A DNA stretch of 64,000 bases from Lysinibacillus irui (GTDB taxonomy: Bacteria > Bacillota > Bacilli > Bacillales_A > Planococcaceae): NCBI RefSeq assembly GCF_028877475.1, contig NZ_CP113527.1:427501-491500 (forward strand), given 5' to 3'. Made by a program: the position numbers and the translations under genes. Shown piece after piece: positions 1-64,000 of the stretch. The notes below the pieces were generated by a model. It was not told the origin of the DNA, ran no database searches, and was given only the letters and a program-made list of their open reading frames with translations. How positions within the stretch are numbered: the stretch's first letter is position 1; every line of letters starts with the position of its first letter.

Positions 1-1
1 G

Positions 2-586
2 AATGAACAAGTGGAAAATTTAAAGACAGAGGTATTCCAATCCATTGTCTTAAATAAAACAGGCATGAGGACACATCGTTTACTTGGAACATTAACTCCT
101 AGAGGTGCCGAAAATACAGTTGAAAGTATTACAAAGGGCATCACGACTAGATTGATGATTAAAGGCAAGCCTGGTACAGGTAAATCTTCATTAATGAAGA
201 GCTTAGCTGATGAAGCGAATGCGAGGGGACTTGATGCACAAATCGTCTGGTGTGGTTTGGATGCAGGATCAGTAGATATGGTCATTATTCCAGAATTGAA
301 TTTTTGTATCTTTGATAGTACAGAGCCCCATGTCTTTAATCCAGAGGATGGTCGATTAGGGGATAAAATCTTTGATATTGGGCAACATTGTGCACTTTCT
401 GATGAGGCTGAAACGGCCATTGATTTAGTACGTACCCAATATAAAGAAGCGATACAGGATGCGATGGGGCATTCAAAGCGGTATGCAGAAGCAGAATATA
501 CTGTTCGCCGGCTATTTGATAATTGTCTATCAGCATCATTATGGCGTGAGAGAACAGCGCCACTATTCGAAAGATTAACAAAGTAA
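2..586 (+). CDS. P-loop ATPase, C-terminal part (5' end lies outside window)
   Basis: The reading frame is open to the window edge, so this is the tail of a larger gene. A Walker A motif (GKPGTGKSS) lies about 55 residues into the visible part, followed by a region with conserved-looking Cys/Gly/Asp residues (VWCGLDAGSVDM) and a stretch predicting beta strands. The pattern resembles the second half of the Bacillales PRK06851-type NTPases, which carry two P-loop halves; that assignment is from recollection of the family and is moderate. The substrate is unknown. The stop is about 70 nt ahead of kbl on the same strand, with no obvious terminator between, so co-transcription is possible. Confidence 0.65.
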   Translation, partial: NEQVENLKTEVFQSIVLNKTGMRTHRLLGTLTPRGAENTVESITKGITTRLMIKGKPGTGKSSLMKSLADEANARGLDAQIVWCGLDAGSVDMVIIPELNFCIFDSTEPHVFNPEDGRLGDKIFDIGQHCALSDEAETAIDLVRTQYKEAIQDAMGHSKRYAEAEYTVRRLFDNCLSASLWRERTAPLFERLTK

Positions 587-653
587 TTTAGCTAATGGCT
601 TGCATGTGCTAAACTAGGAGCTAGAACAGTTTTCCTAGGAAAGGATGATACGC

Positions 654-1844
654 TTGTCAAAAGTATTGAATGCATTTTTAGATGAAAACCTACAAGCCTT
701 ACATGAACAAGGCTTATACAATGAAATTGATCCAGTAGAGGGCGCAAATGGCCCAATTATTCAGGTTCGTGGCAAAAATCTTGTTAACTTATCCTCTAAC
801 AACTATCTTGGATTAGCAACTAATGAAGAATTAAAGCGTATTGCCAAAGAGACAATTGAACAATACGGTGTTGGAGCAGGTGCTGTTCGTACAATCAACG
901 GGACACTTGATCTACACGTTAAATTAGAAGAAAAGCTTGCTGAATTTAAAGGAACAGAAGCGGCTATTTCCTATCAATCAGGCTTTAATTGTAATATGGC
1001 AGCCATTTCAGCTGTCATGGATAAAAATGATGCAATTCTTTCTGATCAATTAAACCATGCATCTATTATCGATGGTTGTCGCTTATCAAAGGCAAAAATC
1101 ATCGCGTTTAATCACTCTGATATGGATGATTTACGTGCTAAGGCAAAAGCGGCGAAAGAATCAGGATTATACAATAAGATTATGGTCATTACAGATGGTG
1201 TCTTCTCAATGGATGGTGATATTGCTAAATTACCTGAAATTGTGGAAATTGCTAAGGAATTTGATTTAATTACGTATGTCGATGATGCCCACGGTTCAGG
1301 TGTAACAGGAAAAGGGAAAGGAACTGTGAAGCATTTTGGATTAGAAAAAGAAATCGACTTCCAAATTGGTACACTGTCAAAAGCCATTGGTGTTGTGGGT
1401 GGCTATGTTGCGGGTAAGAAAAATTTAATTGATTGGTTAAAAGTACGCTCACGTCCATTTTTATTTTCTACAGCATTACCGCCAGGCGATGTAGCAGCGA
1501 TTACAGCAGCTGTACAAATGCTAATTGATTCCACTGAGCTTCACGATAAGCTTTGGGATAATGGTAACTATTTAAAGGCCGGTTTAGAGAAGCTTGGCTT
1601 TAATATCGGTGAGTCTGAAACACCAATTACACCTTGTATCATTGGGGATGAAAAGCTGACACAGGAGTTTTCAAAACGTTTATTCGAAGAGGGCGTTTAT
1701 GCAAAATCAATTGTCTTCCCAACTGTTCCTAAAGGTACAGGACGTGTTCGTAATATGCCAACAGCTGCACATACAAAAGAAATGCTTGATGATGCGATTG
1801 CAATATATGAAAAAGTTGGTCGTGAGTTAGGCGTTATTCAATAA
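654..1844 (+). CDS. kbl: Glycine C-acetyltransferase (2-amino-3-ketobutyrate CoA ligase)
   Basis: PLP enzyme of the alpha-oxoamine synthase family. It cleaves 2-amino-3-ketobutyrate with CoA to glycine and acetyl-CoA, the second step of threonine breakdown. Family marks include [10 protein letters not shown] near the N terminus, the VDDAHGSG block, and the PLP lysine in TLSKAIG. Length (about 396 aa) is normal. I place the start at a TTG, because the ribosome site AGGAAAGG ends 9 nt before it and would overlap an ATG 9 nt further upstream. The partner threonine 3-dehydrogenase is in this window at about 20.4 kb rather than adjacent. BioF is the main alternative; the N-terminal sequence and the presence of the dehydrogenase favour Kbl. 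Confidence 0.85.
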
Positions 1845-1845
1845 G

Positions 1846-1881
1846 AAAAAGGCTTCCTCTGAGATGGGGAAGCCTTTTTTT
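1846..1881. terminator. Bidirectional rho-independent terminator
   Basis: A 7-bp GC-rich stem (GGCTTCC/GGAAGCC) is flanked by an A-run on the left and a T-run on the right. It ends kbl on the plus strand and the six-gene methionine operon on the minus strand. Confidence 0.85.
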
Positions 1882-1921
1882 ATCAGTTTAACTGGACAGA
1901 TGGTAAAAATGAGAAATCACT

Positions 1922-3118
1922 TTATTTCGAGCCAATAATTTTTGCTGCTCTTAACTGTTGCATGTCTTCATCGGTAATATTCAAAGCTCGTAATATTTCT
2001 TCATTATGTTGTCCTAAAGTAGGAGCTGCACTTGTTAGCTGACCAGGTGTTTGTGAGAACTTAGCTGGGAAGCCTAATGTACGCATTGGTCCTGCAGTTG
2101 GATGGTCATAGGACAAGACCATGCCTCGCTCTAAAATATGTGGATCATTCAATGTTTGATCATAGGAGTAGATAGGACTTGAAGGTACACCATGTTTATC
2201 TAAAAGTGCTAGCCAGTAAGTCGCTTTATGCTTCACTAATTCGCTCTCAATTTCTTTCTCTAGTACTTTCACATGTTGAGCACGAGAATAGTTAGTAGCA
2301 AAGAGAGGATTGTTTAACCAATCAGGTCGGTTGACAACCTTAGTCGCAAAAATCTCCCACAGCTTTTGATTACCTGCACCTACTAAAATATAGTCATCCT
2401 GTGTTTTGAAGCCTTGATAAGGAGCCGAAACACGATGAGCAGTGCCTGTCCGTTCGGGTAACACGCCTTGTCCAAAGTAAGCAGCCGCCTCCCAAACAGT
2501 CCATGCAAGTCCGGACTCTACTAAAGAGACATCTATATATTGCCCCTCACCACTGCGCAGCTTATAAATATAAGCCATCAAAATCGATTGTAATGCTGTT
2601 TGAGCAGCAGCAATATCATTGACGGCAAAGCCTACTTTTACAGGTCGGCCTTCCGCTTCGCCAGTCATATGCATTAAGCCACTTAATCCTTGGGCCATAA
2701 TGTCATAGCCACCTTTTTGGCTATAAGGACCTGTTTGACCATAACCTGAAATGGAGCAATAAATAAGGCCAGGGTTGATGTTCTTTAAAGTGTCATAATC
2801 AATGCCAAGCTTTTTCGTGACACCAGGTCGATAGTTTTCTACAAGGACATCTACAGATTGAATAAGCTCTTTGAATAATGCTAGTCCCTCAGCCGTTTTT
2901 AAATTGATACAAACGCCTTTTTTATTGCGATTGACCATCATATACATATGGCTTTCTTCACTAATAAAAGGACCCATTGTACGTGTATCGTCGCCATTAG
3001 GATATTTTTCGATTTTGATTACTTCCGCGCCCATATCTGCTAGGACCATTGTGCAATAAGGACCAGCTAATACTTGGGATAAATCAACAACTCTTATTCC
3101 CTTTAATGCCTGTTTCAT
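1922..3118 (-). CDS. Class III CoA-transferase (CaiB/BaiF family)
   Basis: Family III CoA-transferases move CoA between carboxylic acids through an aspartyl-CoA thioester. The N-terminal pattern (GIRVVDLSQVLAGPYCTMVLAD) and the segment GGYDIMAQGLSG, whose Asp is the expected nucleophile, are clear. Length of 398 aa is typical. The start codon overlaps the stop of the upstream oxidase gene, so the two are translationally coupled. It is the last gene of the S-box-led operon. The acid substrate cannot be read from sequence; the neighbours (hydroxyacid oxidase, crotonase) suggest a short-chain hydroxy- or keto-acid derivative. Confidence 0.85.
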   Translation of the reverse strand: MKQALKGIRVVDLSQVLAGPYCTMVLADMGAEVIKIEKYPNGDDTRTMGPFISEESHMYMMVNRNKKGVCINLKTAEGLALFKELIQSVDVLVENYRPGVTKKLGIDYDTLKNINPGLIYCSISGYGQTGPYSQKGGYDIMAQGLSGLMHMTGEAEGRPVKVGFAVNDIAAAQTALQSILMAYIYKLRSGEGQYIDVSLVESGLAWTVWEAAAYFGQGVLPERTGTAHRVSAPYQGFKTQDDYILVGAGNQKLWEIFATKVVNRPDWLNNPLFATNYSRAQHVKVLEKEIESELVKHKATYWLALLDKHGVPSSPIYSYDQTLNDPHILERGMVLSYDHPTAGPMRTLGFPAKFSQTPGQLTSAAPTLGQHNEEILRALNITDEDMQQLRAAKIIGSK

Positions 3119-4275
3119 TTATCTTCAGTCCCATCAATTTTGACTAATGTGATGTTACGTAACCCCTTGACTGAGGTCACACCAGCTAACGCGATGGAAA
3201 CCTTTAGCTCATCATAAAGATTGGTCATCACTTTCTCGACACCTTGTTGTCCATTAAGAGCTAGTCCATAAACAAATGGACGTCCAATCGCAACAGCATC
3301 TGCACCTAAAGCAAGTGCTTTTAGTGCGTCCATACCACGGTACACACCGCTATCTAAAATAATCGGAATTTGTCCATTTACTGTCTCCACAATAGCAGGA
3401 AGGGCATCCAGAGAACCGATCACACCATCTAGTTGACGACCACCATGGTTGGAAACAATGATGCCATCGATGCCATTGTCGATTGCTAACCTTGCATCTT
3501 CAGCATGTAAAATTCCTTTCAATAATATTGGAAGATTAGTGCGTCGCTTTAACTCTCGAACATGTTCCCAATTGAGTGTGGGGTGGAAGACATTTTGCAG
3601 AACCCCCTGTACATAGGACTCAAATGAATCATCAGGCAATGAGGCAGTAAAAACAGGATCATTCATATAATTTCCTTTTGCATAGCCTAGCTTTAGTGGT
3701 GAAAATTGGTTGCGCACATCTTCTTCTCGCCAGCCAAGCATTACCGTATCAATCGTTAAAACGATTGCTTCAAATCCAGCTGCCTCTGCTCGTGCAGCCA
3801 TACTATACGCAATTGCCTCATTTGTAGACCAATACAATTGGAACCATTTTGTTGCTGTTGGAGCAGCTTCGGCAACTTCCTCAAGCGCATAAGTGGAAAC
3901 TGTACTTTGAATATATGGAATATTTAAATGTTGGGCAGCACGGACAACGGCAAGCTCTCCCTCATCGTGAACCATACCATTCATGCCAACTGGAGCAAAA
4001 AGCAATGGAGTTGGATAGGTTTTACCAAACAAATGAATCGACGTATCAACATTAGAGACATCATTTAAAAAGCGGGGTACAATGGAGTATTTTTTAAACG
4101 CTGCACGATTGTTGTGTAAAGTTTGTTCACCCCCAGCACCTGAACGTATATAGCCGAAGGGTCCAGCTGCTATTTTTTCTGCAACAGCCTTTTCTAGGTC
4201 AGCAAAGCAAATGGGAAAGGGGGCTTGTGCAGTAATATTCTTTAACAGTAGATCGCCATCAGTCGTGTTTGTCAT
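3115..4275 (-). CDS. FMN-dependent alpha-hydroxy-acid oxidase/dehydrogenase (lactate oxidase family)
   Basis: A TIM-barrel flavoenzyme that oxidises L-2-hydroxy acids to 2-keto acids. The active-site His lies in SNHGGRQLDG. The N-terminal GYIRSGAGGEQT carries the substrate-binding Tyr, and LLFAPVGMNGM and the C-terminal ALGADAVAIGRPF phosphate-binding part of the barrel are present. Size (386 aa) fits lactate oxidase or lactate 2-monooxygenase relatives. GTGAGG precedes the ATG at good spacing. Its position downstream of metQNI under an S-box suggests, by inference only, a methionine-related hydroxyacid such as 2-hydroxy-4-methylthiobutyrate, whose keto product is the MtnE substrate. Confidence 0.88.
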   Translation of the reverse strand: MTNTTDGDLLLKNITAQAPFPICFADLEKAVAEKIAAGPFGYIRSGAGGEQTLHNNRAAFKKYSIVPRFLNDVSNVDTSIHLFGKTYPTPLLFAPVGMNGMVHDEGELAVVRAAQHLNIPYIQSTVSTYALEEVAEAAPTATKWFQLYWSTNEAIAYSMAARAEAAGFEAIVLTIDTVMLGWREEDVRNQFSPLKLGYAKGNYMNDPVFTASLPDDSFESYVQGVLQNVFHPTLNWEHVRELKRRTNLPILLKGILHAEDARLAIDNGIDGIIVSNHGGRQLDGVIGSLDALPAIVETVNGQIPIILDSGVYRGMDALKALALGADAVAIGRPFVYGLALNGQQGVEKVMTNLYDELKVSIALAGVTSVKGLRNITLVKIDGTEDK

Positions 4276-4289
4276 CGTAACTACCTCAC

Positions 4290-5069
4290 TTATTTATTGA
4301 AAATAGGCTTTCTTTTGTGTAAAAAGGCTTGAATGCCTTCGTTATAATCGTCTGAACTAAATGAATTAAGAACGGTTTGGGCCAGTTCTTCGTTCTCTTC
4401 GTTTTCACCATCTACAATCGCCTGAATGATTTTTTTAATGCCTGCATTTGCAACGGATGATTTACTTAATAGATGCTCTGCAAAATGCAATGTGGCATTT
4501 TCAATATCCTCTGGCTCATGTAAGGCTGTGATTAAACCAATGCTTTTTCCTTCTTCCGCTGTAAATATGTTGGCTGTATATAAAATTTCCTTTGCCTTGG
4601 CGACACCCACAATATTGATTAAGCGTTTAGTGCTTTCAAGATTATAGACAATACCAATATTGGCTGCCGTAATACCAAGCTTACTATTCGGTGTGGCCAA
4701 TCTAAAATCACATGCGTTTGCTAACTCTAAGCCACCGCCAATCGCTAAGCCCTGAATCATTGCAATGGTAGGGTGCGGAAATTTATAAAGGGCATCAATG
4801 GCTTTTAAAGCTATATCGTTATAGGCTTTGGCATTGTCAGCAGCATAACGAATATCTAAAAACTCACTAATATCTGCACCTGATGAAAAGGCAACTTCAT
4901 TGATACCGCGAACAATTAATAGCTTAATAGAAGGATCTGTACGTAACTGCTCAAGCTGGTCTACTATGGCCTTAAACATCGCCCTCGATAAAGAATTACG
5001 TTTATCAGGGCGATTTAACACTAACGTTGCGATATAGCCGTTTTTTTCTACGTAAATTTCAGTTGTCAT
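4290..5069 (-). CDS. Enoyl-CoA hydratase/isomerase (crotonase) family protein
   Basis: Crotonase fold, about 259 aa. The first oxyanion-hole segment (FSSGADISEF) and the second (IQGLAIGGGLELANACDFRLAT) are clear, including the Glu of GGGLELA. Where hydratases usually read GQPE with the second catalytic Glu, this protein reads LGITAANIG, so that Glu appears to be missing. The reaction may therefore be isomerisation, hydrolysis or decarboxylation rather than simple hydration. I use the second of two close ATGs because AGGAG sits 7 nt ahead of it and only 1 nt ahead of the first. The gene follows the permease gene with its ribosome site overlapping the permease stop, so it belongs to the operon. 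Confidence 0.85.
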   Translation of the reverse strand: MTTEIYVEKNGYIATLVLNRPDKRNSLSRAMFKAIVDQLEQLRTDPSIKLLIVRGINEVAFSSGADISEFLDIRYAADNAKAYNDIALKAIDALYKFPHPTIAMIQGLAIGGGLELANACDFRLATPNSKLGITAANIGIVYNLESTKRLINIVGVAKAKEILYTANIFTAEEGKSIGLITALHEPEDIENATLHFAEHLLSKSSVANAGIKKIIQAIVDGENEENEELAQTVLNSFSSDDYNEGIQAFLHKRKPIFNK

Positions 5070-5079
5070 CGTCATTCTC

Positions 5080-5751
5080 CTAGTCTTTCTTTAATTTCGC
5101 AGCAAAGCGGTTGCCGATGGATTGTATGCTTTGAACAAGGATGATTAAGATAAAGACAGTGGCATACATAACATCAACCTCATAGCGTAAATGACCATAA
5201 CGGTAGGCAAGGTCACCTAATCCCCCTGCCCCCACCATTCCAGCCATTGCCGTAGCGCCAATTAAGCCAATTGTGGCAATCGTTAAGCCTAAAATAATCG
5301 ATGGGCGTGCTTCACGTAATAGGACATGCCAAATAATATGGCGACGTTTTATGCCCATTGCTGTATAAGCTTCTACCACACCTGAATCCACCTCTAAAAG
5401 AGCAGATTCCATTAAGCGTGCAATATAAGGAGCTGTATAAACAACTAGTGGGACTATAACACCTTTAACACCAATCGTTGTACCAACAATTAATTTGGTA
5501 AATGGTAAGATGAAGAATAATAAAATGATAAATGGAACAGAACGAATAATATTGATGATGAGATTAAAAAGCTGATAGATAATTTTATTTTCAAAGGATT
5601 GACCTGGTCGTGTTAAAACGATTAATAGCCCTAAGGGAATACCAATTAGAATGGAGAAGAGTAGCGAAATTCCGACCATTTGGAATGTTTCGATAATTGA
5701 TTTTCCAATGACATCTGACCAATCTGAAAAGAAGCTTTGAATACTACTCAT
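5080..5751 (-). CDS. metI: Methionine ABC transporter permease (MetI/MetP type)
   Basis: Inner-membrane subunit of a methionine-family ABC importer. At 223 aa it has the expected five or so membrane segments and the EAA loop (AYTAMGIKRRHIIWHVLLREARPS) that contacts the ATPase. Its start overlaps the end of metN, indicating coupling. The S-box riboswitch at the head of the operon supports methionine or a methionine precursor as substrate. Confidence 0.92.
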   Translation of the reverse strand: MSSIQSFFSDWSDVIGKSIIETFQMVGISLLFSILIGIPLGLLIVLTRPGQSFENKIIYQLFNLIINIIRSVPFIILLFFILPFTKLIVGTTIGVKGVIVPLVVYTAPYIARLMESALLEVDSGVVEAYTAMGIKRRHIIWHVLLREARPSIILGLTIATIGLIGATAMAGMVGAGGLGDLAYRYGHLRYEVDVMYATVFILIILVQSIQSIGNRFAAKLKKD

Positions 5752-6769
5752 TGAATTCGCCTCCTAATTCTTCTACCGCAACACCATTTTCTGTAAAATA
5801 GGTTAGGGCCTTTTGGACGATATGGGTTTCTCCATGTAAATGCACCACGATATTCCCAACAATGCCGTTTTTTAATTCAATAATATTAGCTGTTAAAATA
5901 TTCGGTTGCACATCGTACACCTTCGTGACTTCTGCTAGTAATGGCTTACCCGTACTATCACCAAGGAATGTTAAACGAATGACACTTCCAGAAACGTTTA
6001 ACTGCTCAATGAGTGAAGGGGATAAATTACGCTGAGAAATTGTATTTAAAAACTTTCTAGTAGTAAGGTGCTTCGGTTTTGCAAAAAGCTCAATAGCAGT
6101 ACCAAACTCCACGACCTTACCTGATTCGAGAACAGATACCTCATCACATATTTTCTGAATGACATTCATTTCATGTGTGATGAGTAGGATCGTAATGCCT
6201 AACTCGCGGTTAATTTTTAACAACAATTCAAGGATGGCCTCGGTCGTTTCAGGATCGAGTGCACTTGTTGCCTCGTCACTAAGTAAAATCTCTGGCTCTT
6301 GTGCTAAGGCACGTGCAATAGCAACTCGTTGCTTTTGCCCACCAGAAAGTTGATTAGGATAGCTATCCAGTTTCTCTGTTAATCCTACAATTTCGGCGTA
6401 TTTTGCTACACGGTTTTTTACTTCCTTGTCGTTATAGCCTAGTAGTTTTAAAGGCACAGCAATATTGTTGTAAACTGTTGCAGTTTTTAATAGATTAAAA
6501 TGTTGGAAAATCATTCCTATTTTTTGTCGTGTTTGACGTAATTCATTTAGCGAAAGGGCTGTAATGTCCACATTGTCTATCAGTACTTTTCCCGAAGTAG
6601 GACGTTCCAGTAAATTGACACATCGAATAAGTGTACTTTTACCAGCACCACTATAGCCGATAACCCCATGAATTTGTCCCTTTTTCACATGAAGATTGAT
6701 TCCATCCACAGCTTTAATGATCCCTTTTTTCGTCTTAAATTCTTTCGATATATTTTGTAATTGAATCAT
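5744..6769 (-). CDS. metN: Methionine ABC transporter ATP-binding protein with NIL domain
   Basis: Nucleotide-binding subunit of the importer. Walker A is GYSGAGKST, the ABC signature is LSGGQKQR and Walker B is ILLSDEATSALDP. After about residue 265 comes the C-terminal NIL domain that in MetN proteins binds methionine and inhibits transport when the cell is replete. Length of 341 aa is standard. AAAGGAG lies 9 nt before the ATG. Confidence 0.95.
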   Translation of the reverse strand: MIQLQNISKEFKTKKGIIKAVDGINLHVKKGQIHGVIGYSGAGKSTLIRCVNLLERPTSGKVLIDNVDITALSLNELRQTRQKIGMIFQHFNLLKTATVYNNIAVPLKLLGYNDKEVKNRVAKYAEIVGLTEKLDSYPNQLSGGQKQRVAIARALAQEPEILLSDEATSALDPETTEAILELLLKINRELGITILLITHEMNVIQKICDEVSVLESGKVVEFGTAIELFAKPKHLTTRKFLNTISQRNLSPSLIEQLNVSGSVIRLTFLGDSTGKPLLAEVTKVYDVQPNILTANIIELKNGIVGNIVVHLHGETHIVQKALTYFTENGVAVEELGGEFNE

Positions 6770-6803
6770 ACGATATTGCTCCTTTCTCGTCCTTCTAAAA
6801 GTG

Positions 6804-6843
6804 AGAATCTGCTCGTTTTCTCATGAGGAATACAGCAGATTCT
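6804..6843 (-). other. Intercistronic hairpin between metQ and metN
   Basis: A perfect 10-bp inverted repeat (AGAATCTGCT/AGCAGATTCT) with a loop of about 20 nt lies in the gap between the binding-protein gene and the ATPase gene. There is no T-run after it. Such hairpins often protect the upstream binding-protein message, giving more binding protein than transporter; that role is inferred. Confidence 0.6.
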
Positions 6844-6861
6844 TCTGCTAATAGAAGCATA

Positions 6862-7692
6862 TTACCAGCTAGGAATCACAGAACCTTTGAATTCTTCTTC
6901 AATGAATTGACGTACTTCCTCAGATTGGTAAGCCTCAACAAACTTTTTAATGGTTGGGTCGTTTTCATTTTCAGCACGTACTACAATGTAATTCACGTAT
7001 GGTGAGTCAGTAGATTCTAATAGAATAGAGTCTTCTTTAGGATTAATGCCGGCTTCTAGTGCGAAGTTTGTATTAATGGCTGCTACATCTACTTCACTAA
7101 GCTGTTTAGGAATTTGAGCCGCCTCTAGTTCAATGAACTGTAAATTCTTTTTATTTTCTTCAACGTCACGGATAGAGGCTGTTAAGTCTGCACCATCCTT
7201 TAGCTTAATATAGCCAGCTTCTTGTAAAACAAAGAGGGCACGGGCCCCATTTGTTGGGTCGTTCGGTAAGCCAAATGTGGCACCATCAGGAATATCATCA
7301 AATGATTTATATTTTTCAGAGTAAATACCCATTGGATTTAAAATAGTTTTGCCTACTGGTACTAAATCTGTATCGTGATCTTTATTAAATGTGTCCAAGA
7401 AAGGCTCATGTTGGTAGCTGTTTGCATCGAGATCGCCTTCAGCTAACGATGTATTTGGTAAAACATAATCAGAAAACGACTTTAGCTCAACTTCTAAGCC
7501 TTTTTCTTTTGCTACTTTAGCTGCTACTTCTGCAATTTGCTCGTGTGGGCCAGAAGTGACACCAACGACGATTTTATTTTCATCGATTGCCTCAGCTTGA
7601 CCTTTACTATCTTCTTTAGAGCCACAACCGGCTAGAGCTGCTACTAATGTAAGACTTGCTAAACCTACTAAAAATTTATTTTTCTTTTTCAT
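6862..7692 (-). CDS. metQ: Methionine ABC transporter substrate-binding lipoprotein
   Basis: NlpA/MetQ-family binding protein. A lipoprotein signal peptide ends in the lipobox LAGCG, so the mature protein is anchored by a diacylglyceryl Cys. The body holds MetQ marks such as VGVTSGPHEQIAE, DANSYQHEPFLD and GLPNDPTNGARAL. The start is the ATG before KKKNK, because GGAGGT lies 7 nt ahead of it; a TTG further upstream overlaps that site. It is the first gene after the S-box terminator, and is expected to be expressed when SAM is low. Confidence 0.95.
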   Translation of the reverse strand: MKKKNKFLVGLASLTLVAALAGCGSKEDSKGQAEAIDENKIVVGVTSGPHEQIAEVAAKVAKEKGLEVELKSFSDYVLPNTSLAEGDLDANSYQHEPFLDTFNKDHDTDLVPVGKTILNPMGIYSEKYKSFDDIPDGATFGLPNDPTNGARALFVLQEAGYIKLKDGADLTASIRDVEENKKNLQFIELEAAQIPKQLSEVDVAAINTNFALEAGINPKEDSILLESTDSPYVNYIVVRAENENDPTIKKFVEAYQSEEVRQFIEEEFKGSVIPSW

Positions 7693-7732
7693 GAAAATGA
7701 CCTCCAAAATGTTTTTATCGGTTTTTTGAAAA

Positions 7733-7763
7733 TAAAAAAACTCTCTTACAAACTAAGAGAGGC
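7733..7763 (-). terminator. S-box intrinsic terminator (expression platform)
   Basis: On the minus strand an 8-bp stem (CTCTCTTA/TAAGAGAG) is followed by a run of Ts. Its 5' arm can also pair with the 3' strand of the aptamer P1 helix (ATAAGAGAGG), which makes the classical antiterminator/terminator choice. Confidence 0.85.
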
Positions 7764-7888
7764 TCATGAAAAAGATGTCCTCTCTTATCTATCAAACGAA
7801 ATTCGTTTGCAGGATTTAGCACCTTCCTTTTAAAAAGGAGGTTGCCGAGCTTCATAGGGCCAGTCCCTCAGCTACTCTTGATAAGAGA
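7764..7888 (-). promoter_or_regulatory. SAM-I (S-box) riboswitch aptamer
   Basis: Reading the minus strand, the order of conserved S-box blocks is visible: P1 5' strand TCTCTTAT, then GCTGAGGGACTGGCCC, ATGAAGC, CGGCAACC, AAGGTGCTAA-TCCTGC and the P1 3' strand ATAAGAGA. The family terminates transcription when SAM is bound. It controls metQNI and the three enzyme genes behind them, since no terminator is seen until the end of the CoA-transferase gene. Confidence 0.95.
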
Positions 7889-8009
7889 TTTATAATATTT
7901 TTTTGTAATTCCGATAGAACTAATATAATTTATGGGGTATAGTAAGTCAATAAATATTTTTAAAATTTTTTATATTATTATAATTTTTTGTTATGAAAGA
8001 GGGAGAACA

Positions 8010-8513
8010 ATGTCTGTAAGAGTAAATTATGGAATTGGTTCATTTGGCAAGGTTATTAGTGCTCGTATTCTAATGGGAACAGACATCATGGAAGGAATTG
8101 AGGCGCTCTGTGAGGAGAATCATATAGAGTCTGCTACAATTGTAAGTTGTATTGGGAGCTTCCAAAAAAGTAGCTTTGTTTATTTAGTACCTGATGAAAC
8201 ATCGCACATTAAAGTCCGTTTTAGTGAAGTCATTGAAAAAGAGGGACCACTCGAATTTATTCAAGGATCTGGTGTTGTCTGTAAACGAGATGGAGGATAT
8301 GAAACACATTTCCATGGTTCGATGAGTGATCAATGGGGTGTAGTATCAGGGGGACACTTTCTGAAAGGTAGAAATCCCGTTATTACAGCGGACATTGTAC
8401 TGGCTGAGATTCAAGGCGTTCAGCATATTCGTAGATTGGATGAAGAAACAGGACATATACAATTTTATCCGCTAGAGCAAGGTTTAGAGCTACCAAGAAA
8501 AATCGAAAAATAG
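8010..8513 (+). CDS. PPC/DUF296 domain protein
   Basis: A 167-aa protein covering one PPC (DUF296) domain, a trimer-forming fold also found next to AT-hooks in plants; the role of stand-alone bacterial copies is not known. Visible family traits are the start region SFGKVISARILMGTDIMEGIE, the VSCIGSF strand, and the His-containing segment ETHFHGSMSD followed by GVVSGGHFLKG. The ATG is chosen for the AGAGGGAG site ahead of it; the longer upstream frame is AT-rich leader. It is divergent from the S-box operon and stands alone. Confidence 0.75.
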   Translation: MSVRVNYGIGSFGKVISARILMGTDIMEGIEALCEENHIESATIVSCIGSFQKSSFVYLVPDETSHIKVRFSEVIEKEGPLEFIQGSGVVCKRDGGYETHFHGSMSDQWGVVSGGHFLKGRNPVITADIVLAEIQGVQHIRRLDEETGHIQFYPLEQGLELPRKIEK

Positions 8514-8553
8514 CATGCCCTGTAGAGAATGTATGCTACAGGACATAGTAGTA

Positions 8554-9723
8554 TTAAGCGGTAAATAATTGTAATTGTTCAATTCTGTGAATGGCTTCAC
8601 GTAAGCGTTCCTCGCTGACAAGTAAGCCAACACGTATATACCCTTCGCCATATTGACCGAAGCCATTGCCTGCGGCTACTGCAATATCAGCTTTTTCTAG
8701 CAATAAATCAGCAAATTGTTCACTAGTGTAGCCTACAGGTACAGGAAGCCAAGCAAAAAAGGAGCCCTTCGGAGCCGTAACTTGCCAGCCAATTCTTTGA
8801 GCTTCTTCAATTAATACATTTCGACGACGTTCATAAGTAGCCCTTAGTTCATCTGCACATTCTTGAGAGGCTGTTAGTGCCACTGCTGCTGCTTGCTGAA
8901 TTGCAGGGAATTGACTACAAAACAAATGATCTTGAACGAGATTAATAGCCGCAATAATATCGGCGTTACCAACGGCGAAGCCTATACGCCAGCCAGCCAT
9001 ATTAAAGGTTTTCGATAGTGTATACATTTCAATACCAATGTCTTTTGCACCCTCTGCCTGTAGGAAGCTAATAGGTTTATTGCCATCAAATCCTATTGCC
9101 CCATAAGCAAAATCATGTGATACGATAATATTATGTTCCTTGGCAAAGCGAACAGTCTCTTCGAAAAATGCCAGTGTTGCTGTACCACCTGTAGGGTTAT
9201 TCGGGTAATTTAAATAAAGTAGCTTGGCTTTTTCTTTCACTTCATTAGGTAATGCATGATAATCAGGTAAGAAATTATTTTCAGCAAAAAGTGGCATAAC
9301 CTCAAAATTTACATCACCTAATACTACACCTGATAAGTAGTCTGGATAGCCTGGGTCCGGTAATAGCATGGTATCACCAGGGTTTAATACGGCTAGAGGT
9401 AGCTCAACAAGACCTATTTTTGTTCCGCCAAGAATTGCTACCTCCGTGTCGGGATTTATATCAACATTATATTCCCGTTTGTAAAAATTGGCAGCTGCCT
9501 GGCGTAATTCGGCGATACCACGAAACGGCGAATATTTGTGATTTTGAGGATTGTCTGCTGCTTCCTGTAAAGCTTGAATGATGTGAGGTGGCGTCGGTTG
9601 GTCGGGATTACCTTGCCCGAGATTGATGACATCACGTCCCTCCTCTAGGGCACTGTTTACTTTTTGGACGAGTGCCGCAAAAAATTGGGGAGGTAGTTGC
9701 TGTAGTTTTTTAGAGAATTCCAT
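8554..9723 (-). CDS. mtnE: PLP aminotransferase, MtnE-type (methionine salvage)
   Basis: Class I aminotransferase of 389 aa. It strongly resembles B. subtilis MtnE, which transaminates 4-methylthio-2-oxobutyrate to methionine. Marks include VINLGQGNPDQPTPPHI near the N terminus, NYPNNPTGG, HDFAYGAIGFDG, the PLP lysine in TLSKTFNMAGWRIGFAVG, and the C-terminal Arg region GYIRVGLL. AAAGGTGAT lies ahead of the ATG. It is divergent from mtnU, the same pair found in B. subtilis. No S-box is seen in the short gap, so SAM control is not evident here. Confidence 0.85.
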   Translation of the reverse strand: MEFSKKLQQLPPQFFAALVQKVNSALEEGRDVINLGQGNPDQPTPPHIIQALQEAADNPQNHKYSPFRGIAELRQAAANFYKREYNVDINPDTEVAILGGTKIGLVELPLAVLNPGDTMLLPDPGYPDYLSGVVLGDVNFEVMPLFAENNFLPDYHALPNEVKEKAKLLYLNYPNNPTGGTATLAFFEETVRFAKEHNIIVSHDFAYGAIGFDGNKPISFLQAEGAKDIGIEMYTLSKTFNMAGWRIGFAVGNADIIAAINLVQDHLFCSQFPAIQQAAAVALTASQECADELRATYERRRNVLIEEAQRIGWQVTAPKGSFFAWLPVPVGYTSEQFADLLLEKADIAVAAGNGFGQYGEGYIRVGLLVSEERLREAIHRIEQLQLFTA

Positions 9724-9819
9724 GCATGATCACCTTTTTCAGAATATAATAATTATTAATGAAGAATATGAAGCAAATAGTATTACTTTTTCTGTTAATT
9801 GTCTAGAGGAGGAATAGAT

Positions 9820-10614
9820 ATGAAAATAGGTTGTATTCAATTAAACGTTGGCTTTGGCAAAGTAGAAGAAAATTTTGCACGAGCAGAAAACAAGATTCGA
9901 GAAGCGGCAGAACAAGGTGCAGAAATCATTGTGCTACCTGAAATGTGGAATACAGGCTATGCACTAGAGAAATTGCCTGACTTAGCAGATGTCAATGGTG
10001 AGCGAACGAAAGCCTTTTTGGCACACTTAGCGAAGGAACTTGGTGTACATATTGTAGGTGGTTCCGTATCAATAAAAAAAGGCGATAAATTTTATAATAC
10101 GATGTATACATTTGATTGCCATGGAGAGCTTGTAGGGGAATATAGTAAGGCCCATCTTTTCCGTTTAATGGACGAGCATCTTTATTTAGAAGCAGGGGAT
10201 GAAATGAATCGTTTTGCTTTAGGAGATATTGAGGCTGCTGGTGTCATTTGCTATGATATTCGTTTCCCTGAATGGTTACGTGCCCACGCCTTACAAGGAG
10301 CAAAGGTATTATTTGTACCAGCACAGTGGCCGACACCAAGGATTGATCATTGGAAAACGCTACTACAGGCTCGTGCGATTGAGAACCAATGTTTTGTCAT
10401 CGCAGTTAATCGTATTTCAAAAAAGGTAGAAAACTTTAATGGGCAATCTATGATTATTCAGCCTTGGGGTGAAGTACTTTGGATTGGTGCTGAAGATGAA
10501 GAAGTAGCGGTCATTGATGTAGACTTTTCTATTGTCGATGAAGTACGCGGAAGAATCCCAGTTTATGACGATCGTAGACCTGGACTATATCAGGATGTTG
10601 TTGTGAAAGGGTAG
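9820..10614 (+). CDS. mtnU: Nitrilase-family amidohydrolase, MtnU-type (omega-amidase like)
   Basis: Carbon-nitrogen hydrolase with the Glu-Lys-Cys triad: Glu in IIVLPEMWNTGY, Lys in YSKAHLF, and Cys in GVICYDIRFPEW. In B. subtilis the homologue sits beside mtnE; such enzymes hydrolyse alpha-ketoglutaramate, the by-product when glutamine is amino donor, and so pull the transamination forward. The ATG follows AGAGGAGG at 7 nt; the frame is open further upstream but without a better site. Confidence 0.85.
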   Translation: MKIGCIQLNVGFGKVEENFARAENKIREAAEQGAEIIVLPEMWNTGYALEKLPDLADVNGERTKAFLAHLAKELGVHIVGGSVSIKKGDKFYNTMYTFDCHGELVGEYSKAHLFRLMDEHLYLEAGDEMNRFALGDIEAAGVICYDIRFPEWLRAHALQGAKVLFVPAQWPTPRIDHWKTLLQARAIENQCFVIAVNRISKKVENFNGQSMIIQPWGEVLWIGAEDEEVAVIDVDFSIVDEVRGRIPVYDDRRPGLYQDVVVKG

Positions 10615-10620
10615 TGAAGA

Positions 10621-10665
10621 GGCACGCTCAAAAGGGAAGACAACCTGCTGAGCGTGCCTACTTTT
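10621..10665. terminator. Bidirectional terminator between mtnU and the PucR-type gene
   Basis: A 10-bp perfect stem (GGCACGCTCA/TGAGCGTGCC) with an 18-nt loop is followed by TACTTTTTT on the plus strand. It separates two convergent genes. Confidence 0.8.
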
Positions 10666-12234
10666 TTAGACCTTATCCTCAATTAATGAATTTGCCAATA
10701 GCATAAACTCAAGTGTGATGCGGTTATGTCCTTTCATAAAATTTTTACCTAATAAACCTTCAAGCTTTTTTAATCGGTGATAGAGGGTTTGACGAACAAT
10801 AAACAACTGATTGGCTGTTTGTTGTTTGGAGCCATTTGTTTGTAAATACACCTGTAATGTTTCGAGTAGCTTACTATTATATTTTTTATCGTACTCAATC
10901 ACTGGCTGAAGATAGTCGTAAATTACTTCCTGTAAATTCACCTGCATTTGTAGCTTATAAATTAAATGATATAAATGCAGATCATCATAAAAAAAGGAGG
11001 AAGTTTGTACTTTACGGCAAATATATAAGGTTTCTATGGCTGTTTGATAGCTTTTCGGAATTTCCTCTACGTTACAAATGACTCTCCCAACGGCTACTTG
11101 AAAGCCTTGTGTCTGTTGCTTCTTATAAAAATCAGTTTTAGGAAGTGTAGAAAAGATGTTATTTAATATGTCACGAGTTGCTTTGCTGTCTTTTGTATGA
11201 AGTAAAATAAAAATAACATAGCTCTTTCTTTCAAATAAAAATGGGATGAAGCCATGCTGTTCAAAGAGATTTCGATAATAGAGTTTACTATAGACGATAT
11301 CTTCCTGTGCTTTCGGCAATGTATGGGGAGAGGCTAAAATAAAAACAGTTCCACTAGATTGTTGATAGCTTGAGTAATGTGTATCAATAAATTTAAAGAT
11401 TTCCTCCTTAGAAAGTTTTTGATCAATCCAATCTGCTAAAATGGTTGCATCCTCTATATTCTTCTTTTCCTCGATATAGAATTCCCGCATTAATAGTTGC
11501 GCTAATGCCGTTGCTGTACGATCTAATATTAATAATTCAAATTCTGAGAATAGCCCATCTTCTCGATAGAGTGTTAGGTCTGCATAATGTTCATCAAAGA
11601 TGAAAATAGGCTCATGTTTAAATTGTGGTGCAGATTTGTGCAATGTTTCTAATTGCTGCCGTTTTTTGTGTCCCATATTAGGATAAAAGATAGGCTCTCG
11701 CTCTTTAATAGCAAACATGATTTGTGTCTTTAATTCGTTATACATATTTTGCAAAATATCGTCTGTGTTCTGTCCTAAGACTGCATTTTTGTTCAATGCC
11801 TGTGAGTAAGATTCTAGCGAAGAAATGAGTAAATATTGCTTATTGATAATTTGGCTATGTAAATCCTGTGTAATGCGAACAAAAGGAACTGCCTCATGAA
11901 AAACAATAATGGGAAACTGATGATAGTTAGCAAGTGCTATGATTGCTTCAGGAACTGTTTGAATATAGGAGCCATACTCAATACAGAGAGCGGCACATTT
12001 TTTTTGAATAAGGGCTTCTACAAATGCCGCAAAATCCTCAATGCTATGCTGTAGACTAATTCCTGTTGTTAATACTAGTTCTTCACCGACCAAAAAATCA
12101 TCAACTTGCACGATTTCAAGAACATGTACCCATTTGACAATCCTTGATAATCCCTCGTAACCTGCTACAACCTCTGCCTTTTGAAAATATTTATTTTCCA
12201 AAACATCTAGTACTTTTAGTTGAAATGGACTCAA
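10666..12234 (-). CDS. PucR-family transcriptional regulator
   Basis: About 522 aa. The N-terminal PucR sensor domain (residues about 5-125) carries VAGYEGLSRIVKWVHVLEIVQVDDFL and GEELVLTTG. A GGDEF-like middle region follows, then a C-terminal helix-turn-helix (TANQLFIVRQTLYHRLKKLEGLLG) typical of this family. The start is a TTG because AAAGGAGG lies 7 nt before it and inside the longer frame. It is divergent from the permease-dehydrogenase-aminotransferase operon, so it is the likely regulator of it, responding to a pathway amino acid or intermediate. That link is inference from position. Confidence 0.85.
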   Translation of the reverse strand: MSPFQLKVLDVLENKYFQKAEVVAGYEGLSRIVKWVHVLEIVQVDDFLVGEELVLTTGISLQHSIEDFAAFVEALIQKKCAALCIEYGSYIQTVPEAIIALANYHQFPIIVFHEAVPFVRITQDLHSQIINKQYLLISSLESYSQALNKNAVLGQNTDDILQNMYNELKTQIMFAIKEREPIFYPNMGHKKRQQLETLHKSAPQFKHEPIFIFDEHYADLTLYREDGLFSEFELLILDRTATALAQLLMREFYIEEKKNIEDATILADWIDQKLSKEEIFKFIDTHYSSYQQSSGTVFILASPHTLPKAQEDIVYSKLYYRNLFEQHGFIPFLFERKSYVIFILLHTKDSKATRDILNNIFSTLPKTDFYKKQQTQGFQVAVGRVICNVEEIPKSYQTAIETLYICRKVQTSSFFYDDLHLYHLIYKLQMQVNLQEVIYDYLQPVIEYDKKYNSKLLETLQVYLQTNGSKQQTANQLFIVRQTLYHRLKKLEGLLGKNFMKGHNRITLEFMLLANSLIEDKV

Positions 12235-12467
12235 TTTAGCTCCTCCTTTTGACATGATTAAATTAAAATGATTTTCTATAAATTCTGTTTAATGTTGTGT
12301 ATTTTCTTATAAAATAGCAATTATTTTATTTTAAGAATATTTAGTCTATTTTACATTATGTTTAAAACATATGTATAGAATTTTACAGTTTGTCTATTAC
12401 TTCAACGTTATGAAACATGTAAGATTTTTGTAAGCGATCAAGTAATCTAATAAAAGAGGTGACAGAT

Positions 12468-13880
12468 ATGGAGCAACAAACGCATTTACAAAGAGGGTTA
12501 AAAAAGCGGCATATGACGATGATTGCTATTGCCGGAGTAATCGGTGCAGGACTATTTATGGGAAGTGGCTCGGTTATTAATTTAGCTGGTCCTGGGGCAA
12601 TTTTATCGTATATATTCGCAGGAATTATCGTTGTGTTAGTTATGCGTATGCTGGGTGAGATGGCGGCTGTCAATCCAACGAGTGGGTCGTTTGCACACTA
12701 TGCACATGAAGCCATTGGTCCATGGGCAGGCTTTATGATTGGTTGGCTGTACTGGTTTTTCTGGGTTATTGCCATTGCATTAGAGGCAACAGCAGCGGCA
12801 GCAATTATTCAGTATTGGTATGATGGGATTCCTTTATGGCTATTAAGTCTGTTGTTAACCGTAGCACTTACTTTAACAAATGTTGTTTCTGTCAAAGCCT
12901 TTGGTGAATTTGAGTATTGGTTCTCTCTTATTAAGGTTGCAAGTATAGTAGTGTTCCTCGGTCTTGGAGCATTTATTATTTTTGGCATTGCACCAAACTT
13001 TAATGCAGTAGGCATGACCAATTTAGTAGGGCAAGGTGGTTTTTTACCAAATGGTTTTGGTGCTGTGTTAATGGGTGTTGTTATCGTCATTTTTTCTTTC
13101 ATGGGAACAGAGATCGTGGCTATCGCTGCTGGGGAATCAGATGAACCTTTAGCGGCCGTAACGAAAGCAACCAATTCCATTACTTGGCGTATTTTAATTT
13201 TCTATGTCGGCTCTATAGCGGTTGTTGTGACACTTTTACCTTGGCATTCTTCAGATATTTTAACAAGTCCTTATGTAGCGGTTCTCGATTATATTGGGAT
13301 TCCTGCTGCCGCACAAATCATGAATTTTGTTGTTTTAACAGCTGTGTTATCATGCTTAAATTCAGCGCTTTATGCAACTTCACGAATGGTATTTTCTCTA
13401 GCGGAGAAAGGGGAGGCCCCAAAAGCATTTTTAAAATTAAATAAAAAAGGTGCTCCTGTAAATGCCATTTTAGCAGCAACATTTTTCTCTTATATTGCAG
13501 TTATTATGAATTATGTTTCTCCAGATAAAGTTTTTATGTTTTTACTAAGTTCTTGTAGTGCTATAACGCTCATTCTTTATTTAATCATTGCCTTTTCACA
13601 ATTAAAAATGCGACGGAAGATTGAACAGGAAAACCCGGAGCTATTAAAGGTGAAAATGTGGTTATTCCCTTATTTAACGTATTTCACAATACTAGCAACA
13701 ACAGCTTTATTAATTGCGATGTTCTTTATAGAGTCTATGCGCTCGCAAATTTTATTCACATGTGTTGTCGTTGCAGTTGTGATGATTTTCTATATGCTTA
13801 CGCAAAAGAAAAAGACAGTTAAACAAGCCGATGAATCAAGCTCTATTTTCAGCAAGGAAGAGTTTGATTTTGAACAATAA
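12468..13880 (+). CDS. Amino acid permease (APC superfamily, GabP-like)
   Basis: About 470 aa with twelve predicted membrane segments. The N terminus RGLKKRHMTMIAIAGVIGAGLFMGSG is the classic AAT/GabP family start. EMAAVNPTSGSFAHYA and the segment FSFMGTEIVAIAAGES are further family marks. The ATG is chosen over an upstream GTG since AAAGAGGTG serves as ribosome site. It is the first gene of a three-gene operon with a semialdehyde dehydrogenase and an omega-aminotransferase, so beta-alanine, GABA or a similar omega-amino acid is the probable substrate. Confidence 0.85.
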   Translation: MEQQTHLQRGLKKRHMTMIAIAGVIGAGLFMGSGSVINLAGPGAILSYIFAGIIVVLVMRMLGEMAAVNPTSGSFAHYAHEAIGPWAGFMIGWLYWFFWVIAIALEATAAAAIIQYWYDGIPLWLLSLLLTVALTLTNVVSVKAFGEFEYWFSLIKVASIVVFLGLGAFIIFGIAPNFNAVGMTNLVGQGGFLPNGFGAVLMGVVIVIFSFMGTEIVAIAAGESDEPLAAVTKATNSITWRILIFYVGSIAVVVTLLPWHSSDILTSPYVAVLDYIGIPAAAQIMNFVVLTAVLSCLNSALYATSRMVFSLAEKGEAPKAFLKLNKKGAPVNAILAATFFSYIAVIMNYVSPDKVFMFLLSSCSAITLILYLIIAFSQLKMRRKIEQENPELLKVKMWLFPYLTYFTILATTALLIAMFFIESMRSQILFTCVVVAVVMIFYMLTQKKKTVKQADESSSIFSKEEFDFEQ

Positions 13881-13903
13881 TACGATGAAGGAGTGGTCTC
13901 ATT

Positions 13904-15433
13904 ATGACAGTTCAGCAAGAAATGAAAACGCTAACACATTTTATTAAAGGTGAAGAGGTAGCCGGTACAAGTGGTCGATTCACAGAAGTGTATAACCCAT
14001 CCACAGGTGAGGTCATTGCAAGAGTACCTCTTGCTTCAAAAGATGAAGTAAAGCATGCTATTCAGCTTGCAAAAGAGGCCTTCCCAGCATGGAAAAAGAC
14101 ATCAATAGGTAAACGAGTAGAAGTGCTACATCGTTTCCGTCAATTGTTAGTAGAAAGACAGGATAAGCTAATCAATATGATTTGTCAGGAAAGTGGTAAA
14201 ACAAGGGAAGATGCAAAAGGTGAGATTGTTCGTGGTATTGAATCAGTTGATATGGCAATCAGTGCACCCCAAATGCTAAAAGGGGAGTATTCCGTCAATG
14301 TAGGTGGAAATATTAATGCTTTTTCTGCCAAATCGCCACTCGGCGTAGTAGCAACCATTGCACCATTTAATTTCCCTGTTATGGTACCACTTGCTATTAC
14401 AAGTATGGCAGTTGCTGTAGGGAATGCCGTTATATTAAAGCCGTCTGAGCGCGTTCCTATTTCTGCCTTATATTTAAGCCAATTATGGAAAGAGGCAGGA
14501 CTTCCAGATGGTATTTGGACAGTGGTTAATGGAGATAAAGAGGCAGTCGATGAACTATTAGAAAACAAAGAGATTCAAGCAATTTCATTTGTTGGGTCAA
14601 CGCCTGTTGCTGAATATATCTATCAAACTGGAACAAAACACAATAAACGAGTTGCAGCATTTGGCGGTGGAAAGAATTTCATGATTGTTATGCCAGATGC
14701 CAACTTAGAACAAACAGCCAATGCCTTTTTAGGAGCCGCATATGGTGCAGCCTCTCAGCGCTGTATGGCTATTTCAGGTGCACTTGTTGTAGGTAAGGAT
14801 ACGGAACAACGTTTTACAGAAATATTGAAACATAAAATATCTCAACTTAAGGTAGGGCCATATACAGAGCAAGATGTCGACTTTGGCCCAGTCATTACTA
14901 AACAATCGAAGGAAACAATTATACGTTATATCGATGGGGCAGTCACTGAAGGAGCAAATCTTGTCATCGACGGTAGACATCCAAAAGTATGCGAAACGTC
15001 TAATGGTTTTTATCTTGGTCCAACACTACTGAACAATGTGACACCAGAAATGACGATCTTTAAAGAAGAGGTTTTTGGACCAGCGCGTATTGTAGTAGGT
15101 GTAGATACATTACAAGAAGCGATTGATCTCATAAATGACCATGAACTTGGTAATGGTGTAACCATGTTTACAAGCAGTGGAGCAGCAGCACGTAGATTCC
15201 AAGAAGAAATAGAAGTTGGCATGGTAGGGGTTAATGTACCAATACCAATTCCTGTTGGCTATCACAACTTTGGGGGATGGAAACGCTCTAAATTTGGTGA
15301 GGGGCATATGTTTGGACCAGATCAAGCGAGATTCTTTACAAAAGCAAAAACCATTTCTGAACGCTGGCCAGATGAAACTGAGGATACAACAAGTTCCTTT
15401 GCATTCCCAAGCAATAACGACGCGAAAAGCTAA
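13904..15433 (+). CDS. mmsA: CoA-acylating (methyl)malonate-semialdehyde dehydrogenase
   Basis: Aldehyde dehydrogenase superfamily, 509 aa, closest in pattern to MmsA/IolA. These convert malonate semialdehyde or methylmalonate semialdehyde to acetyl-CoA or propionyl-CoA using NAD and CoA. The nucleophile is in QRCMAIS, the signature of this CoA-dependent branch. NAD-binding FVGSTPVAEYIY and the end motif GWKRSKFGEGHMFGPD are present. The usual GGAKNH block reads GGGKNF here, a small deviation. The dehydrogenase would act on the semialdehyde made by the aminotransferase encoded next. Confidence 0.88.
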   Translation: MTVQQEMKTLTHFIKGEEVAGTSGRFTEVYNPSTGEVIARVPLASKDEVKHAIQLAKEAFPAWKKTSIGKRVEVLHRFRQLLVERQDKLINMICQESGKTREDAKGEIVRGIESVDMAISAPQMLKGEYSVNVGGNINAFSAKSPLGVVATIAPFNFPVMVPLAITSMAVAVGNAVILKPSERVPISALYLSQLWKEAGLPDGIWTVVNGDKEAVDELLENKEIQAISFVGSTPVAEYIYQTGTKHNKRVAAFGGGKNFMIVMPDANLEQTANAFLGAAYGAASQRCMAISGALVVGKDTEQRFTEILKHKISQLKVGPYTEQDVDFGPVITKQSKETIIRYIDGAVTEGANLVIDGRHPKVCETSNGFYLGPTLLNNVTPEMTIFKEEVFGPARIVVGVDTLQEAIDLINDHELGNGVTMFTSSGAAARRFQEEIEVGMVGVNVPIPIPVGYHNFGGWKRSKFGEGHMFGPDQARFFTKAKTISERWPDETEDTTSSFAFPSNNDAKS

Positions 15434-15466
15434 TGCAGTGAAAATAATAAGGAGGGGTGTTTGGCT

Positions 15467-16819
15467 ATGACGCAGACAAATCTTAAAAGTGATGTATTAA
15501 CAAAGGATGAGCAATATGTATGGCATTCAATGAAACCGTACAATCCACAAGCCACATATGTAGTGGAGAAATCTGATGGTGCCAGAATTATTGATACAGA
15601 TGGTGTGGAATATATTGATGCGATGGCTGGGCTATGGTGTGTCAATGTTGGCTATGGACGTAAAGAATTAGCCGATGCTGCACATGAGCAAATGATGAAA
15701 AATGCGTATGCTCCCTTATCCCAGGGGCATTTGCCAGCAGTCGAACTAGCCGAAAAGCTAAATGACATGCTTGGTGGAGATTACGTAATTTTCTTCTCTA
15801 ATAGCGGTTCAGAGGCGAATGAAACAGCTTTTAAAATAGCTCGACAATACCACCAGCAAAAGGGACAAAGCTCTCGCTATAAAATTGTCTCTCGCTACCG
15901 TGCTTATCATGGGAACTCATTCGGTGCATTAGCGGCAACAGGGCAGGCGGAGCGCAAATATAAATATGAGCCACTATCACCTGGGTTTATCCATGTTGCA
16001 CCACCTGATCAATATCGCGAGTATGAAAGTGATACTATTGCCCCGTTAGATTTAGCGAGTGTAAAGGCTGTAGACAAAACGATGACATGGGAGCTAGGCG
16101 ATACCATTGCCGCCATGATCTTAGAGCCCATTATTACAGGTGGCGGTGTTATTATGCCACCGGAAAACTATTTAAAAGGCATTGAGGCAGTATGTAAAAA
16201 ACACGGTGCTTTAATGATTGTCGATGAAGTTATTTGTGGCTTCGGTCGTACAGGGAAGCCTTTTGGATTTATGAATTATGGAGTAAAGCCAGATATTATT
16301 ACGATGGCTAAAGGAATTACAAGTGCCTACTTACCACTATCTGCTACTGCGGTAAAACGCGAAATTTATGAGGCGTTTACAGGTTCTGATGCATACGGCT
16401 ATTTCCGCCATGTGAATACATTTGGCGGCTCCCCAGTGGCATGTGCAGTAGCATTGAAGAATATTGAAATTCTTGAACAAGAAGCATTGTTCGAGCGATC
16501 CAAAGAAGTGGGCGCTGCCACATTACAATCTTTACAACAAGAATTGCAGCATCATTCAAATGTTGGAGATGTGCGAGGAAAAGGCTTATTGATTGGGATT
16601 GAATTAGTTGTAGATAAAGTCTCGAAAGATCCTTTACCGGTGGAAAAGGTGAATACTGTCATTGCGAAATGTAAAGAGCAAGGGGTCATCATTGGGAAAA
16701 ATGGGGCAACCGTTGCAGGGTTTAATAATGTTTTAACATTATCTCCACCACTTAATATTTCAAAAGAAGATCTGGAACGCATACTTGAGGTTGTTGTGGA
16801 TAGTATAAATCAGCTGTAA
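15467..16819 (+). CDS. Class III omega-amino acid aminotransferase
   Basis: PLP enzyme of about 450 aa resembling beta-alanine:pyruvate transaminases. Marks are NSGSEANETAFKIAR, SRYRAYHGNS, the cofactor Asp in LMIVDEVICGFGRTG, and the PLP lysine in ITMAKGITSAYLPLSA. The aspartate/lysine geometry is intact. A TTG 6 nt further upstream is an alternative start; the ATG is preferred. It is the last gene of the operon and ends at a strong terminator. Beta-alanine to malonate semialdehyde, then acetyl-CoA by the MmsA-type enzyme, is the simplest pathway. Confidence 0.85.
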   Translation: MTQTNLKSDVLTKDEQYVWHSMKPYNPQATYVVEKSDGARIIDTDGVEYIDAMAGLWCVNVGYGRKELADAAHEQMMKNAYAPLSQGHLPAVELAEKLNDMLGGDYVIFFSNSGSEANETAFKIARQYHQQKGQSSRYKIVSRYRAYHGNSFGALAATGQAERKYKYEPLSPGFIHVAPPDQYREYESDTIAPLDLASVKAVDKTMTWELGDTIAAMILEPIITGGGVIMPPENYLKGIEAVCKKHGALMIVDEVICGFGRTGKPFGFMNYGVKPDIITMAKGITSAYLPLSATAVKREIYEAFTGSDAYGYFRHVNTFGGSPVACAVALKNIEILEQEALFERSKEVGAATLQSLQQELQHHSNVGDVRGKGLLIGIELVVDKVSKDPLPVEKVNTVIAKCKEQGVIIGKNGATVAGFNNVLTLSPPLNISKEDLERILEVVVDSINQL

Positions 16820-16825
16820 ATAATT

Positions 16826-16862
16826 GCTGTCTCTTAAGTTAAGTTTAAGAGACAGCTTTTGT
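16826..16862 (+). terminator. Rho-independent terminator after the aminotransferase
   Basis: A long stem (GCTGTCTCTTAA paired with TTAAGAGACAGC) is followed by TTTTGTATTTT. Confidence 0.85.
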
Positions 16863-16865
16863 ATT

Positions 16866-16964
16866 TTAAAGCATGACAAAGGCGAGACGGATAATCAATA
16901 CAGATAGAATTACGCCTGTTATTAGCAATAATAAAAGAATTCGCTTTTTTAATGTAATATTCAT
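16866..16964 (-). CDS. Small single-pass membrane protein (32 aa) downstream of rodA-like gene
   Basis: A short frame, MNITLKKRI followed by a run of Leu/Ile/Val to the end, predicts a positively charged N terminus and one membrane helix. AGGAGATG lies 7 nt before the ATG, and the frame starts 13 nt after the stop of the FtsW/RodA-type gene, so it would be translated from the same message. I do not recognise the family. It is smaller than the usual annotation cut-off. Partnership with the SEDS protein is a guess from position. Confidence 0.5.
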   Translation of the reverse strand: MNITLKKRILLLLLITGVILSVLIIRLAFVML

Positions 16965-16977
16965 AAGTTTCCATCTC

Positions 16978-18144
16978 CTAATCCTCTACCTTAAACATAT
17001 AACCCTTATAAGATTTATGAATAATCATGACAATTCCCATAAGCATGAAATTCGATAACAATGAACTACCACCATAACTTAAAAATGGTAAGGTTACACC
17101 TGTGACAGGCAGGAGACCAATCGTCATACCAATATTTTGAGTAATTTGGAAGGCTAGTAAGCTGGAAATCCCTGCGCCCATTAAAGTCATAAAGGGGTCC
17201 TTCGCTTCTACTGTAATAAGAACAATACGGTAAATAACGAAAAATAGTAGGGCAATCACAAAGGCTCCACCCATAAAACCCAACTCCTCCGCTATGGCAG
17301 AAAATATAAAATCGGTGTGCTTTTCAGGTACATAGACATTGTTGTTGAGATAACCCTTGCCTGCTAATTCCCCAGATCCGATGGCTAAAAAGCCTTGGCG
17401 AACTTGAAAAGATGAATCTGTATATTCATAGGGCTGAAGCCATCCATAAATCCTAGAAACTTGGTGTCCTGACAAGGAACCTAAAATTTTCTCTGTAAAA
17501 AATTCGTTAAATCTGACATAGAGCACTAAGATAGTACTAATTATCACTAATGGGATGGCAGTAAAAATGACAAGAAGCTTTTTTTGAATACCTGAAAAGA
17601 AGATCATTGGTAAGATCATTGCCATATACAACATTACCATTCCTGTATCGGGTTGTTTATAAACAAGAAGGGTAGGAGGAAGGACAATAAGCCCGATTTT
17701 TATGAGTAGCCATAGATCGGCTAGATAAGAGGGGCGTACATTTTTCTCTTGATGTGCAATAATGACCTTACTCACAACAATTAAAAAGGCGAACTTTAAA
17801 AATTCTGATGGCTGGAGAGAGCCTAAAAACGGTATTTGATACCAAGATTTAGCTTGATTGATGGTCCTAGCTATACTCTCTGGTGCAATGATTAGTCCAG
17901 CCGTTAATAGTACTATCAATCCATAAAATGGCCAGCCAATCCTTTTTAATTGTTCAATATCAAGTAGGGAAATTCCAAACATGATAAAAAAACCAATAAA
18001 GTAAAATATAAATTGCTTAATAATGAAGGAACTAGAATATTGAGCGAAGTTGACACTACTAGAATGGACAAAAAGGCAGCTAATACCACCTAGCAGAAGA
18101 AGACTTACTATTAAACTAACGTCCAATCTCTTGAGTTGCGACAA
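16978..18144 (-). CDS. rodA: FtsW/RodA/SpoVE-family SEDS protein
   Basis: About 388 aa with ten predicted membrane segments; the family polymerises lipid II glycan strands together with a class B PBP. The signature near the C terminus (GLLPVTGVTLPFLSYGGSS) is exact, and the KHTDFIFSAIAEELGFMGG loop carries the conserved Glu. The start is a TTG because GGAGG lies 8 nt ahead; an upstream ATG overlaps that site. Whether it serves elongation (RodA) or another role cannot be decided from sequence; the symbol is a best guess. Confidence 0.85.
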   Translation of the reverse strand: MSQLKRLDVSLIVSLLLLGGISCLFVHSSSVNFAQYSSSFIIKQFIFYFIGFFIMFGISLLDIEQLKRIGWPFYGLIVLLTAGLIIAPESIARTINQAKSWYQIPFLGSLQPSEFLKFAFLIVVSKVIIAHQEKNVRPSYLADLWLLIKIGLIVLPPTLLVYKQPDTGMVMLYMAMILPMIFFSGIQKKLLVIFTAIPLVIISTILVLYVRFNEFFTEKILGSLSGHQVSRIYGWLQPYEYTDSSFQVRQGFLAIGSGELAGKGYLNNNVYVPEKHTDFIFSAIAEELGFMGGAFVIALLFFVIYRIVLITVEAKDPFMTLMGAGISSLLAFQITQNIGMTIGLLPVTGVTLPFLSYGGSSLLSNFMLMGIVMIIHKSYKGYMFKVED

Positions 18145-18385
18145 ATGTAATACCTCCATTCTCTATATACTATAAACGTTGGGAATGCATGGAAGGTTTC
18201 AGGAAGTGAATTGGTGTTAATTAGGATCAATAGTATGAAATAAAAAGTATATTAAATTACTTATATAGAACTATCGAGTGGGCAAAAACTCTTAATTCTT
18301 CGCGTAATCTTTACAAAAACATAACACTGGCTTTATATCCTCATACTATTATTATTGGTAAGAGTTGGAGAAGGAGCCAAGGATC

Positions 18386-20056
18386 ATGCATTTTTTTCGT
18401 TTCATAAAGGTGAAGGACAAGTTACTTGTACTCATGATTGTTTGTGTATTATCGAATGTATTGCTAGGTGTGTTTAGTGTAGATTATTTGAGGAAGATGT
18501 CGTGGCATGCAAGTGAGAGTTACACACAGGGACTTGTCCCAATTAGTTTGCTAAATGAGCTTGAAGAATCACAGCGTCAACTAGACTTTATAGTAGATGC
18601 TAAGGGTGATTATCAAGAAATGACTGTCGTTTTAAAAGACATGACTATGCCTATTGAGCAACTAGATAGCCAGGAAATCGATAAAAAAATGAGTCATCAG
18701 ATCAAAAAATATAAAGCTTTGTTCAAGGAGCAGGAAAATTTGATTGAGGACTATAAGCAATTGAACCAAGGAGAGCTAGAGCAGTTTTATTCGCAGACTT
18801 TTCTACCCATAAGTCAAGAAAGTCATACATTATTAGAAGAAACACAAAATTATTTAGTTGAAAGAGCTAAAGATCGACAAAAATCTTATCAGAAAGATGT
18901 GCAATTTGGATATTGGTTACTAGGGGGTGTATGTTTAACGGTTGTGATGCTTGTCATTCTGATCGGATTTATTGCAACCCAATCAGTCAATGTGCCAACG
19001 CGCCAATTAAAGTCATTATTAAAACGAGCAGAGCAAGGAGATTTCACTGCAAATGCTAGTTATGTGGCCCATGATGAGCTTGGTGAGGTAGTATTGTCGT
19101 ACAATCAAATGACTACTGAGGTGAAGCGTTTACTCCATACTGTAACGGATAGTGCTTATGAAGTAGAGGAAATGACAGGTAAATTACAAGAATCCTCAGA
19201 GCAATCATCAACAACAACGTTAAAAATTGCAAAGGATGTACAATCTATTGCTGATTCAACGGCAGCTTCTACAAGCAAATTAGCTTCCAATACGGCTTCC
19301 TTAGAGGAAGTTTTACATGATGTACAGGTCATCTTAGAGAAAGTGCAGGTCGTGGAAAGCTTCGCACATCATACAGCACGAGATGCAGAAAGCGGAACAG
19401 AAATTGTACAGGCTAATTTAGCACAAATGAAGGCTATTAAGGAGGCTGTTGAAAAATCCAATACAGCGATCTTTAATTTGGTTGAGCGTGCATCATCGAT
19501 TGATCAAATGATTGAGGTCATTGAAAAAATAACAGCACAAACCAACTTATTAGCGTTAAATGCATCTATCGAAGCTGCTAGAGCAGGAGAACATGGAAAG
19601 GGATTCGCGGTTGTTGCTAATGAGGTACGCAAGTTAGCAGAACAAACGGTCCAATCAACACAAACGATTACATCCATTGTCCAGAATATCCATTTAGATT
19701 CGAGCTATGCCGTACAAATGATGGAGGGCGTGTTGGTGGCAACTGAAAAAGGTGTTGCTGTAACAGGGCAAACTGCGTCAAGCTTCGATCAAATTTTAGA
19801 AAAAGTACATACTATTAAGCCTTATATGATGGAAGTAACTGCCACTGTTCAAGAGATTGCCAATCACACAAAGACAGTAAGTGAGGATGCTGTTATGTTA
19901 ACAGCTTTATCGGATACGAATACCATGTCTACTAAGCATGTTGCTACACTAACAGCAGACCAATTGGCAGCACAGGAACAATTCAATAATTATATTAAAG
20001 AATTGCGCAAAGTATCAAAAGTTTTGCAAATAGCTGTAAAACGTTTTTCGATATAA
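18386..20056 (+). CDS. Methyl-accepting chemotaxis protein
   Basis: About 556 aa. One membrane helix near the N terminus (residues about 10-30) is followed by a helical periplasm-side sensor region of about 140 residues, probably a four-helix bundle. A second membrane helix lies at about 174-196, then a HAMP domain, then the signalling domain with the hairpin tip [39 protein letters not shown] type motif. AAGGAG lies 9 nt before the ATG. It is monocistronic between a SEDS gene and tdh. I found no convincing SigD promoter ahead of it. The ligand is unknown. Confidence 0.92.
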
Positions 20057-20084
20057 TTTATTCTCAAAGAAAAATGTTGAAAGG

Positions 20085-20117
20085 GAATCTCCTATGAGAA
20101 AGGGGATTCTTTTTTGT
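20085..20117 (+). terminator. Terminator after the chemotaxis receptor gene
   Basis: Stem GAATCTCC/GGGGATTC (one G-U pair) is followed by TTTTTTG. Confidence 0.75.
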
Positions 20118-20391
20118 TTGTTTATAAAATAGAGTTAACAACAAAATGTGTATCCTTCAGATGTACAAATGTGTTTTATATATTTTTGTAGCACAATATT
20201 TTTTATGAGTTCATATACTGAAAGTAAGGGATTGTTTGTTCCTTTTAAGGAATATCGTTAATATAATTGTTGTATTTTCAAAACGAACACATTATAATGA
20301 ATTTCATTGAAAGTGTTATTAAATCAATGTTTATCAATATATTTTTGTACTTTCCATAAGTACAATTGTTCACATGTGGAGGTTTTGAGAA

Positions 20392-21345
20392 ATGAAAAAG
20401 ATAATTGTTACTGGGGCACTTGGTCAAATAGGTTCTGAGCTTGTAGAAAAACTTCGTGGTATTTATGGAGAGGACAATATACTTGCTACAGATATTAGAA
20501 AGCTTGAACATACTAAGGGCCCATTTGAAATATTGGACGTGACAGATGGACAAAGAATGCATGATCTAGCAAAGGATTTCGGTGCAGATACGATGATGCA
20601 TTTAGCGGCATTATTATCTGCTACTGCTGAAAGAAATCCATTGTTAGCTTGGAATTTAAATATGGGTGGATTAATGAATGCATTGGAAGTTTCACGAGAG
20701 TTAAATATGCAATTTTTCACGCCAAGCTCTATTGGAGCATTTGGCCCATCTACACCGAAGGAAGATACACCGCAGGATACTTTGCAACGACCAACGACAA
20801 TGTATGGCGTTAATAAAGTAGCGGGTGAGTTACTATGTGATTATTATTTTAATCGTTTTGGCGTTGATACACGTGGTGTACGCTTCCCTGGATTAATTTC
20901 CTATGTAACACCTCCAGGTGGTGGTACGACTGATTATGCGGTAGAGATTTTCTATGAAGCGATCGAACAGGGCAAGTATACATCTTATATCCAAGAGGGT
21001 ACGTTTATGGATATGATGTACATGCCAGATGCTTTACAAGCTATTGTAGATTTGATGGAGGCAGATGGTAATAAGCTAGTTCATCGTAATGCTTTTAATA
21101 TTACAGCAATGAGCTTTGAACCGTCGCAAATTGCAGCTGAAATCAAGAAACACTTACCGAATTTCACAATGGACTATCAGGTGGACCCAGTGCGTCAGGC
21201 TATAGCAGATAGCTGGCCAAACTCTTTAAATATAGAAGCAGCCCAAAAAGAATGGGGCTTTAAAGCAGAGTATGATTTAGCTAAAATGACAGTTGATATG
21301 TTAGAAAAACTGAAAATTAAGCTGCATAAAAAGGCAATTTCATAA
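20392..21345 (+). CDS. tdh: L-threonine 3-dehydrogenase, SDR/epimerase type
   Basis: Extended short-chain dehydrogenase of 317 aa. The NAD site is [12 protein letters not shown], the catalytic region is [11 protein letters not shown] with YGVNKVAGE (Tyr and Lys). The insert [18 protein letters not shown] is typical of the epimerase-like threonine dehydrogenases, not of UDP-glucose epimerases. The product, 2-amino-3-ketobutyrate, is the Kbl substrate. GTGGAGG precedes the ATG. It stands alone, about 19 kb from kbl. Confidence 0.85.
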
Positions 21346-21420
21346 TAGTGTAAGCTACAGTGTTTTAGAGGTAAATCCTAATGGCAAATAATATTACAGA
21401 AATTTACTAAAATAAAGTAA

Positions 21421-21456
21421 AAAGAGCGATGTCCCAAAAAGGGAGATCGCTCTTTT
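21421..21456. terminator. Bidirectional terminator between tdh and trpB
   Basis: Stem AGAGCGAT/ATCGCTCT with A-run before and T-run after, between convergent genes. Confidence 0.85.
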
Positions 21457-21462
21457 ACAATA

Positions 21463-22626
21463 CTATTTTGTTAACATATGGAAAACTTGTTCAACGTCTT
21501 TATCACCACGACCTGAGATATTAATAATAATGCTTTCCTCAGATGGTAAAGTTGGTGCTAATTTTAGAGCATATGCAACTGCATGTGAACTTTCAAGGGC
21601 AGGAATAATACCTTCGACCTTTGAAAGTACTTGAAACGCCTCTAGAACTTCTTCGTTTGTAACAGTTACATACTCCGCACGGCCAATTGTTTTCAAATGA
21701 CTATGTTCTGGACCTGCTCCAGGGTAATCTAGACCAGCTGCAATTGAATATGTTGGTAGGGGATTTCCTTCATCATCTTGTAACACTAAACATTTGAAGC
21801 CATGTAGCTCCCCAGGCGTCCCTTCGTTTAATGTAGCAGCTTGATCGGGTTCGATTCCAATAAGACGAACGCTTTCATCTGCAATATAATCAGCAAATGC
21901 TCCAATGGCATTACTACCACCGCCGACACAGGCAAGGACGGCTGTTGGAAGCTTTCCTTCCTTTGCTAAAATTTGCTCACGACTTTCACGGCTAATGACA
22001 GATTGAAAATGTTTAACCATTGAAGGGAAAGGATGTGGTCCAACTGCTGAGCCTAATAAATAGAATGTTGTTTCATAGTTTTCTACTAAATCAGCGAACG
22101 CTTCATCAACAGCATCTTTTAAGCGACCTTGCCCTTTATCAACAGCTACTACTTTCGCACCAAGAAGCTCCATACGAAATACATTTAATGCCTGACGTTT
22201 TGTATCCTCCAAGCCCATATAAATGGTGCAATCAATCCCGAACATGGCACAAGCAGTTGCCGTTGCTACACCATGTTGTCCAGCGCCTGTTTCGGCAATA
22301 ACGCGATTTGCTCCCATACGTTTAGCTAGTAAAATCTGGCCTAATACATTATTGATTTTATGTGAGCCTGTATGGTTAAGATCTTCACGTTTTAAATAAA
22401 TTTTTGCGCCACCTAATTGCTTTGTTAAATTTTCTGCAAAGTAAAGAGGGGATTTACGTCCAACGTATTCACGGAAATAGTAATCCAATTCTTTCTTAAA
22501 GTCTTCATCATCTTTATACTTTTGGAAATTCTCGTCTAAAATAGTTAAGACATTTTGAAGCTCCTCTGGAACAAAGCTTCCTCCAAATTCACCAAAATAA
22601 CCTTTTTTCTCTACTACTGTACTCAT
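21463..22626 (-). CDS. trpB: Tryptophan synthase beta chain
   Basis: PLP enzyme joining indole and serine to give tryptophan. The PLP lysine lies in [15 protein letters not shown], the phosphate loop in [10 protein letters not shown], and the [15 protein letters not shown] block is exact for the standard TrpB1 branch. Length of 387 aa is normal. GAGGAG is ahead of the ATG. No trpA, trpF or trpC is next to it, so this is an isolated trpB. It is preceded by a T-box leader with a Trp codon, consistent with its function. Confidence 0.95.
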
Positions 22627-22656
22627 CTTTACTCGACTCCTCTATACTATTTTTCC

Positions 22657-22885
22657 ATAAAAAAAAGCCACTCCAATCCTCATAAAAAGGACGAGTAACC
22701 GTGGTGCCACCTTGATTCGCATTTTTGCGCGCTCTTCTACTCCGATAACGGGGAGTGGGTCGGCCTTACATTTGGATAAGGCTGCTCTGAAGTCCATTCA
22801 CAAGTACATACTACTGGTTTGCACCTACCACCAGCTCTCTTGAAGTTACAGTGCTTGCTACTACTCTTCTTCCTTGCATTTATTA
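22657..22885 (-). promoter_or_regulatory. T-box leader, tRNA-Trp specific, of trpB
   Basis: Reading the minus strand: the Stem I motif AGAGAGCTGGTGG with GTGCAAACCAG, a specifier region GAA-TGG-A (positions 22794-22796 read as UGG, Trp), and the invariant T-box AAGGTGGCACCACGG at 22699-22713. A terminator hairpin with a long T-run follows (about 22661-22705). Uncharged tRNA-Trp should stabilise the antiterminator and turn trpB on. Confidence 0.95.
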
Positions 22886-22891
22886 GAAAGA

Positions 22892-22920
22892 ATTGTAGAA
22901 TATTTTCAGAATAGTGTCAA
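22892..22920 (-). promoter_or_regulatory. SigA-type promoter of the trpB T-box transcript
   Basis: TTGACA and TACAAT separated by 17 nt lie just upstream of the T-box leader on the minus strand. Confidence 0.8.
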
Positions 22921-22948
22921 GAAAAAAAGACGAATCCTAAGACTCGTC
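22921..22948 (-). terminator. Terminator of queT
   Basis: On the minus strand AGACGAGTC/GATTCGTCT with a 4-nt loop is followed by seven Ts, directly ahead of the trpB promoter. Confidence 0.8.
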
Positions 22949-22950
22949 TG

Positions 22951-23433
22951 TTAAATCAAATTTTTAAAGTGAAGACGTTTATTTAGTCCATACATAATAG
23001 GTGCACCAACTGCTAACACAACAAACTCACCAGCAGCCACTGTTAGCCAAGTCCAGAAGAATGGAAGCTCTAAGGCTAAGTTTAGTTCAAAGGCAATGAT
23101 AAACATAGTGCATGTAAATAAAAATGTATTAATAATTAAACGTGCCCAAATATTTTTGACAAATTTACAGATTAAAATGAACAGTCCAAGTGTGATCATA
23201 GAATGACCAACACCAAACACTAAATCGTAAATGCCAAGTGGTGAAAAAAGATTGGAGATCAATACTCCAATAATGATCCCTACGGCAAAGCGTGGATTAA
23301 AGGCCACTAGATGGTTAAAAATCTCGGATACGCGGAACTGTACTTCTGTAAAACCAAATGGTGCAACAAGCATTGTCACAGCAATATATAAAGCTGCAAT
23401 AATACCACTTGCTGCTAAAAATTTTATCTTCAT
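22951..23433 (-). CDS. queT: Queuosine precursor transporter QueT
   Basis: About 160 aa integral membrane protein of the QueT family, an ECF-type S component for queuosine precursors such as preQ1. The pattern PFGFTEVQFRVSEIFNHL, and the later GVLISNLFSPLG and FGVGHSM, are typical. The second of two close ATGs is used, because AGGAG is 8 nt ahead of it. A preQ1 riboswitch directly overlaps its ribosome site region, which confirms the assignment. Confidence 0.93.
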   Translation of the reverse strand: MKIKFLAASGIIAALYIAVTMLVAPFGFTEVQFRVSEIFNHLVAFNPRFAVGIIIGVLISNLFSPLGIYDLVFGVGHSMITLGLFILICKFVKNIWARLIINTFLFTCTMFIIAFELNLALELPFFWTWLTVAAGEFVVLAVGAPIMYGLNKRLHFKNLI

Positions 23434-23441
23434 ATTCATTT

Positions 23442-23482
23442 CTCCTTAGTTTTTTTTCGTGGGATGGTTACGAACCACGGTG
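23442..23482 (-). promoter_or_regulatory. preQ1-I riboswitch
   Basis: On the minus strand, a GTGG...CCAC stem with the loop TTCGTAACCATC is followed by an A-rich tail ending ACTAAGGAG. The tail contains the queT Shine-Dalgarno, so ligand binding should form the pseudoknot and block translation. The layout matches the short preQ1 class I aptamer. Confidence 0.85.
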
Positions 23483-23483
23483 C

Positions 23484-23804
23484 TTTCACACAAGTAAACA
23501 TTTTATTATAGATATCTAGTAGAAGTCAAATGTCAGACTTTGTCCACAATGACCTAGCGTCGCAAAATTGTCATAAATATTTTTTACTATGTTAAAAAAG
23601 AAAACGAATAACTAAAACAGCGTAGTTTAGCGGTTTAAAGCGCCAAATTGAATGATTAGCTAAAATATTTTGTTAAATTTAAAAGTCAGAACATTCATAA
23701 TGTTGTTGACGAGGCTCAATAATAACGATAATATAGCGATACATTCACACTTTGTTTGGATAAAGTGCGATAGATATTTTAGTTATTAATCGGGGGGATT
23801 ATTT
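23484..23804 (+). promoter_or_regulatory. Upstream region of the TrpXYZ-type ABC operon, with a SigA-like promoter
   Basis: This stretch of about 320 nt holds no gene. TTGACG at 23706 and TAATAT at 23729 with a 17-nt spacer form a good promoter about 70 nt before the GTG. I looked for a T-box like the one before trpB and found none. GGGGGG serves as ribosome site. Confidence 0.6.
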
Positions 23805-24827
23805 GTGAAGGGCAATGTAAAAAAGCTGTCATTCCTTCTATTTGGATTAGTGTTACTTCTTGCTGCCTGTGGTAGTGGTGGTTCTAGTTCAACGGATTCA
23901 AAAGGGAATGAATCAAACAACGCAAGTGAGAGCGGAAATGCAGATGATAAAACATATAAAATCGGCATTACTCAAATTGTTGAACATCCATCTTTAAATG
24001 CAGCAACAGAAGGCTTTAAAAAGGCAATTGAAGATGCTGGATTAAAAGTTGAATATGATTCACAAATTGCACAAGGAGATAACAGTCTTAACACAACGAT
24101 TGCTAACAATCTAGTGAGTGCAAACGTAGATTTAATTTTTGCTAACTCTACACCTTCTGCTCAAGCAGCTGCTACAGCTACAAGTGATATTCCAATCATC
24201 TTCACTTCTGTAACAGATGCTGTTGGTGCACAGTTAATTGAATCAATGGAGAAACCAGGAAAAAATGTTACAGGTACAATCGATTTACATCCTGAAACGA
24301 TTTCTAAAACAGTAGCATTTCTAAAAGAGCTTGGCGCAAAGAATGTGGGTATGGTCTACAATGCTGGTGAGCAAAACTCTGTAGCACAAGTTTCAGAAGT
24401 GAAAAAAGTTATGGGTGAGCAAGGCTTAACGGTTGTAGAAGCTTCGGCATCCACTTCAGCAGATGTGAAACAAGCAACAGAATCGTTAATTGGTAAAGTA
24501 GATGCTTTCTATATTATTACTGATAACACAGTGGTTTCTGCGTTAGAATCTGTTATTGATGTTGCTAACACAAATAAATTACCACTTATCGTAGGAGAGC
24601 TAGACTCTGTTGCACGAGGCGGTTTAGCTGCTTATGGTTTCGAATATTTTGATATTGGCTATGAAGCTGGACAAATGGCTGTGAAAATTTTAAAAGGTGA
24701 AGCTACACCTGCTGATACACCAGCACAATATCCACAAAATCTAAAACTACTAATCAATAAAAAGGTAGCGGATGATTTAGGAATTGAAATTAAAGATTCT
24801 TGGGGTGCAGAACTTCTAGAAAAGTAA
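23805..24827 (+). CDS. ABC transporter substrate-binding lipoprotein (TrpX-like, PF04392 family)
   Basis: A 340-aa lipoprotein: the signal peptide ends in the lipobox LLAACG, followed by a Ser/Gly/Asn-rich linker. The mature domain begins YKIGITQIVEHPSLNAATEGFKKAIEDAG, a strong mark of the COG2984 binding proteins. The start is GTG. With the following permease and ATPase it forms a three-part importer like TrpXYZ of streptococci. Proximity to a Trp-controlled trpB supports tryptophan as ligand, but the ligand is not proven by sequence. Confidence 0.88.
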   Translation: MKGNVKKLSFLLFGLVLLLAACGSGGSSSTDSKGNESNNASESGNADDKTYKIGITQIVEHPSLNAATEGFKKAIEDAGLKVEYDSQIAQGDNSLNTTIANNLVSANVDLIFANSTPSAQAAATATSDIPIIFTSVTDAVGAQLIESMEKPGKNVTGTIDLHPETISKTVAFLKELGAKNVGMVYNAGEQNSVAQVSEVKKVMGEQGLTVVEASASTSADVKQATESLIGKVDAFYIITDNTVVSALESVIDVANTNKLPLIVGELDSVARGGLAAYGFEYFDIGYEAGQMAVKILKGEATPADTPAQYPQNLKLLINKKVADDLGIEIKDSWGAELLEK

Positions 24828-24831
24828 AACG

Positions 24832-24856
24832 AAGCGGGGGAGAACTATCCCCGCTT
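24832..24856 (+). other. Intercistronic hairpin after the binding-protein gene
   Basis: AAGCGGGG/CCCCGCTT with a 9-nt loop and no long T-run. It probably protects the upstream message or partly terminates, giving excess binding protein. Confidence 0.6.
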
Positions 24857-24911
24857 TATCTTCATTTATAAGCGGTATAAATAAAAAAGAGATTTAGGAG
24901 ATGATTCAACG

Positions 24912-25940
24912 ATGTTTTTAGCATTATTTGGCGCAGTGGAGCAAGGAATCATCTATGCAATTATGGCACTTGGTGTATATTTAACATTTCGGGTGTTAGA
25001 TTTTCCGGATTTAACGGTTGATGGAAGCTTTGTAACAGGGGCGGCAACTGCAGCAACAATGGTCTTGCTTGGCTACCACCCAATCTTAGCGACTTTAGTG
25101 GCAATTGTTGCTGGATTTATTGCTGGATGTATGACAGGAATTCTCCACACGAAAGGGAAGATTAATCCGCTATTATCAGGGATATTAATGATGATTGCAT
25201 TGTACTCAATAAACCTACGTATTATGGGGTTTACTGCAGAAAATACGATAGGTCGCCCGAATATTCCACTGCTAAATTCAGAAACGATATTTTCAAAGTT
25301 TCAAACATTTTGGAGTAATTTAGGGATCGATGATGCTCTTAATAACCTATTAAAAGGCATGGGATTTCAGCATGTACCAGGTACATGGAGTGTGCTGATT
25401 GTCGTATTAATCATCACGATTTTAATTAAATTATTAGCAGACTGGTTCTTAAAGACTGAGGTAGGGCTTGCTATTCGAGCAACTGGTGATAATAAACGAA
25501 TGATTCGTAGCTTCTCAGCAAATACAGATACACTTATCATTCTAGGTCTAGGACTTTCTAATGCACTTGTCGCATTTTCTGGAGCTTTAATCGCACAATA
25601 CTCGAAGTTCTCCGATGTTAGTATGGGGATTGGTATGATTGTTATCGGTCTTGCTTCGGTTATTATTGGTGAAGCCATTTTTGGTACAAAAACAATTATT
25701 CGTACTACTTTTGCAGTCATTGCTGGCGCGATCATTTATCGTATTATTCTAGCATTAGCTTTACGTGTAGATTTCCTTGATTCAGGAGATATGAAATTAA
25801 TTACAGCAATCATCGTTATTTTGGCACTTGTCTTACCGCAATTTATCAATAAGACTAAGGAGCGCAAACGAAAGGCGAAACGTGCTGCAGAACTTAAACC
25901 AGTAAAAACTGTAGAGCGAGGGGGAAAAGGCCTTGCTTAA
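24912..25940 (+). CDS. ABC transporter permease (TrpY-like, PF02653 family)
   Basis: A 342-aa membrane subunit of the branched-chain permease fold. Typical blocks are the N-terminal ALFGAVEQGIIYAIMALGVYLTFRVLDFPDLTVDGSF, GKINPLLSGILMMIALYSINLRIMG, and EVGLAIRATGDNKRMIRSF in the cytoplasmic coupling loop. The C terminus is a Lys/Arg-rich tail. It overlaps the ATPase gene. Confidence 0.88.
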   Translation: MFLALFGAVEQGIIYAIMALGVYLTFRVLDFPDLTVDGSFVTGAATAATMVLLGYHPILATLVAIVAGFIAGCMTGILHTKGKINPLLSGILMMIALYSINLRIMGFTAENTIGRPNIPLLNSETIFSKFQTFWSNLGIDDALNNLLKGMGFQHVPGTWSVLIVVLIITILIKLLADWFLKTEVGLAIRATGDNKRMIRSFSANTDTLIILGLGLSNALVAFSGALIAQYSKFSDVSMGIGMIVIGLASVIIGEAIFGTKTIIRTTFAVIAGAIIYRIILALALRVDFLDSGDMKLITAIIVILALVLPQFINKTKERKRKAKRAAELKPVKTVERGGKGLA

Positions 25941-26727
25941 ATTACTTGGCATTAATAAGGTGTTTAATGAAGGAACACCAGATGAAAAAATTGCACTTGC
26001 AGAAATTAATCTTCACTTAAAACCAGGGGATTTTGTGACAATCATCGGTAGTAATGGAGCAGGGAAGTCTACGATGATGAATATGATTTCAGGAGCTTTA
26101 ACACCTGATTTTGGGACAGTGTCCATCGATGGTAATGATGTGACGAATTTACCTGAATATAAACGCTCGCAATATATTGGTCGTGTGTTCCAAGATCCAA
26201 TGGCAGGTACAGCACCTGCTATGACAATTGAAGAAAACGTCGCATTAGCATACTCAAGAAATAAGAGCAGAGGCTTACGTATCGGTGTAGATAAAAAGCG
26301 CCGTGAATTTTTCAAGGAATCATTAGAGATGCTTGGTTTAAATCTTGAAAATCGACTTTCCGCAAAAGTAGGCCTACTGTCAGGTGGGGAACGTCAAGCA
26401 TTGTCATTATTAATGGCTACATTCACGAAACCGTCTATTTTATTGCTGGATGAGCATACAGCTGCACTTGATCCATCTCGTGCAGAGTTAATTACTCGGA
26501 TTACAAAGTATCTAGTGGAAAAAGATAATTTAACGACATTAATGGTCACGCATAATATGCAACAAGCTTTAGATTTAGGGAATCGTCTTATAATGATGGA
26601 TAAAGGGCAAATCATTTTAGAGGTTGGTGAAGATCGTAAACATAAATTAACCATCCCAGATTTAATGGCTGAATTTGAACGCATACGTGGTGAAAAAATG
26701 AATTCAGATCGTGCTTTATTAGGATAA
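25933..26727 (+). CDS. ABC transporter ATP-binding protein (TrpZ-like)
   Basis: 264 aa. Walker A is GSNGAGKST, the signature is LLSGGERQALS and Walker B is ILLLDEHTAALDP; the His in DEHTAALDP is usual in this subfamily. The TTG start overlaps the permease stop, with GGGGGAAAAGG as ribosome site. Confidence 0.88.
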   Translation: MLKLLGINKVFNEGTPDEKIALAEINLHLKPGDFVTIIGSNGAGKSTMMNMISGALTPDFGTVSIDGNDVTNLPEYKRSQYIGRVFQDPMAGTAPAMTIEENVALAYSRNKSRGLRIGVDKKRREFFKESLEMLGLNLENRLSAKVGLLSGGERQALSLLMATFTKPSILLLDEHTAALDPSRAELITRITKYLVEKDNLTTLMVTHNMQQALDLGNRLIMMDKGQIILEVGEDRKHKLTIPDLMAEFERIRGEKMNSDRALLG

Positions 26728-26737
26728 TTGGAACGCT

Positions 26738-26775
26738 AAAAGGAATCGAGAACTTTCACGCTCGATTCCTTTTGT
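26738..26775 (+). terminator. Terminator of the TrpXYZ-type operon
   Basis: AAAGGAATCGAG/CTCGATTCCTTT with a loop of 10 nt, then TTGTTATTTT. Confidence 0.85.
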
Positions 26776-26833
26776 TATTTTCTTAAGTTGATGACCAAAT
26801 CAATTCACCTGCTAAGCAGTGAGACTCTTTATT

Positions 26834-28096
26834 TTAAACTAGTAAGCCAAATAGTTGAAGGTCATTGTTTACTTCTTTGTATTTGAAGCCAAACTCATTC
26901 ATTCGCGCTAGCAACCCTTCATAATCAGCTCGATCGCCAAGTTCAATACCGACTAAGGCAGGACCACTTTCTTTATTGTTTTTCTTAGTATATTCAAACG
27001 TAGTGATGTCATCATTTGGTCCTAGCACACTAGTGAGGAATTGGCGTAGTGCGCCTGCACGTTGAGGGAAGCTGACAATGAAGTAGTAAAGCAACCCTTC
27101 ATGAATAAGCGACTTTTCCTTAATCTCCTGCATTCGTCCAATATCATTATTACCACCACTAATAATGACAACGACTGACTTACCTTTAATTTCTTCCTTA
27201 TAAAAATCAAGAGCTGCAACTGACAGTGCTCCAGCAGGCTCGGCAATAATCGCATGTTTATTATATAGATCTAAGATTGTTGTACAAACTTTGCCTTCAG
27301 GTACAAGTAGTATGTCGTCTAAATAGCGACGACAAACATCATATGTGTGATGACCGACGCATTTTACTGCAGCTCCATCGACGAATTTGTCAATCCAATC
27401 AAGAGCCACCGCACCACCTTCAGCAAAAGCAGCTTTCATACTGCCCGCTCCAGCCGGTTCGACACCAATAATTTTACTAGAAGGGGAGAGGTTTTTCACG
27501 TAGGCAGAAACGCCTGACATTAAGCCACCACCGCCAATACTACCAAATACGTAGTCGATTGGTTCCTCCATGTCATTCATAATTTCAACTGCTACAGTTC
27601 CTTGACCCGCAATAACATCGAAATCATCAAATGGATGAATGAAAATTTTACCGTGTTCCTCACAGTAACTTAACGCGCTTTCGGCAGAGTCATCAAATGT
27701 ATCGCCTGCTAAAATAATCTCTACATATTCACGGCCAAACATGCGGACTTGATCTATTTTTTGCTTAGGTGTTGTTTGGGGCATAAAAATGCTAGCTTGA
27801 ATTTTTAATTGTGCACAGGCGTAAGCTACACCTTGTGCATGATTTCCTGCACTTGCACAGACCACACCCGCATTGCGTGCTTCATCTTCAATTTTTTTAA
27901 TTTTATAATAGGCACCACGAAGTTTGAATGAGCGTACATGCTGTAAATCTTCGCGTTTAAAATAAATATTTGCTCCGTATTTCTCGGATAAATAGTCGTT
28001 TTTTTGTAGTGGCGTATGCACAACTACATCTTTTAAAAAATGATGTGCAATTAAGACATTCTCTACTTGCACGGTTCTAGTATCAGCAACTTCCAT
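26834..28096 (-). CDS. ilvA: Threonine dehydratase (biosynthetic, with C-terminal ACT-like domain)
   Basis: PLP enzyme converting threonine to 2-oxobutyrate for isoleucine. The PLP lysine is in VRSFKLRGAYYKI, the phosphate loop is GSIGGGGLMSG. After about residue 325 comes the regulatory domain (YYFIVSFPQRAGALRQFL). At 420 aa it has a single regulatory domain, as in Bacillus IlvA. The second ATG is chosen as GGAGG lies 9 nt ahead of it and touches the first. No leader element was seen upstream. Confidence 0.92.
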   Translation of the reverse strand: MEVADTRTVQVENVLIAHHFLKDVVVHTPLQKNDYLSEKYGANIYFKREDLQHVRSFKLRGAYYKIKKIEDEARNAGVVCASAGNHAQGVAYACAQLKIQASIFMPQTTPKQKIDQVRMFGREYVEIILAGDTFDDSAESALSYCEEHGKIFIHPFDDFDVIAGQGTVAVEIMNDMEEPIDYVFGSIGGGGLMSGVSAYVKNLSPSSKIIGVEPAGAGSMKAAFAEGGAVALDWIDKFVDGAAVKCVGHHTYDVCRRYLDDILLVPEGKVCTTILDLYNKHAIIAEPAGALSVAALDFYKEEIKGKSVVVIISGGNNDIGRMQEIKEKSLIHEGLLYYFIVSFPQRAGALRQFLTSVLGPNDDITTFEYTKKNNKESGPALVGIELGDRADYEGLLARMNEFGFKYKEVNNDLQLFGLLV

Positions 28097-28294
28097 AGTA
28101 TTCATCCTCCGTTATACGTTTAAAACATTCATCTATAATAGCACACTTTTTTTGCTTTTTGTGATTAATTTTTAGTAAATTCTAAATTTTCCGTGTCTAT
28201 TTTAAAATGTAAGCGTTTTATCAAATAAATACAACTCTCATAACAAAAATGGTCAAGCATATACTAGATTAGCTTAGGACAAGTGGGAGGGTAA

Positions 28295-29041
28295 ATGGTG
28301 GAGATCATTCAAGGAATTCTATCTACATATAGGCAATTTTTTGATTGGGCCATGTGGCAGGAAGTATTGACCGACCCTGTATCTTGGGGGCTAATTTCCT
28401 CATTAATTATAATAGAAGGATTGCTGTCAGCCGATAATGCACTAGTATTAGCAGTACTCGTTAAACATTTACCAGATAAACAACGTAAACGAGCGTTAAT
28501 GTATGGGATGTTAGGTGCCTATTTTTTTAGATTTTTATTCATTGGTATAGGGGTATACCTTGTAGAGTTTTGGTTTATTAAAGTGTTAGGTGCTTTATAT
28601 TTGGCTTGGCTCTGTGTGGCTCATTTTCTTCACATAGGGAATGAAGATAGTGTGAAAGAAGTAAAAAAATCAGGATGGATGGTACGTTTTTTTGGCACCT
28701 TTTGGGCAACGGTCATCTCTGTTGAACTAATGGACATTGCATTTTCAATCGATTCCATATTTGCTGCCTTTGCCGTATCAGATCAAGTGTGGGTGCTTTT
28801 AATTGGAGGAATGTTAGGGATTTTAATGATGAGAACGATTGCAGGTGTTTTTTTAATCATTATCGAAAAAATTCCTGAGCTCGAAGCAACAGCCTTTATA
28901 ATTATTGGGGTCATTGGCTTAAAAATGTTAGTGAGTGTTGTCAATATCCATATACCACATTATTTATTCTTCTTATTCTTAGTAGTTGCTTTTCTAATCA
29001 CCATGGTTGTGCATATTATGAATAAAGTAAGAGCTTCCTAA
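28295..29041 (+). CDS. TerC-family integral membrane protein
   Basis: 248 aa with about seven membrane segments. The two signature blocks with acidic residues in the membrane are present: GLLSADNALVLAVLVKHLP and VELMDIAFSIDSIFAAFAVS. Such proteins are linked to manganese export at the membrane or to tellurite resistance. GTGGGAGGG precedes the ATG. It stands alone. Confidence 0.88.
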   Translation: MVEIIQGILSTYRQFFDWAMWQEVLTDPVSWGLISSLIIIEGLLSADNALVLAVLVKHLPDKQRKRALMYGMLGAYFFRFLFIGIGVYLVEFWFIKVLGALYLAWLCVAHFLHIGNEDSVKEVKKSGWMVRFFGTFWATVISVELMDIAFSIDSIFAAFAVSDQVWVLLIGGMLGILMMRTIAGVFLIIIEKIPELEATAFIIIGVIGLKMLVSVVNIHIPHYLFFLFLVVAFLITMVVHIMNKVRAS

Positions 29042-29042
29042 T

Positions 29043-29090
29043 AAAAACGTTCTGTTCTCAAAGATAAAATGAGAACAGAACGTTTTTTAT
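29043..29090. terminator. Bidirectional terminator between terC-like gene and bshB2
   Basis: A long perfect stem, AAAAACGTTCTGTTCTCA paired with TGAGAACAGAACGTTTTT, between convergent genes. Confidence 0.88.
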
Positions 29091-29776
29091 TTTACATATT
29101 TGTCAGGATCAACAATATAGAATTTTTCAACATTGAGCCAGCTCTCACTCATTGGTTCACCGTCATCAATGCGTTTTTCAGTTTCCTGCATCATCCAGCC
29201 CGTTTGTGATGCATGGGCTTGTAATGCTTTTAATTTGTCCATTCTCATTTCACGAATATCGTAGACAATATGCGGTTCACCATTTTTTTCAATCGTATCA
29301 TTGGCAAAAGCGCATCCAAATACTTGTGGACGAGCAGCCTTTGGCATACGGCGTACAGCCTCTACAACAGCACGCGCTGTTGCTTCGTGGTCTGGATGAA
29401 CTGCAAAACCAGGTAAGAATGTGAAAATTAAAGAAGGCATTAGCTCTTCAATTAGACCTTCCACTAATTTTACCATTTTCTCATCATCTTCAAATTCAAT
29501 TGTTTTATCTCGCAAACCAAGCATACGTAAATCTTGAATACCCATTGCCTCTGCTGCTGCTACTAGTTCCTTACGGCGGATTTCAGGTAAGGACTCACGC
29601 GTTGCAAAGGGTGGATTACCTAAATTACGTCCCATTTCGCCTAATGTTAAACAGGCATATGTAACAGGTGTATTCATTTTCTTTGTATAGTAGGCGATTG
29701 TACCGGCAACTGAAAAAGCCTCATCATCTGGGTGAGGGTACACAATTAAAATATGACGTTGTGGTTGTAAATTCAA
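29087..29776 (-). CDS. bshB2: Bacillithiol biosynthesis deacetylase BshB2
   Basis: PIG-L/LmbE-fold zinc deacetylase of about 229 aa. The metal site is PHPDDEAF near the N terminus plus HPDHEAT further on. It removes the acetyl group from GlcNAc-malate during bacillithiol synthesis. The pairing with a YojF-family gene is the same as yojF-yojG in B. subtilis and points to BshB2. I use a TTG start at NLQPQRHILIVYPHPDDE with AAGGGGG ahead; the longer frame overlaps the previous gene. Confidence 0.88.
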   Translation of the reverse strand: MNLQPQRHILIVYPHPDDEAFSVAGTIAYYTKKMNTPVTYACLTLGEMGRNLGNPPFATRESLPEIRRKELVAAAEAMGIQDLRMLGLRDKTIEFEDDEKMVKLVEGLIEELMPSLIFTFLPGFAVHPDHEATARAVVEAVRRMPKAARPQVFGCAFANDTIEKNGEPHIVYDIREMRMDKLKALQAHASQTGWMMQETEKRIDDGEPMSESWLNVEKFYIVDPDKYVK

Positions 29777-29789
29777 ATAATCGTCCCCC

Positions 29790-30140
29790 TTAGTAACTAA
29801 ATGGCGTTTCACTAATTTCAAGTGCAATCGCCAATTTTCCAGAATAGTCTAGTCCAGCCATTAATAAACGGCCTAAATCATCTAATTCAAAATGTGTAAT
29901 GCCTTGTGCATAAACCCAACCATGAGGTAATTTTAAACCAACACGATGCGGTGCATGATCTACCACTTTAGCAAGCTCATAATTAATCTTAGCATTGCGA
30001 ATAAAAGCACCTGCATTAAAGAATTTTTCATCATAGTGTGCTGCATAAGAACCGTTTGTCGTCTCAAGATGAATATAAACGTCTTTGTTGGCGAAAGAAT
30101 TCAGCAATTCTTGCAACGTCTCTACTTGTACTTCTTGCAT
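29790..30140 (-). CDS. yojF: YojF-family protein (DUF1806)
   Basis: About 116 aa. Family traits are the start VQVETLQELLNSFANKDVYIHLETTNGSYA and the block FIRNAKINYELAKV. Function is unknown; it always tends to accompany bshB2. The ATG has AGAGGAGTG ahead and is preferred over an AT-rich extension. It ends 13 nt before the bshB2 start. Confidence 0.85.
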   Translation of the reverse strand: MQEVQVETLQELLNSFANKDVYIHLETTNGSYAAHYDEKFFNAGAFIRNAKINYELAKVVDHAPHRVGLKLPHGWVYAQGITHFELDDLGRLLMAGLDYSGKLAIALEISETPFSY

Positions 30141-30194
30141 CTTAACACTCCTCTCGATCATTTCTCCTTTTAGTATAGTAAAAAAAATTCGCAA

Positions 30195-30488
30195 AGGGAA
30201 ATTGATTGCTTTGGTATTAAAAATTCATGATTTATTTACATTGAGCCTCGGAGTTATTGCTACTTACACTTTGTTTTGGAAGTAGATAAATAAACGCCAA
30301 GATTTTTTTAGACTGGCAAGTAAAATTTAGCGAGAATGATTAACTAAACAAACTCATACATTTCTCTAATAATTCTGAGACGTCTTCAAGGTAAATGAAT
30401 CATCATCTCTTAATCTATGATAAATTTTTAAGCAATATTCTTGAAAAAATTATTGTAATGTATCAATATAGGGAGTGTGAAAATAAAT
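30195..30488. other. Non-coding stretch between yojF and the broken small gene
   Basis: AT-rich; I see no convincing gene, tRNA or riboswitch here. GGGAGTG near its right end is the ribosome site of the small frame that follows. Confidence 0.4.
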
Positions 30489-30693
30489 ATGTACAAAATG
30501 TGTCGTTTTGTATTGTATCCATCTTCACATCCTAATAGATATTGCAACCATGACTTCTTCCTAAATCGTGTGTGTAGACAGCTCCAGCTGTTAGAGGGAG
30601 TATTATTTCGGTAATAACGAACTCTATCTTGGTACAATAGATGACGTTCCTTTAACAGGTATACAGGTTGCTGTGAAAAAGGAAGAAAAATGA
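30489..30693 (+). pseudogene. Small ORF with apparent single-base frameshift
   Basis: GGGAGTGTG lies 9 nt before an ATG that opens a frame (MYKMCRFVLYPSSHPN...QLQLLEG) closing at 30612. The +1 frame then continues as EYYFGNNELYLGTIDDVPLTG...KKEEK with a stop at 30691. Removing one G from the GGG at 30596-30598 would join them into a continuous protein of about 67 residues, rich in Cys/aromatic residues at first and acidic-neutral later. I do not recognise the family. It may be a decayed gene, a real frameshift, or a sequencing error in the G-run. Confidence 0.35.
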
Positions 30694-30713
30694 AGCTCAT
30701 TATCATAGTATAG

Positions 30714-30759
30714 TAAAAAACCGCGATTCTCTTTTATGACGGAGAGTCGCGGTTTTTTA
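30714..30759. terminator. Bidirectional terminator
   Basis: AAAAACCGCGATTCTC paired with GAGAGTCGCGGTTTTT; ends both the small plus-strand frame and the minus-strand gene that follows. Confidence 0.85.
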
Positions 30760-30787
30760 TTGAGTTTTTGTGTAGGCTATGTATTCG

Positions 30788-31069
30788 TTAGTATCGATTA
30801 AGCTTGCGCTCTATCGCATCTAAACGATTGTTCATATTTTGTAGCTGCTTATACATTTGCCTCATATAAAGATTTTGATCTTGGGTTTCAGTTGTCTTGG
30901 CCTGTGCTAATTCTTCCTCCTCCTGCAGAGCTAATATGGTGGCAAGGGTGGATAATGAGTAACCAAGTGTTAATATAATGGAAGAAATTACTTCAACTTT
31001 TGAAGAGGTGATTTCTCCTGCTAGTAATCCTGATTCTTCCGTTACGTCCTCTATCTTGTTTTTTTTCAT
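30788..31069 (-). CDS. Hypothetical small membrane protein with C-terminal coiled coil
   Basis: About 93 aa, family not recognised. A charged N terminus (MKKNKIEDVTEES) precedes one hydrophobic segment (VEVISSIILTLGYSLSTLATILAL), then an acidic/Gln-rich amphipathic tail ending LQNMNNRLDAIERKLNRY, which looks like a short coiled coil. GGGAGGGG lies 5 nt before the ATG and decides the start. Confidence 0.65.
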   Translation of the reverse strand: MKKNKIEDVTEESGLLAGEITSSKVEVISSIILTLGYSLSTLATILALQEEEELAQAKTTETQDQNLYMRQMYKQLQNMNNRLDAIERKLNRY

Positions 31070-31222
31070 CTTTTCCCCTCCCATACAGCTAATATATGGG
31101 ATACGAAGTCCTAACGTATCTTGTCCCATTTTAACTTTAGCTGATACGTAAACAATAAAGAATCGTTTAAAGATTGTAATATTCTGAAAATTAAATAAAA
31201 CTTGAAAACAGGGGAAAGAAAG

Positions 31223-31453
31223 GTGGCAGCGACTGCATTATTAACCTCTGTAGCATTAGATGACAATAAAAAACCTGCGTTAGTTCCCCGTGTTATCCCC
31301 GAAACGGTGGAGGAAACGAGGTTGCATGAAACTGCTTCAGAGCGAGCAAAGGCACGTGCTGAGCGTAAAAAGGAAAGTAAGGCTTTAGCCCAATTTATTT
31401 CAATAAATGACCCATGGGATTATAGGCTTGAGATGATGGAGAAATATCTGTAA
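31223..31453 (+). CDS. Hypothetical small basic protein
   Basis: About 76 aa, not recognised. The middle is a charged helix (ERAKARAERKKESKAL) and the end carries DPWDYRLEMMEKYL. I favour GTG with AGGGG about 8 nt before it; a TTG 21 nt upstream is possible. It is closed by a clear terminator, which supports a real transcript. Confidence 0.55.
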   Translation: MAATALLTSVALDDNKKPALVPRVIPETVEETRLHETASERAKARAERKKESKALAQFISINDPWDYRLEMMEKYL

Positions 31454-31454
31454 A

Positions 31455-31497
31455 GAAAAGGGATGTCTCAAATAACTTTTGAGGCCATCCCTTTCTT
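31455..31497. terminator. Bidirectional terminator between the small basic protein gene and pdxK
   Basis: AGAAAAGGGATG...CATCCCTTTCT with an inner CTCAAA/TTTGAG helix. Confidence 0.8.
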
Positions 31498-31499
31498 AA

Positions 31500-32330
31500 T
31501 TAAACTTCAGTTACTGTTACTTGTGGAGCACCATAACGGGATTTTGCTCCGTGCATGACAGGACCAACATAGTCATTTAGAGCCCAGCCATGTGCGATGG
31601 CAGCTGATACAAATTCTTTTGCCTCAATAACAGCATCTTTAATAGAAAGACCGTTGGCAAGGTTTGCCGTTACAGAAGCAGCAAATGTACAGCCTGCACC
31701 ATGGTTATTAGTCGAAGCAACTTTCTCGGATTCTAATAGGAAGAATGTTTCTCCATCGAAGAATAGGTCTATTGCTTTTTCTGTTGCTAGTGCTTTTCCA
31801 CCTTTGATGACAACAGCTTTTGCACCTAGTTCATGGATTTTTCGTGCTGCTGTTTTCATTTCATCTATTGTTTTGGGTGTACCTGTCCCAGCTAATTGTC
31901 CAGCCTCGAAAAGATTAGGTGTTGTGACTGCTGCTAATGGTAAAAGATGTTGTATCATAGCATCTGTGTTACCAGGGTTCAGGACTTCATCTTCTCCCTT
32001 ACATACCATCACAGGATCGATAACTACATTTGTTGTGCCTGATTTTGCGATAGCCTCACCAGCAATACGAATGATTTCTTCAGTTGATAACATACCTGTT
32101 TTAATGGCATCAATACCTGTAGAAAGAGCTGTGTCAATTTGCTGTTGTAAAAGCTCTGTTGGGAGTGGAGTAACATGATGTGTCCAGCCGTTCGGATCCA
32201 TTGTTACGACAACTGTTAAAGCTACCATACCATATGTACCGTGCTCTTGAAATGTTTTTAGGTCGGCTTCCATCCCAGCTCCGCCTGATGTATCTGAACC
32301 AGCAATTGTTAATGTTTTTTTTAGAGTCAT
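31500..32330 (-). CDS. pdxK: Pyridoxine/hydroxymethylpyrimidine kinase (PdxK type)
   Basis: ThiD-fold ribokinase of about 276 aa. The start TLTIAGSDTSGGAGMEADLKTF, the segment VVIDPVMVCKGEDEVL and the GAGCTF anion-hole motif with its catalytic Cys/Asp region match B. subtilis PdxK more than ThiD. It phosphorylates pyridoxal, pyridoxine or HMP. I start at MTLKKTLTIAG, preceded by GGAGAT. In B. subtilis the homologue is also near the ung-ywdI block. Confidence 0.85.
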   Translation of the reverse strand: MTLKKTLTIAGSDTSGGAGMEADLKTFQEHGTYGMVALTVVVTMDPNGWTHHVTPLPTELLQQQIDTALSTGIDAIKTGMLSTEEIIRIAGEAIAKSGTTNVVIDPVMVCKGEDEVLNPGNTDAMIQHLLPLAAVTTPNLFEAGQLAGTGTPKTIDEMKTAARKIHELGAKAVVIKGGKALATEKAIDLFFDGETFFLLESEKVASTNNHGAGCTFAASVTANLANGLSIKDAVIEAKEFVSAAIAHGWALNDYVGPVMHGAKSRYGAPQVTVTEV

Positions 32331-32499
32331 GTAAAAGATCTCCTTTATCGTAATTAAATTTACCATTTAGTATAGTCTGAATCTGATTCTATAAAAATAG
32401 CCAGAATATGATATTTATATAAGGTCAGTTTGAAATGACGCTTGAATTCAAGATTAATTTTTTGTACCGTTGTAAGAAGAGAAAGGGGCTTAATGGACG

Positions 32500-33177
32500 A
32501 TGAAACAAGTATTCCCGAATGATTGGCAAGAAATACTCGCTAAAGAGATGGAAAAACCATACTATCAACAACTACGCCAGTTTATAGCAAATGAATATTC
32601 CACACAAACTATTTATCCACCAATGGATGATGTAATGAATGCATTTTATACAACAGCTTACCATGATGTAAAGGTAGTGATTTTAGGACAAGATCCTTAT
32701 CATGGTCCAAATCAAGCACATGGCTTAAGCTTTTCAGTTAAGCCAGGTATTCCGCATCCACCTAGCTTACGAAACATGTTTCAAGAGCTACAAGATGATA
32801 TTGGCTGTCCTATTCCTAAAAATGGAACATTAACAAAATGGGCAGAGCAAGGTGTCATGCTTTTAAATACGGTTCTTACGGTGCGAGCGGGACAGGCACA
32901 TTCTCATAAAGATCAAGGGTGGGAGCAATTTACCGATGCAGTAATTGATCAATTGGCAGCTAGGGAAGAACCACTTATTTTTGTACTTTGGGGTAAACCA
33001 GCACAGCGAAAAAAACAGCTGATACGAAAATATAAAACACCTCATGCCATCCTCGAGGCGCCACATCCGAGCCCTCTAAGTGCATACCGAGGATTTTTTG
33101 GAAGTAAACCATATTCAACAATTAACCAGCAATTAGAGGAGTGGGGCAAGCAACCCATTGATTGGTGTTTAGCATAG
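32500..33177 (+). CDS. ung: Uracil-DNA glycosylase
   Basis: Family 1 UDG, 225 aa. The water-activating loop [17 protein letters not shown] and the DNA-intercalating loop [13 protein letters not shown] are both intact. It removes uracil from DNA. AAAGGGG is ahead of the ATG. It heads a run of small genes ywdI and ywdK, as in B. subtilis. Confidence 0.97.
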
Positions 33178-33249
33178 ATTGGCACAAATCGTTTGCTTTA
33201 TACCCTCTACAAATCATGATACAGTTATTATAGAAGAAAGTGAGGGACG

Positions 33250-33429
33250 ATGATGAAGGTGAATTGTTTTAAGTGTCAGTTCTTTAAAGTAACCTGGGAC
33301 CCACAAACCCCACGAGCTTGTGCAGCATATGGCTTTAAAACAAAGCAAATACCATCCGTTGTCGTTAAACAATCCTCAGGTATGGATTGTTTGAAATTTG
33401 TACCAAAAGTAGAAAGTGGGAGAATGTAA
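33250..33429 (+). CDS. Small Cys-containing protein between ung and ywdI (59 aa)
   Basis: A short frame, MMKVNCFKCQFFKVTWDPQTPR followed by ACAAYGFKTK, with four Cys (CxxC, then two single Cys; SSGMDCLKF near the end). The CxxC pair and later Cys could bind zinc or form a small knuckle. GTGAGGGA is ahead of two adjacent ATGs. Its stop overlaps the ywdI start (TAATG), so translation is coupled. I recall similar short proteins beside ung in other Bacillales, sometimes mislabelled as part of the glycosylase; function is unknown. Confidence 0.7.
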   Translation: MMKVNCFKCQFFKVTWDPQTPRACAAYGFKTKQIPSVVVKQSSGMDCLKFVPKVESGRM

Positions 33430-33695
33430 TGATTCCTTATCAAGCCGTTATACAACAACTTGAAAAACAATTATCTGGTGCAAAAAATGCAGGGAATGAT
33501 CAACAAATTCGCGAAGCTCTTATAGCCATTCGAGCATTATGTGATGTGGTGTTAGATTCTCCAAGTGATACCGCATCAATCACACCTCCTAAGCATTTAC
33601 CACAAATGCTTGTGGCAGAGTCAAAACCATCAACTTTATATACTTCAAAGATTGAAGAAGATGGAGCAAATGGTGATTCCATTTTTGATTTTTAA
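33429..33695 (+). CDS. ywdI: YwdI-family protein (DUF5327)
   Basis: 88 aa. N-terminal helical part (IPYQAVIQQLEKQLSGAKNAGNDQQIREALIAIRALCDVVL) and an acidic C-terminal end GDSIFDF are family traits. Function unknown. The start codon overlaps the previous stop. Confidence 0.75.
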   Translation: MIPYQAVIQQLEKQLSGAKNAGNDQQIREALIAIRALCDVVLDSPSDTASITPPKHLPQMLVAESKPSTLYTSKIEEDGANGDSIFDF

Positions 33696-33722
33696 TCCAT
33701 TTTAAAGGTAGGGTAACGAGAA

Positions 33723-34103
33723 ATGAAAAGATTTATCGTGTCAGGTGCTCTTCACGGCCTATTAGCAGTGGCATTTGGTGCATTCGGTGCACATGCGTTA
33801 AAGGAAGTTTTAGATGAATATAGTCGAGGTATTTGGGAAACCGCAGTCCAATATCAAATGTTTCATGCTACGGGCTTGCTAGTTATTGGCCTACTAATGA
33901 GCTCTAAACTATTTGGTGAAGTGAAACAATTAAATGTGGCAGGTATTTTCTTTAACCTTGGGATTGTTTTCTTTTCAGGTAGCTTATATGTATTAGCAAT
34001 AAGTGGTATAAAAGTGTTGGGTGCCATTACACCGATTGGTGGCGTCCTATTTTTAATAGGATGGTTACTCATTATTTTATCTGCTCTAAAACATGCTCGC
34101 TAA
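33723..34103 (+). CDS. ywdK: DUF423 membrane protein (YwdK)
   Basis: 126 aa with four membrane helices. The start ALHGLLAVAFGAFGAHALK and the segment FHATGLLVIGLL are DUF423 hallmarks; the GVFFSGSLY type block is represented by FFSGSLYVLAISG and the end by TPIGGVLFLIGWL. Function unknown. Confidence 0.9.
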   Translation: MKRFIVSGALHGLLAVAFGAFGAHALKEVLDEYSRGIWETAVQYQMFHATGLLVIGLLMSSKLFGEVKQLNVAGIFFNLGIVFFSGSLYVLAISGIKVLGAITPIGGVLFLIGWLLIILSALKHAR

Positions 34104-34255
34104 TAAATTATGTCTCTCTTGCACTATGTGTAGGAGAGTTTTCTTTGTTATAAACAATTACTCTCAATGTAAATCGTATTCATTTAACAAGTTATTATAG
34201 TACACTACTATTACTTGTAATATTTTGAAAATATAAAAAGTGAGGTTGTGGAAGC

Positions 34256-35440
34256 ATGGAAAAGCTATTTACATTCATAGATCGTTACTATGATGAGATG
34301 GTAGGAATTCGTCGGCACTTACACGAATACCCTGAATTATCCTTTGAGGAAGAGAAGACGCCAGCTTATATAGCTGCTTTTCATAGAGAATTGGGCCATG
34401 AGGTTCGTGAAGGTGTAGGGGGGCGTGGTGTAGTAGCCATATTACACGGTAATAAACCTGGCAAAACAGTAGCATTGCGAGCTGATTTTGACGCTTTAGC
34501 TATACAAGAGGAAAATGATGTTCCCTATAAATCTAAAGTACCTGGAATAATGCATGCTTGTGGGCATGATGGTCATACAGCCACATTGCTCGGGTTAGCT
34601 AAGGCACTTAATGCGATGAAGGACGACATAGCAGGCAATGTAGTTTTTATTCATCAGCATGCTGAAGAAGTGGCACCAGGTGGAGCAAAGCCAATGATAG
34701 AGGACGGATGTTTAGATGGGGTAGATGTTATTTTTGGTACACATCTATGGGCACCTACACCATTAGGAGAAATTTTAGTGAAAGATGGCGCAATTATGGC
34801 TGCCGCTGATAAAGTAGAAATTGCGATCCAAGGAAAGGGTGGTCATGGTGCAGAGCCACATCACTCCATTGATGCTGTAACCCTTGCCTCACAATTTGTC
34901 ATTAATGCTCAACAGCTTGTTTCAAGACGTATTGATCCATTAAAATCAGCTGTGTTAACAATCGGTCATTTCGAGGCAATTAATCCGTTTAATGTTATTG
35001 CTGACCGAGTGGTACTGGCGGGAACAATTCGTACATTTGAAGAAGAGGTGCGGACACAAATAGAGCGAGAGCTAGAAGCAGTATTGAATGCAACTTGCCT
35101 TGCATTCGGGGCAAGCTATGAGTATCGCTACTCAAGAGGCTATCCACCTGTTTATAATCATCAGAAAGAAACCGATTTCGTGACTGAGCTAGCTTCAACT
35201 GTACCAGGTGTAGCGCACGTAAGAACATGTCCACCGTTTATGGTTGGGGAGGATTTTGCTTATTATTTAGAAAAAGTACCGGGTACATTCTTCTTCACCG
35301 GTGCTAAAAAGCCAGAGTGGGAAACGGCCTATCCTCATCATCATGCCCGCTTTGATTTTGATGAACGTGCCATGCTGATTGCTGCAAAAACTTTAGGTAA
35401 AGCAACATTAGCGTATTTAAAAGGAAATGAAATCGAGTAA
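34256..35440 (+). CDS. M20 family amidohydrolase (N-acyl-amino acid/peptide deacylase)
   Basis: 394 aa, two-zinc peptidase M20D. N-terminal RRHLHEYPELSFEE, metal-binding MHACGHDGHTA, catalytic HQHAEEVAPGGAKPM, and dimerisation domain GKGGHGAEPHHSIDAV are clear, as is the C-terminal EDFAYYLEKVPGTFFFTG. Such enzymes cleave N-acyl amino acids or related conjugates. GTGAGG is ahead of the ATG. Substrate cannot be told from sequence. Confidence 0.9.
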   Translation: MEKLFTFIDRYYDEMVGIRRHLHEYPELSFEEEKTPAYIAAFHRELGHEVREGVGGRGVVAILHGNKPGKTVALRADFDALAIQEENDVPYKSKVPGIMHACGHDGHTATLLGLAKALNAMKDDIAGNVVFIHQHAEEVAPGGAKPMIEDGCLDGVDVIFGTHLWAPTPLGEILVKDGAIMAAADKVEIAIQGKGGHGAEPHHSIDAVTLASQFVINAQQLVSRRIDPLKSAVLTIGHFEAINPFNVIADRVVLAGTIRTFEEEVRTQIERELEAVLNATCLAFGASYEYRYSRGYPPVYNHQKETDFVTELASTVPGVAHVRTCPPFMVGEDFAYYLEKVPGTFFFTGAKKPEWETAYPHHHARFDFDERAMLIAAKTLGKATLAYLKGNEIE

Positions 35441-35444
35441 ACGA

Positions 35445-35502
35445 TAAAAAATCCGCATACGCTCATTGACCATTTGTCAGTGAGCGTATTGCGGATTTTT
35501 AC
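35445..35502. terminator. Bidirectional terminator between the amidohydrolase gene and gerQ
   Basis: AAAAATCCGCATACGCTCA paired with TGAGCGTATTGCGGATTTTT (one internal mismatch). Confidence 0.85.
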
Positions 35503-35516
35503 ACTAGAAAATACAA

Positions 35517-35852
35517 TTATGGATTCTGATTAAAATAAGCCATTTCTTCATCATACTCAGCGAAATCAAAATAAATCATAGGGAATAGGAAACGATGATT
35601 GGATTTAAGTTCACGGATAATGACATGATCCCGTCCAGCGGCTTCAACTACACCACGCACAGTTTTTGTGTTTTTTCCCTGTTCTACTGCATGCTCAAAA
35701 GAAAAATGGAAGGTAGCTGGTTTTCCTCGATTCAATCTTAAAATATTTTCTATATAGGACTCTTCGCGACCAGGTGGTCTTCCGCTTGGAAGTGTCACTG
35801 GAGGAGGAGTCATTTGTTGTTGCGTTGTTGGTGTCCAATAATAAGGCATCAT
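35517..35852 (-). CDS. gerQ: Spore coat protein GerQ
   Basis: About 111 aa. A Gln/Pro-rich N terminus (YYWTPTTQQQMTPPP) precedes the conserved domain ESYIENILRLNRGK...ATFHFSFEHAVEQ...FLFPMIYFDFAEY. GerQ is a coat protein needed for CwlJ localisation and becomes crosslinked by transglutaminase. It is directly downstream of cwlJ, matching the functional pair. One of several adjacent starts was chosen. Confidence 0.92.
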   Translation of the reverse strand: MMPYYWTPTTQQQMTPPPVTLPSGRPPGREESYIENILRLNRGKPATFHFSFEHAVEQGKNTKTVRGVVEAAGRDHVIIRELKSNHRFLFPMIYFDFAEYDEEMAYFNQNP

Positions 35853-35874
35853 CAATTATCGACCTACTTTCTTT

Positions 35875-36300
35875 TTAAATTTGAGGACAATCTTGTTCAG
35901 TTGGCGAGAAAAAGCAATGAGATTTGAATCTGCCAGTATTCCACTGGCCATACCATTGTGCAGGACATTCACCTGCAGGCATGAAAAACCATAAGGAGCG
36001 GGTCGCTGGATGAAATCGTTCGCCTTGAATCACCCGTTTTGCTAACCGAATATCTTGATCACGTGCTCGTTGATAAAAATAACTTTTTTGAGTCGCTTCA
36101 AAGCCTCCTGGACGTTGATAAACCATCTGCTCAATTGTTCGAATATCACCAAAGTCTAAACAATCACCCCTTACACGATTAACACCAACATTCCCAACCA
36201 TTAACATGCCTAGCTCTCCTTCACCTTCTGCTTCGGCACGCATAAGTCTTGCTAGTAGGGCTGTTTGTGCATCATTCGTCTTGATAACAGCGATTTTCAT
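35875..36300 (-). CDS. cwlJ: Cell wall hydrolase CwlJ (spore germination)
   Basis: 141 aa, hydrolase_2 domain of the SleB/CwlJ family. The catalytic Glu region RAEAEGEGELGMLMVGNVGVNR and the segment PGGFEATQKSYFYQRA are typical. Unlike SleB there is no signal peptide, as expected of CwlJ. It degrades cortex spore peptidoglycan during germination. The ATG follows GAGGAGGT at very short spacing, which is unusual, but homology starts here. Confidence 0.9.
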   Translation of the reverse strand: MKIAVIKTNDAQTALLARLMRAEAEGEGELGMLMVGNVGVNRVRGDCLDFGDIRTIEQMVYQRPGGFEATQKSYFYQRARDQDIRLAKRVIQGERFHPATRSLWFFMPAGECPAQWYGQWNTGRFKSHCFFSPTEQDCPQI

Positions 36301-36541
36301 ACCTCCTCGCAGACAGTATATGCACGAGGGTATTGTAGACATGTTCAATTTTGATAAGAAAGACAATCACACATCAAAGTTAGTATGCATATAGTAGTAA
36401 TAACGACAAATGCCCATAAATTAATTTATAATCCTACAAGTTCCATAGTTTTTTAGATAAAACGGGTAAATAGAAAAAGATAGAAATAGGGGAACGTGAA
36501 ATGAATTGCATGTGTATTCCATACATGTGAGGTGATGGGTA

Positions 36542-36712
36542 ATGGAAATTGGGGTTTGGTTCGGGATTTTATTAAGTGCAGTATTAGCCTTTCTACTAGG
36601 AGAGTTTTATGGACAGCCACTCCATTGGTACCTCTTTATATTAATTATTGTGATTGGCTTTTTTATTCAAACGGTTATTTTAATTTTAAAGGTAAAGGAT
36701 GAAAGCTCTTAA
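36542..36712 (+). CDS. Small membrane protein, first of a tandem pair (56 aa)
   Basis: Two hydrophobic segments frame a short polar hairpin: GILLSAVLAFLLGEFYGQPLHWYLFILIIVIGFFIQTVILIL then a charged end. GAGGTGATGGG is ahead of the ATG. The second copy lies about 220 nt downstream (see next gene); they share E-[FY]-Y-x-Q-P, YL and GFFI at equal spacing. Function unknown. Confidence 0.65.
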   Translation: MEIGVWFGILLSAVLAFLLGEFYGQPLHWYLFILIIVIGFFIQTVILILKVKDESS

Positions 36713-36746
36713 GGAAGTATGTGGAGGTTAAAATCTACTGGATAAG

Positions 36747-36780
36747 AAAGTGTCATCGTAGAGGGATGGCGCTTTTTTAT
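36747..36780 (+). terminator. Terminator after first small membrane protein gene
   Basis: AAGTGTCATC/GATGGCGCTT with two G-U pairs, then TTTTTTAT. Confidence 0.7.
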
Positions 36781-36928
36781 CTTGGATCTGGCGAAGCGTT
36801 ATAAGAATATATCCTCAAAAAAGATGAATCTTGCCTAGACGTAAAACTTTTACGTAGCAAGTATAGTAACTATTAACCGAGACATACTAAAGATGAAATA
36901 ATATATGCATTTATGAAGGAGCGTATCC

Positions 36929-37111
36929 ATGCGTATTTTTAGTATGTTTGTAGCCATTATTATCAGTGCTTTTTTGGCAGTAGCAATAGCAGAATACTAC
37001 AATCAACCATATAATGGGTATTTGATTTTTCTGATGATTCTTACTGGATTTTTTATTCATATCATTATTTTAATATTTGAATCCGAGAATGCTGAAGAAA
37101 ACGAAATTTAA
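36929..37111 (+). CDS. Small membrane protein, second of a tandem pair (60 aa)
   Basis: Paralogue of the previous gene: ISAFLAVAIAEYYNQPYNGYLIFLMILTGFFIHIIILIFES, ending in an acidic tail (ENAEENEI). AAGGAGCG is ahead of the ATG. It has its own terminator. Family not recognised. Confidence 0.7.
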   Translation: MRIFSMFVAIIISAFLAVAIAEYYNQPYNGYLIFLMILTGFFIHIIILIFESENAEENEI

Positions 37112-37145
37112 AAATGCGAGTCCATAGCAGGGACTCGCATTTTTA
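37111..37145. terminator. Bidirectional terminator between the small membrane gene and hemQ
   Basis: AAAATGCGAGTCC/GGACTCGCATTTTT with a 7-nt loop. Confidence 0.88.
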
Positions 37146-37152
37146 ATTGGTA

Positions 37153-37902
37153 TTAAACAGTTAAGAATTTAACCAGTTTATCTTTATCCAGTAGGTTTCC
37201 GACGAAGAATTCACCGAACTCGCCGTAGCGTGCAGATACTTCATCGAAGCGCATTTCATATACTAATTTTTTGAATTGTAGCACATCATCAGCAAATAAT
37301 GTTACGCCCCATTCGTGATCATCAAAGCCCACAGAACCTGTAATAATTTGCTTAACTTTACCAGCATAGCCTCGGCCAATCATTCCGTGAGAACGCATTA
37401 ATGATTTACGCTCATCCATTGATAGCATGTACCAGTTATCGTTCCCTTGACGGCGTTTATCCATCGGGTAGAAGCATACATATTTAGCACGTGGAAGTTC
37501 AGGATATAAACGTGCACGTACATGTGGATTTTGGTACGGATCTTCATTTGATTCGCCGGCTAAATAGTTAGAAAGCTCCACAACAGATACATAAGAGTAT
37601 GTAGGAATTGTAAAATCAGCTATCGCTAATTTATTAAATTCTGCTTCAAGCTCTTGTAGCTCATCCATTGTTTCACGCAATGTCATAATCATAAAGTCAG
37701 CTTTTTGGCCAACGATTGCATAAAATGCATGTGCACCTGTTTTTGCGATATCAGCTTCGTTTAGCTTTTCTAAATAAGCAATAAATTCTTCTACTGCTGC
37801 CTGACGTTCTTCAGCAGAAACAAGTTTCCAAGAAGCCCAGTCGATTGAGCGGAAGTCATGTAAAGCATACCAACCATCTAATGTAATTGCTGCTTCATTC
37901 AT
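37153..37902 (-). CDS. hemQ: Coproheme decarboxylase HemQ
   Basis: 249 aa, chlorite-dismutase family. It makes protoheme from coproheme in the Gram-positive heme route. Visible marks are the active region [42 protein letters not shown], with the Tyr used for radical decarboxylation and the proximal His in SHGMIG, and [24 protein letters not shown] is ahead of the ATG. It is divergent from lipL, as in related genomes. Confidence 0.95.
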
Positions 37903-37997
37903 TATTGAAAACACTCCTTTATAAGTGAATACCATTCAAAAATTAGTTTATCATAGTTTGTACAAAATCCCTAAATTCATGATAGTAGTTCACGAAT

Positions 37998-38025
37998 TTG
38001 ACACCAACAAGAGATAATGTATGCT
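37998..38025 (+). promoter_or_regulatory. Putative SigA promoter of lipL
   Basis: TTGACA and TATGCT with a 16-nt spacer, about 30 nt ahead of the lipL start codon. Confidence 0.5.
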
Positions 38026-38057
38026 AAGAGAAGAGATGTAGATAGAGGAGTACCAAT

Positions 38058-38894
38058 ATGAAAAGTATGTTACAACAGCCAATTTGGCGTTTTTATGATC
38101 AATCGATTAGTGCAAAGCAAAGATCACCGTTAGAATCATTTGCTACAGATGATACGTTGTGTCAATTAGTTGGACAATTAACTTCGCCGCCAACAATTCG
38201 TACCTGGGTTCATGAGGCTTCGGTTGTACTTGGTATTCAAGATCATCGTTTACCTTATGTTCAACAAGGTATGGAATTACTAGAGTCTAGAGGCTATCAT
38301 CCTATCGTTCGTAACTCGGGTGGATTAGCGGTGGTGCTAGATGAAGGAGTTCTCAATATTTCTATTATATTGTCTGAACAAACTCAGTCACTTAGCATTA
38401 ATGATGGCTATGATGTAATGGTAGATCTTGTGCAGGGGGTGTTCCCAGAAGTAGCTACTAAAATTGAGGCTTATGAAATAGTAGGCTCTTATTGTCCAGG
38501 ATCTTATGATTTAAGTATTGAAGGGAAAAAGTTTGCAGGTATTTCACAAAGACGTCTACGCCAAGGAGTAGCTGTTCAAATCTATTTATGTATTGAAGGA
38601 AGCGGCTCACAACGTGCTGCACTTATTCGTGACTTTTATGAGGAAAGTTTGCAACAGGCAGAGACAAAGTTTGTGTATCCTCAAATTGTGCCTGAAGTCA
38701 TGGCTTCGCTTTCAGAACTTGTCGATCCAAATTTAACAGTAGAGGCGGTTGTCATTCGTCTTCAGCAACTACTTCATCATTTAGCTGAGGAAGTTCGTCC
38801 TCAATCTTTCGATAATGAGGAATTAAAGCTATACGGTTTTTATTTACAGCGTGTTTTCGAGCGCAATGCCAAAATGCTTGAACGAAAGTCATAG
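38058..38894 (+). CDS. lipL: Octanoyl-[GcvH]:protein N-octanoyltransferase LipL
   Basis: 278 aa, lipoate-protein ligase fold. In Bacillus LipL moves octanoyl from GcvH to the E2 subunits of dehydrogenase complexes. The Cys nucleophile lies in VGSYCPGSYDLSIEGKKFAGISQRR, which also carries the Lys of the site. VRNSGGLAVVLDEGVLNISI is the lipoyl-transfer loop. Length and neighbour (hemQ) fit. Confidence 0.9.
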   Translation: MKSMLQQPIWRFYDQSISAKQRSPLESFATDDTLCQLVGQLTSPPTIRTWVHEASVVLGIQDHRLPYVQQGMELLESRGYHPIVRNSGGLAVVLDEGVLNISIILSEQTQSLSINDGYDVMVDLVQGVFPEVATKIEAYEIVGSYCPGSYDLSIEGKKFAGISQRRLRQGVAVQIYLCIEGSGSQRAALIRDFYEESLQQAETKFVYPQIVPEVMASLSELVDPNLTVEAVVIRLQQLLHHLAEEVRPQSFDNEELKLYGFYLQRVFERNAKMLERKS

Positions 38895-38911
38895 ACTCAT
38901 TATATGAAACA

Positions 38912-38951
38912 TAAAAAAGGCGATGCTGCTAATTAAGCGCATCGCCATTTT
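38912..38951. terminator. Terminator of lipL, overlapping the 3' end of the rsfA-like gene
   Basis: GGCGATGC/GCATCGCC stem with a 12-nt loop and flanking A/T runs. Confidence 0.75.
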
Positions 38952-39579
38952 CTGATTGATAAATAGAGCTGCTTGTTACAAGGTTGCCGTTTTTCTCCAT
39001 TTTGAAAACAGGCGCAATTCGCTCTTCCTCTTCATCTAATGTAACAAGTCGTCTAGCGCGATTCATAATTTGAACAAATTGCTCGTAATCCTTGCGAATC
39101 GCTCGATTTTCTTCTTCTAGTTTTGTAATAGTTTTCTCTAGCTTTTTATTTTTCTCAGATGTTACATGTACAAGCTGTCTCCATTTTGAAGATTCATTTC
39201 CTACTTCACCAGAATGCTGTAAACGTAGTAAATAGGCTATAACAATATCAAGAGAAAGAGCAGATAGTGGAATTGATTTTCCTTCTGCTGCACTACTATT
39301 TACTGTAAACATACTAGAAGCACGTCGTCTTGCTGGTGCTCCCAACACTCGCATTCTCTCTTTTCTTTCCTTCTTTGCTTCTGCTAATTGTTCCTCGTAT
39401 TCTTTACGAACAACCGCATTCCAACGAAAACCACAGGCTGCAGCAGTACGGTTCAATGCATCACCAGCTTCTTCAAAGGCATTGAGCTGTGTGCTACCTT
39501 CCGTTACATGTCGAATAACCGCCTCTGCTAATAATTCATCGTTTTCTTTTAACCAAGCATCTTGTCTTACTTTACTCAT
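38929..39579 (-). CDS. rsfA: RsfA-family transcription factor (prespore regulator type)
   Basis: 216 aa. The N-terminal SANT/Myb-like domain (residues 1-60: [23 protein letters not shown]...[13 protein letters not shown]) binds DNA, followed by a linker with basic stretches and a coiled-coil C terminus ([22 protein letters not shown]). RsfA and YlbO/GerR belong here; they tune SigF or SigE genes in sporulation. Which paralogue this is cannot be said. Confidence 0.85.
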
Positions 39580-39815
39580 TTTTTAAATCCTCCCACCTTT
39601 ATTGGTAACTTGTTATTTAAGACTAGCATGACCAATCTTTTAACCTTTTATTCATCTATGTAGAAGGAAATATGCTTGAATAGAAGGGGAAAAATGCGAT
39701 ACAATACCCGATGTAGGTTTGTACGTATGCTGCATACTTAAATATGTGAAGGTCATGCGTTCAATAGAGCGATATTTTTGTTTAAAAATACTATATAGAA
39801 AGGGTTGTTGACAAA

Positions 39816-40040
39816 ATGGCAAACGAATTTAAAGTTTGCGATGAATGTCAGGCCGTTAACTTAAAAACGTTAATTCCAAAATTAAAGGAAATCGATCCTG
39901 ATGCAACCATCGAAATAGGCTGTCATTCTTACTGTGGTCCAGGACGCAAAAAAACATTTACCTTTGTAAATAGCCGACCTGTTGCTGCCTTAACAGAAGA
40001 AGAACTTATGGAAAAGGTTTTAGCAAAATTAAAGAAATAA
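39816..40040 (+). CDS. DUF1450 protein (YuzB-like)
   Basis: 74 aa. Cys pairs lie in VCDECQAVN and [12 protein letters not shown], followed by the conserved [17 protein letters not shown]. Probably a small metal- or redox-related protein; function unknown. AAAGGGTTG precedes the ATG. Confidence 0.85.
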
Positions 40041-40051
40041 GTAAAACATCA

Positions 40052-40084
40052 TGCTATCTCTACTTGTTAGGGATAGCTTTTGTT
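40052..40084 (+). terminator. Terminator of the DUF1450 gene
   Basis: GCTATC/GATAGC stem with a 13-nt loop, then TTTTGTTTTTGTTT. Confidence 0.7.
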
Positions 40085-40250
40085 TTTGTTTATTTTTAGA
40101 TGGCTATAAATATTAGACCAATAGAACTTGGGGTAAATTGGATTATAGCTGAAAAAGGTTGTTAGTATCTATAGAAAAAAGGTAATAAGTATGCTAGTCC
40201 TAGATTTATCGCATATAATAGAACTATAACAAAATGGGGGTGCTATCCAA

Positions 40251-41555
40251 ATGACATATGCAGACGCTAAATTGCAAGAAGAGAAAGTATTTAAAGACCC
40301 TGTTCACCGGTATGTACATGTTCGAGATCAGGTGATATGGGATTTAGTGGGTACAAGAGAATTTCAGCGTTTACGCAGAATTCGTCAGTTAGGTACCACA
40401 TTTTTAGTATTTCATGGAGCGGAACACAGTCGCTTTAGCCATTCTCTTGGTGTTTACGAAATTGTCCGACGTATTGTAGACGATATTTTCGTGGGTCGCC
40501 CTGATTGGGATGAAGGTGAGCGACTATTAGTATTATGTGCAGCCCTTTTACATGATTTAGGACATGGACCATTTTCACATGCCTTTGAAAATGTCTTTGA
40601 GCTGGATCATGAATACTATACAAGGCAAATACTATTGGGCGATACGGAAGTAAATGCAGTATTAAAAAAAGTAGCAGATGATTTTCCTGAAAAGGTCTCG
40701 CAAGTAATTGAAAAGACATATCCAAATAAGCAAGTGATCAGTTTAATCTCAAGTCAAATCGATGCGGATCGTATGGATTACTTGCAGCGCGATGCTTATT
40801 TTACAGGTGTTAGCTATGGTCACTTTGATATGGAGCGGATTTTAAGAGTAATGCGCCCACGTAAAAACCAAGTGGTAATAAAAGCAACAGGTATGCATGC
40901 AGTGGAAGATTATATTATGAGTCGCTATCAGATGTATTTACAAATTTATTTCCACCCAGTGTCCCGTAGCGCAGAAGTGATTTTAAATAATATTCTTAAA
41001 CGAGTAAAACAATTAAGCTTAGCAGGTTATACATTTAAGCATGAACCTACACACTTTCTAGCATTTTTCCGTAATGCTATCACACTAGAGGATTATCTTG
41101 CGTTAGACGAGAGTATACTTTTTACATATTTTCAGCTATGGATGCAAGAGGATGATGCTATTCTAAGTGATTTAAGTCGCCGCTTTGTTAACCGTAAGCT
41201 ATTTCAGTACATTGATTTAGACCCTGGAGTCGAGTTAGATAAATATCAAAAACTCCAAGAGCTTTTCAAACAGGCTGACTTGAACCCAGATTATTATCTT
41301 GTGCACGATACAACGGCAGATTTGCCATATGATTTTTACAGACCTGGAGAAGAAGAAGTACGAGTACCGATATTCTTAGAAATGAAAAATGGTGAGCTAC
41401 GGGAGCTTTCGCGAGAATCGATTATAGTTGATTCTATTTCAGGACGTATGAAGCGAGATCATAAAATCTATTTTCCATTAGATTTTTTAGAGGATACTAC
41501 TACACATTCCATTGTAAAAGAAGAAATACTAGCCTTGTTGAAAGGTCAAAAATAA
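40251..41555 (+). CDS. HD-domain phosphohydrolase (YwfO-like)
   Basis: 434 aa. The HD site is RFSHSLGVYEIVRR plus AALLHDLGHGPFSHAFE, giving the His/His-Asp metal set; a third Asp is in DADRMDYLQRDAYFTG. These match the dNTPase-type HD proteins (YwfO/EF1143 group), which hydrolyse deoxynucleotides. ATG preceded by GGGGGTG. Not in an evident operon. Confidence 0.88.
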   Translation: MTYADAKLQEEKVFKDPVHRYVHVRDQVIWDLVGTREFQRLRRIRQLGTTFLVFHGAEHSRFSHSLGVYEIVRRIVDDIFVGRPDWDEGERLLVLCAALLHDLGHGPFSHAFENVFELDHEYYTRQILLGDTEVNAVLKKVADDFPEKVSQVIEKTYPNKQVISLISSQIDADRMDYLQRDAYFTGVSYGHFDMERILRVMRPRKNQVVIKATGMHAVEDYIMSRYQMYLQIYFHPVSRSAEVILNNILKRVKQLSLAGYTFKHEPTHFLAFFRNAITLEDYLALDESILFTYFQLWMQEDDAILSDLSRRFVNRKLFQYIDLDPGVELDKYQKLQELFKQADLNPDYYLVHDTTADLPYDFYRPGEEEVRVPIFLEMKNGELRELSRESIIVDSISGRMKRDHKIYFPLDFLEDTTTHSIVKEEILALLKGQK

Positions 41556-42016
41556 AAATTAAATGTATAAAAATTTGTATATAAAAAAAATTTTCTGAAT
41601 TATTGTGAAGAAACAGTAAAAGAACTCAATTTGAGTTTTCTTTTACTGTTTTTATTTATGTATAAATATAAATCAAATGGAAAATATTTAATTTTTCATA
41701 AGTAAATAAGCCTTAATTGTTTAGAATTTGTTCAGTTATCACTAATACAATATAATTCTATAATCCTAGGGGTGGTGAAGAATGTCGATTATGTGAATCT
41801 AAAGTAATGGGCGATAACATAATTATTTATATTATATTCTTGGATAATCGTTATTGCCTATTTAATGTGCTTTTTTGCAAGGTAATCAACTTTGACGACA
41901 ATCAAAATGAAGAAAAGAGGGATCGACCTATTGTTTGTAGCAATGAATATTAAAAGAATGCCTACGTCGTCAGCAAACACACAGGTATCTCTCTGAACTT
42001 AGAAAAGGAGAGAAGC
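41556..42016 (+). other. Long upstream region of the surface-protein gene
   Basis: About 460 nt. It begins with a terminator of the HD gene (an inverted repeat ACAGTAAAAGAACTCAA/TTGAGTTTTCTTTTACTGT with T-run, 41612-41655). The rest is AT-rich. A strong GGGGTGGTGA at about 41770 leads only to a 4-codon frame, and a 48-codon frame from 41807 has no ribosome site. AAGGAGAG at 42004 belongs to the surface-protein gene. Confidence 0.5.
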
Positions 42017-45000
42017 ATGAAAAACTTAAAAAAACTAAACATAGCAATAATTTTATTGCTACTCGTATTCCAAACAGTACTTTCGCCGATTTCAGTGTTT
42101 GCAGATGAGGGTAATGACATACGGCCAATAGAAAATACGAATACAGGTAGCGGTACTAGTGAAGAGTCAGAACTGACTAATGAAGCTGAACCGGTAGAAC
42201 AACCAACAGAAACACCAGCAGTACCAGAAGGAGATGCTAGTACTGATAATGGAGCAGAGTCAACAGAACCATCACAACCAAGTAACGAAGAAGTGGGGAA
42301 TGATTCTGAACCAGTTGTACCAGACGAAGAAGGTGCTACTGAGACTGGAGAGGATACAGATACTGAAACGGATGAAACAGATGAGGCAGTAACTCCAGAG
42401 GAAGAGCAGCTTGAGGAGCCTATGCAAGCTGATACACCGATGCCACTTGCATTTACACCTGAATCTATGCAAGCTGATATTAGCATGTCGTTTAAGAATT
42501 TAATACTAAATGGTACACCAATTCGAGATGCTACTGATTTAGCAAACTATTCAGGACCAAAGCCGAGAAAAGGTGATCAGGTAACTTTAAATTATAGCTT
42601 TGCAGTAGATCCAACAAAGAACTATGGAGTAGGCTCTACATTTACATTCCAACTCCCGGCCAATATGATTGAAGAATTCACATCAGGCTCTTTCAATGTT
42701 GCAAGAACAACAGAATATGCGAGCTATCATTCAACATATGACAGTGCAACAAAGACGGTAACAGTTTTCCTAGATAGTGATATTGAAGAGGCGCAAGCTG
42801 GGAATATTACTTTTGACTTCGTAGCTAAATTTGGTAATTTTGCTGATGAAGAGGAGCTTGAGCAAACACTAATTATTCCAATTGAAGGTGGAACAACAGT
42901 TAACTTACCATTTGAATTTGCACCGTTAGGTAACGGAGATTTACTGAAAAAAAGTGCCGCTGCAATTAAACGTGATGCAAATGGTAAAGTGACAATTCCA
43001 TGGACAGTTTGGGTAAATACAGGTGGAGAAAAACTGAATGGGGCAAGTTTAAATGATGTACCAGATATTAAACATGCATTAACAGGAGATATTACAGTTG
43101 AGCGCTATAAAGTAGGCTTAAATGGTTTTAATCCAAATAGTCCCGGTACACCTGAGACGATATTAGAAACTGCATTTCCTATTAATTTAACAGATGGGAA
43201 TTATGCATACAAAGTAACATACAATACTGTCGTAACAGCTGATCCAACAGATTCAAGCATGACGTATAAGAATACAGCTACATTGATAGGAACTAATATT
43301 CCAACAACGACAGCGGATGGCACTCAAACTGTGCAGTATGGTCCTAGCTTAGATAAAGCAAGAACTGGTGATAAATATAGGTCAGAATGGACAATTAAGT
43401 ACAATTGGCTTGGTCAAAAAATTCCTGCAGCTCAAGCTATATTAACAGATACATTAACAACTTCTTCTGATACTACAGGAAAACATAAAATTGACTACAC
43501 AAGCTTTAAAGTATATCGTGTGACGCTATCAAATGATGGTCAAACTGAACAATCTGCTACACTTCTAACAAAAGGCAAAGATTATACTTTAACAGAAGAT
43601 GATTATGATTTTAAAATAGATTTTGACAGTCCATCAAACACTACAGGACCAAACGGTGAAGTAACATCAGCATTTAAAATTGTTTATAATACAGAGTTAG
43701 AAGATGAGTTTGTAACAGATGCCAATCAAGGTACGGTTACAAATACTGTCACAAGAGGAGATGGTGGATCAGATATAGCCACTGTTGATCTTACACCAGA
43801 AATCTTTAATAAATCACGTGGCAAAATTGACTATGAAACGAAAACAATTGATTGGACTTTAACAATTAAGGCTGAGAAAAACTTGGATAACCTTGTTATT
43901 GAAGACGACTTTACAACCACAAATAAACCTGGAGACACATTAAAGCATACATTGACGCAATGGAGCGACTCAACATTTTATAATGTGACAGGCGCAGGCT
44001 CTTTAGATTATGCTATTACAGATAAAAGCGGCAATGCTCCAGCAGCAGGTAATGAAGGCTTTAAAGTAACATTTTCGAATACGATTCCAGCAGGAAGTAC
44101 AATTACTATTAACTACAAAACAAAGTTTGATATTAAGCCAAATGGTAATGTAGCAACTATGTATCGTAATCTAGCAGAAGTTACTTGGGATGGTGTAGAA
44201 AGTACTGGTAATCAAGCTAGTAGAACAGCAGACTATTCACCTAACCAAGATTCTCCAACAAATAATAATGGTTATAAGAAGGTAAAGGTAAATAACAATA
44301 CACAGGAATTTGCTTGGCGTGTAGGTATTAATATTAATAAACAAGATATTGATAGAGCTACATTAACGGATACATTAGGTGCAGGTCACTATATCCCTGT
44401 TCCAAATGGTGAAACATTAAAAGAGCAAATCACAATTACAAGATTGAATTTAACAACAGAAGAAGGTACAACAACTGGTCAGCCACAGTTGGATTCATCT
44501 AAATGGACTGTTTCCGAAACAGTAATGGATGGTAAAGTAACAGGCTTTGTTATTACATTTTCAGGACTAGATGCAAGTGAAAACAATGAAGCATATTTAG
44601 TAGAGTATACAACAAAAGATGCTGATGATATTTATGGACAAAGTAGTGGCAATGCAAGTCAATATACAAATAGTGCAGTGTTGGATACGCCACATAATGG
44701 TAATTACACATATAATGCAATAGCGACAATTAGTAATCATGCAAATGAATTAATTACAAAATCAGCAGCTCCTCGTCCAGCAGCAGATATTATCGAATGG
44801 ACAGTAACAGTTAATGCTTCTAACTCTAAGCTTGGAAATATTGTATTAACAGATAAACCTTCTGCTAATCAAAAAGTATTAACAAATTCATTTAAAAAGC
44901 AAGAAATTAAGTTGAATGAAAAAGGTGATTTAGTAACTGGAAATACTATTACTATCAATGAAAATGAGATTGTTATAAATCCAGATGGCAGCTTTAGCCT

Positions 45001-47566
45001 TGACTTAGGAGAGCTAAACGATAAAGGTTATATTGTTACGTATTCAACTTTCTTTATGGGCGATGGCAACACTGGAGAAACTATAAGTAACGTGGCTTCT
45101 ATTGGCTATGCAGGAGCTTCAGCAGCAGGCACAACTGACCAGGATGGAGATTCAAAACTCTTTAAGTATAGTTCATCGGATTCAACTGCTTCAGCTACTA
45201 GAGGTACTATTCAACTGAACAAGTTTAAAGTAAATCCTTTATCAGGAGTGCGAGAAGTATTTGAAGGCGTAACATTTGAGTTATGGAATAAAAATAATAC
45301 AGTTAAGCTTGCTGAAGGTGTAACGGATGCTAATGGTAGGGTAGCATTCGAGCAAGTACGCTATGGTAAATATACTTTAAGAGAAGTGACACCAACAGGC
45401 TATGAAGAGATTCAGCCATTTGAAGTCACGATGAACGCACAATTCGATATTTTAGTTGGTGGAGAACCATATGTTGTTGAAAATATCGAAAGTGTTACTG
45501 ATCCAAATGCGTGTCCTAAATTTACAATTACAGTGAACGATGCAAATGGTAATCCAATTAGCTCAGGTAAAGACATCAAATTATTGAATAGCAACGGCAT
45601 AGAAATAGCTCAAGGCTCAACGGATGCAAATGGGCAATTCACAGTGAAACGACCTGACACAGGTGGTTCAGAAAAAGCTGTACAGGCGGGATTATATACT
45701 GTAGAAGTAAAGAACGGAGCAGATAGTATTGTTTTAGAAAATGCAGAGATTACTGTGAAGTATGGGGATGATTGTAAGGCTGAGGTACAGCAAGCAAAAG
45801 CTTGTCCATCAGTAACAATTACAATTAACGATGAAAATAACAGTCCACGTCCAAATGTAACAGTAACTGTAAAAGATTCGAACAATACTATACTCGCTAC
45901 AGAAACAACAGATAGTGATGGCAAATTTATATTACCATCTACAACATCAGCAGGTACGTATAAAGTATATGAAGGTAAACAATATTTAGGCACAGTAACA
46001 ATTGATTATACAACTGGCTGTGAGGTTGAATTAACAATAGCTAGAGCGTGTGAAACATTTACATTAACAATTAATGATGTGGATGGTAAGCCGCGGGAAA
46101 ATGTAGCTATAGAGATTGTTGACAAACAAAATTCTAATAAAGCATTCACTGGTAAAACGGATGTAGATGGAGAAGTAGTATTTGTTAACCTTCCACCTAC
46201 AGGTCTTCCGCCAGCTGAGTATGAAGTGTATGAAAATGGTAAAAAGATTGATGAGTTTGCAGTTGATACAAACTGTGCCCATACAATCCAACCAGCACCA
46301 GCGTGTCCGCAGTTTACTGTAGAGCTAAAAGATGATAACGATGTATTAGTGCCAGCTAGTCAAAGCGTAGTCATTAAGGGCAAATCAGGTAACATCATTC
46401 CAACAAGTATAGATGTAGATGGACGCATTACATTTGTTTCACAAGATGTGCCAGCAGGTGTGTATGATGTGTTTGATAACAAAGTTTACTTAGGTGAAAT
46501 TGAAGTATCCTATAAACAATCTTGTCAAACAGAGTTACAAATTGCGCCAGCATGTCCAGATTTCACATTAACAATTAACAATGCATATGGGCAGCCACGT
46601 GCAGGTGTAAAAGTTACAATTGCAGGTGAAGATGGGATTGCTGTAGAGGAAAATGGTTCAACAGAATTTACAACAGATAGCCAAGGCCAAATTGTTATTA
46701 GCAATTCAATTATCAAGCCAGGCAAGTATATTGTAAAAGAGAATGGTGAAACAATTATTGGTACAATTACAGTAGGTAATACATGTGAGGCTACAATTCA
46801 GCCATCACGACCAGTTACACCTCCAGATCCAGTTGAACCAGGAAACCCAGGTCCAAATAACCCGGTAGATCCGAATAAACCAGATCCAAATAACCCGGTG
46901 GATCCGAATAAACCAGATCCAAATAACCCGGTAGATCCGAATAAACCAGATCCAAATAACCCGGTAGATCCGAATAAACCAGATCCAAATAACCCGGTAG
47001 ATCCGAATAAACCAAATCCAAGTAACCCGGTAGATCCGAATAAACCAGATCCAAATAACCCGGTAGATCCGAATAAACCAAATCCAAATAACCCGGTAGA
47101 TCCGAATAACCCAGATCCAAGTAACCCGGTAGATCCGAATAAACCAGATCCAAATAACCCGGTAGATCCAAATAAACCAGATCCAAGTAAGCCATCAAAT
47201 CCAACACCAGGACCAGACAATCCATCTCCTTCTGATAAGGGGGATGTAACTGTACAGGATGTGATTAATCAAGGTCAGCAATTACCAGGCTTTGATCCAT
47301 CAAATGCAACAAAGCAAACATTAAAGGCTTATCAAGACTTCCTTAACAATTATAATAAGCTATCAAAAGAAGATCAGTCTAAAGTAGCTCAAGCTATTGA
47401 TATTAATAAAATTAAAGCAGATGCAGAGCGTTTAGAATCATTGCTAAATTCAAAAGGTAAATTACCACAAACAGATGGAGCAGATCAAACACCGTTTATA
47501 TTTGTTGGCTTGATTCTTGTTATTGGTGCGTTATTGTTAATGCGTCGCCGCCAAACAAAGGCATAA
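42017..47566 (+). CDS. Large LPXTG-like cell-wall-anchored surface protein (Cna-B/SpaA repeats)
   Basis: 1849 aa. A signal peptide (to about residue 30, SVFADEG) is followed by an acidic Glu/Thr/Pro-rich segment (about 31-150). Several beta-rich adhesin domains resembling collagen-binding and isopeptide-linked Ig-like domains follow (about 150-1060). A SpaA/Cna-B type domain is at about 1062-1160 (RGTIQLNKFKVNPLSGV...YTLREVTPTGYEE). Then come five repeats of 75-95 residues, each opening with an ACP/ACE-type Cys and closing with a second Cys, and ten copies of an 11-residue NNPVDPNKPDP unit (about 1614-1723). A helical spacer leads to the sorting signal LPQTDG at 1816-1821, a membrane helix and the tail MRRRQTKA. 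Position 5 of the sorting motif is Asp where Gly is usual. No other Cys occurs outside the five repeats. Confidence 0.92.
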   Translation: MKNLKKLNIAIILLLLVFQTVLSPISVFADEGNDIRPIENTNTGSGTSEESELTNEAEPVEQPTETPAVPEGDASTDNGAESTEPSQPSNEEVGNDSEPVVPDEEGATETGEDTDTETDETDEAVTPEEEQLEEPMQADTPMPLAFTPESMQADISMSFKNLILNGTPIRDATDLANYSGPKPRKGDQVTLNYSFAVDPTKNYGVGSTFTFQLPANMIEEFTSGSFNVARTTEYASYHSTYDSATKTVTVFLDSDIEEAQAGNITFDFVAKFGNFADEEELEQTLIIPIEGGTTVNLPFEFAPLGNGDLLKKSAAAIKRDANGKVTIPWTVWVNTGGEKLNGASLNDVPDIKHALTGDITVERYKVGLNGFNPNSPGTPETILETAFPINLTDGNYAYKVTYNTVVTADPTDSSMTYKNTATLIGTNIPTTTADGTQTVQYGPSLDKARTGDKYRSEWTIKYNWLGQKIPAAQAILTDTLTTSSDTTGKHKIDYTSFKVYRVTLSNDGQTEQSATLLTKGKDYTLTEDDYDFKIDFDSPSNTTGPNGEVTSAFKIVYNTELEDEFVTDANQGTVTNTVTRGDGGSDIATVDLTPEIFNKSRGKIDYETKTIDWTLTIKAEKNLDNLVIEDDFTTTNKPGDTLKHTLTQWSDSTFYNVTGAGSLDYAITDKSGNAPAAGNEGFKVTFSNTIPAGSTITINYKTKFDIKPNGNVATMYRNLAEVTWDGVESTGNQASRTADYSPNQDSPTNNNGYKKVKVNNNTQEFAWRVGININKQDIDRATLTDTLGAGHYIPVPNGETLKEQITITRLNLTTEEGTTTGQPQLDSSKWTVSETVMDGKVTGFVITFSGLDASENNEAYLVEYTTKDADDIYGQSSGNASQYTNSAVLDTPHNGNYTYNAIATISNHANELITKSAAPRPAADIIEWTVTVNASNSKLGNIVLTDKPSANQKVLTNSFKKQEIKLNEKGDLVTGNTITINENEIVINPDGSFSLDLGELNDKGYIVTYSTFFMGDGNTGETISNVASIGYAGASAAGTTDQDGDSKLFKYSSSDSTASATRGTIQLNKFKVNPLSGVREVFEGVTFELWNKNNTVKLAEGVTDANGRVAFEQVRYGKYTLREVTPTGYEEIQPFEVTMNAQFDILVGGEPYVVENIESVTDPNACPKFTITVNDANGNPISSGKDIKLLNSNGIEIAQGSTDANGQFTVKRPDTGGSEKAVQAGLYTVEVKNGADSIVLENAEITVKYGDDCKAEVQQAKACPSVTITINDENNSPRPNVTVTVKDSNNTILATETTDSDGKFILPSTTSAGTYKVYEGKQYLGTVTIDYTTGCEVELTIARACETFTLTINDVDGKPRENVAIEIVDKQNSNKAFTGKTDVDGEVVFVNLPPTGLPPAEYEVYENGKKIDEFAVDTNCAHTIQPAPACPQFTVELKDDNDVLVPASQSVVIKGKSGNIIPTSIDVDGRITFVSQDVPAGVYDVFDNKVYLGEIEVSYKQSCQTELQIAPACPDFTLTINNAYGQPRAGVKVTIAGEDGIAVEENGSTEFTTDSQGQIVISNSIIKPGKYIVKENGETIIGTITVGNTCEATIQPSRPVTPPDPVEPGNPGPNNPVDPNKPDPNNPVDPNKPDPNNPVDPNKPDPNNPVDPNKPDPNNPVDPNKPNPSNPVDPNKPDPNNPVDPNKPNPNNPVDPNNPDPSNPVDPNKPDPNNPVDPNKPDPSKPSNPTPGPDNPSPSDKGDVTVQDVINQGQQLPGFDPSNATKQTLKAYQDFLNNYNKLSKEDQSKVAQAIDINKIKADAERLESLLNSKGKLPQTDGADQTPFIFVGLILVIGALLLMRRRQTKA
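46856..47185 (+). repeat. Ten tandem 33-nt repeats in the surface-protein gene
   Basis: Each unit encodes NNPVDPNKPDP, with Ser for the first Asn in units 6 and 9, Asn for Asp in units 5 and 7, and Asn for Lys in unit 8. The DNA is nearly identical between units. It makes an extended proline-rich wall-spanning stalk; copy number is expected to vary between strains. Confidence 0.95.
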
Positions 47567-47578
47567 TTAAAATTAATA

Positions 47579-47612
47579 ATAAAAAGCGCCTCCAATTTGG
47601 AAGGCGCTTTTA
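47579..47612. terminator. Bidirectional terminator between surface-protein gene and sortase
   Basis: AAAAAGCGCCTCC/GGAAGGCGCTTTT with a 5-nt loop between convergent genes. Confidence 0.88.
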
Positions 47613-48275
47613 TTAGGGCTGAAGGATATCCTGTGCATCTTCTATAGGATAGCTTTGCACAAAGTCTGCCTGTATAGCTAGTCGCTTCGTTCCTTTCTCT
47701 GCACAAGTAATCAATGTTAGTAATGTTTGGTCAGGAAGGTCGTCAATAATATAAATATCTGTTGCAGCAATCACTTTTTTGGTTGCCAATTTATATTCAT
47801 ACACATCTGTCATATCTGTTACATAAATGATGTCGCCAACTTGTGCTTGATAGAGTGGGCTAAATAGAATATCCTTATTCTCGAAATAATGACCTGCTAA
47901 CGCATAGTTTCCTTGTCCAAGCTGCTGATCAGGCTTCAGTGTACCAGCCCCAGCGGCAAGGACAGCGTTGCCAACGCCCTTTAAAATAGGAAGCTGCATC
48001 TGTACATTTGGCACGATAATACTGCCTATTACAGGCATATTGCTAGCCTTTATTTGCGCTTGGAGCACCTCTGCAATAGAAAGTGATTGTACATTGTCAA
48101 ACTCAAAATCTGCATGTGCTTGATTGTTTTTTTCAATATCCGTTGCACTATAATCGGCTGTATTTAATTGATCACTTAAACGGTCAATAATTGCATTTTG
48201 AATGGGCTGAATAAAAATAAGTAATAGACCAATAATCAGTATTAAAATAAGTAAGATTCGTTTGTAGTGCTTCAA
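47613..48275 (-). CDS. Sortase (class A-like transpeptidase)
   Basis: About 220 aa. One N-terminal membrane helix (ILLILILIIGLLLIF) anchors the catalytic domain outside. The active His is in NYALAGHYF, the Cys in LLTLITCAEKG, and the Arg in TKRLAIQ. It should attach LPXTG-like proteins to the wall. A TTG start is chosen because AGGATGTGAT, a near match to the ideal ribosome site, overlaps the longer frame. It faces the LPQTD surface protein, which is its likely substrate. Confidence 0.88.
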   Translation of the reverse strand: MKHYKRILLILILIIGLLLIFIQPIQNAIIDRLSDQLNTADYSATDIEKNNQAHADFEFDNVQSLSIAEVLQAQIKASNMPVIGSIIVPNVQMQLPILKGVGNAVLAAGAGTLKPDQQLGQGNYALAGHYFENKDILFSPLYQAQVGDIIYVTDMTDVYEYKLATKKVIAATDIYIIDDLPDQTLLTLITCAEKGTKRLAIQADFVQSYPIEDAQDILQP

Positions 48276-48312
48276 TCTATCACATCCTGACATTGAAATA
48301 ACAAAATCTCTA

Positions 48313-48352
48313 TAAAAAAGGGTAGAGTGTTACTTGCTCTACCCAGTTTTTC
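48313..48352 (-). terminator. Terminator of the tautomerase gene
   Basis: On the minus strand GGGTAGAG/CTCTACCC with a 9-nt loop, then TTTTTTAT. Confidence 0.8.
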
Positions 48353-48538
48353 TTATTTATCACTAAAACGTACGCCTGCAACGCCGTAATGGTTTTTAGA
48401 CATTTCTTCGATAAAAACTGTTACATTTTCTGCAGGTGCATTTACCGTGCGAGAAACGGCCTCTGTTACTTCTTTGACAAGAGCACGTTTTTGTTCCTCT
48501 GTACGACCTTCAAGCATTTTCACTGTTACGTATGGCAT
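48353..48538 (-). CDS. ywhB: 4-oxalocrotonate tautomerase family protein (YwhB-like)
   Basis: 61 aa with the catalytic Pro1 (mature PYVTVKMLEGRTEEQK) and Arg in the middle. Tautomerises 2-hydroxymuconate-type enols; physiological role in Bacillales unclear. In B. subtilis ywhB is in the same neighbourhood as ywhD, pbpG and speB, as here. Confidence 0.9.
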   Translation of the reverse strand: MPYVTVKMLEGRTEEQKRALVKEVTEAVSRTVNAPAENVTVFIEEMSKNHYGVAGVRFSDK

Positions 48539-48705
48539 AATATTGCCTCCTTTATAGAATAATGTTGTATAGTTAGTTTATAAGAAAGTATAAACTTCTT
48601 ACTTGCGTTGAGGCATACGCGCAATGTTGAAAATAGCGTATAGTATGACAAAATAATGCGTCGATATGCTTTCCTTTATAATAGCAGAATGGAGGATATT
48701 TAAGT

Positions 48706-49224
48706 ATGGCAAATGAAGAAAAACCAAAACAAAAAATGGGTTTTACCATTATAAAAAATGATCCAACAGATGGACATAAAGGGTTTGGAATTGGTTCACT
48801 TTCACTAGAGAATGTATCGCCCGTGATAATTGATGTAGAAGAGGGGACGGCTTCTGTTGAGATTGGTGCGATGCATGCACGTAGTGATGTAGAACGAGGT
48901 ATTAAATTTACGGTAGATCGCGCTGATTCAGAGGGTGGAAAACCGTATTGGCTAGTATGGGTGACTATCGATCATAAAGAGGATGGGCCATACTATGCAG
49001 GTGTAACTGCTTGTGAAATGGTTGTTAATCGCGAAAAGCGTCGTGGTTATAAAATTTTAGCTGACCATGTAAACAAAATGGATAAATCCATGAAGCGTCA
49101 AATTATTGTAGAGCATATGGATGCACCGTCTAAAAAAGTATTGGCTACTTTCCTAGAGCAACTTAATCCTGAATTATGGAAACGTAGTGAGGAGCAATTG
49201 CGTCAAGACTTATTTGTTGAATAG
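48706..49224 (+). CDS. ywhD: YwhD-family protein
   Basis: 172 aa. The opening FTIIKNDPTDGHKGFGIGSLSLENVSPVIIDVEEG and later DGPYYAGVTACEMVVNRE closely follow the B. subtilis YwhD pattern. Function unknown. GGAGGAT is ahead of the ATG. Conserved neighbour of the PBP and agmatinase genes. Confidence 0.85.
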   Translation: MANEEKPKQKMGFTIIKNDPTDGHKGFGIGSLSLENVSPVIIDVEEGTASVEIGAMHARSDVERGIKFTVDRADSEGGKPYWLVWVTIDHKEDGPYYAGVTACEMVVNREKRRGYKILADHVNKMDKSMKRQIIVEHMDAPSKKVLATFLEQLNPELWKRSEEQLRQDLFVE

Positions 49225-49344
49225 TCCAACAATGATTGAACAATCTGTGACATTTTGCAATCGCTTTCGATATTAGGTTGAAAGTGGGTTTGAAACAAAG
49301 TACACTTGATGCAGAGCTTACATTTTAGTAAGCTAGGACACTTG

Positions 49345-49430
49345 GTATCGCGAATGTGATGAGCGCTATGCGGCATTTGAACAACCCAAACCCAAGCCAA
49401 ATGCCCCATGATGCTCATACTTCGCGAACC
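49345..49430. repeat. Long imperfect inverted repeat
   Basis: Two arms of about 34 nt pair with a few mismatches around an 18-nt loop: TCGCGAA...ATGAGC...ATG...GGCATTTG on the left against CAAATG...CAT...GCTCAT...TTCGCGA on the right. It lies in a 340-nt gap between convergent genes, next to a separate terminator. It may be a small palindromic element or a structured RNA. No coding frame fits. Confidence 0.6.
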
Positions 49431-49435
49431 ATAAA

Positions 49436-49500
49436 AAGAAAAGCTTTCTGTTCCCACGGACATGTTTCCGGGGAAGAGAAAGCTTTTCTTATTTTTTTGT
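49436..49500. terminator. Bidirectional terminator between ywhD and the PBP gene
   Basis: AAGAAAAGCTTTCT/AGAAAGCTTTTCTT with an inner TTCCC/GGGAA helix, then ATTTTTTTG. Confidence 0.8.
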
Positions 49501-49565
49501 CTATTCGTTACTTTGTCGAGAGCCTTCATAACATAGAACGTGTAATGCTCAAAAAGGTTTCCGAA

Positions 49566-51638
49566 TTATTGCTTATTTTTTTCATCGCCTTTGAAAAGTG
49601 AGAATGGAAGCATGTTCCAAAACTCTCCCCATGTATTACTGTCAAGAATATCGAAGTTTGTACATTTTTCAGTTGGTACATCTTTTGATTCAACATAGAT
49701 AAGACGCTGTTTAGGACAAGCATCAGTCGCTAGTTTCCCTGTTTCGATATCAATGACAACGCCTTCTACACCTTTAGGTTTTTTAAAATCTTCATTTTTT
49801 GTTCCTTTGTTGACAGTTTCCATAAAGTCGATCCAAATCTGTTTTGTGGCAGAAGTGTCTTCCTTTGTTGTAAGGTTTTTACCCTGGTCGTAGCCATTCC
49901 ATACACCAGCAGTTAGGCTTGGTGTGAAACCAATTAGCCATTGGTCACTATTAGTAGAGCCTGATTTGGCAGCATAAGTATGTGTCATTCGTGAACGGAT
50001 ACTAATTCCTGTAGCAGGTGAATAATCACTGAACACAGGGTCGAAAATACCTGTCATCATTTCAGTTAAAATGAATGCATTTTCTTTTGAAATAGCCTTC
50101 TCAGCCTTGCTTGTAACATCTTTGTTTTCATAAATAACATCGCCATTTGCATTTTTAATGGACACAATTGTTGTTGGAATGGTTTGCTGTCCCTGCGACG
50201 CTAAAATATTATAAGCATTTGTCATTTCATATAGCGTCGTTTCAATTGTACCAAGTGCGATTGATAAATTATCTTTCGCACCAATCCCTACGCTAAAACG
50301 GTTTGCCATATCATGAAATTCCTTGAAGCCGATGTCCTCTAATGTTTTAACCGCGTATATATTATCTGAAATAGCAATTGCTTGCGCCATTGTCATATCA
50401 TGATCTGCAAACTGACCATTGACGTTTTTAGGTGCATACGTTCCACGACCATTATCATAAGTAAAGGTCGTTTCACCGACATCTAAAAAAGTAAGTGGTG
50501 TGTAGCCATTTTCTAGTGCGGCCGCATACAATATCGGCTTTATAGTAGAACCTGGTTGACGTTTAGCTTGCGTTACACGGTTAAATGAGCTCACTGAATA
50601 ATCACGGCCTCCAACTAATGCAGTAACAGCACCTGTTTTCGATTCCATACTAACGAATGCTGTTTGGAGATCATTCGCAGGCATATTTTTTGCAACTGCT
50701 TCTTCAGCTGCTTTTTGATGCTCCAGGTTAAGCGTCGTTTGAATCGTCCAGCCACCTTCACTAATATCGAGATTTTTTGTTTTTAAAATTTCACTGGCCT
50801 CTTGCCAAGCAACATCAAGGAAATAAGGAGCGACAGATTTTGTTGCAACCCAACTATCATTTTTTAAGACAAGCTGTTCATTTTCAGCACGTGTTTTTTC
50901 CTCTTGTGAAATAGCCCCTTGATCTGCCATAAGCTTTAAAATAACATGTTGGCGATTTGTAGCCTTTTCTAAATTGGCAATCGGCGAATAGATACTTGGT
51001 CCCTTTGGAACACCCGTTAACATGGCTGCTTCTGCAAGGGTTAAATCGCTGGCAGATTTCCCGAAGTAAAACCGACTCGCAGCTTCCACACCATACATGC
51101 CGTGACCATAGTAGACAGTATTTAAATATCCCTCTAGTATTTCGTCCTTATCATAAAAAACTTCTAATCTATAAGCATAAAGGGCTTCATTTAACTTACG
51201 TGTCCAAGATTTTTCATGGGAAAGATAAAGGTTACGTGCATATTGCTGCGTAATTGTACTAGCTCCTTGGACCTTTCCACCAGCTTTAATATCCACTAAA
51301 ATGGCACCAGCAATACGTGAATAATCAAAACCGCCATGTTTATAAAAATCTTTATCCTCAACAGCAACTACTGCTTCTTTTAAATAAGGTGACATCTCAT
51401 CGAGACCAACCCAATAACGTCGTTGATTTGTAAAGTGGTCCCCAATTTGGTTCTCATTTTCATCTAAGAAGATGGAGGCTTTCGGTACGGTTAAAGGCGG
51501 TGCACCAGCCACTTGAACATAGATGCGGAGAGCGACAAATGCTACGACAATTGCAGATGCAAAGGCGACAAAAAGAGTAAGGGTTTTACGGGTGCGCTTT
51601 ACACGCTTTTGCTTTCGATGATAGCTTTTTCGTTTCAT
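49566..51638 (-). CDS. pbpG: Class A penicillin-binding protein (PBP1A family, PbpG-like)
   Basis: 690 aa bifunctional peptidoglycan synthase. One N-terminal membrane helix (residues about 20-42), then a GT51 glycosyltransferase (VEDKDFYKHGGFDYSRI, GASTITQQYARN, KLNEALYAYRLE), then a transpeptidase with SxxK in QPGSTIKPIL, the SDN triad and KSGST. The place between ywhD and speB matches pbpG (ywhE) of B. subtilis, where it acts in sporulation. GAGGTG is ahead of the ATG. Confidence 0.93.
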   Translation of the reverse strand: MKRKSYHRKQKRVKRTRKTLTLFVAFASAIVVAFVALRIYVQVAGAPPLTVPKASIFLDENENQIGDHFTNQRRYWVGLDEMSPYLKEAVVAVEDKDFYKHGGFDYSRIAGAILVDIKAGGKVQGASTITQQYARNLYLSHEKSWTRKLNEALYAYRLEVFYDKDEILEGYLNTVYYGHGMYGVEAASRFYFGKSASDLTLAEAAMLTGVPKGPSIYSPIANLEKATNRQHVILKLMADQGAISQEEKTRAENEQLVLKNDSWVATKSVAPYFLDVAWQEASEILKTKNLDISEGGWTIQTTLNLEHQKAAEEAVAKNMPANDLQTAFVSMESKTGAVTALVGGRDYSVSSFNRVTQAKRQPGSTIKPILYAAALENGYTPLTFLDVGETTFTYDNGRGTYAPKNVNGQFADHDMTMAQAIAISDNIYAVKTLEDIGFKEFHDMANRFSVGIGAKDNLSIALGTIETTLYEMTNAYNILASQGQQTIPTTIVSIKNANGDVIYENKDVTSKAEKAISKENAFILTEMMTGIFDPVFSDYSPATGISIRSRMTHTYAAKSGSTNSDQWLIGFTPSLTAGVWNGYDQGKNLTTKEDTSATKQIWIDFMETVNKGTKNEDFKKPKGVEGVVIDIETGKLATDACPKQRLIYVESKDVPTEKCTNFDILDSNTWGEFWNMLPFSLFKGDEKNKQ

Positions 51639-51955
51639 CCGACTTCACCTCGTTTTCTCACAACTTCGAATTTAGCTTTAGTATGTGTTCGAACAATCAT
51701 CTTTAATCGAAATTCTAACTAAAAACTATTGCACTTTATTCAAAAACATCTATACTTTTTTTGTACTACTTGAAACGCAAGCATTCGACATAAACGTCAC
51801 ACCTTGTAGATTTTAATCGAAATTTGCTAGACGTTCCAATAATGTATACGAGGATGAAAGGATACAGGTTTCATTACAATCCTGTAAGCCATAATAGAGG
51901 AAATTGAAGAATAGCGATGAACAAAAACATATTTTAATGATTCGGAGGGCTAGCA
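51639..51955. promoter_or_regulatory. Divergent promoter region between PBP gene and speB, with a direct repeat
   Basis: No gene seen in about 320 nt. A 13-nt direct repeat, TTTAATCGAAATT, occurs at 51702 and 51812, 110 nt apart. It may mark an operator serving both genes. GGAGGG at about 51943 is the speB ribosome site. Confidence 0.4.
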
Positions 51956-52828
51956 ATGAGATTTGATGAAGCTTATTCAGGAAATGTTTTTATAAAAAGT
52001 CACCCTACTTATGAGGATGCACAAGCAGTTATTTATGGGATGCCAATGGATTGGACAGTAAGTTATCGTCCAGGATCACGCTTCGGTCCACAACGTATTC
52101 GTGAGGTATCAATTGGTCTTGAAGAGTACAGCCCATATTTAGATCGTGAGCTTGAAGAAGTTAAGTACTTCGATGCAGGTGATATTCCACTACCTTTCGG
52201 GAATGCACAGCGTTCATTAGATGAAATTGAAAAGTTCATTGAAAAATTATTAGCGGATGGCAAAGTTCCAGTTGGTATGGGAGGGGAACATTTAGTGTCT
52301 TGGCCTGTCATGAAGGCTGTTTCTGCTAAATACGATGACCTTGCGATTATTCACTTTGATGCACATACGGATTTACGTGTGGAATATGAAGGAGAGCCAC
52401 TTTCTCACTCAACACCAATCCGTAAAATTGCAGAACATATCGGACCAAAGAATGTCTATTCATTTGGCATTCGTTCAGGCATGAAAGAAGAATTTGAATG
52501 GGCGAAGGAAAACGGCATGCACATTTCAAAATTTGAAGTGCTTGAACCATTAAAAGAAGTGCTACCAACATTAGCTGGACGCAATGTTTATGTAACAATC
52601 GATATTGATGTTTTAGATCCAGCCCATGCACCAGGTACTGGGACGGTTGATTGTGGTGGTATTACATCCAAAGAATTACTAGCCTCTATCCATGCTATTG
52701 CAGCAAGTGGTGTAAATGTTGTAGGCTTTGACCTTGTAGAAGTAGCACCAATCTACGACTCATCAGAAATGACAGCAAACACAGCCTCTAAATTATTACG
52801 TGAAATGATTTTAGGCTGGGTAAAATAA
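51956..52828 (+). CDS. speB: Agmatinase
   Basis: 290 aa ureohydrolase. Metal-binding blocks GGEHLVSWP, HFDAHTDLR, and TIDIDVLDPAHAPGTGT are intact. It converts agmatine to putrescine. In B. subtilis spermidine synthase (speE) precedes it; here speE is absent from that place. Confidence 0.95.
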   Translation: MRFDEAYSGNVFIKSHPTYEDAQAVIYGMPMDWTVSYRPGSRFGPQRIREVSIGLEEYSPYLDRELEEVKYFDAGDIPLPFGNAQRSLDEIEKFIEKLLADGKVPVGMGGEHLVSWPVMKAVSAKYDDLAIIHFDAHTDLRVEYEGEPLSHSTPIRKIAEHIGPKNVYSFGIRSGMKEEFEWAKENGMHISKFEVLEPLKEVLPTLAGRNVYVTIDIDVLDPAHAPGTGTVDCGGITSKELLASIHAIAASGVNVVGFDLVEVAPIYDSSEMTANTASKLLREMILGWVK

Positions 52829-52845
52829 GTAAAATAGCGATTTGT

Positions 52846-52875
52846 TGGGGTTAGCTAAGGCTAGCCCCATTTTTA
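52846..52875 (+). terminator. Terminator of speB
   Basis: GGGGTTAGC/GCTAGCCCC (one G-U) followed by ATTTTTA. Confidence 0.8.
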
Positions 52876-52953
52876 TATTTAAGACAATAAAATTGAAACT
52901 TATTTCAATTACTTTCGTATAAGAAAAATAGAGTAAAAAGAAATAATCTAAGG

Positions 52954-53000
52954 ACATGATTTCAATGGATAGTATCCGTACCTGAAATCATGTTTATTCC
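52954..53000 (+). promoter_or_regulatory. Strong hairpin in the leader of the small membrane ORF/yidC message
   Basis: An 11-bp perfect stem (ACATGATTTCA/TGAAATCATGT) encloses an inner GGAT/ATCC helix and is followed by TTATT. It lies about 40 nt before the leader ORF and could terminate readthrough or act as an attenuator. Confidence 0.5.
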
Positions 53001-53036
53001 TAGCTAACGTAATAAAAATAGGGAAGGAGGAGTATG

Positions 53037-53312
53037 ATGATTTGGTCACTTCTCATCAATGATTTATTCATCTTTGTCAGTACAATGGAATACTTTTGGC
53101 TATTAGCTTCTTTACTTTTAACTGTACTAAGTGTTCATTTGCATTTGTATTTAGTTAATAAAATAACCATTCAAGAAGTGAAGGACGAAGAGTTTGAAGT
53201 TGACTATAATATCACGAATACTTGGACTCCACCTATGTTAACGTGGTTTGTTCTTTGTATTAGAACGTCAGAAGATAATGAGGAAGAAAGTGTCTCTCCT
53301 AGTTTCATTTAA
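53037..53312 (+). CDS. MifM-like membrane leader peptide upstream of yidC (candidate arrest peptide)
   Basis: 91 aa. One membrane segment is at about residues 10-40 (LFIFVSTMEYFWLLASLLLTVL...). A polar stretch follows, then the C-terminal TWFVLCIRTSEDNEEES and a last SVSPSFI. The Trp about ten residues before an Asn-plus-acidic cluster recalls the arrest region of B. subtilis MifM (Trp, Arg, then NDEED), a 95-residue monitor of YidC activity that stalls its own ribosome. The codons for the last residues form one arm of a hairpin that buries the yidC ribosome site. AAGGAGG lies 6 nt before this ATG; an ATG one codon earlier is possible. Arrest itself cannot be seen in sequence. Confidence 0.7.
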   Translation: MIWSLLINDLFIFVSTMEYFWLLASLLLTVLSVHLHLYLVNKITIQEVKDEEFEVDYNITNTWTPPMLTWFVLCIRTSEDNEEESVSPSFI

Positions 53313-53327
53313 AGTTTAAACTAGGAG
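53296..53327 (+). promoter_or_regulatory. Hairpin sequestering the yidC Shine-Dalgarno
   Basis: CTCCTAGTTT (53296-53305, inside the leader ORF) pairs perfectly with AAACTAGGAG (53318-53327). The second arm contains five of six bases of the yidC AGGAGG. The leader stop codon is in the 12-nt loop. A ribosome held on the acidic cluster about 10 nt before the first arm would cover and open the stem. Confidence 0.8.
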
Positions 53328-53335
53328 GAATAGCA

Positions 53336-53968
53336 TTGTTAACATTTTTAGCACAACCTATCATTTACCTCATACATTTCATCCATTCTTTCACAGGAAG
53401 CTATGCGATTAGTGTTATTGGTATTACGATAGCGGTAAGATTAATGCTTATGCCGTTATTTATTCGATCGGCTCAACACCAAAAGCGTTCAAAAGAATTA
53501 ATGACGTCAATTAAGCCTGAATTAGATGCGCTAACTGCTAAGTTTAAGAATAGTAATAACGAATCTGAAAAAATAAAGGTTCAACATCAAATTCAGGAGT
53601 TAACAGCAGGTTCTTTAAAAAGTTCGTTATTAGGTTGTTTGCCAATCATTATTCAATTACCTATATTATTTTCACTGTATTATGCGATTAAACTAGATTC
53701 AGTTATCGCAAGTGAAAATTTCCTTTGGATGAATTTAGGTACGATAGATATTGGCATTTCGATGATTGCTTGTTTGATCTATTTAATTCAAAGCTGCATT
53801 TCTTTAGAAAAAAGCCAGCCATTAAATATGAAGGTTATGGTGTTCGTTAATCCAATCATGATCCTTATTTTTAGTTTGTTCAACCCTGCGATTATTCCAA
53901 TATACTGGACTGTTAGTGCTTTATTATTAATGATTCAACAATTGATTATAAAAAAAAGGTATAGATAG
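53336..53968 (+). CDS. yidC: YidC/Oxa1-family membrane protein insertase (YidC2-like, no lipoprotein signal)
   Basis: 210 aa. The catalytic Arg of the first core helix is in ITIAVRLMLMPLF, followed by the cytoplasmic coiled-coil hairpin and LLGCLPIIIQLPILFSLYYAI, then three more helices. The family inserts membrane proteins. It is short: most Bacillales copies are 250-280 aa with an N-terminal lipoprotein signal, which is absent here. The TTG start has AGGAGG 7 nt ahead, inside the hairpin described above. Translation is thus expected to depend on the leader ORF. Confidence 0.9.
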   Translation: MLTFLAQPIIYLIHFIHSFTGSYAISVIGITIAVRLMLMPLFIRSAQHQKRSKELMTSIKPELDALTAKFKNSNNESEKIKVQHQIQELTAGSLKSSLLGCLPIIIQLPILFSLYYAIKLDSVIASENFLWMNLGTIDIGISMIACLIYLIQSCISLEKSQPLNMKVMVFVNPIMILIFSLFNPAIIPIYWTVSALLLMIQQLIIKKRYR

Positions 53969-53976
53969 AATGATAA

Positions 53977-54012
53977 AGTCCTCTCTTAATAAAGGGAGGA
54001 TTTTTAATTTTT
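53977..54012 (+). terminator. Terminator of yidC
   Basis: TCCTCTCTT/AAGGGAGGA stem, then TTTTTAATTTTT. Confidence 0.78.
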
Positions 54013-54122
54013 CCATATAAACACAGCAGATGTGTTCTAGTTGACTTCTACCTTGAAAAAACATCCGTATTCATCCTATAATAAAAAGGTTATAGTAAAA
54101 GACTAAAAAGGGAGCGTCCGTT

Positions 54123-54554
54123 ATGGCGAACGATGTAAGATCGCAAGTGAACATTAAGCTCATTTCTACAATTCATCCAAGCGATGGAGAGTCCGAAAGT
54201 TATGAAATGTGGCTTAAAGGGCAGCTACTTGAAAAAGCAGGAAGCTTGTATTTGAAATATGAAGAGGTGCAGGAGGATAAAACCATCCGCACAACGATGA
54301 AATTAGGTCAAGAGAAGGCACTCATTATGCGTGCTGGAGCGGTTAATATGCGGTTACCACTTAACATAATTGAACAACAAATGGGACATTATGAGAGTGA
54401 GTTCGGTTCCATGCCACTCGTTATAGATACGAAGAAAATGACATTTACGAAGCAGGCAGTAGGCGGAGATTTCCATGTACAGTACGATTTACTAATGGGT
54501 GGGCAATCCGTTGGCAACTATACATTAGATATTACATTTACGGAGGTACAATGA
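54123..54554 (+). CDS. ywiB: DUF1934 beta-barrel protein (YwiB)
   Basis: 143 aa. Opens [25 protein letters not shown] and ends [17 protein letters not shown], the DUF1934 pattern. Function unknown. The stop overlaps the argS start, a conserved arrangement in Bacillales. Confidence 0.85.
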
Positions 54555-56221
54555 TGAACGCAGTAGAACAAGTACAACAGGCTATAAAAGCAGCACTAGC
54601 TCAAGCTGTTGAAAAAGCTGGCTTAGTGGAGGCTGGCACAGAATTAACGATTCACCTGGAAACACCAAAGGATAAAGCAAATGGTGACTATGCAACTAAC
54701 ATTGCGATGCAATTAACGAAGCTTGCTAAAAAGCCACCACGTGCCATTGCAGAAGCTATTTTAGAAAACCTTGATACAGCTGGAACAGATATCGAAAAAA
54801 TCGACATTGCTGGTCCTGGTTTCATGAATATTACCGTGCGTAAAGATTTCCTAACAGGGGTAGTTACACAGGTCCTTGAGCAAGGCGCTGACTATGGTCG
54901 TTCAAATGCTGGCGCAGGTGAAAAAATTCAAGTGGAGTTCGTTTCTGCGAACCCTACAGGGGATCTTCATTTAGGACATGCGCGTGGAGCATCTGTCGGA
55001 GATTCATTGTGTAATGTATTAGATATGGCTGGTTACAATGTCTCACGTGAGTACTATATTAATGATGCAGGAAATCAAATTAATAACCTTGCTTATTCAT
55101 TAGAAGCACGCTATAAGCAAGCGTTAGGACTAGATGCTGAAATGCCAGAGGACGGCTACCATGGCCAAGATATTATTGATATCGCTGGCAAGCTTGTGAA
55201 AGAGCATGGGGATGCTATTCTTGCAAAATCAGATGAAGAGCGTTTTGCATTCTTCCGCCAGCACGGTTTGGCGTTGGAATTAGATAAATTAAAAACAGAC
55301 TTAGCAAACTTCCGCGTGAACTTTGATGTTTGGTATTCAGAAACATCTCTATATGAAAACGGTAAAATTGAAGTAGCTTTAGATAAATTAAAAGCAAATG
55401 GCCATGTGTTTGAAGAGGATGGTGCCACTTGGTTCCGCTCTACAACATTTGGGGATGATAAAGACCGTGTGTTAATTAAAAATGATGGGTCTTTCACATA
55501 TTTAACGCCAGATATTGCTTACCATGAGGATAAAATTGTTCGTGGCTTCGATAAGTTAATCAATATTTGGGGAGCTGACCACCACGGGTATATTCCACGT
55601 ATGAAAGCAGCGATTCAAGCACTTGGCTATGATCGCGATACATTAGAAGTTGAAGTGATTCAAATGGTTCAGCTTTATAAAAACGGAGAAAAATTCAAGA
55701 TGTCTAAACGTACAGGGAACGCAGTAACGATGCGTGAGCTTGTTGAAGAGGTAGGCCTTGACGCAGTTCGTTACTTCTTCGTGAAAACAGCTGGCGATTC
55801 TCATATGGACTTTGATCTTGATCTTGCTGTATCACAATCTAATGAAAACCCAGTGTACTATGCACAATATGCACATGCACGTATTTCGTCTATTTTACGT
55901 TCAGCAAATGAGCAAGGTTTTGCTGCCACAACAGAACATTTGAATCTGTTAACAGCAGAAAAAGAAATTGATTTACTGAAAAAAATCGGCGATTTCCCGA
56001 GAGTGGTTGCTGAAGCAGCGAAACACCGTACACCTCACCGTATCGCAAACTATATTCAAGAAACAGCAGCTGCATTCCATAGTTTCTATAATGCAGAAAA
56101 AGTATTAGATGCTTCAAACAAAGAATTAACAGAGGCTCGTTTAGCATTAATTACAGCTGTACGCACAACAATTGCCAACGCACTGCGTTTAATCGGCGTA
56201 TCTGCACCAGAAAAAATGTAA
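54554..56221 (+). CDS. argS: Arginyl-tRNA synthetase
   Basis: 555 aa class I synthetase. The HIGH motif is [12 protein letters not shown] and the KMSKS motif reads [11 protein letters not shown]. The N-terminal Add-1 domain begins at NAVEQVQQ and the C-terminal DALR anticodon domain is present ([16 protein letters not shown]). GGAGG lies 7 nt before this ATG, and an ATG 3 nt earlier is less well spaced. Confidence 0.97.
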
Positions 56222-56228
56222 TCCTTTT

Positions 56229-56265
56229 TAAGCTCCTAACATGAAATGTGTTAGGGGCTTTTTTG
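56229..56265 (+). terminator. Terminator of argS
   Basis: AAGCTCCTAAC/GTTAGGGGCTT (one G-U) followed by TTTT. Confidence 0.82.
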
Positions 56266-56394
56266 ATGGATAAAAAGCGAAAAGTGAGCGATAGATTTCT
56301 AAAAGTGACGGATAGAGCAATGAAAATGATGGATAAAGCTCCAAAAGTGGTGGATAGAGCACTGAAAATGTCTGATAAACCTACAACTGAATGA
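56266..56394 (+). repeat. Degenerate 21-nt tandem repeat encoding a heptad peptide
   Basis: Five and a part units of 21 nt follow the argS terminator. In one frame they read MDKKRKV-SDRFLKV-TDRAMKM-MDKAPKV-VDRALKM-SDKPTTE, with consensus xD(K/R)xxK(V/M), then stop. The DNA unit is near GATAGAGC..NAAAAGTG. The frame has no proper ribosome site. I recall similar 21-nt units in gaps of other Bacillaceae genomes; whether they are translated is unknown. Confidence 0.6.
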
Positions 56395-56452
56395 AGAGAA
56401 CACTAGATTATCTGCTTCACTCTTAATTTTTCTGGAAATTTCGAAAATTTTG

Positions 56453-56483
56453 TTGAACTTTACGTTAACGTCAATGGTATACT
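56453..56483 (+). promoter_or_regulatory. MerR-type promoter with 19-nt spacer and palindromic operator
   Basis: TTGAAC and TATACT are 19 nt apart, the stretched spacing of MerR-controlled promoters. The spacer holds the inverted repeat TTACGTTAACGTCAA, similar to operators of MerR-family fatty/branched acid regulators. Confidence 0.8.
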
Positions 56484-56506
56484 GTTGCCAATTAGGAGAG
56501 GGGGGG

Positions 56507-56902
56507 ATGGCTTTGATAACAATTCAGGAGGTAGCAAAGCAGTTTAATGTGTCAACACGTACTATTCGTTATTATGAGGAACTTGGTCTTCTTTGTCCCC
56601 ATCGTTCATCTACCAATCAACGAACCTTTTCAAGGAAAGAATTGGCGAAGCTCAAGCTTATATTCAGAGGAAAGCGTTACGGCTTTTCGTTAGAAGAAAT
56701 TAAGGAAATGGTTTTACTGTTTGATTTTGATCGTTCGGGTATTCAGCAATTGGAGCGAACCGTTGAATACGGAGAACAAAAAATTCAAGAGATAGATCAC
56801 AAAATAGCCGAGCTTACACAAATGAAGCAGGAGTTACAACAAATGCATAGCATGTTTAATGAAAAATTAGCGACTTTAAAGGGAGAGATGCACGATGAAT
56901 AG
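56507..56902 (+). CDS. MerR-family transcriptional regulator
   Basis: 131 aa. The N-terminal helix-turn-helix reads TIQEVAKQFNVSTRTIRYYEELGLL, followed by the wing and a long coiled-coil dimerisation helix. No Cys ligand set of metal sensors is visible. It probably controls its own operon of acyl-CoA synthetase and acyl-CoA dehydrogenase, like LiuR/FadR-type MerR proteins. The ATG follows GGAGAGGGGGGG; a TTG two codons later is possible. Confidence 0.88.
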   Translation: MALITIQEVAKQFNVSTRTIRYYEELGLLCPHRSSTNQRTFSRKELAKLKLIFRGKRYGFSLEEIKEMVLLFDFDRSGIQQLERTVEYGEQKIQEIDHKIAELTQMKQELQQMHSMFNEKLATLKGEMHDE

Positions 56903-58397
56903 TTCCAATTTGTTAGCACGTAATGCCCGTAAGTATCCAAAAAAAGAAGCCGTTATTTGTCATGGCAGAAGAGTGAATTACCTTGATTTAGATGAGCAAG
57001 TGACGCGATTTAGTCATGCCTTGCTGGAGCAAGGAGTAAAGCAGGGTGATAAGATTTTAATCTTTATGCCGAACACTTTAGAGTTTGTTGTGAGTTATTT
57101 TGCCATTCAGCGTATCGGAGCTATTGTTGTTCCAGTTAATGCGAAATTTACATTGCAGGAGGTCGAATATGTGGCGCAGCATGCCGAAGCGAAAGCCATT
57201 GTCGTTCATGAGGCCATTTTTACTGCAGTCGAGCATCTAGCTATTGTCCCAATAAAAATTAAAACAGGCTCAGAAAAAGCAGGCTGGCTTCATTATGAAA
57301 CGATGATACAAGATGCTAGTACACAACTGATAGATTGTCAGCTTCATGAAGATGACGCTTCGACTATTTTGTATACTTCAGGTACAACAGGTAAACCAAA
57401 GGGTGTGTTATTTAGCTATCGTAATATATTAACAGTGGCACAAATGATAGCGGTTGAAATGGAAGTTAAGCCTGAGAGTCGGATTTTGCTCATGATGCCA
57501 TTAACACACTCGGCACCATTGCATTTATTTTTAATGGCAGGCGTATTAGTAGGTTCGACAAATGTGTTAACACCAACTTTTACTCCTGATCTATTTATTG
57601 ATTCAATTGAACAGGAAAAAACAACGCATTTCTTTGGTGCACCTGTTGCTTATCTATTAACAGCGCAGATGCCAAGATTGAAATCAGCTGATTTGTCTTC
57701 AATGAAGTGGTGGGTCTATGGTGGTGCACCCTTATCCCAGCAAGAGGTTCGTTTCATTCAACAAGCATTTCGAACAAGTAATTTAACTTGTGTGTATGGC
57801 TTAACGGAGGCGGGACCAAGTGGCTCATTATTGTTTGGGAAGGAACATGAAACAAAGGCAGGTAGTATTGGTCAGCGGGCCCCGCTTGGTACAGAATTAA
57901 AAATTGTCAATGATAATGGAGAAGATGTAAGTGTTGGTGAAGTAGGGGAAATTGTATTACTAGGTGAGGGGAATATGCTTGGCTACTACAAGAATGAGGT
58001 AGCGACTAATGCGGCCTTTATAAATGGTTGGTTGAAAACAGGGGACTTAGCTCGAATGGATGAGGACGGCTTTATTTGGATTGTTGATCGGAAAAAAGAT
58101 GTGATTATTTCGGGCGGTGTCAATATTTATCCGAAAGAAATAGAAGATTGCCTATTAGGCTATGAGGGCATATTTGAAGTGGCAGTTATTGGTGTACCAC
58201 ATCCGCAATGGGGAGAAACGGTGAAGGCGGTTTATTCTGCTAATCAAGAAATTAATGAAAATGCTTTAAAAGAATATTTAGAGGACCATCTTGCGAAGTA
58301 TAAAATTCCACGCATTTTTGAAAAAGTGAAAGCGCTACCACGAAATGCTTCAGGCAAAATTTTAAAACAATCCTTGAAGGGACAAGAGGTGAGATAG
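56895..58397 (+). CDS. Acyl-CoA synthetase (AMP-forming)
   Basis: 500 aa, ANL superfamily. The P-loop-like TILYTSGTTGKPKGVLFS, the A5 motif VYGLTEAGPS, A8 WLKTGDLARMDEDGFIWIVDRKKD and the A10 Lys in LPRNASGKILKQ are intact. Activates a carboxylic acid to acyl-CoA; chain length unknown. The start overlaps the merR stop. Confidence 0.9.
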   Translation: MNSSNLLARNARKYPKKEAVICHGRRVNYLDLDEQVTRFSHALLEQGVKQGDKILIFMPNTLEFVVSYFAIQRIGAIVVPVNAKFTLQEVEYVAQHAEAKAIVVHEAIFTAVEHLAIVPIKIKTGSEKAGWLHYETMIQDASTQLIDCQLHEDDASTILYTSGTTGKPKGVLFSYRNILTVAQMIAVEMEVKPESRILLMMPLTHSAPLHLFLMAGVLVGSTNVLTPTFTPDLFIDSIEQEKTTHFFGAPVAYLLTAQMPRLKSADLSSMKWWVYGGAPLSQQEVRFIQQAFRTSNLTCVYGLTEAGPSGSLLFGKEHETKAGSIGQRAPLGTELKIVNDNGEDVSVGEVGEIVLLGEGNMLGYYKNEVATNAAFINGWLKTGDLARMDEDGFIWIVDRKKDVIISGGVNIYPKEIEDCLLGYEGIFEVAVIGVPHPQWGETVKAVYSANQEINENALKEYLEDHLAKYKIPRIFEKVKALPRNASGKILKQSLKGQEVR

Positions 58398-58398
58398 T

Positions 58399-60066
58399 AT
58401 GAAAGTTTTACAACAGGAGAAAACGCGGCCGACGAATTTTTTTACAGATGATGAGACGCTCCAAAAAGTGATAGAAATGATGTTAGATCAAGAGTTTTTA
58501 TCCTACGCAAAGCAAGAGCTAGCGGATTTCGGGGAGCTATGTGCAGGTGATATTGATGCAAGAGCGAAACATACAGATCGACAGGGGGAGCCTCGCCTTC
58601 AAAGGTATGATGCTTATGGTGAAGAGATATCAGAGGTTTGGGTCAATGATGGCTACAAAAAAACAATTGAGGAGACATATAATACAGGCATTGTTGGCTA
58701 CGTGCACAAGGATATTCCGCAGCTAGGGCGCAAAGGAAATTATGTCTATAGCTTTGCGCAAGGCTATTTGCTGTCCCATGCAGAGCCAGGTTTTTATTGT
58801 CCTGTGACATTAACAATGGCTACTGCCTATCTATTAGATCATTATGCTGATGACGAGGTTAAACAGCGTTTCTTACCACATGTTTGTGCAACAGGTGATA
58901 CAGAGTTATATGAAGGAGCAACATTTTTAACTGAACGTCAAGGGGGCTCAGATGTAGGGGCGAATGTTGTGGAAGCGAGAAGGGAAGGCAATGAATTTCG
59001 CCTCTATGGTGAAAAATACTTCGCTTCCAATGCCGGTATGTGTGGGGTAGCAATGGTGTTGGCACGTCTAGAAGGTGCACAAGCAGGCTCTAAAGGATTA
59101 ACCTTATTTGCTGTTCCTTGGCGTAAAGAAGACGGAACGGCAAATCATCTACGTATTCGACGACTAAAAGATAAGTTGGGTGTTCGGGCAGTTCCATCTG
59201 GTGAGGTTGAATTTGATGGTGCACTTGCTTATGTTGTAGGTGAACAAAGTAAGGGGATTTATTATATGCTGGAGGCACTGAATCTCTCAAGAATTTGCAA
59301 TGCCGTAGCATCGATTGGGATTATGCGTCGAGGTTTCTTAGAGGCGAAGCATTATGTGACAAATCGATATGCATTTGGCAAGCCTTTAACACAATACCCA
59401 ATGATTCAAGATACATTAGGGAAATTTGCAGCTAAGCTACATGTAGAAGTAGCGACCGTTTTTGATCTTATTCAATTATACGATAAAGTAACGAATGGGC
59501 ATGGAACACAACAAGATGTTATTATGAATCGTTTATATATTGCCATTATGAAAAAGGAAACGGCAGAGCAAGCGGTTCATTATGCTAGTGAAGCAATTGA
59601 ATTACATGGTGGCAATGGTTATATTGAGGACTTTGTGACACCGCGCTTACTGAGAGATGCTCAAGTGTTGACGGTATGGGAGGGCACGGCTAATATTCTG
59701 GCGTTAGAGCTTATTCGGTTAGTGGATAAGTTTCAGGCACATGAGCTTTTTGTCAATGAGATGGAAGAACGGTTAGAAAAATTAACAGATAGCGCTTTGG
59801 TGCAAATTGTGAGAGAGCAATTGGTGAAACTAGCTGGGATCTTACAAATTTTTAGTGCTTTAGATGATGCCACGAAAACATTTGAAGCAAAAGATGTTGC
59901 AAAGAAAATGGCGCTGTTATATGAAAGTGTCGTAGCAGTTGAATGGGCGCAAAAATTTGGTGGAAAGTATGAAAAGCTTGCGGACGTTTATTTAGAACAG
60001 GCATGGTCATTGCGACAAATTGGAGATCAGATGAAAACCGTACAATATTTTTCTGATATTGTATAG
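58399..60066 (+). CDS. Acyl-CoA dehydrogenase (AidB-like long form)
   Basis: 555 aa flavoprotein. The FAD region ATFLTERQGGSDVGAN, LNLSRICNAVASIGIMRRGF and the LHGGNGYIEDFVTPRLLRDAQVLTVWEGTANI block match the AidB/long-form branch. The catalytic base is expected near the last block. It would oxidise the acyl-CoA made by the synthetase encoded before it. It is 2 nt downstream of that gene, so the three genes are one operon. Confidence 0.9.
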   Translation: MKVLQQEKTRPTNFFTDDETLQKVIEMMLDQEFLSYAKQELADFGELCAGDIDARAKHTDRQGEPRLQRYDAYGEEISEVWVNDGYKKTIEETYNTGIVGYVHKDIPQLGRKGNYVYSFAQGYLLSHAEPGFYCPVTLTMATAYLLDHYADDEVKQRFLPHVCATGDTELYEGATFLTERQGGSDVGANVVEARREGNEFRLYGEKYFASNAGMCGVAMVLARLEGAQAGSKGLTLFAVPWRKEDGTANHLRIRRLKDKLGVRAVPSGEVEFDGALAYVVGEQSKGIYYMLEALNLSRICNAVASIGIMRRGFLEAKHYVTNRYAFGKPLTQYPMIQDTLGKFAAKLHVEVATVFDLIQLYDKVTNGHGTQQDVIMNRLYIAIMKKETAEQAVHYASEAIELHGGNGYIEDFVTPRLLRDAQVLTVWEGTANILALELIRLVDKFQAHELFVNEMEERLEKLTDSALVQIVREQLVKLAGILQIFSALDDATKTFEAKDVAKKMALLYESVVAVEWAQKFGGKYEKLADVYLEQAWSLRQIGDQMKTVQYFSDIV

Positions 60067-60072
60067 AAGCTA

Positions 60073-60104
60073 GAAGTCGTCTTGAATAGGGGCGACTTTT
60101 TTTC
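60073..60104 (+). terminator. Terminator of the acyl-CoA operon
   Basis: AAGTCGTC/GGCGACTT with a loop of 9 nt, then TTTTT. Confidence 0.8.
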
Positions 60105-60134
60105 GTTTTCATGTATAATAAAATCAACTGAATA

Positions 60135-60299
60135 GTATAAAGGTTCTTTACTTAAGTAAAGTGAAAAGGGAAAACGGTGTAATTCCGATGCGGTCCCGCC
60201 ACTGTAAATGTGAGTTTTTTCAAAAGATGCCACTGATGATATTCGGGAAGGCTTGAAAAGACGTAATAAGCATAAGCCAGGAGACCTGCCTTTATAGTA
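60135..60299 (+). promoter_or_regulatory. Cobalamin (AdoCbl) riboswitch
   Basis: Conserved blocks follow in order: AAAAGGGAA, GGTGTAATTCCG, ATGCGGTCCCGCCACTGTAA and GCCAGGAGACCTGCC. A closing P1 helix joins TATAAAGG at 60136 with CCTTTATA at 60290. It controls the B12 uptake operon. Confidence 0.95.
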
Positions 60300-60311
60300 T
60301 AGACATAACAG

Positions 60312-60396
60312 CCTACGAGGATAGGGTGGTGGATTTTGTATCAGTTCTTTGGTGCAATGTTAACCCCTCATCATTCGTAGATTAGGGGTCTTATTT
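60312..60396 (+). terminator. Expression platform after the cobalamin riboswitch
   Basis: ACCCCT/AGGGGT forms a short stem followed by CTTATTT. CTACGA near 60314 can pair with TCGTAG at 60376, an alternative fold that could be the antiterminator. The exact switch is uncertain. Confidence 0.45.
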
Positions 60397-60449
60397 GTGT
60401 AGGAGAATTTCTGCCCAAATAAAGCACAGATCAACGAAGGAGGATTCAC

Positions 60450-61418
60450 ATGAAGAAATTTTGGAAGATAGGATTATCAGCATTTTTAACACTAGGGTTG
60501 CTAGCTGCCTGTGGCCAAGAGGAGAAAAACGACAAGTCGTCTAATGAACCGCAAACACAGCAAGAGACATCACAGGTGGACGAAGCAACTTTCCCAATGA
60601 CCATAACAGATGCCATTGGCAAGGATATAACACTAGAAGCTCCTCCAGAGAAAATTGTTTCACTTATTCCAAGTAATACTGAAATATTATTTAGCCTTGG
60701 TTTAAAAGATGAAATAGTAGGGGTTACAGACAACGATGATTATCCACCAGAGGTAGCTGAAAAGGAAAAGGTTGGCGGTATGGAATACAATATTGAAAAA
60801 ATTATTGCCCTCAACCCAGATATCGTTTTTTCACATGAATCTAGCATGTCTCTTTCAGAAGCAGCGATTGAACAGCTTGAGTCAGCGGGTGTAAAAGTAT
60901 TTGTCGTCAATAATGCACAAGATTTTAATGAGACATACACGACGATTGAGCAGCTTGGTCGAGCTACAGGGAAATTGCCAGAGGCTGAAGAAGTTATTGC
61001 CAACATGAAGGCGAAGGTAGAAGAAGTGCTGGCCAAAGTAAAAGATGTTGAACCAAAGAAAGTGCTAGTAGAAGCATCTGATGAGCCAGATATCTATACA
61101 GCTGGGAATGGTACGTTTATGAACGCGATGCTTGAAATGATCCATGCAGAAAATGTAGCGGCAGATGCTGATGATTGGTATAAAATTGATGCAGAACAGA
61201 TTATCGCTAAAAATCCAGATGTCATCGTGGTGACATATCACTATGTACCAGATATTTTAACTAAAATACCACAGCGTGCTGGCTTCGATACAATTAATGC
61301 TGTGAAAAATAAAGCAATTGTACAAGTAGATGAAAACACAACAAGTCGTCAAGGTCCTCGTTTAGGAGAAGGTCTTGAAGAATTAGCAAAAGCGATCTAT
61401 CCAGAGGTATTTAAGTGA
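60450..61418 (+). CDS. btuF: Cobalamin ABC transporter substrate-binding lipoprotein (BtuF-like)
   Basis: 322 aa. Lipobox LLAACG. The domain begins FPMTITDAIGKDITLEAPPEKIVSLIPSNTEILFSLGL, the helical-backbone binding protein type of class III. The B12 riboswitch in front identifies corrinoids as ligand. GAAGGAGGAT is ahead of the ATG. Confidence 0.9.
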   Translation: MKKFWKIGLSAFLTLGLLAACGQEEKNDKSSNEPQTQQETSQVDEATFPMTITDAIGKDITLEAPPEKIVSLIPSNTEILFSLGLKDEIVGVTDNDDYPPEVAEKEKVGGMEYNIEKIIALNPDIVFSHESSMSLSEAAIEQLESAGVKVFVVNNAQDFNETYTTIEQLGRATGKLPEAEEVIANMKAKVEEVLAKVKDVEPKKVLVEASDEPDIYTAGNGTFMNAMLEMIHAENVAADADDWYKIDAEQIIAKNPDVIVVTYHYVPDILTKIPQRAGFDTINAVKNKAIVQVDENTTSRQGPRLGEGLEELAKAIYPEVFK

Positions 61419-62416
61419 AAAAAATAGCAGTAGCCTATTTAGTAACAGGCACGCTTCTTCTTATTAGCATCTGGTGTGGCGTAGCAATAGGCTCAGTGCA
61501 TATTCCATTTGAAGTATTGTGGAATCAGGCGGTTGATGAAACAGCCGCCAATATCTTTTGGAAAATCCGCTTGCCACGTGTATTGTTAGCGGGACTAGTA
61601 GGGGCTTCTCTTGCTATTGCAGGAGCTGCCTTTCAAGGTTTGCTAAAAAATCCATTAGCAGATCCATATACACTAGGTGTTTCATCTGGTGCTTCGGTTG
61701 GTGCTGTAATGACGATCTTTTTTAGCCTATCTATACCTATTGTAGGTTTATATGCATTACCCATTTTTAGTATGATTGGCGCTATTATCACGATGGTAGT
61801 TGTGATGAGTTTTGCTAGAATGGTAGACCGTTCATTAAAAATGGAGACATTGATATTAACAGGTGTTATTTTTAGTTCATTTTTAGGTTCACTCATTTCT
61901 TTAATGATTGCTTTATCTGGTGAAGAGCTACGCCAAGTCGTTGGTTGGTTACTTGGATCTGTATCAATGCGTGGATGGCCATATGTCCAAATGATTATCC
62001 CGTTTGTTTTGATTGGCTCACTTATGCTATGGACACAAAGAAGAGAGCTAAATGTTTTATTATATGGTGAAGAGAGAGCGAAACATCTTGGGGTTAATGT
62101 AAAGCGGAGTAAGCATTTGATTTTAGCAGGTGGGTCCATGTTAACGGGAGCGGCTGTAGCGGTTTCTGGGACAATTGGTTTTGTAGGCTTAGTTGTGCCG
62201 CATATGACAAGAATGATTTGGGGTTCTGATCATCGCCATTTATTGCCATTATCATTTTTAAATGGCGCCACATTACTGATTATTTGCGATTTAGTAGCAC
62301 GAACAATTATCTTGCCCAGAGAGCTACCAATTGGTGTGATTACAGCATTTATCGGAGCACCTGTTTTCTCCTACATATTTTATAAGCAACGAAGAAGCAA
62401 GGGGGTACGGGCATGA
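61415..62416 (+). CDS. btuC: Cobalamin ABC transporter permease (BtuC-like)
   Basis: 333 aa, FecCD family with about ten membrane helices. Marks are IFWKIRLPRVLLAGLVGASLAIAGAAFQGLLKNPLADPYTLGVSSGAS and the C-terminal GFVGLVVPHMTRMIWG. The GTG start overlaps the btuF stop. Confidence 0.92.
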   Translation: MKKIAVAYLVTGTLLLISIWCGVAIGSVHIPFEVLWNQAVDETAANIFWKIRLPRVLLAGLVGASLAIAGAAFQGLLKNPLADPYTLGVSSGASVGAVMTIFFSLSIPIVGLYALPIFSMIGAIITMVVVMSFARMVDRSLKMETLILTGVIFSSFLGSLISLMIALSGEELRQVVGWLLGSVSMRGWPYVQMIIPFVLIGSLMLWTQRRELNVLLYGEERAKHLGVNVKRSKHLILAGGSMLTGAAVAVSGTIGFVGLVVPHMTRMIWGSDHRHLLPLSFLNGATLLIICDLVARTIILPRELPIGVITAFIGAPVFSYIFYKQRRSKGVRA

Positions 62417-63873
62417 TTGTGGTCGAACATCTATCAGGTGGCTATGAAGACGTAGCAATCGTCAAGGATATAAGCTTCACTGTTGAGAAGGGGAAAATTC
62501 TAGGTATTCTAGGACCGAATGGTAGTGGGAAATCCACATTATTAAAGGTAATGAGTGGTATACTACCAGCTATTGATGGAACAATTACTATAGATGGGAA
62601 AAATATCCTTTCCTATAATGCTCGTGCTTTGGCGAAAAAGATGGCTGTACTACCTCAGCTTCATGCAAATGCTTTTTCAAACAGTGTGAGAGAGGCCGTT
62701 TCACTTGGGCGCTACCCGCATCAAACAGGTTTTTTCTCGAGTTGGTCTGAACAGGACGAACAGGCTGTACAACATGCTATGCTACAAACAGGCGTGAAGC
62801 GTTATGAGCATACTGCCATGGAATTTTTATCTGGCGGTGAACAGCAAAGAGTTTTTGTTGCACAAGCATTAGCTCAAACAGCTGAAATTTTACTGCTGGA
62901 TGAACCAACGAATCATCTTGATATTGCACACCAACGTCAAATTTTAGATTTGGTTCGGCAGGAAGCTGTGGAGTGTGGTTTAACGGTAGTGATGGTCCTA
63001 CACGATATGAATTTAGCCTCTCTTTATTGTGATGAATTATTGCTTATGGAAGGCGGACAAATGAGAGCACTTGGTGAACCACATGAAGTATTAGTTGCTT
63101 CCCAAATCGAAGAAGTTTATCAAGCTCGAGTGACTACCTATGCCCATCCTGAATTACCAAAACCACAAATTACAATGATGCCCTCAGCTACCGATTTTCA
63201 GGAGCGGGCTGTCATCAAAAAGGAACATTTCACCATAACAGAACATTATATTCAACTCAAGACAGAGATTCCTTTAAAAACAGTATCCTCTGCTGTTCAT
63301 AATCCTGGTATCGGCTGGCATAACTGCTTATTAAATCGCTCTGTACCTAGTGATTATGTCATTAGTGATGTGAAGAGAGAAGTCAACGAGTTTTTGCGTA
63401 AGGGTAAATTTTCGCCTACAAATACGGTTGTTATGTTAACAGCAGTACCAACATCTCTAGTAGCAATGAATGAATTTTCTGCTCCTTTTGGCAGTATGAT
63501 AGTAGCTGTAACAGCTGGTGTAGGGAATGCGGTTGATGTGTCACGTGTACATGAAAGACAGGATGATCCATATATTGGTACTATTAATACATGGGTCATT
63601 ATCAATGGCTGTTTATCAGAGGAAGCATTTTTTCAGGCAATGATGACAGCTACTGAGGCAAAAACGAAAGCTTTACATTCAGAAAATATACGTGACGAGC
63701 GTAGTGGAACCATTGCTACAGGAACTGCTACAGACAGTCTTTTAATTGCAGCGACGCAAAAAGGGGAAGAAATGCTGTATGGTGGTCCAATTACAGAGGT
63801 TGGTAAAATGATTGCTAAAGGTGTTTATGAGACAACGGTTCAGGCAATCAGAAATTATAAAAATTCATTTTAG
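62413..63873 (+). CDS. btuD: BtuD-type ATPase fused to adenosylcobinamide amidohydrolase (CbiZ)
   Basis: 486 aa. Residues 1 to about 255 are an ABC ATPase (Walker A GPNGSGKST, signature FLSGGEQQR, Walker B ILLLDEPTNHLDI). From about 270 a CbiZ domain follows (AVHNPGIGWHNCLLNRSVPSDY, AVTAGVGNAVDV, GTATDSLLIAA, GGPITEVGKMIAKGVYETT). CbiZ removes the side chain of pseudocobamides so the ring can be rebuilt. The same fusion is known as YvrA in B. subtilis. It makes uptake of foreign corrinoids useful. Confidence 0.92.
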   Translation: MIVVEHLSGGYEDVAIVKDISFTVEKGKILGILGPNGSGKSTLLKVMSGILPAIDGTITIDGKNILSYNARALAKKMAVLPQLHANAFSNSVREAVSLGRYPHQTGFFSSWSEQDEQAVQHAMLQTGVKRYEHTAMEFLSGGEQQRVFVAQALAQTAEILLLDEPTNHLDIAHQRQILDLVRQEAVECGLTVVMVLHDMNLASLYCDELLLMEGGQMRALGEPHEVLVASQIEEVYQARVTTYAHPELPKPQITMMPSATDFQERAVIKKEHFTITEHYIQLKTEIPLKTVSSAVHNPGIGWHNCLLNRSVPSDYVISDVKREVNEFLRKGKFSPTNTVVMLTAVPTSLVAMNEFSAPFGSMIVAVTAGVGNAVDVSRVHERQDDPYIGTINTWVIINGCLSEEAFFQAMMTATEAKTKALHSENIRDERSGTIATGTATDSLLIAATQKGEEMLYGGPITEVGKMIAKGVYETTVQAIRNYKNSF

Positions 63874-63885
63874 GAGATGAGAGAA

Positions 63886-64000
63886 ATGAAGCTTTACACG
63901 AAAACAGGTGATACAGGGAAAACAAGTCTTATTGGAGGTCGCGTTGATAAAGATAGTTTGCGTGTTGAAACATATGGGGCGATTGATGAATTAAACTCCT
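63886..64000 (+). CDS. Cobalamin adenosyltransferase, PduO type (3' end outside window)
   Basis: The first 38 residues, [20 protein letters not shown]...[12 protein letters not shown], match the PduO/MMAB fold that transfers adenosyl from ATP to cob(I)alamin. AGGAG is ahead of the ATG and overlaps the stop of the previous gene, so it is the fourth gene of the B12 operon. Confidence 0.9.

Follow-up and report, generated by a model that had tools for sequence, protein, structure and literature searches.

Why does the genome of Lysinibacillus irui place a short open reading frame (ORF) directly before a third copy of yidC? The original prediction had placed a MifM-like translation-arrest switch in front of yidC. 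We analyzed a 64,000-nucleotide stretch of this genome (the window), together with related genomes, and our reading is close to that one. The ORF is probably an arrest leader that senses insertase activity as MifM does but has a diverged motif, and it is predicted to turn on a spare YidC when insertion fails.

The leader and yidC form a unit on the forward strand, bordered by two terminator-like hairpins found with a consensus scan, one upstream of the unit after speB (52846..52869) and one downstream after yidC (53975..54004). The leader has an AGGAGG Shine-Dalgarno (SD) sequence at 53025..53030 and runs from an ATG at 53037 to a TAA ending at 53312 (53037..53312). It encodes 91 amino acids, close to the 90 or so residues first reported. 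We took this ATG as the start because the codon before it is ATA, not ATG, in nine relatives. The most hydrophobic 19-residue stretch (codons 22-40, 53100..53156; mean hydropathy, 2.03) is a predicted membrane segment. Further on, an alignment of relatives revealed a conserved tail core, W63-T-P-P-M-L-T-W70-F-V-L-C-I-R76 (53223..53264). It is followed by the acidic run E79-D80-N81-E82-E83-E84 (53271..53288), which by analogy with MifM is the predicted stall region. Within codons 87-90, CTCCTAGTTT (53296..53305) is the 5' arm of a stem. Its exact reverse complement (53318..53327) is the 3' arm and includes five of the six bases of the yidC SD, AGGAGG (53323..53328). The stem has 10 Watson-Crick pairs and a 12-nt loop, and an extra U-G pair takes in the sixth SD base. 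The third yidC (53336..53968; 210 amino acids; PF02096, E 9e-29) begins at a TTG. This rereading of the sequence agrees with the earlier placement of the leader ORF, the 10-bp stem and the yidC start, and with the residues earlier listed (Trp70, Arg76, and Glu79-Asp80-Asn81-Glu82-Glu83-Glu84). It also agrees that most of the SD lies inside the stem.

The leader stop codon sits in the loop of the hairpin, and yidC starts 23 nt further on. This arrangement could point to plain translational coupling, in which a ribosome reaching the leader stop opens the hairpin and passes to yidC, with no arrest or sensing. A terminating ribosome would briefly open the stem.

Some other features of the upstream region were seen by eye or in single genomes. 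The leader 5' untranslated region of the window has a perfect 11-bp inverted repeat (ACATGATTTCA/TGAAATCATGT; 52954-52993) with an 18-nt loop, which by eye is absent from the same region of nine relatives. In four relatives (L040-L043), TTGACT and TATAAT, separated by 18 nt, lie shortly 5' of the leader and look by eye like the unit's own promoter; by eye the window shows no such pair. One L. fusiformis genome (L061:722-2374) has a 550-codon ORF, SIR2-like by eye, in place of speB upstream of the leader.

The genome carries three yidC genes: a SpoIIIJ-like copy after rnpA, a copy encoding a YidC2-like lipoprotein, and the accessory copy behind the leader, in which no lipoprotein signal was seen. 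The controlled gene was originally named simply as yidC. That stands, with the amendment that it is the accessory third copy. This copy (at least 82% identity) occurs in 10 of 32 genomes of the genus, and the leader occurs in the identical set of 10; we refer to these leaders as class 1. All seven named loci with the leader are from Lysinibacillus, and 22 database relatives are, where source names are given, Lysinibacillus hypothetical proteins. In a YidC tree with 40 rows, 39 of them distinct, from which the four loci that yielded no sequence are missing, the ten class 1 YidC proteins formed one clade with support of 100/99, outside the YidC1 and YidC2 rows. Long branches meet at the deeper joins, so the tree does not resolve the kinship of the accessory YidCs. 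Leaders of this layout were seen before none of 21 genus YidC2 loci. There was no upstream ORF of at least 50 amino acids in 20 of 20 such loci, and none of at least 40 amino acids before YidC2 of the window's own genome.

The constant company of leader and third yidC in 10 genomes, together with the predicted membrane segment and conserved C-terminal tail, is also what would be expected if the peptide acted, once complete, as a small membrane protein, perhaps one that partners the third YidC. The hairpin would then merely set the ratio of the two. All 10 class 1 leaders share Trp63, Pro65, Pro66, Leu68, Trp70-Arg76, Glu79 and Glu82-Glu84; position 80 is D or N, and position 81 is N or S. Two database relatives (P0016 and P0020) have some of Glu82-Glu84 swapped for Asp, with the charge kept. 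By Nei-Gojobori counts, pN/pS is 0.27, 0.21 and 0.24 for residues 1-16, 17-42 and 43-58. It falls to 0.09 in tail residues 59-84, the most constrained part of the leader, compared with 0.15 in class 1 yidC itself. For residues 85-91 it is 0.58, and synonymous difference is lowest there (pS, 0.156). Codons 85 and 87-89 are invariant in the 10 loci, third positions included, while 86, 90 and 91 vary; the varying third bases of codons 86 (53294) and 90 (53306) are just beyond the ends of the stem. On our reading, these values and the invariant codons 87-89 mean that selection acts on the protein as far as Glu84 and on the RNA past it. Any peptide would serve for coupling, but selection is stricter on the tail than on yidC itself. 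Against the small-protein account, conservation is strongest directly 5' of the hairpin.

The stem is identical in all 10 class 1 loci. The conservation and covariation asked about earlier were found in part. Trp70, Arg76, Glu79 and Glu82-Glu84 are invariant, but the stem shows no covariation within these 10 loci. Loss of the tail or stem in relatives had been named in advance as one outcome that would refute the switch; both were conserved, and the reading was not refuted. That the leader and third yidC co-occur and that tail and stem are constrained support the switch.

A strong stem directly before yidC might instead be a transcription terminator or attenuator, with the leader incidental. 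However, the SD-covering stem is not listed by the terminator scan and lacks a T run after it, selection acts on the leader as a protein, and the locus has no Rfam match at E 0.1. We consider this explanation hardly credible. We also asked how often such a stem arises in the same genome, using 292 mechanically called ORFs (at least 120 amino acids) with an SD-like motif from 21 stretches totaling 464 kb. Two of these have a Watson-Crick stem of 10 bp that takes in four or more SD bases. One is the present locus, and the other is followed by a T run and is terminator-like. No 4-bp Watson-Crick stem holding four SD bases was found at 273 of the 292. The Watson-Crick count is the telling one because 12 of the 292 reach 10 bp or more when G-U pairs are allowed. 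The rarity of this stem, and the 21 of 21 genus YidC2 loci without such a leader, also argue for the switch.

Leaders before other accessory yidC genes fell into five further classes. Class 2 is found in seven genomes of the genus, before a different third yidC with 34-36% identity to that of the window. Its 86-residue leader ends W-L-R-(K/T)-V-I-Y-S-K-S-D-N-D-E-E-L and has a weak hydrophobic segment (mean hydropathy, 1.19). Class 1 and class 2 were never seen together in one genome. Class 3 comes from two genomes of another genus (g19), before a lipoprotein yidC, and has the tail W-L-P-P-(I/L)-L-(H/R)-W-x-V-K-C-I; W63, P65, P66, L68, W70, V72, C74 and I75 of the class 1 tail are also present there. 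Class 4 is in four g17 genomes, and classes 5 and 6 are in one genome each (G146 and G061). Pfam and NCBIfam gave no family for the leaders scanned. Among solved structures, the class 1 leader had no match and class 2 had matches at chance level. Weak profile hits (E 0.002-0.1) were mostly frames with stops, and of four that we read (L079, L082, L084 and L085) only L079 is real.

Three yidC matches at E 1e-10, a threshold that may miss more distant copies, were found in 27 of 261 genomes of the family. A leader-bearing accessory yidC is present in 24 of these 27 (10 class 1, 7 class 2, 2 class 3, 4 class 4, and 1 class 6). The class 5 genome has two yidC matches and is not an unbiased case, because it was found through its leader. 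In the remaining three of the 27 (G016, G134 and G159), the extra copy is a second SpoIIIJ-like one, and the leader layout is missing before it. In these three, which belong to three genera, the DNA and a short ORF before that copy look alike (L051, L220 and L217), and the ORF ends ...ILYGI...YTKNVK...; this is possibly another kind of control region. Separately, at ~1210-1600 of locus L052 (G014:C20), a degraded class 2 third yidC is interrupted by stops and has lost its 5' part as well as the leader, by what looks like a deletion.

The hairpins of the six classes are unrelated in sequence, yet each overlaps the yidC SD (in class 6 by just two AGGAGG bases). The 5' and 3' arms are CTCCTAGTTT/AAACTAGGAG in class 1, CCCTTTTATAA/TTATAAAAGGG in class 2, CCTTTTGATT/AATCAAAAGG in class 3, TCTCTCTAT/ATAGAGAGA in class 4, CCTTCTATTTTTAG/CTAAAAATAGAAGG in class 5, and CTCTTATTAT/ATAATAAGAG in class 6. 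The automatic stem search picked other stems in L047 (class 2) and L156 (class 4) and in L049 (class 2) a stem 8 bp short of the SD; L047 and L049 fold with an SD-overlapping hairpin, which is bulged in L049. This recurrence in five further groups, before accessory yidC genes, supports the switch. We measured stem offset from base 1 of the final acidic codon to the start of the 5' arm. It is 10 nt in all 10 class 1 and in five of seven class 2 leaders, 7 and 10 nt in class 3, 11-12 nt in three of four class 4 leaders, 16 nt in class 5, and 14 nt in class 6. Five mifM loci from a Bacillus-like genus were compared. L222 and L223 have a clean SD stem at offsets of 10 and 11 nt, and L225 gives 10 nt with 6 bp. 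L221 and L224 have a longer perfect stem than the one at the SD, and both fold with an interrupted SD-overlapping hairpin. The match between the 10-nt offset of class 1 and the 10-11 nt of the two clean mifM loci is a further argument for a switch. We also considered whether the acidic run, and not the stop codon, sets the position of the stem. We dropped this idea because the offsets over the groups, 7-16 nt from the last acidic codon and 5-14 nt from the stop, are spread about equally.

Is the arrest region itself related to MifM? The published MifM motif is RIxxWIxxxxxMNxxxxDEED (PMC7897499). Of its six single residues, class 1 keeps the Trp alone, plus the acidic run (E82-E84); I74 of MifM is Phe, and R69, I70, M80 and N81 are not kept, so class 1 falls outside the published motif. 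Profile comparison of class 1 with MifM gave P 0.088 (0.087 with nine MifM sequences), which is not significant, and shuffled tails gave borderline values of 0.036-0.047. Stronger links run through the other classes. Profile P values were 6e-9 for class 1-class 3 (75 columns), 8e-4 for class 2-class 3, 0.05 for class 1-class 2, and 3e-4 for class 2-MifM (6e-5 with nine MifM sequences); profile comparison of classes 3 and 4 with MifM gave no tail match. In the shuffled-tail test (28 pairs, uncorrected for multiple tests), values were 0.0012-0.0015 for class 1-class 2, 0.0002-0.0005 for class 2-MifM, 0.0002-0.0007 for class 1-class 5, and 0.21-0.67 for class 3-MifM, and class 4 and class 6 tails showed no tie to any other. 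The tails can therefore be set in a chain from MifM to class 2 and on to classes 1, 3 and 5. The claim of a MifM-like but diverged arrest region holds for the Trp, the acidic run and this indirect link, but not as a direct profile match (P ~0.09). We did not file the leader as MifM proper; direct similarity is borderline at best, and the link passes through intermediate leaders. The exact published motif, used as a DNA pattern, was found in 0 of 398 class-level genomes. This is uninformative, because the profile finds mifM in 5 of 398 genomes of the same kind of draw, and the mifM loci read from that search have DDED for DEED or MK for MN.

The other classes and their tails also bear on the two accounts left standing above. 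Coupling does not explain why a predicted membrane segment followed by a tail recurs in unrelated leaders, and we consider it unlikely. The small-protein account is less probable still. Other accessory yidC genes are preceded, at this very position, by leaders without detectable likeness to the present one, and the class 1 tail resembles arrest tails via class 2.

The switch would probably work as follows. Cellular insertases would engage the N-terminal segment on its emergence. Insertion of the segment would exert a pull that frees the ribosome; translation would then end, the hairpin would close, and the spare YidC would stay low. If it is not inserted, the ribosome would wait where its P site lies near codons 84-87 and its leading edge at about 53302-53311. 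The waiting ribosome would break the 5' stem arm, free the SD (53323-53328), and raise YidC. A P site at codon 84 (53286-53288) would put the leading edge at about 53301-53303, with most of the 5' arm broken. Leading-edge positions follow from the size of the ribosome footprint. Release by membrane insertion is borrowed from MifM and CliM (PMC6037786, PMC13183943).

The ribosome itself raises a difficulty. In B. subtilis, Met90 of uL22 decides MifM stalling, and Gln at this position is unlikely to promote it (PMC4423224). We read position 90 (3j3v_S numbering) in 24 genomes with a class 1-5 leader and five without. It is Gln, not Met or hydrophobic, in all 29, including the window's own genome. 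The residue before the conserved Trp is T in class 1, K (six) or R (one) in class 2, H and R in class 3, and H in class 5. It is thus K, R or H in all 10 sequences of classes 2, 3 and 5 (K, 6; R, 2; H, 2). In MifM, T72R partly rescued uL22 M90K (PMC4423224). These residues would fit a tail that has been retuned to the tunnel of Gln90 ribosomes, although the independent groups are few and the five leaderless genomes also have Gln.

The chain of tail similarity from class 1 through class 3 and class 2 to MifM adds to the support for the switch already given. We counted several points against it: no significant direct profile match to MifM, one of six single MifM residues kept, uL22 Gln90, no stem covariation in class 1, a stem-acid distance of 7-16 nt over the groups, a segment-to-acid spacing of 44 residues versus 59 in MifM (published median 54), and the weak class 2 hydrophobic segment. 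A MifM-like switch before yidC is still the best-supported reading, with tail and stem conserved, although the direct match to MifM is not significant and uL22 has Gln90. A further proposal is a close call, and we hold it tentatively. The tail W-x-P-P-x-L-x-W-x-V-x-C-I, followed by D/N-N-x-E-E, may be a new arrest sequence tuned to uL22 Gln90. Before accessory yidC genes of this family, both the arrest tail and the SD-covering hairpin may have been replaced several times with the switch layout kept. If the leader stalls, then a MifM-type switch works on Gln90 ribosomes, which are expected not to stall on MifM. The natural tail changes (K, R or H before the Trp) could then be compared with laboratory suppressors such as MifM T72R, and the system would show how cells keep a reserve insertase switched off while they have no need of it.

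In 2026, three arrest peptides were counted in front of yidC: MifM, ApcA and CliM (PMC13183943). Among open-licence papers, we found no publication on MifM in Lysinibacillus or sphaericus, or on yidC arrest in Planococcaceae. A published collection has 572 MifM sequences from 592 Firmicutes genomes (PMC10987492), and the present leader may be among them. Like MifM, the leader has about 90 codons, an N-terminal hydrophobic segment, and a Trp and an acidic run near the C terminus, and it is an upstream ORF directly before a secondary (here, third) yidC. In both, the yidC SD is paired with the last leader codons, with the stem at an offset of 10-11 nt in the two clean mifM loci. The tails differ. 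MifM, which precedes yidC2/yqjG in B. subtilis and stalls at residues 89-92 (PMC4423224), has R-I-x-x-W-I-x5-M-N-x4-D-E-E-D, whereas the tail here is W-T-P-P-M-L-T-W-F-V-L-C-I-R-T-S-E-D-N-E-E-E. The hydrophobic segment lies 44 residues from the last acidic residue here, 49-62 in the other classes, and 59 in MifM by the same measure; the published MifM median is 54 (PMC10987492). Unlike the MifM target, the YidC controlled here is a third copy without a lipoprotein signal. ApcA of actinobacteria is likewise an arrest leader with an N-terminal membrane segment before a presumably secondary yidC, but it arrests at R-A-P with Gly in the A site, and no SD hairpin is predicted there (PMC7897499). 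Neither R-A-P nor an R-A-P-P-like motif, as in ApcA and the RAPP-like RQH leaders, occurs in this leader's sequence. CliM (uC_KYxIW) of Clostridia is also an arrest leader with a membrane segment before one of three yidC genes, with a stem that masks the SD (PMC13183943). CliM has a KYxIW motif, which is absent from the present leader, and no essential acidic run.
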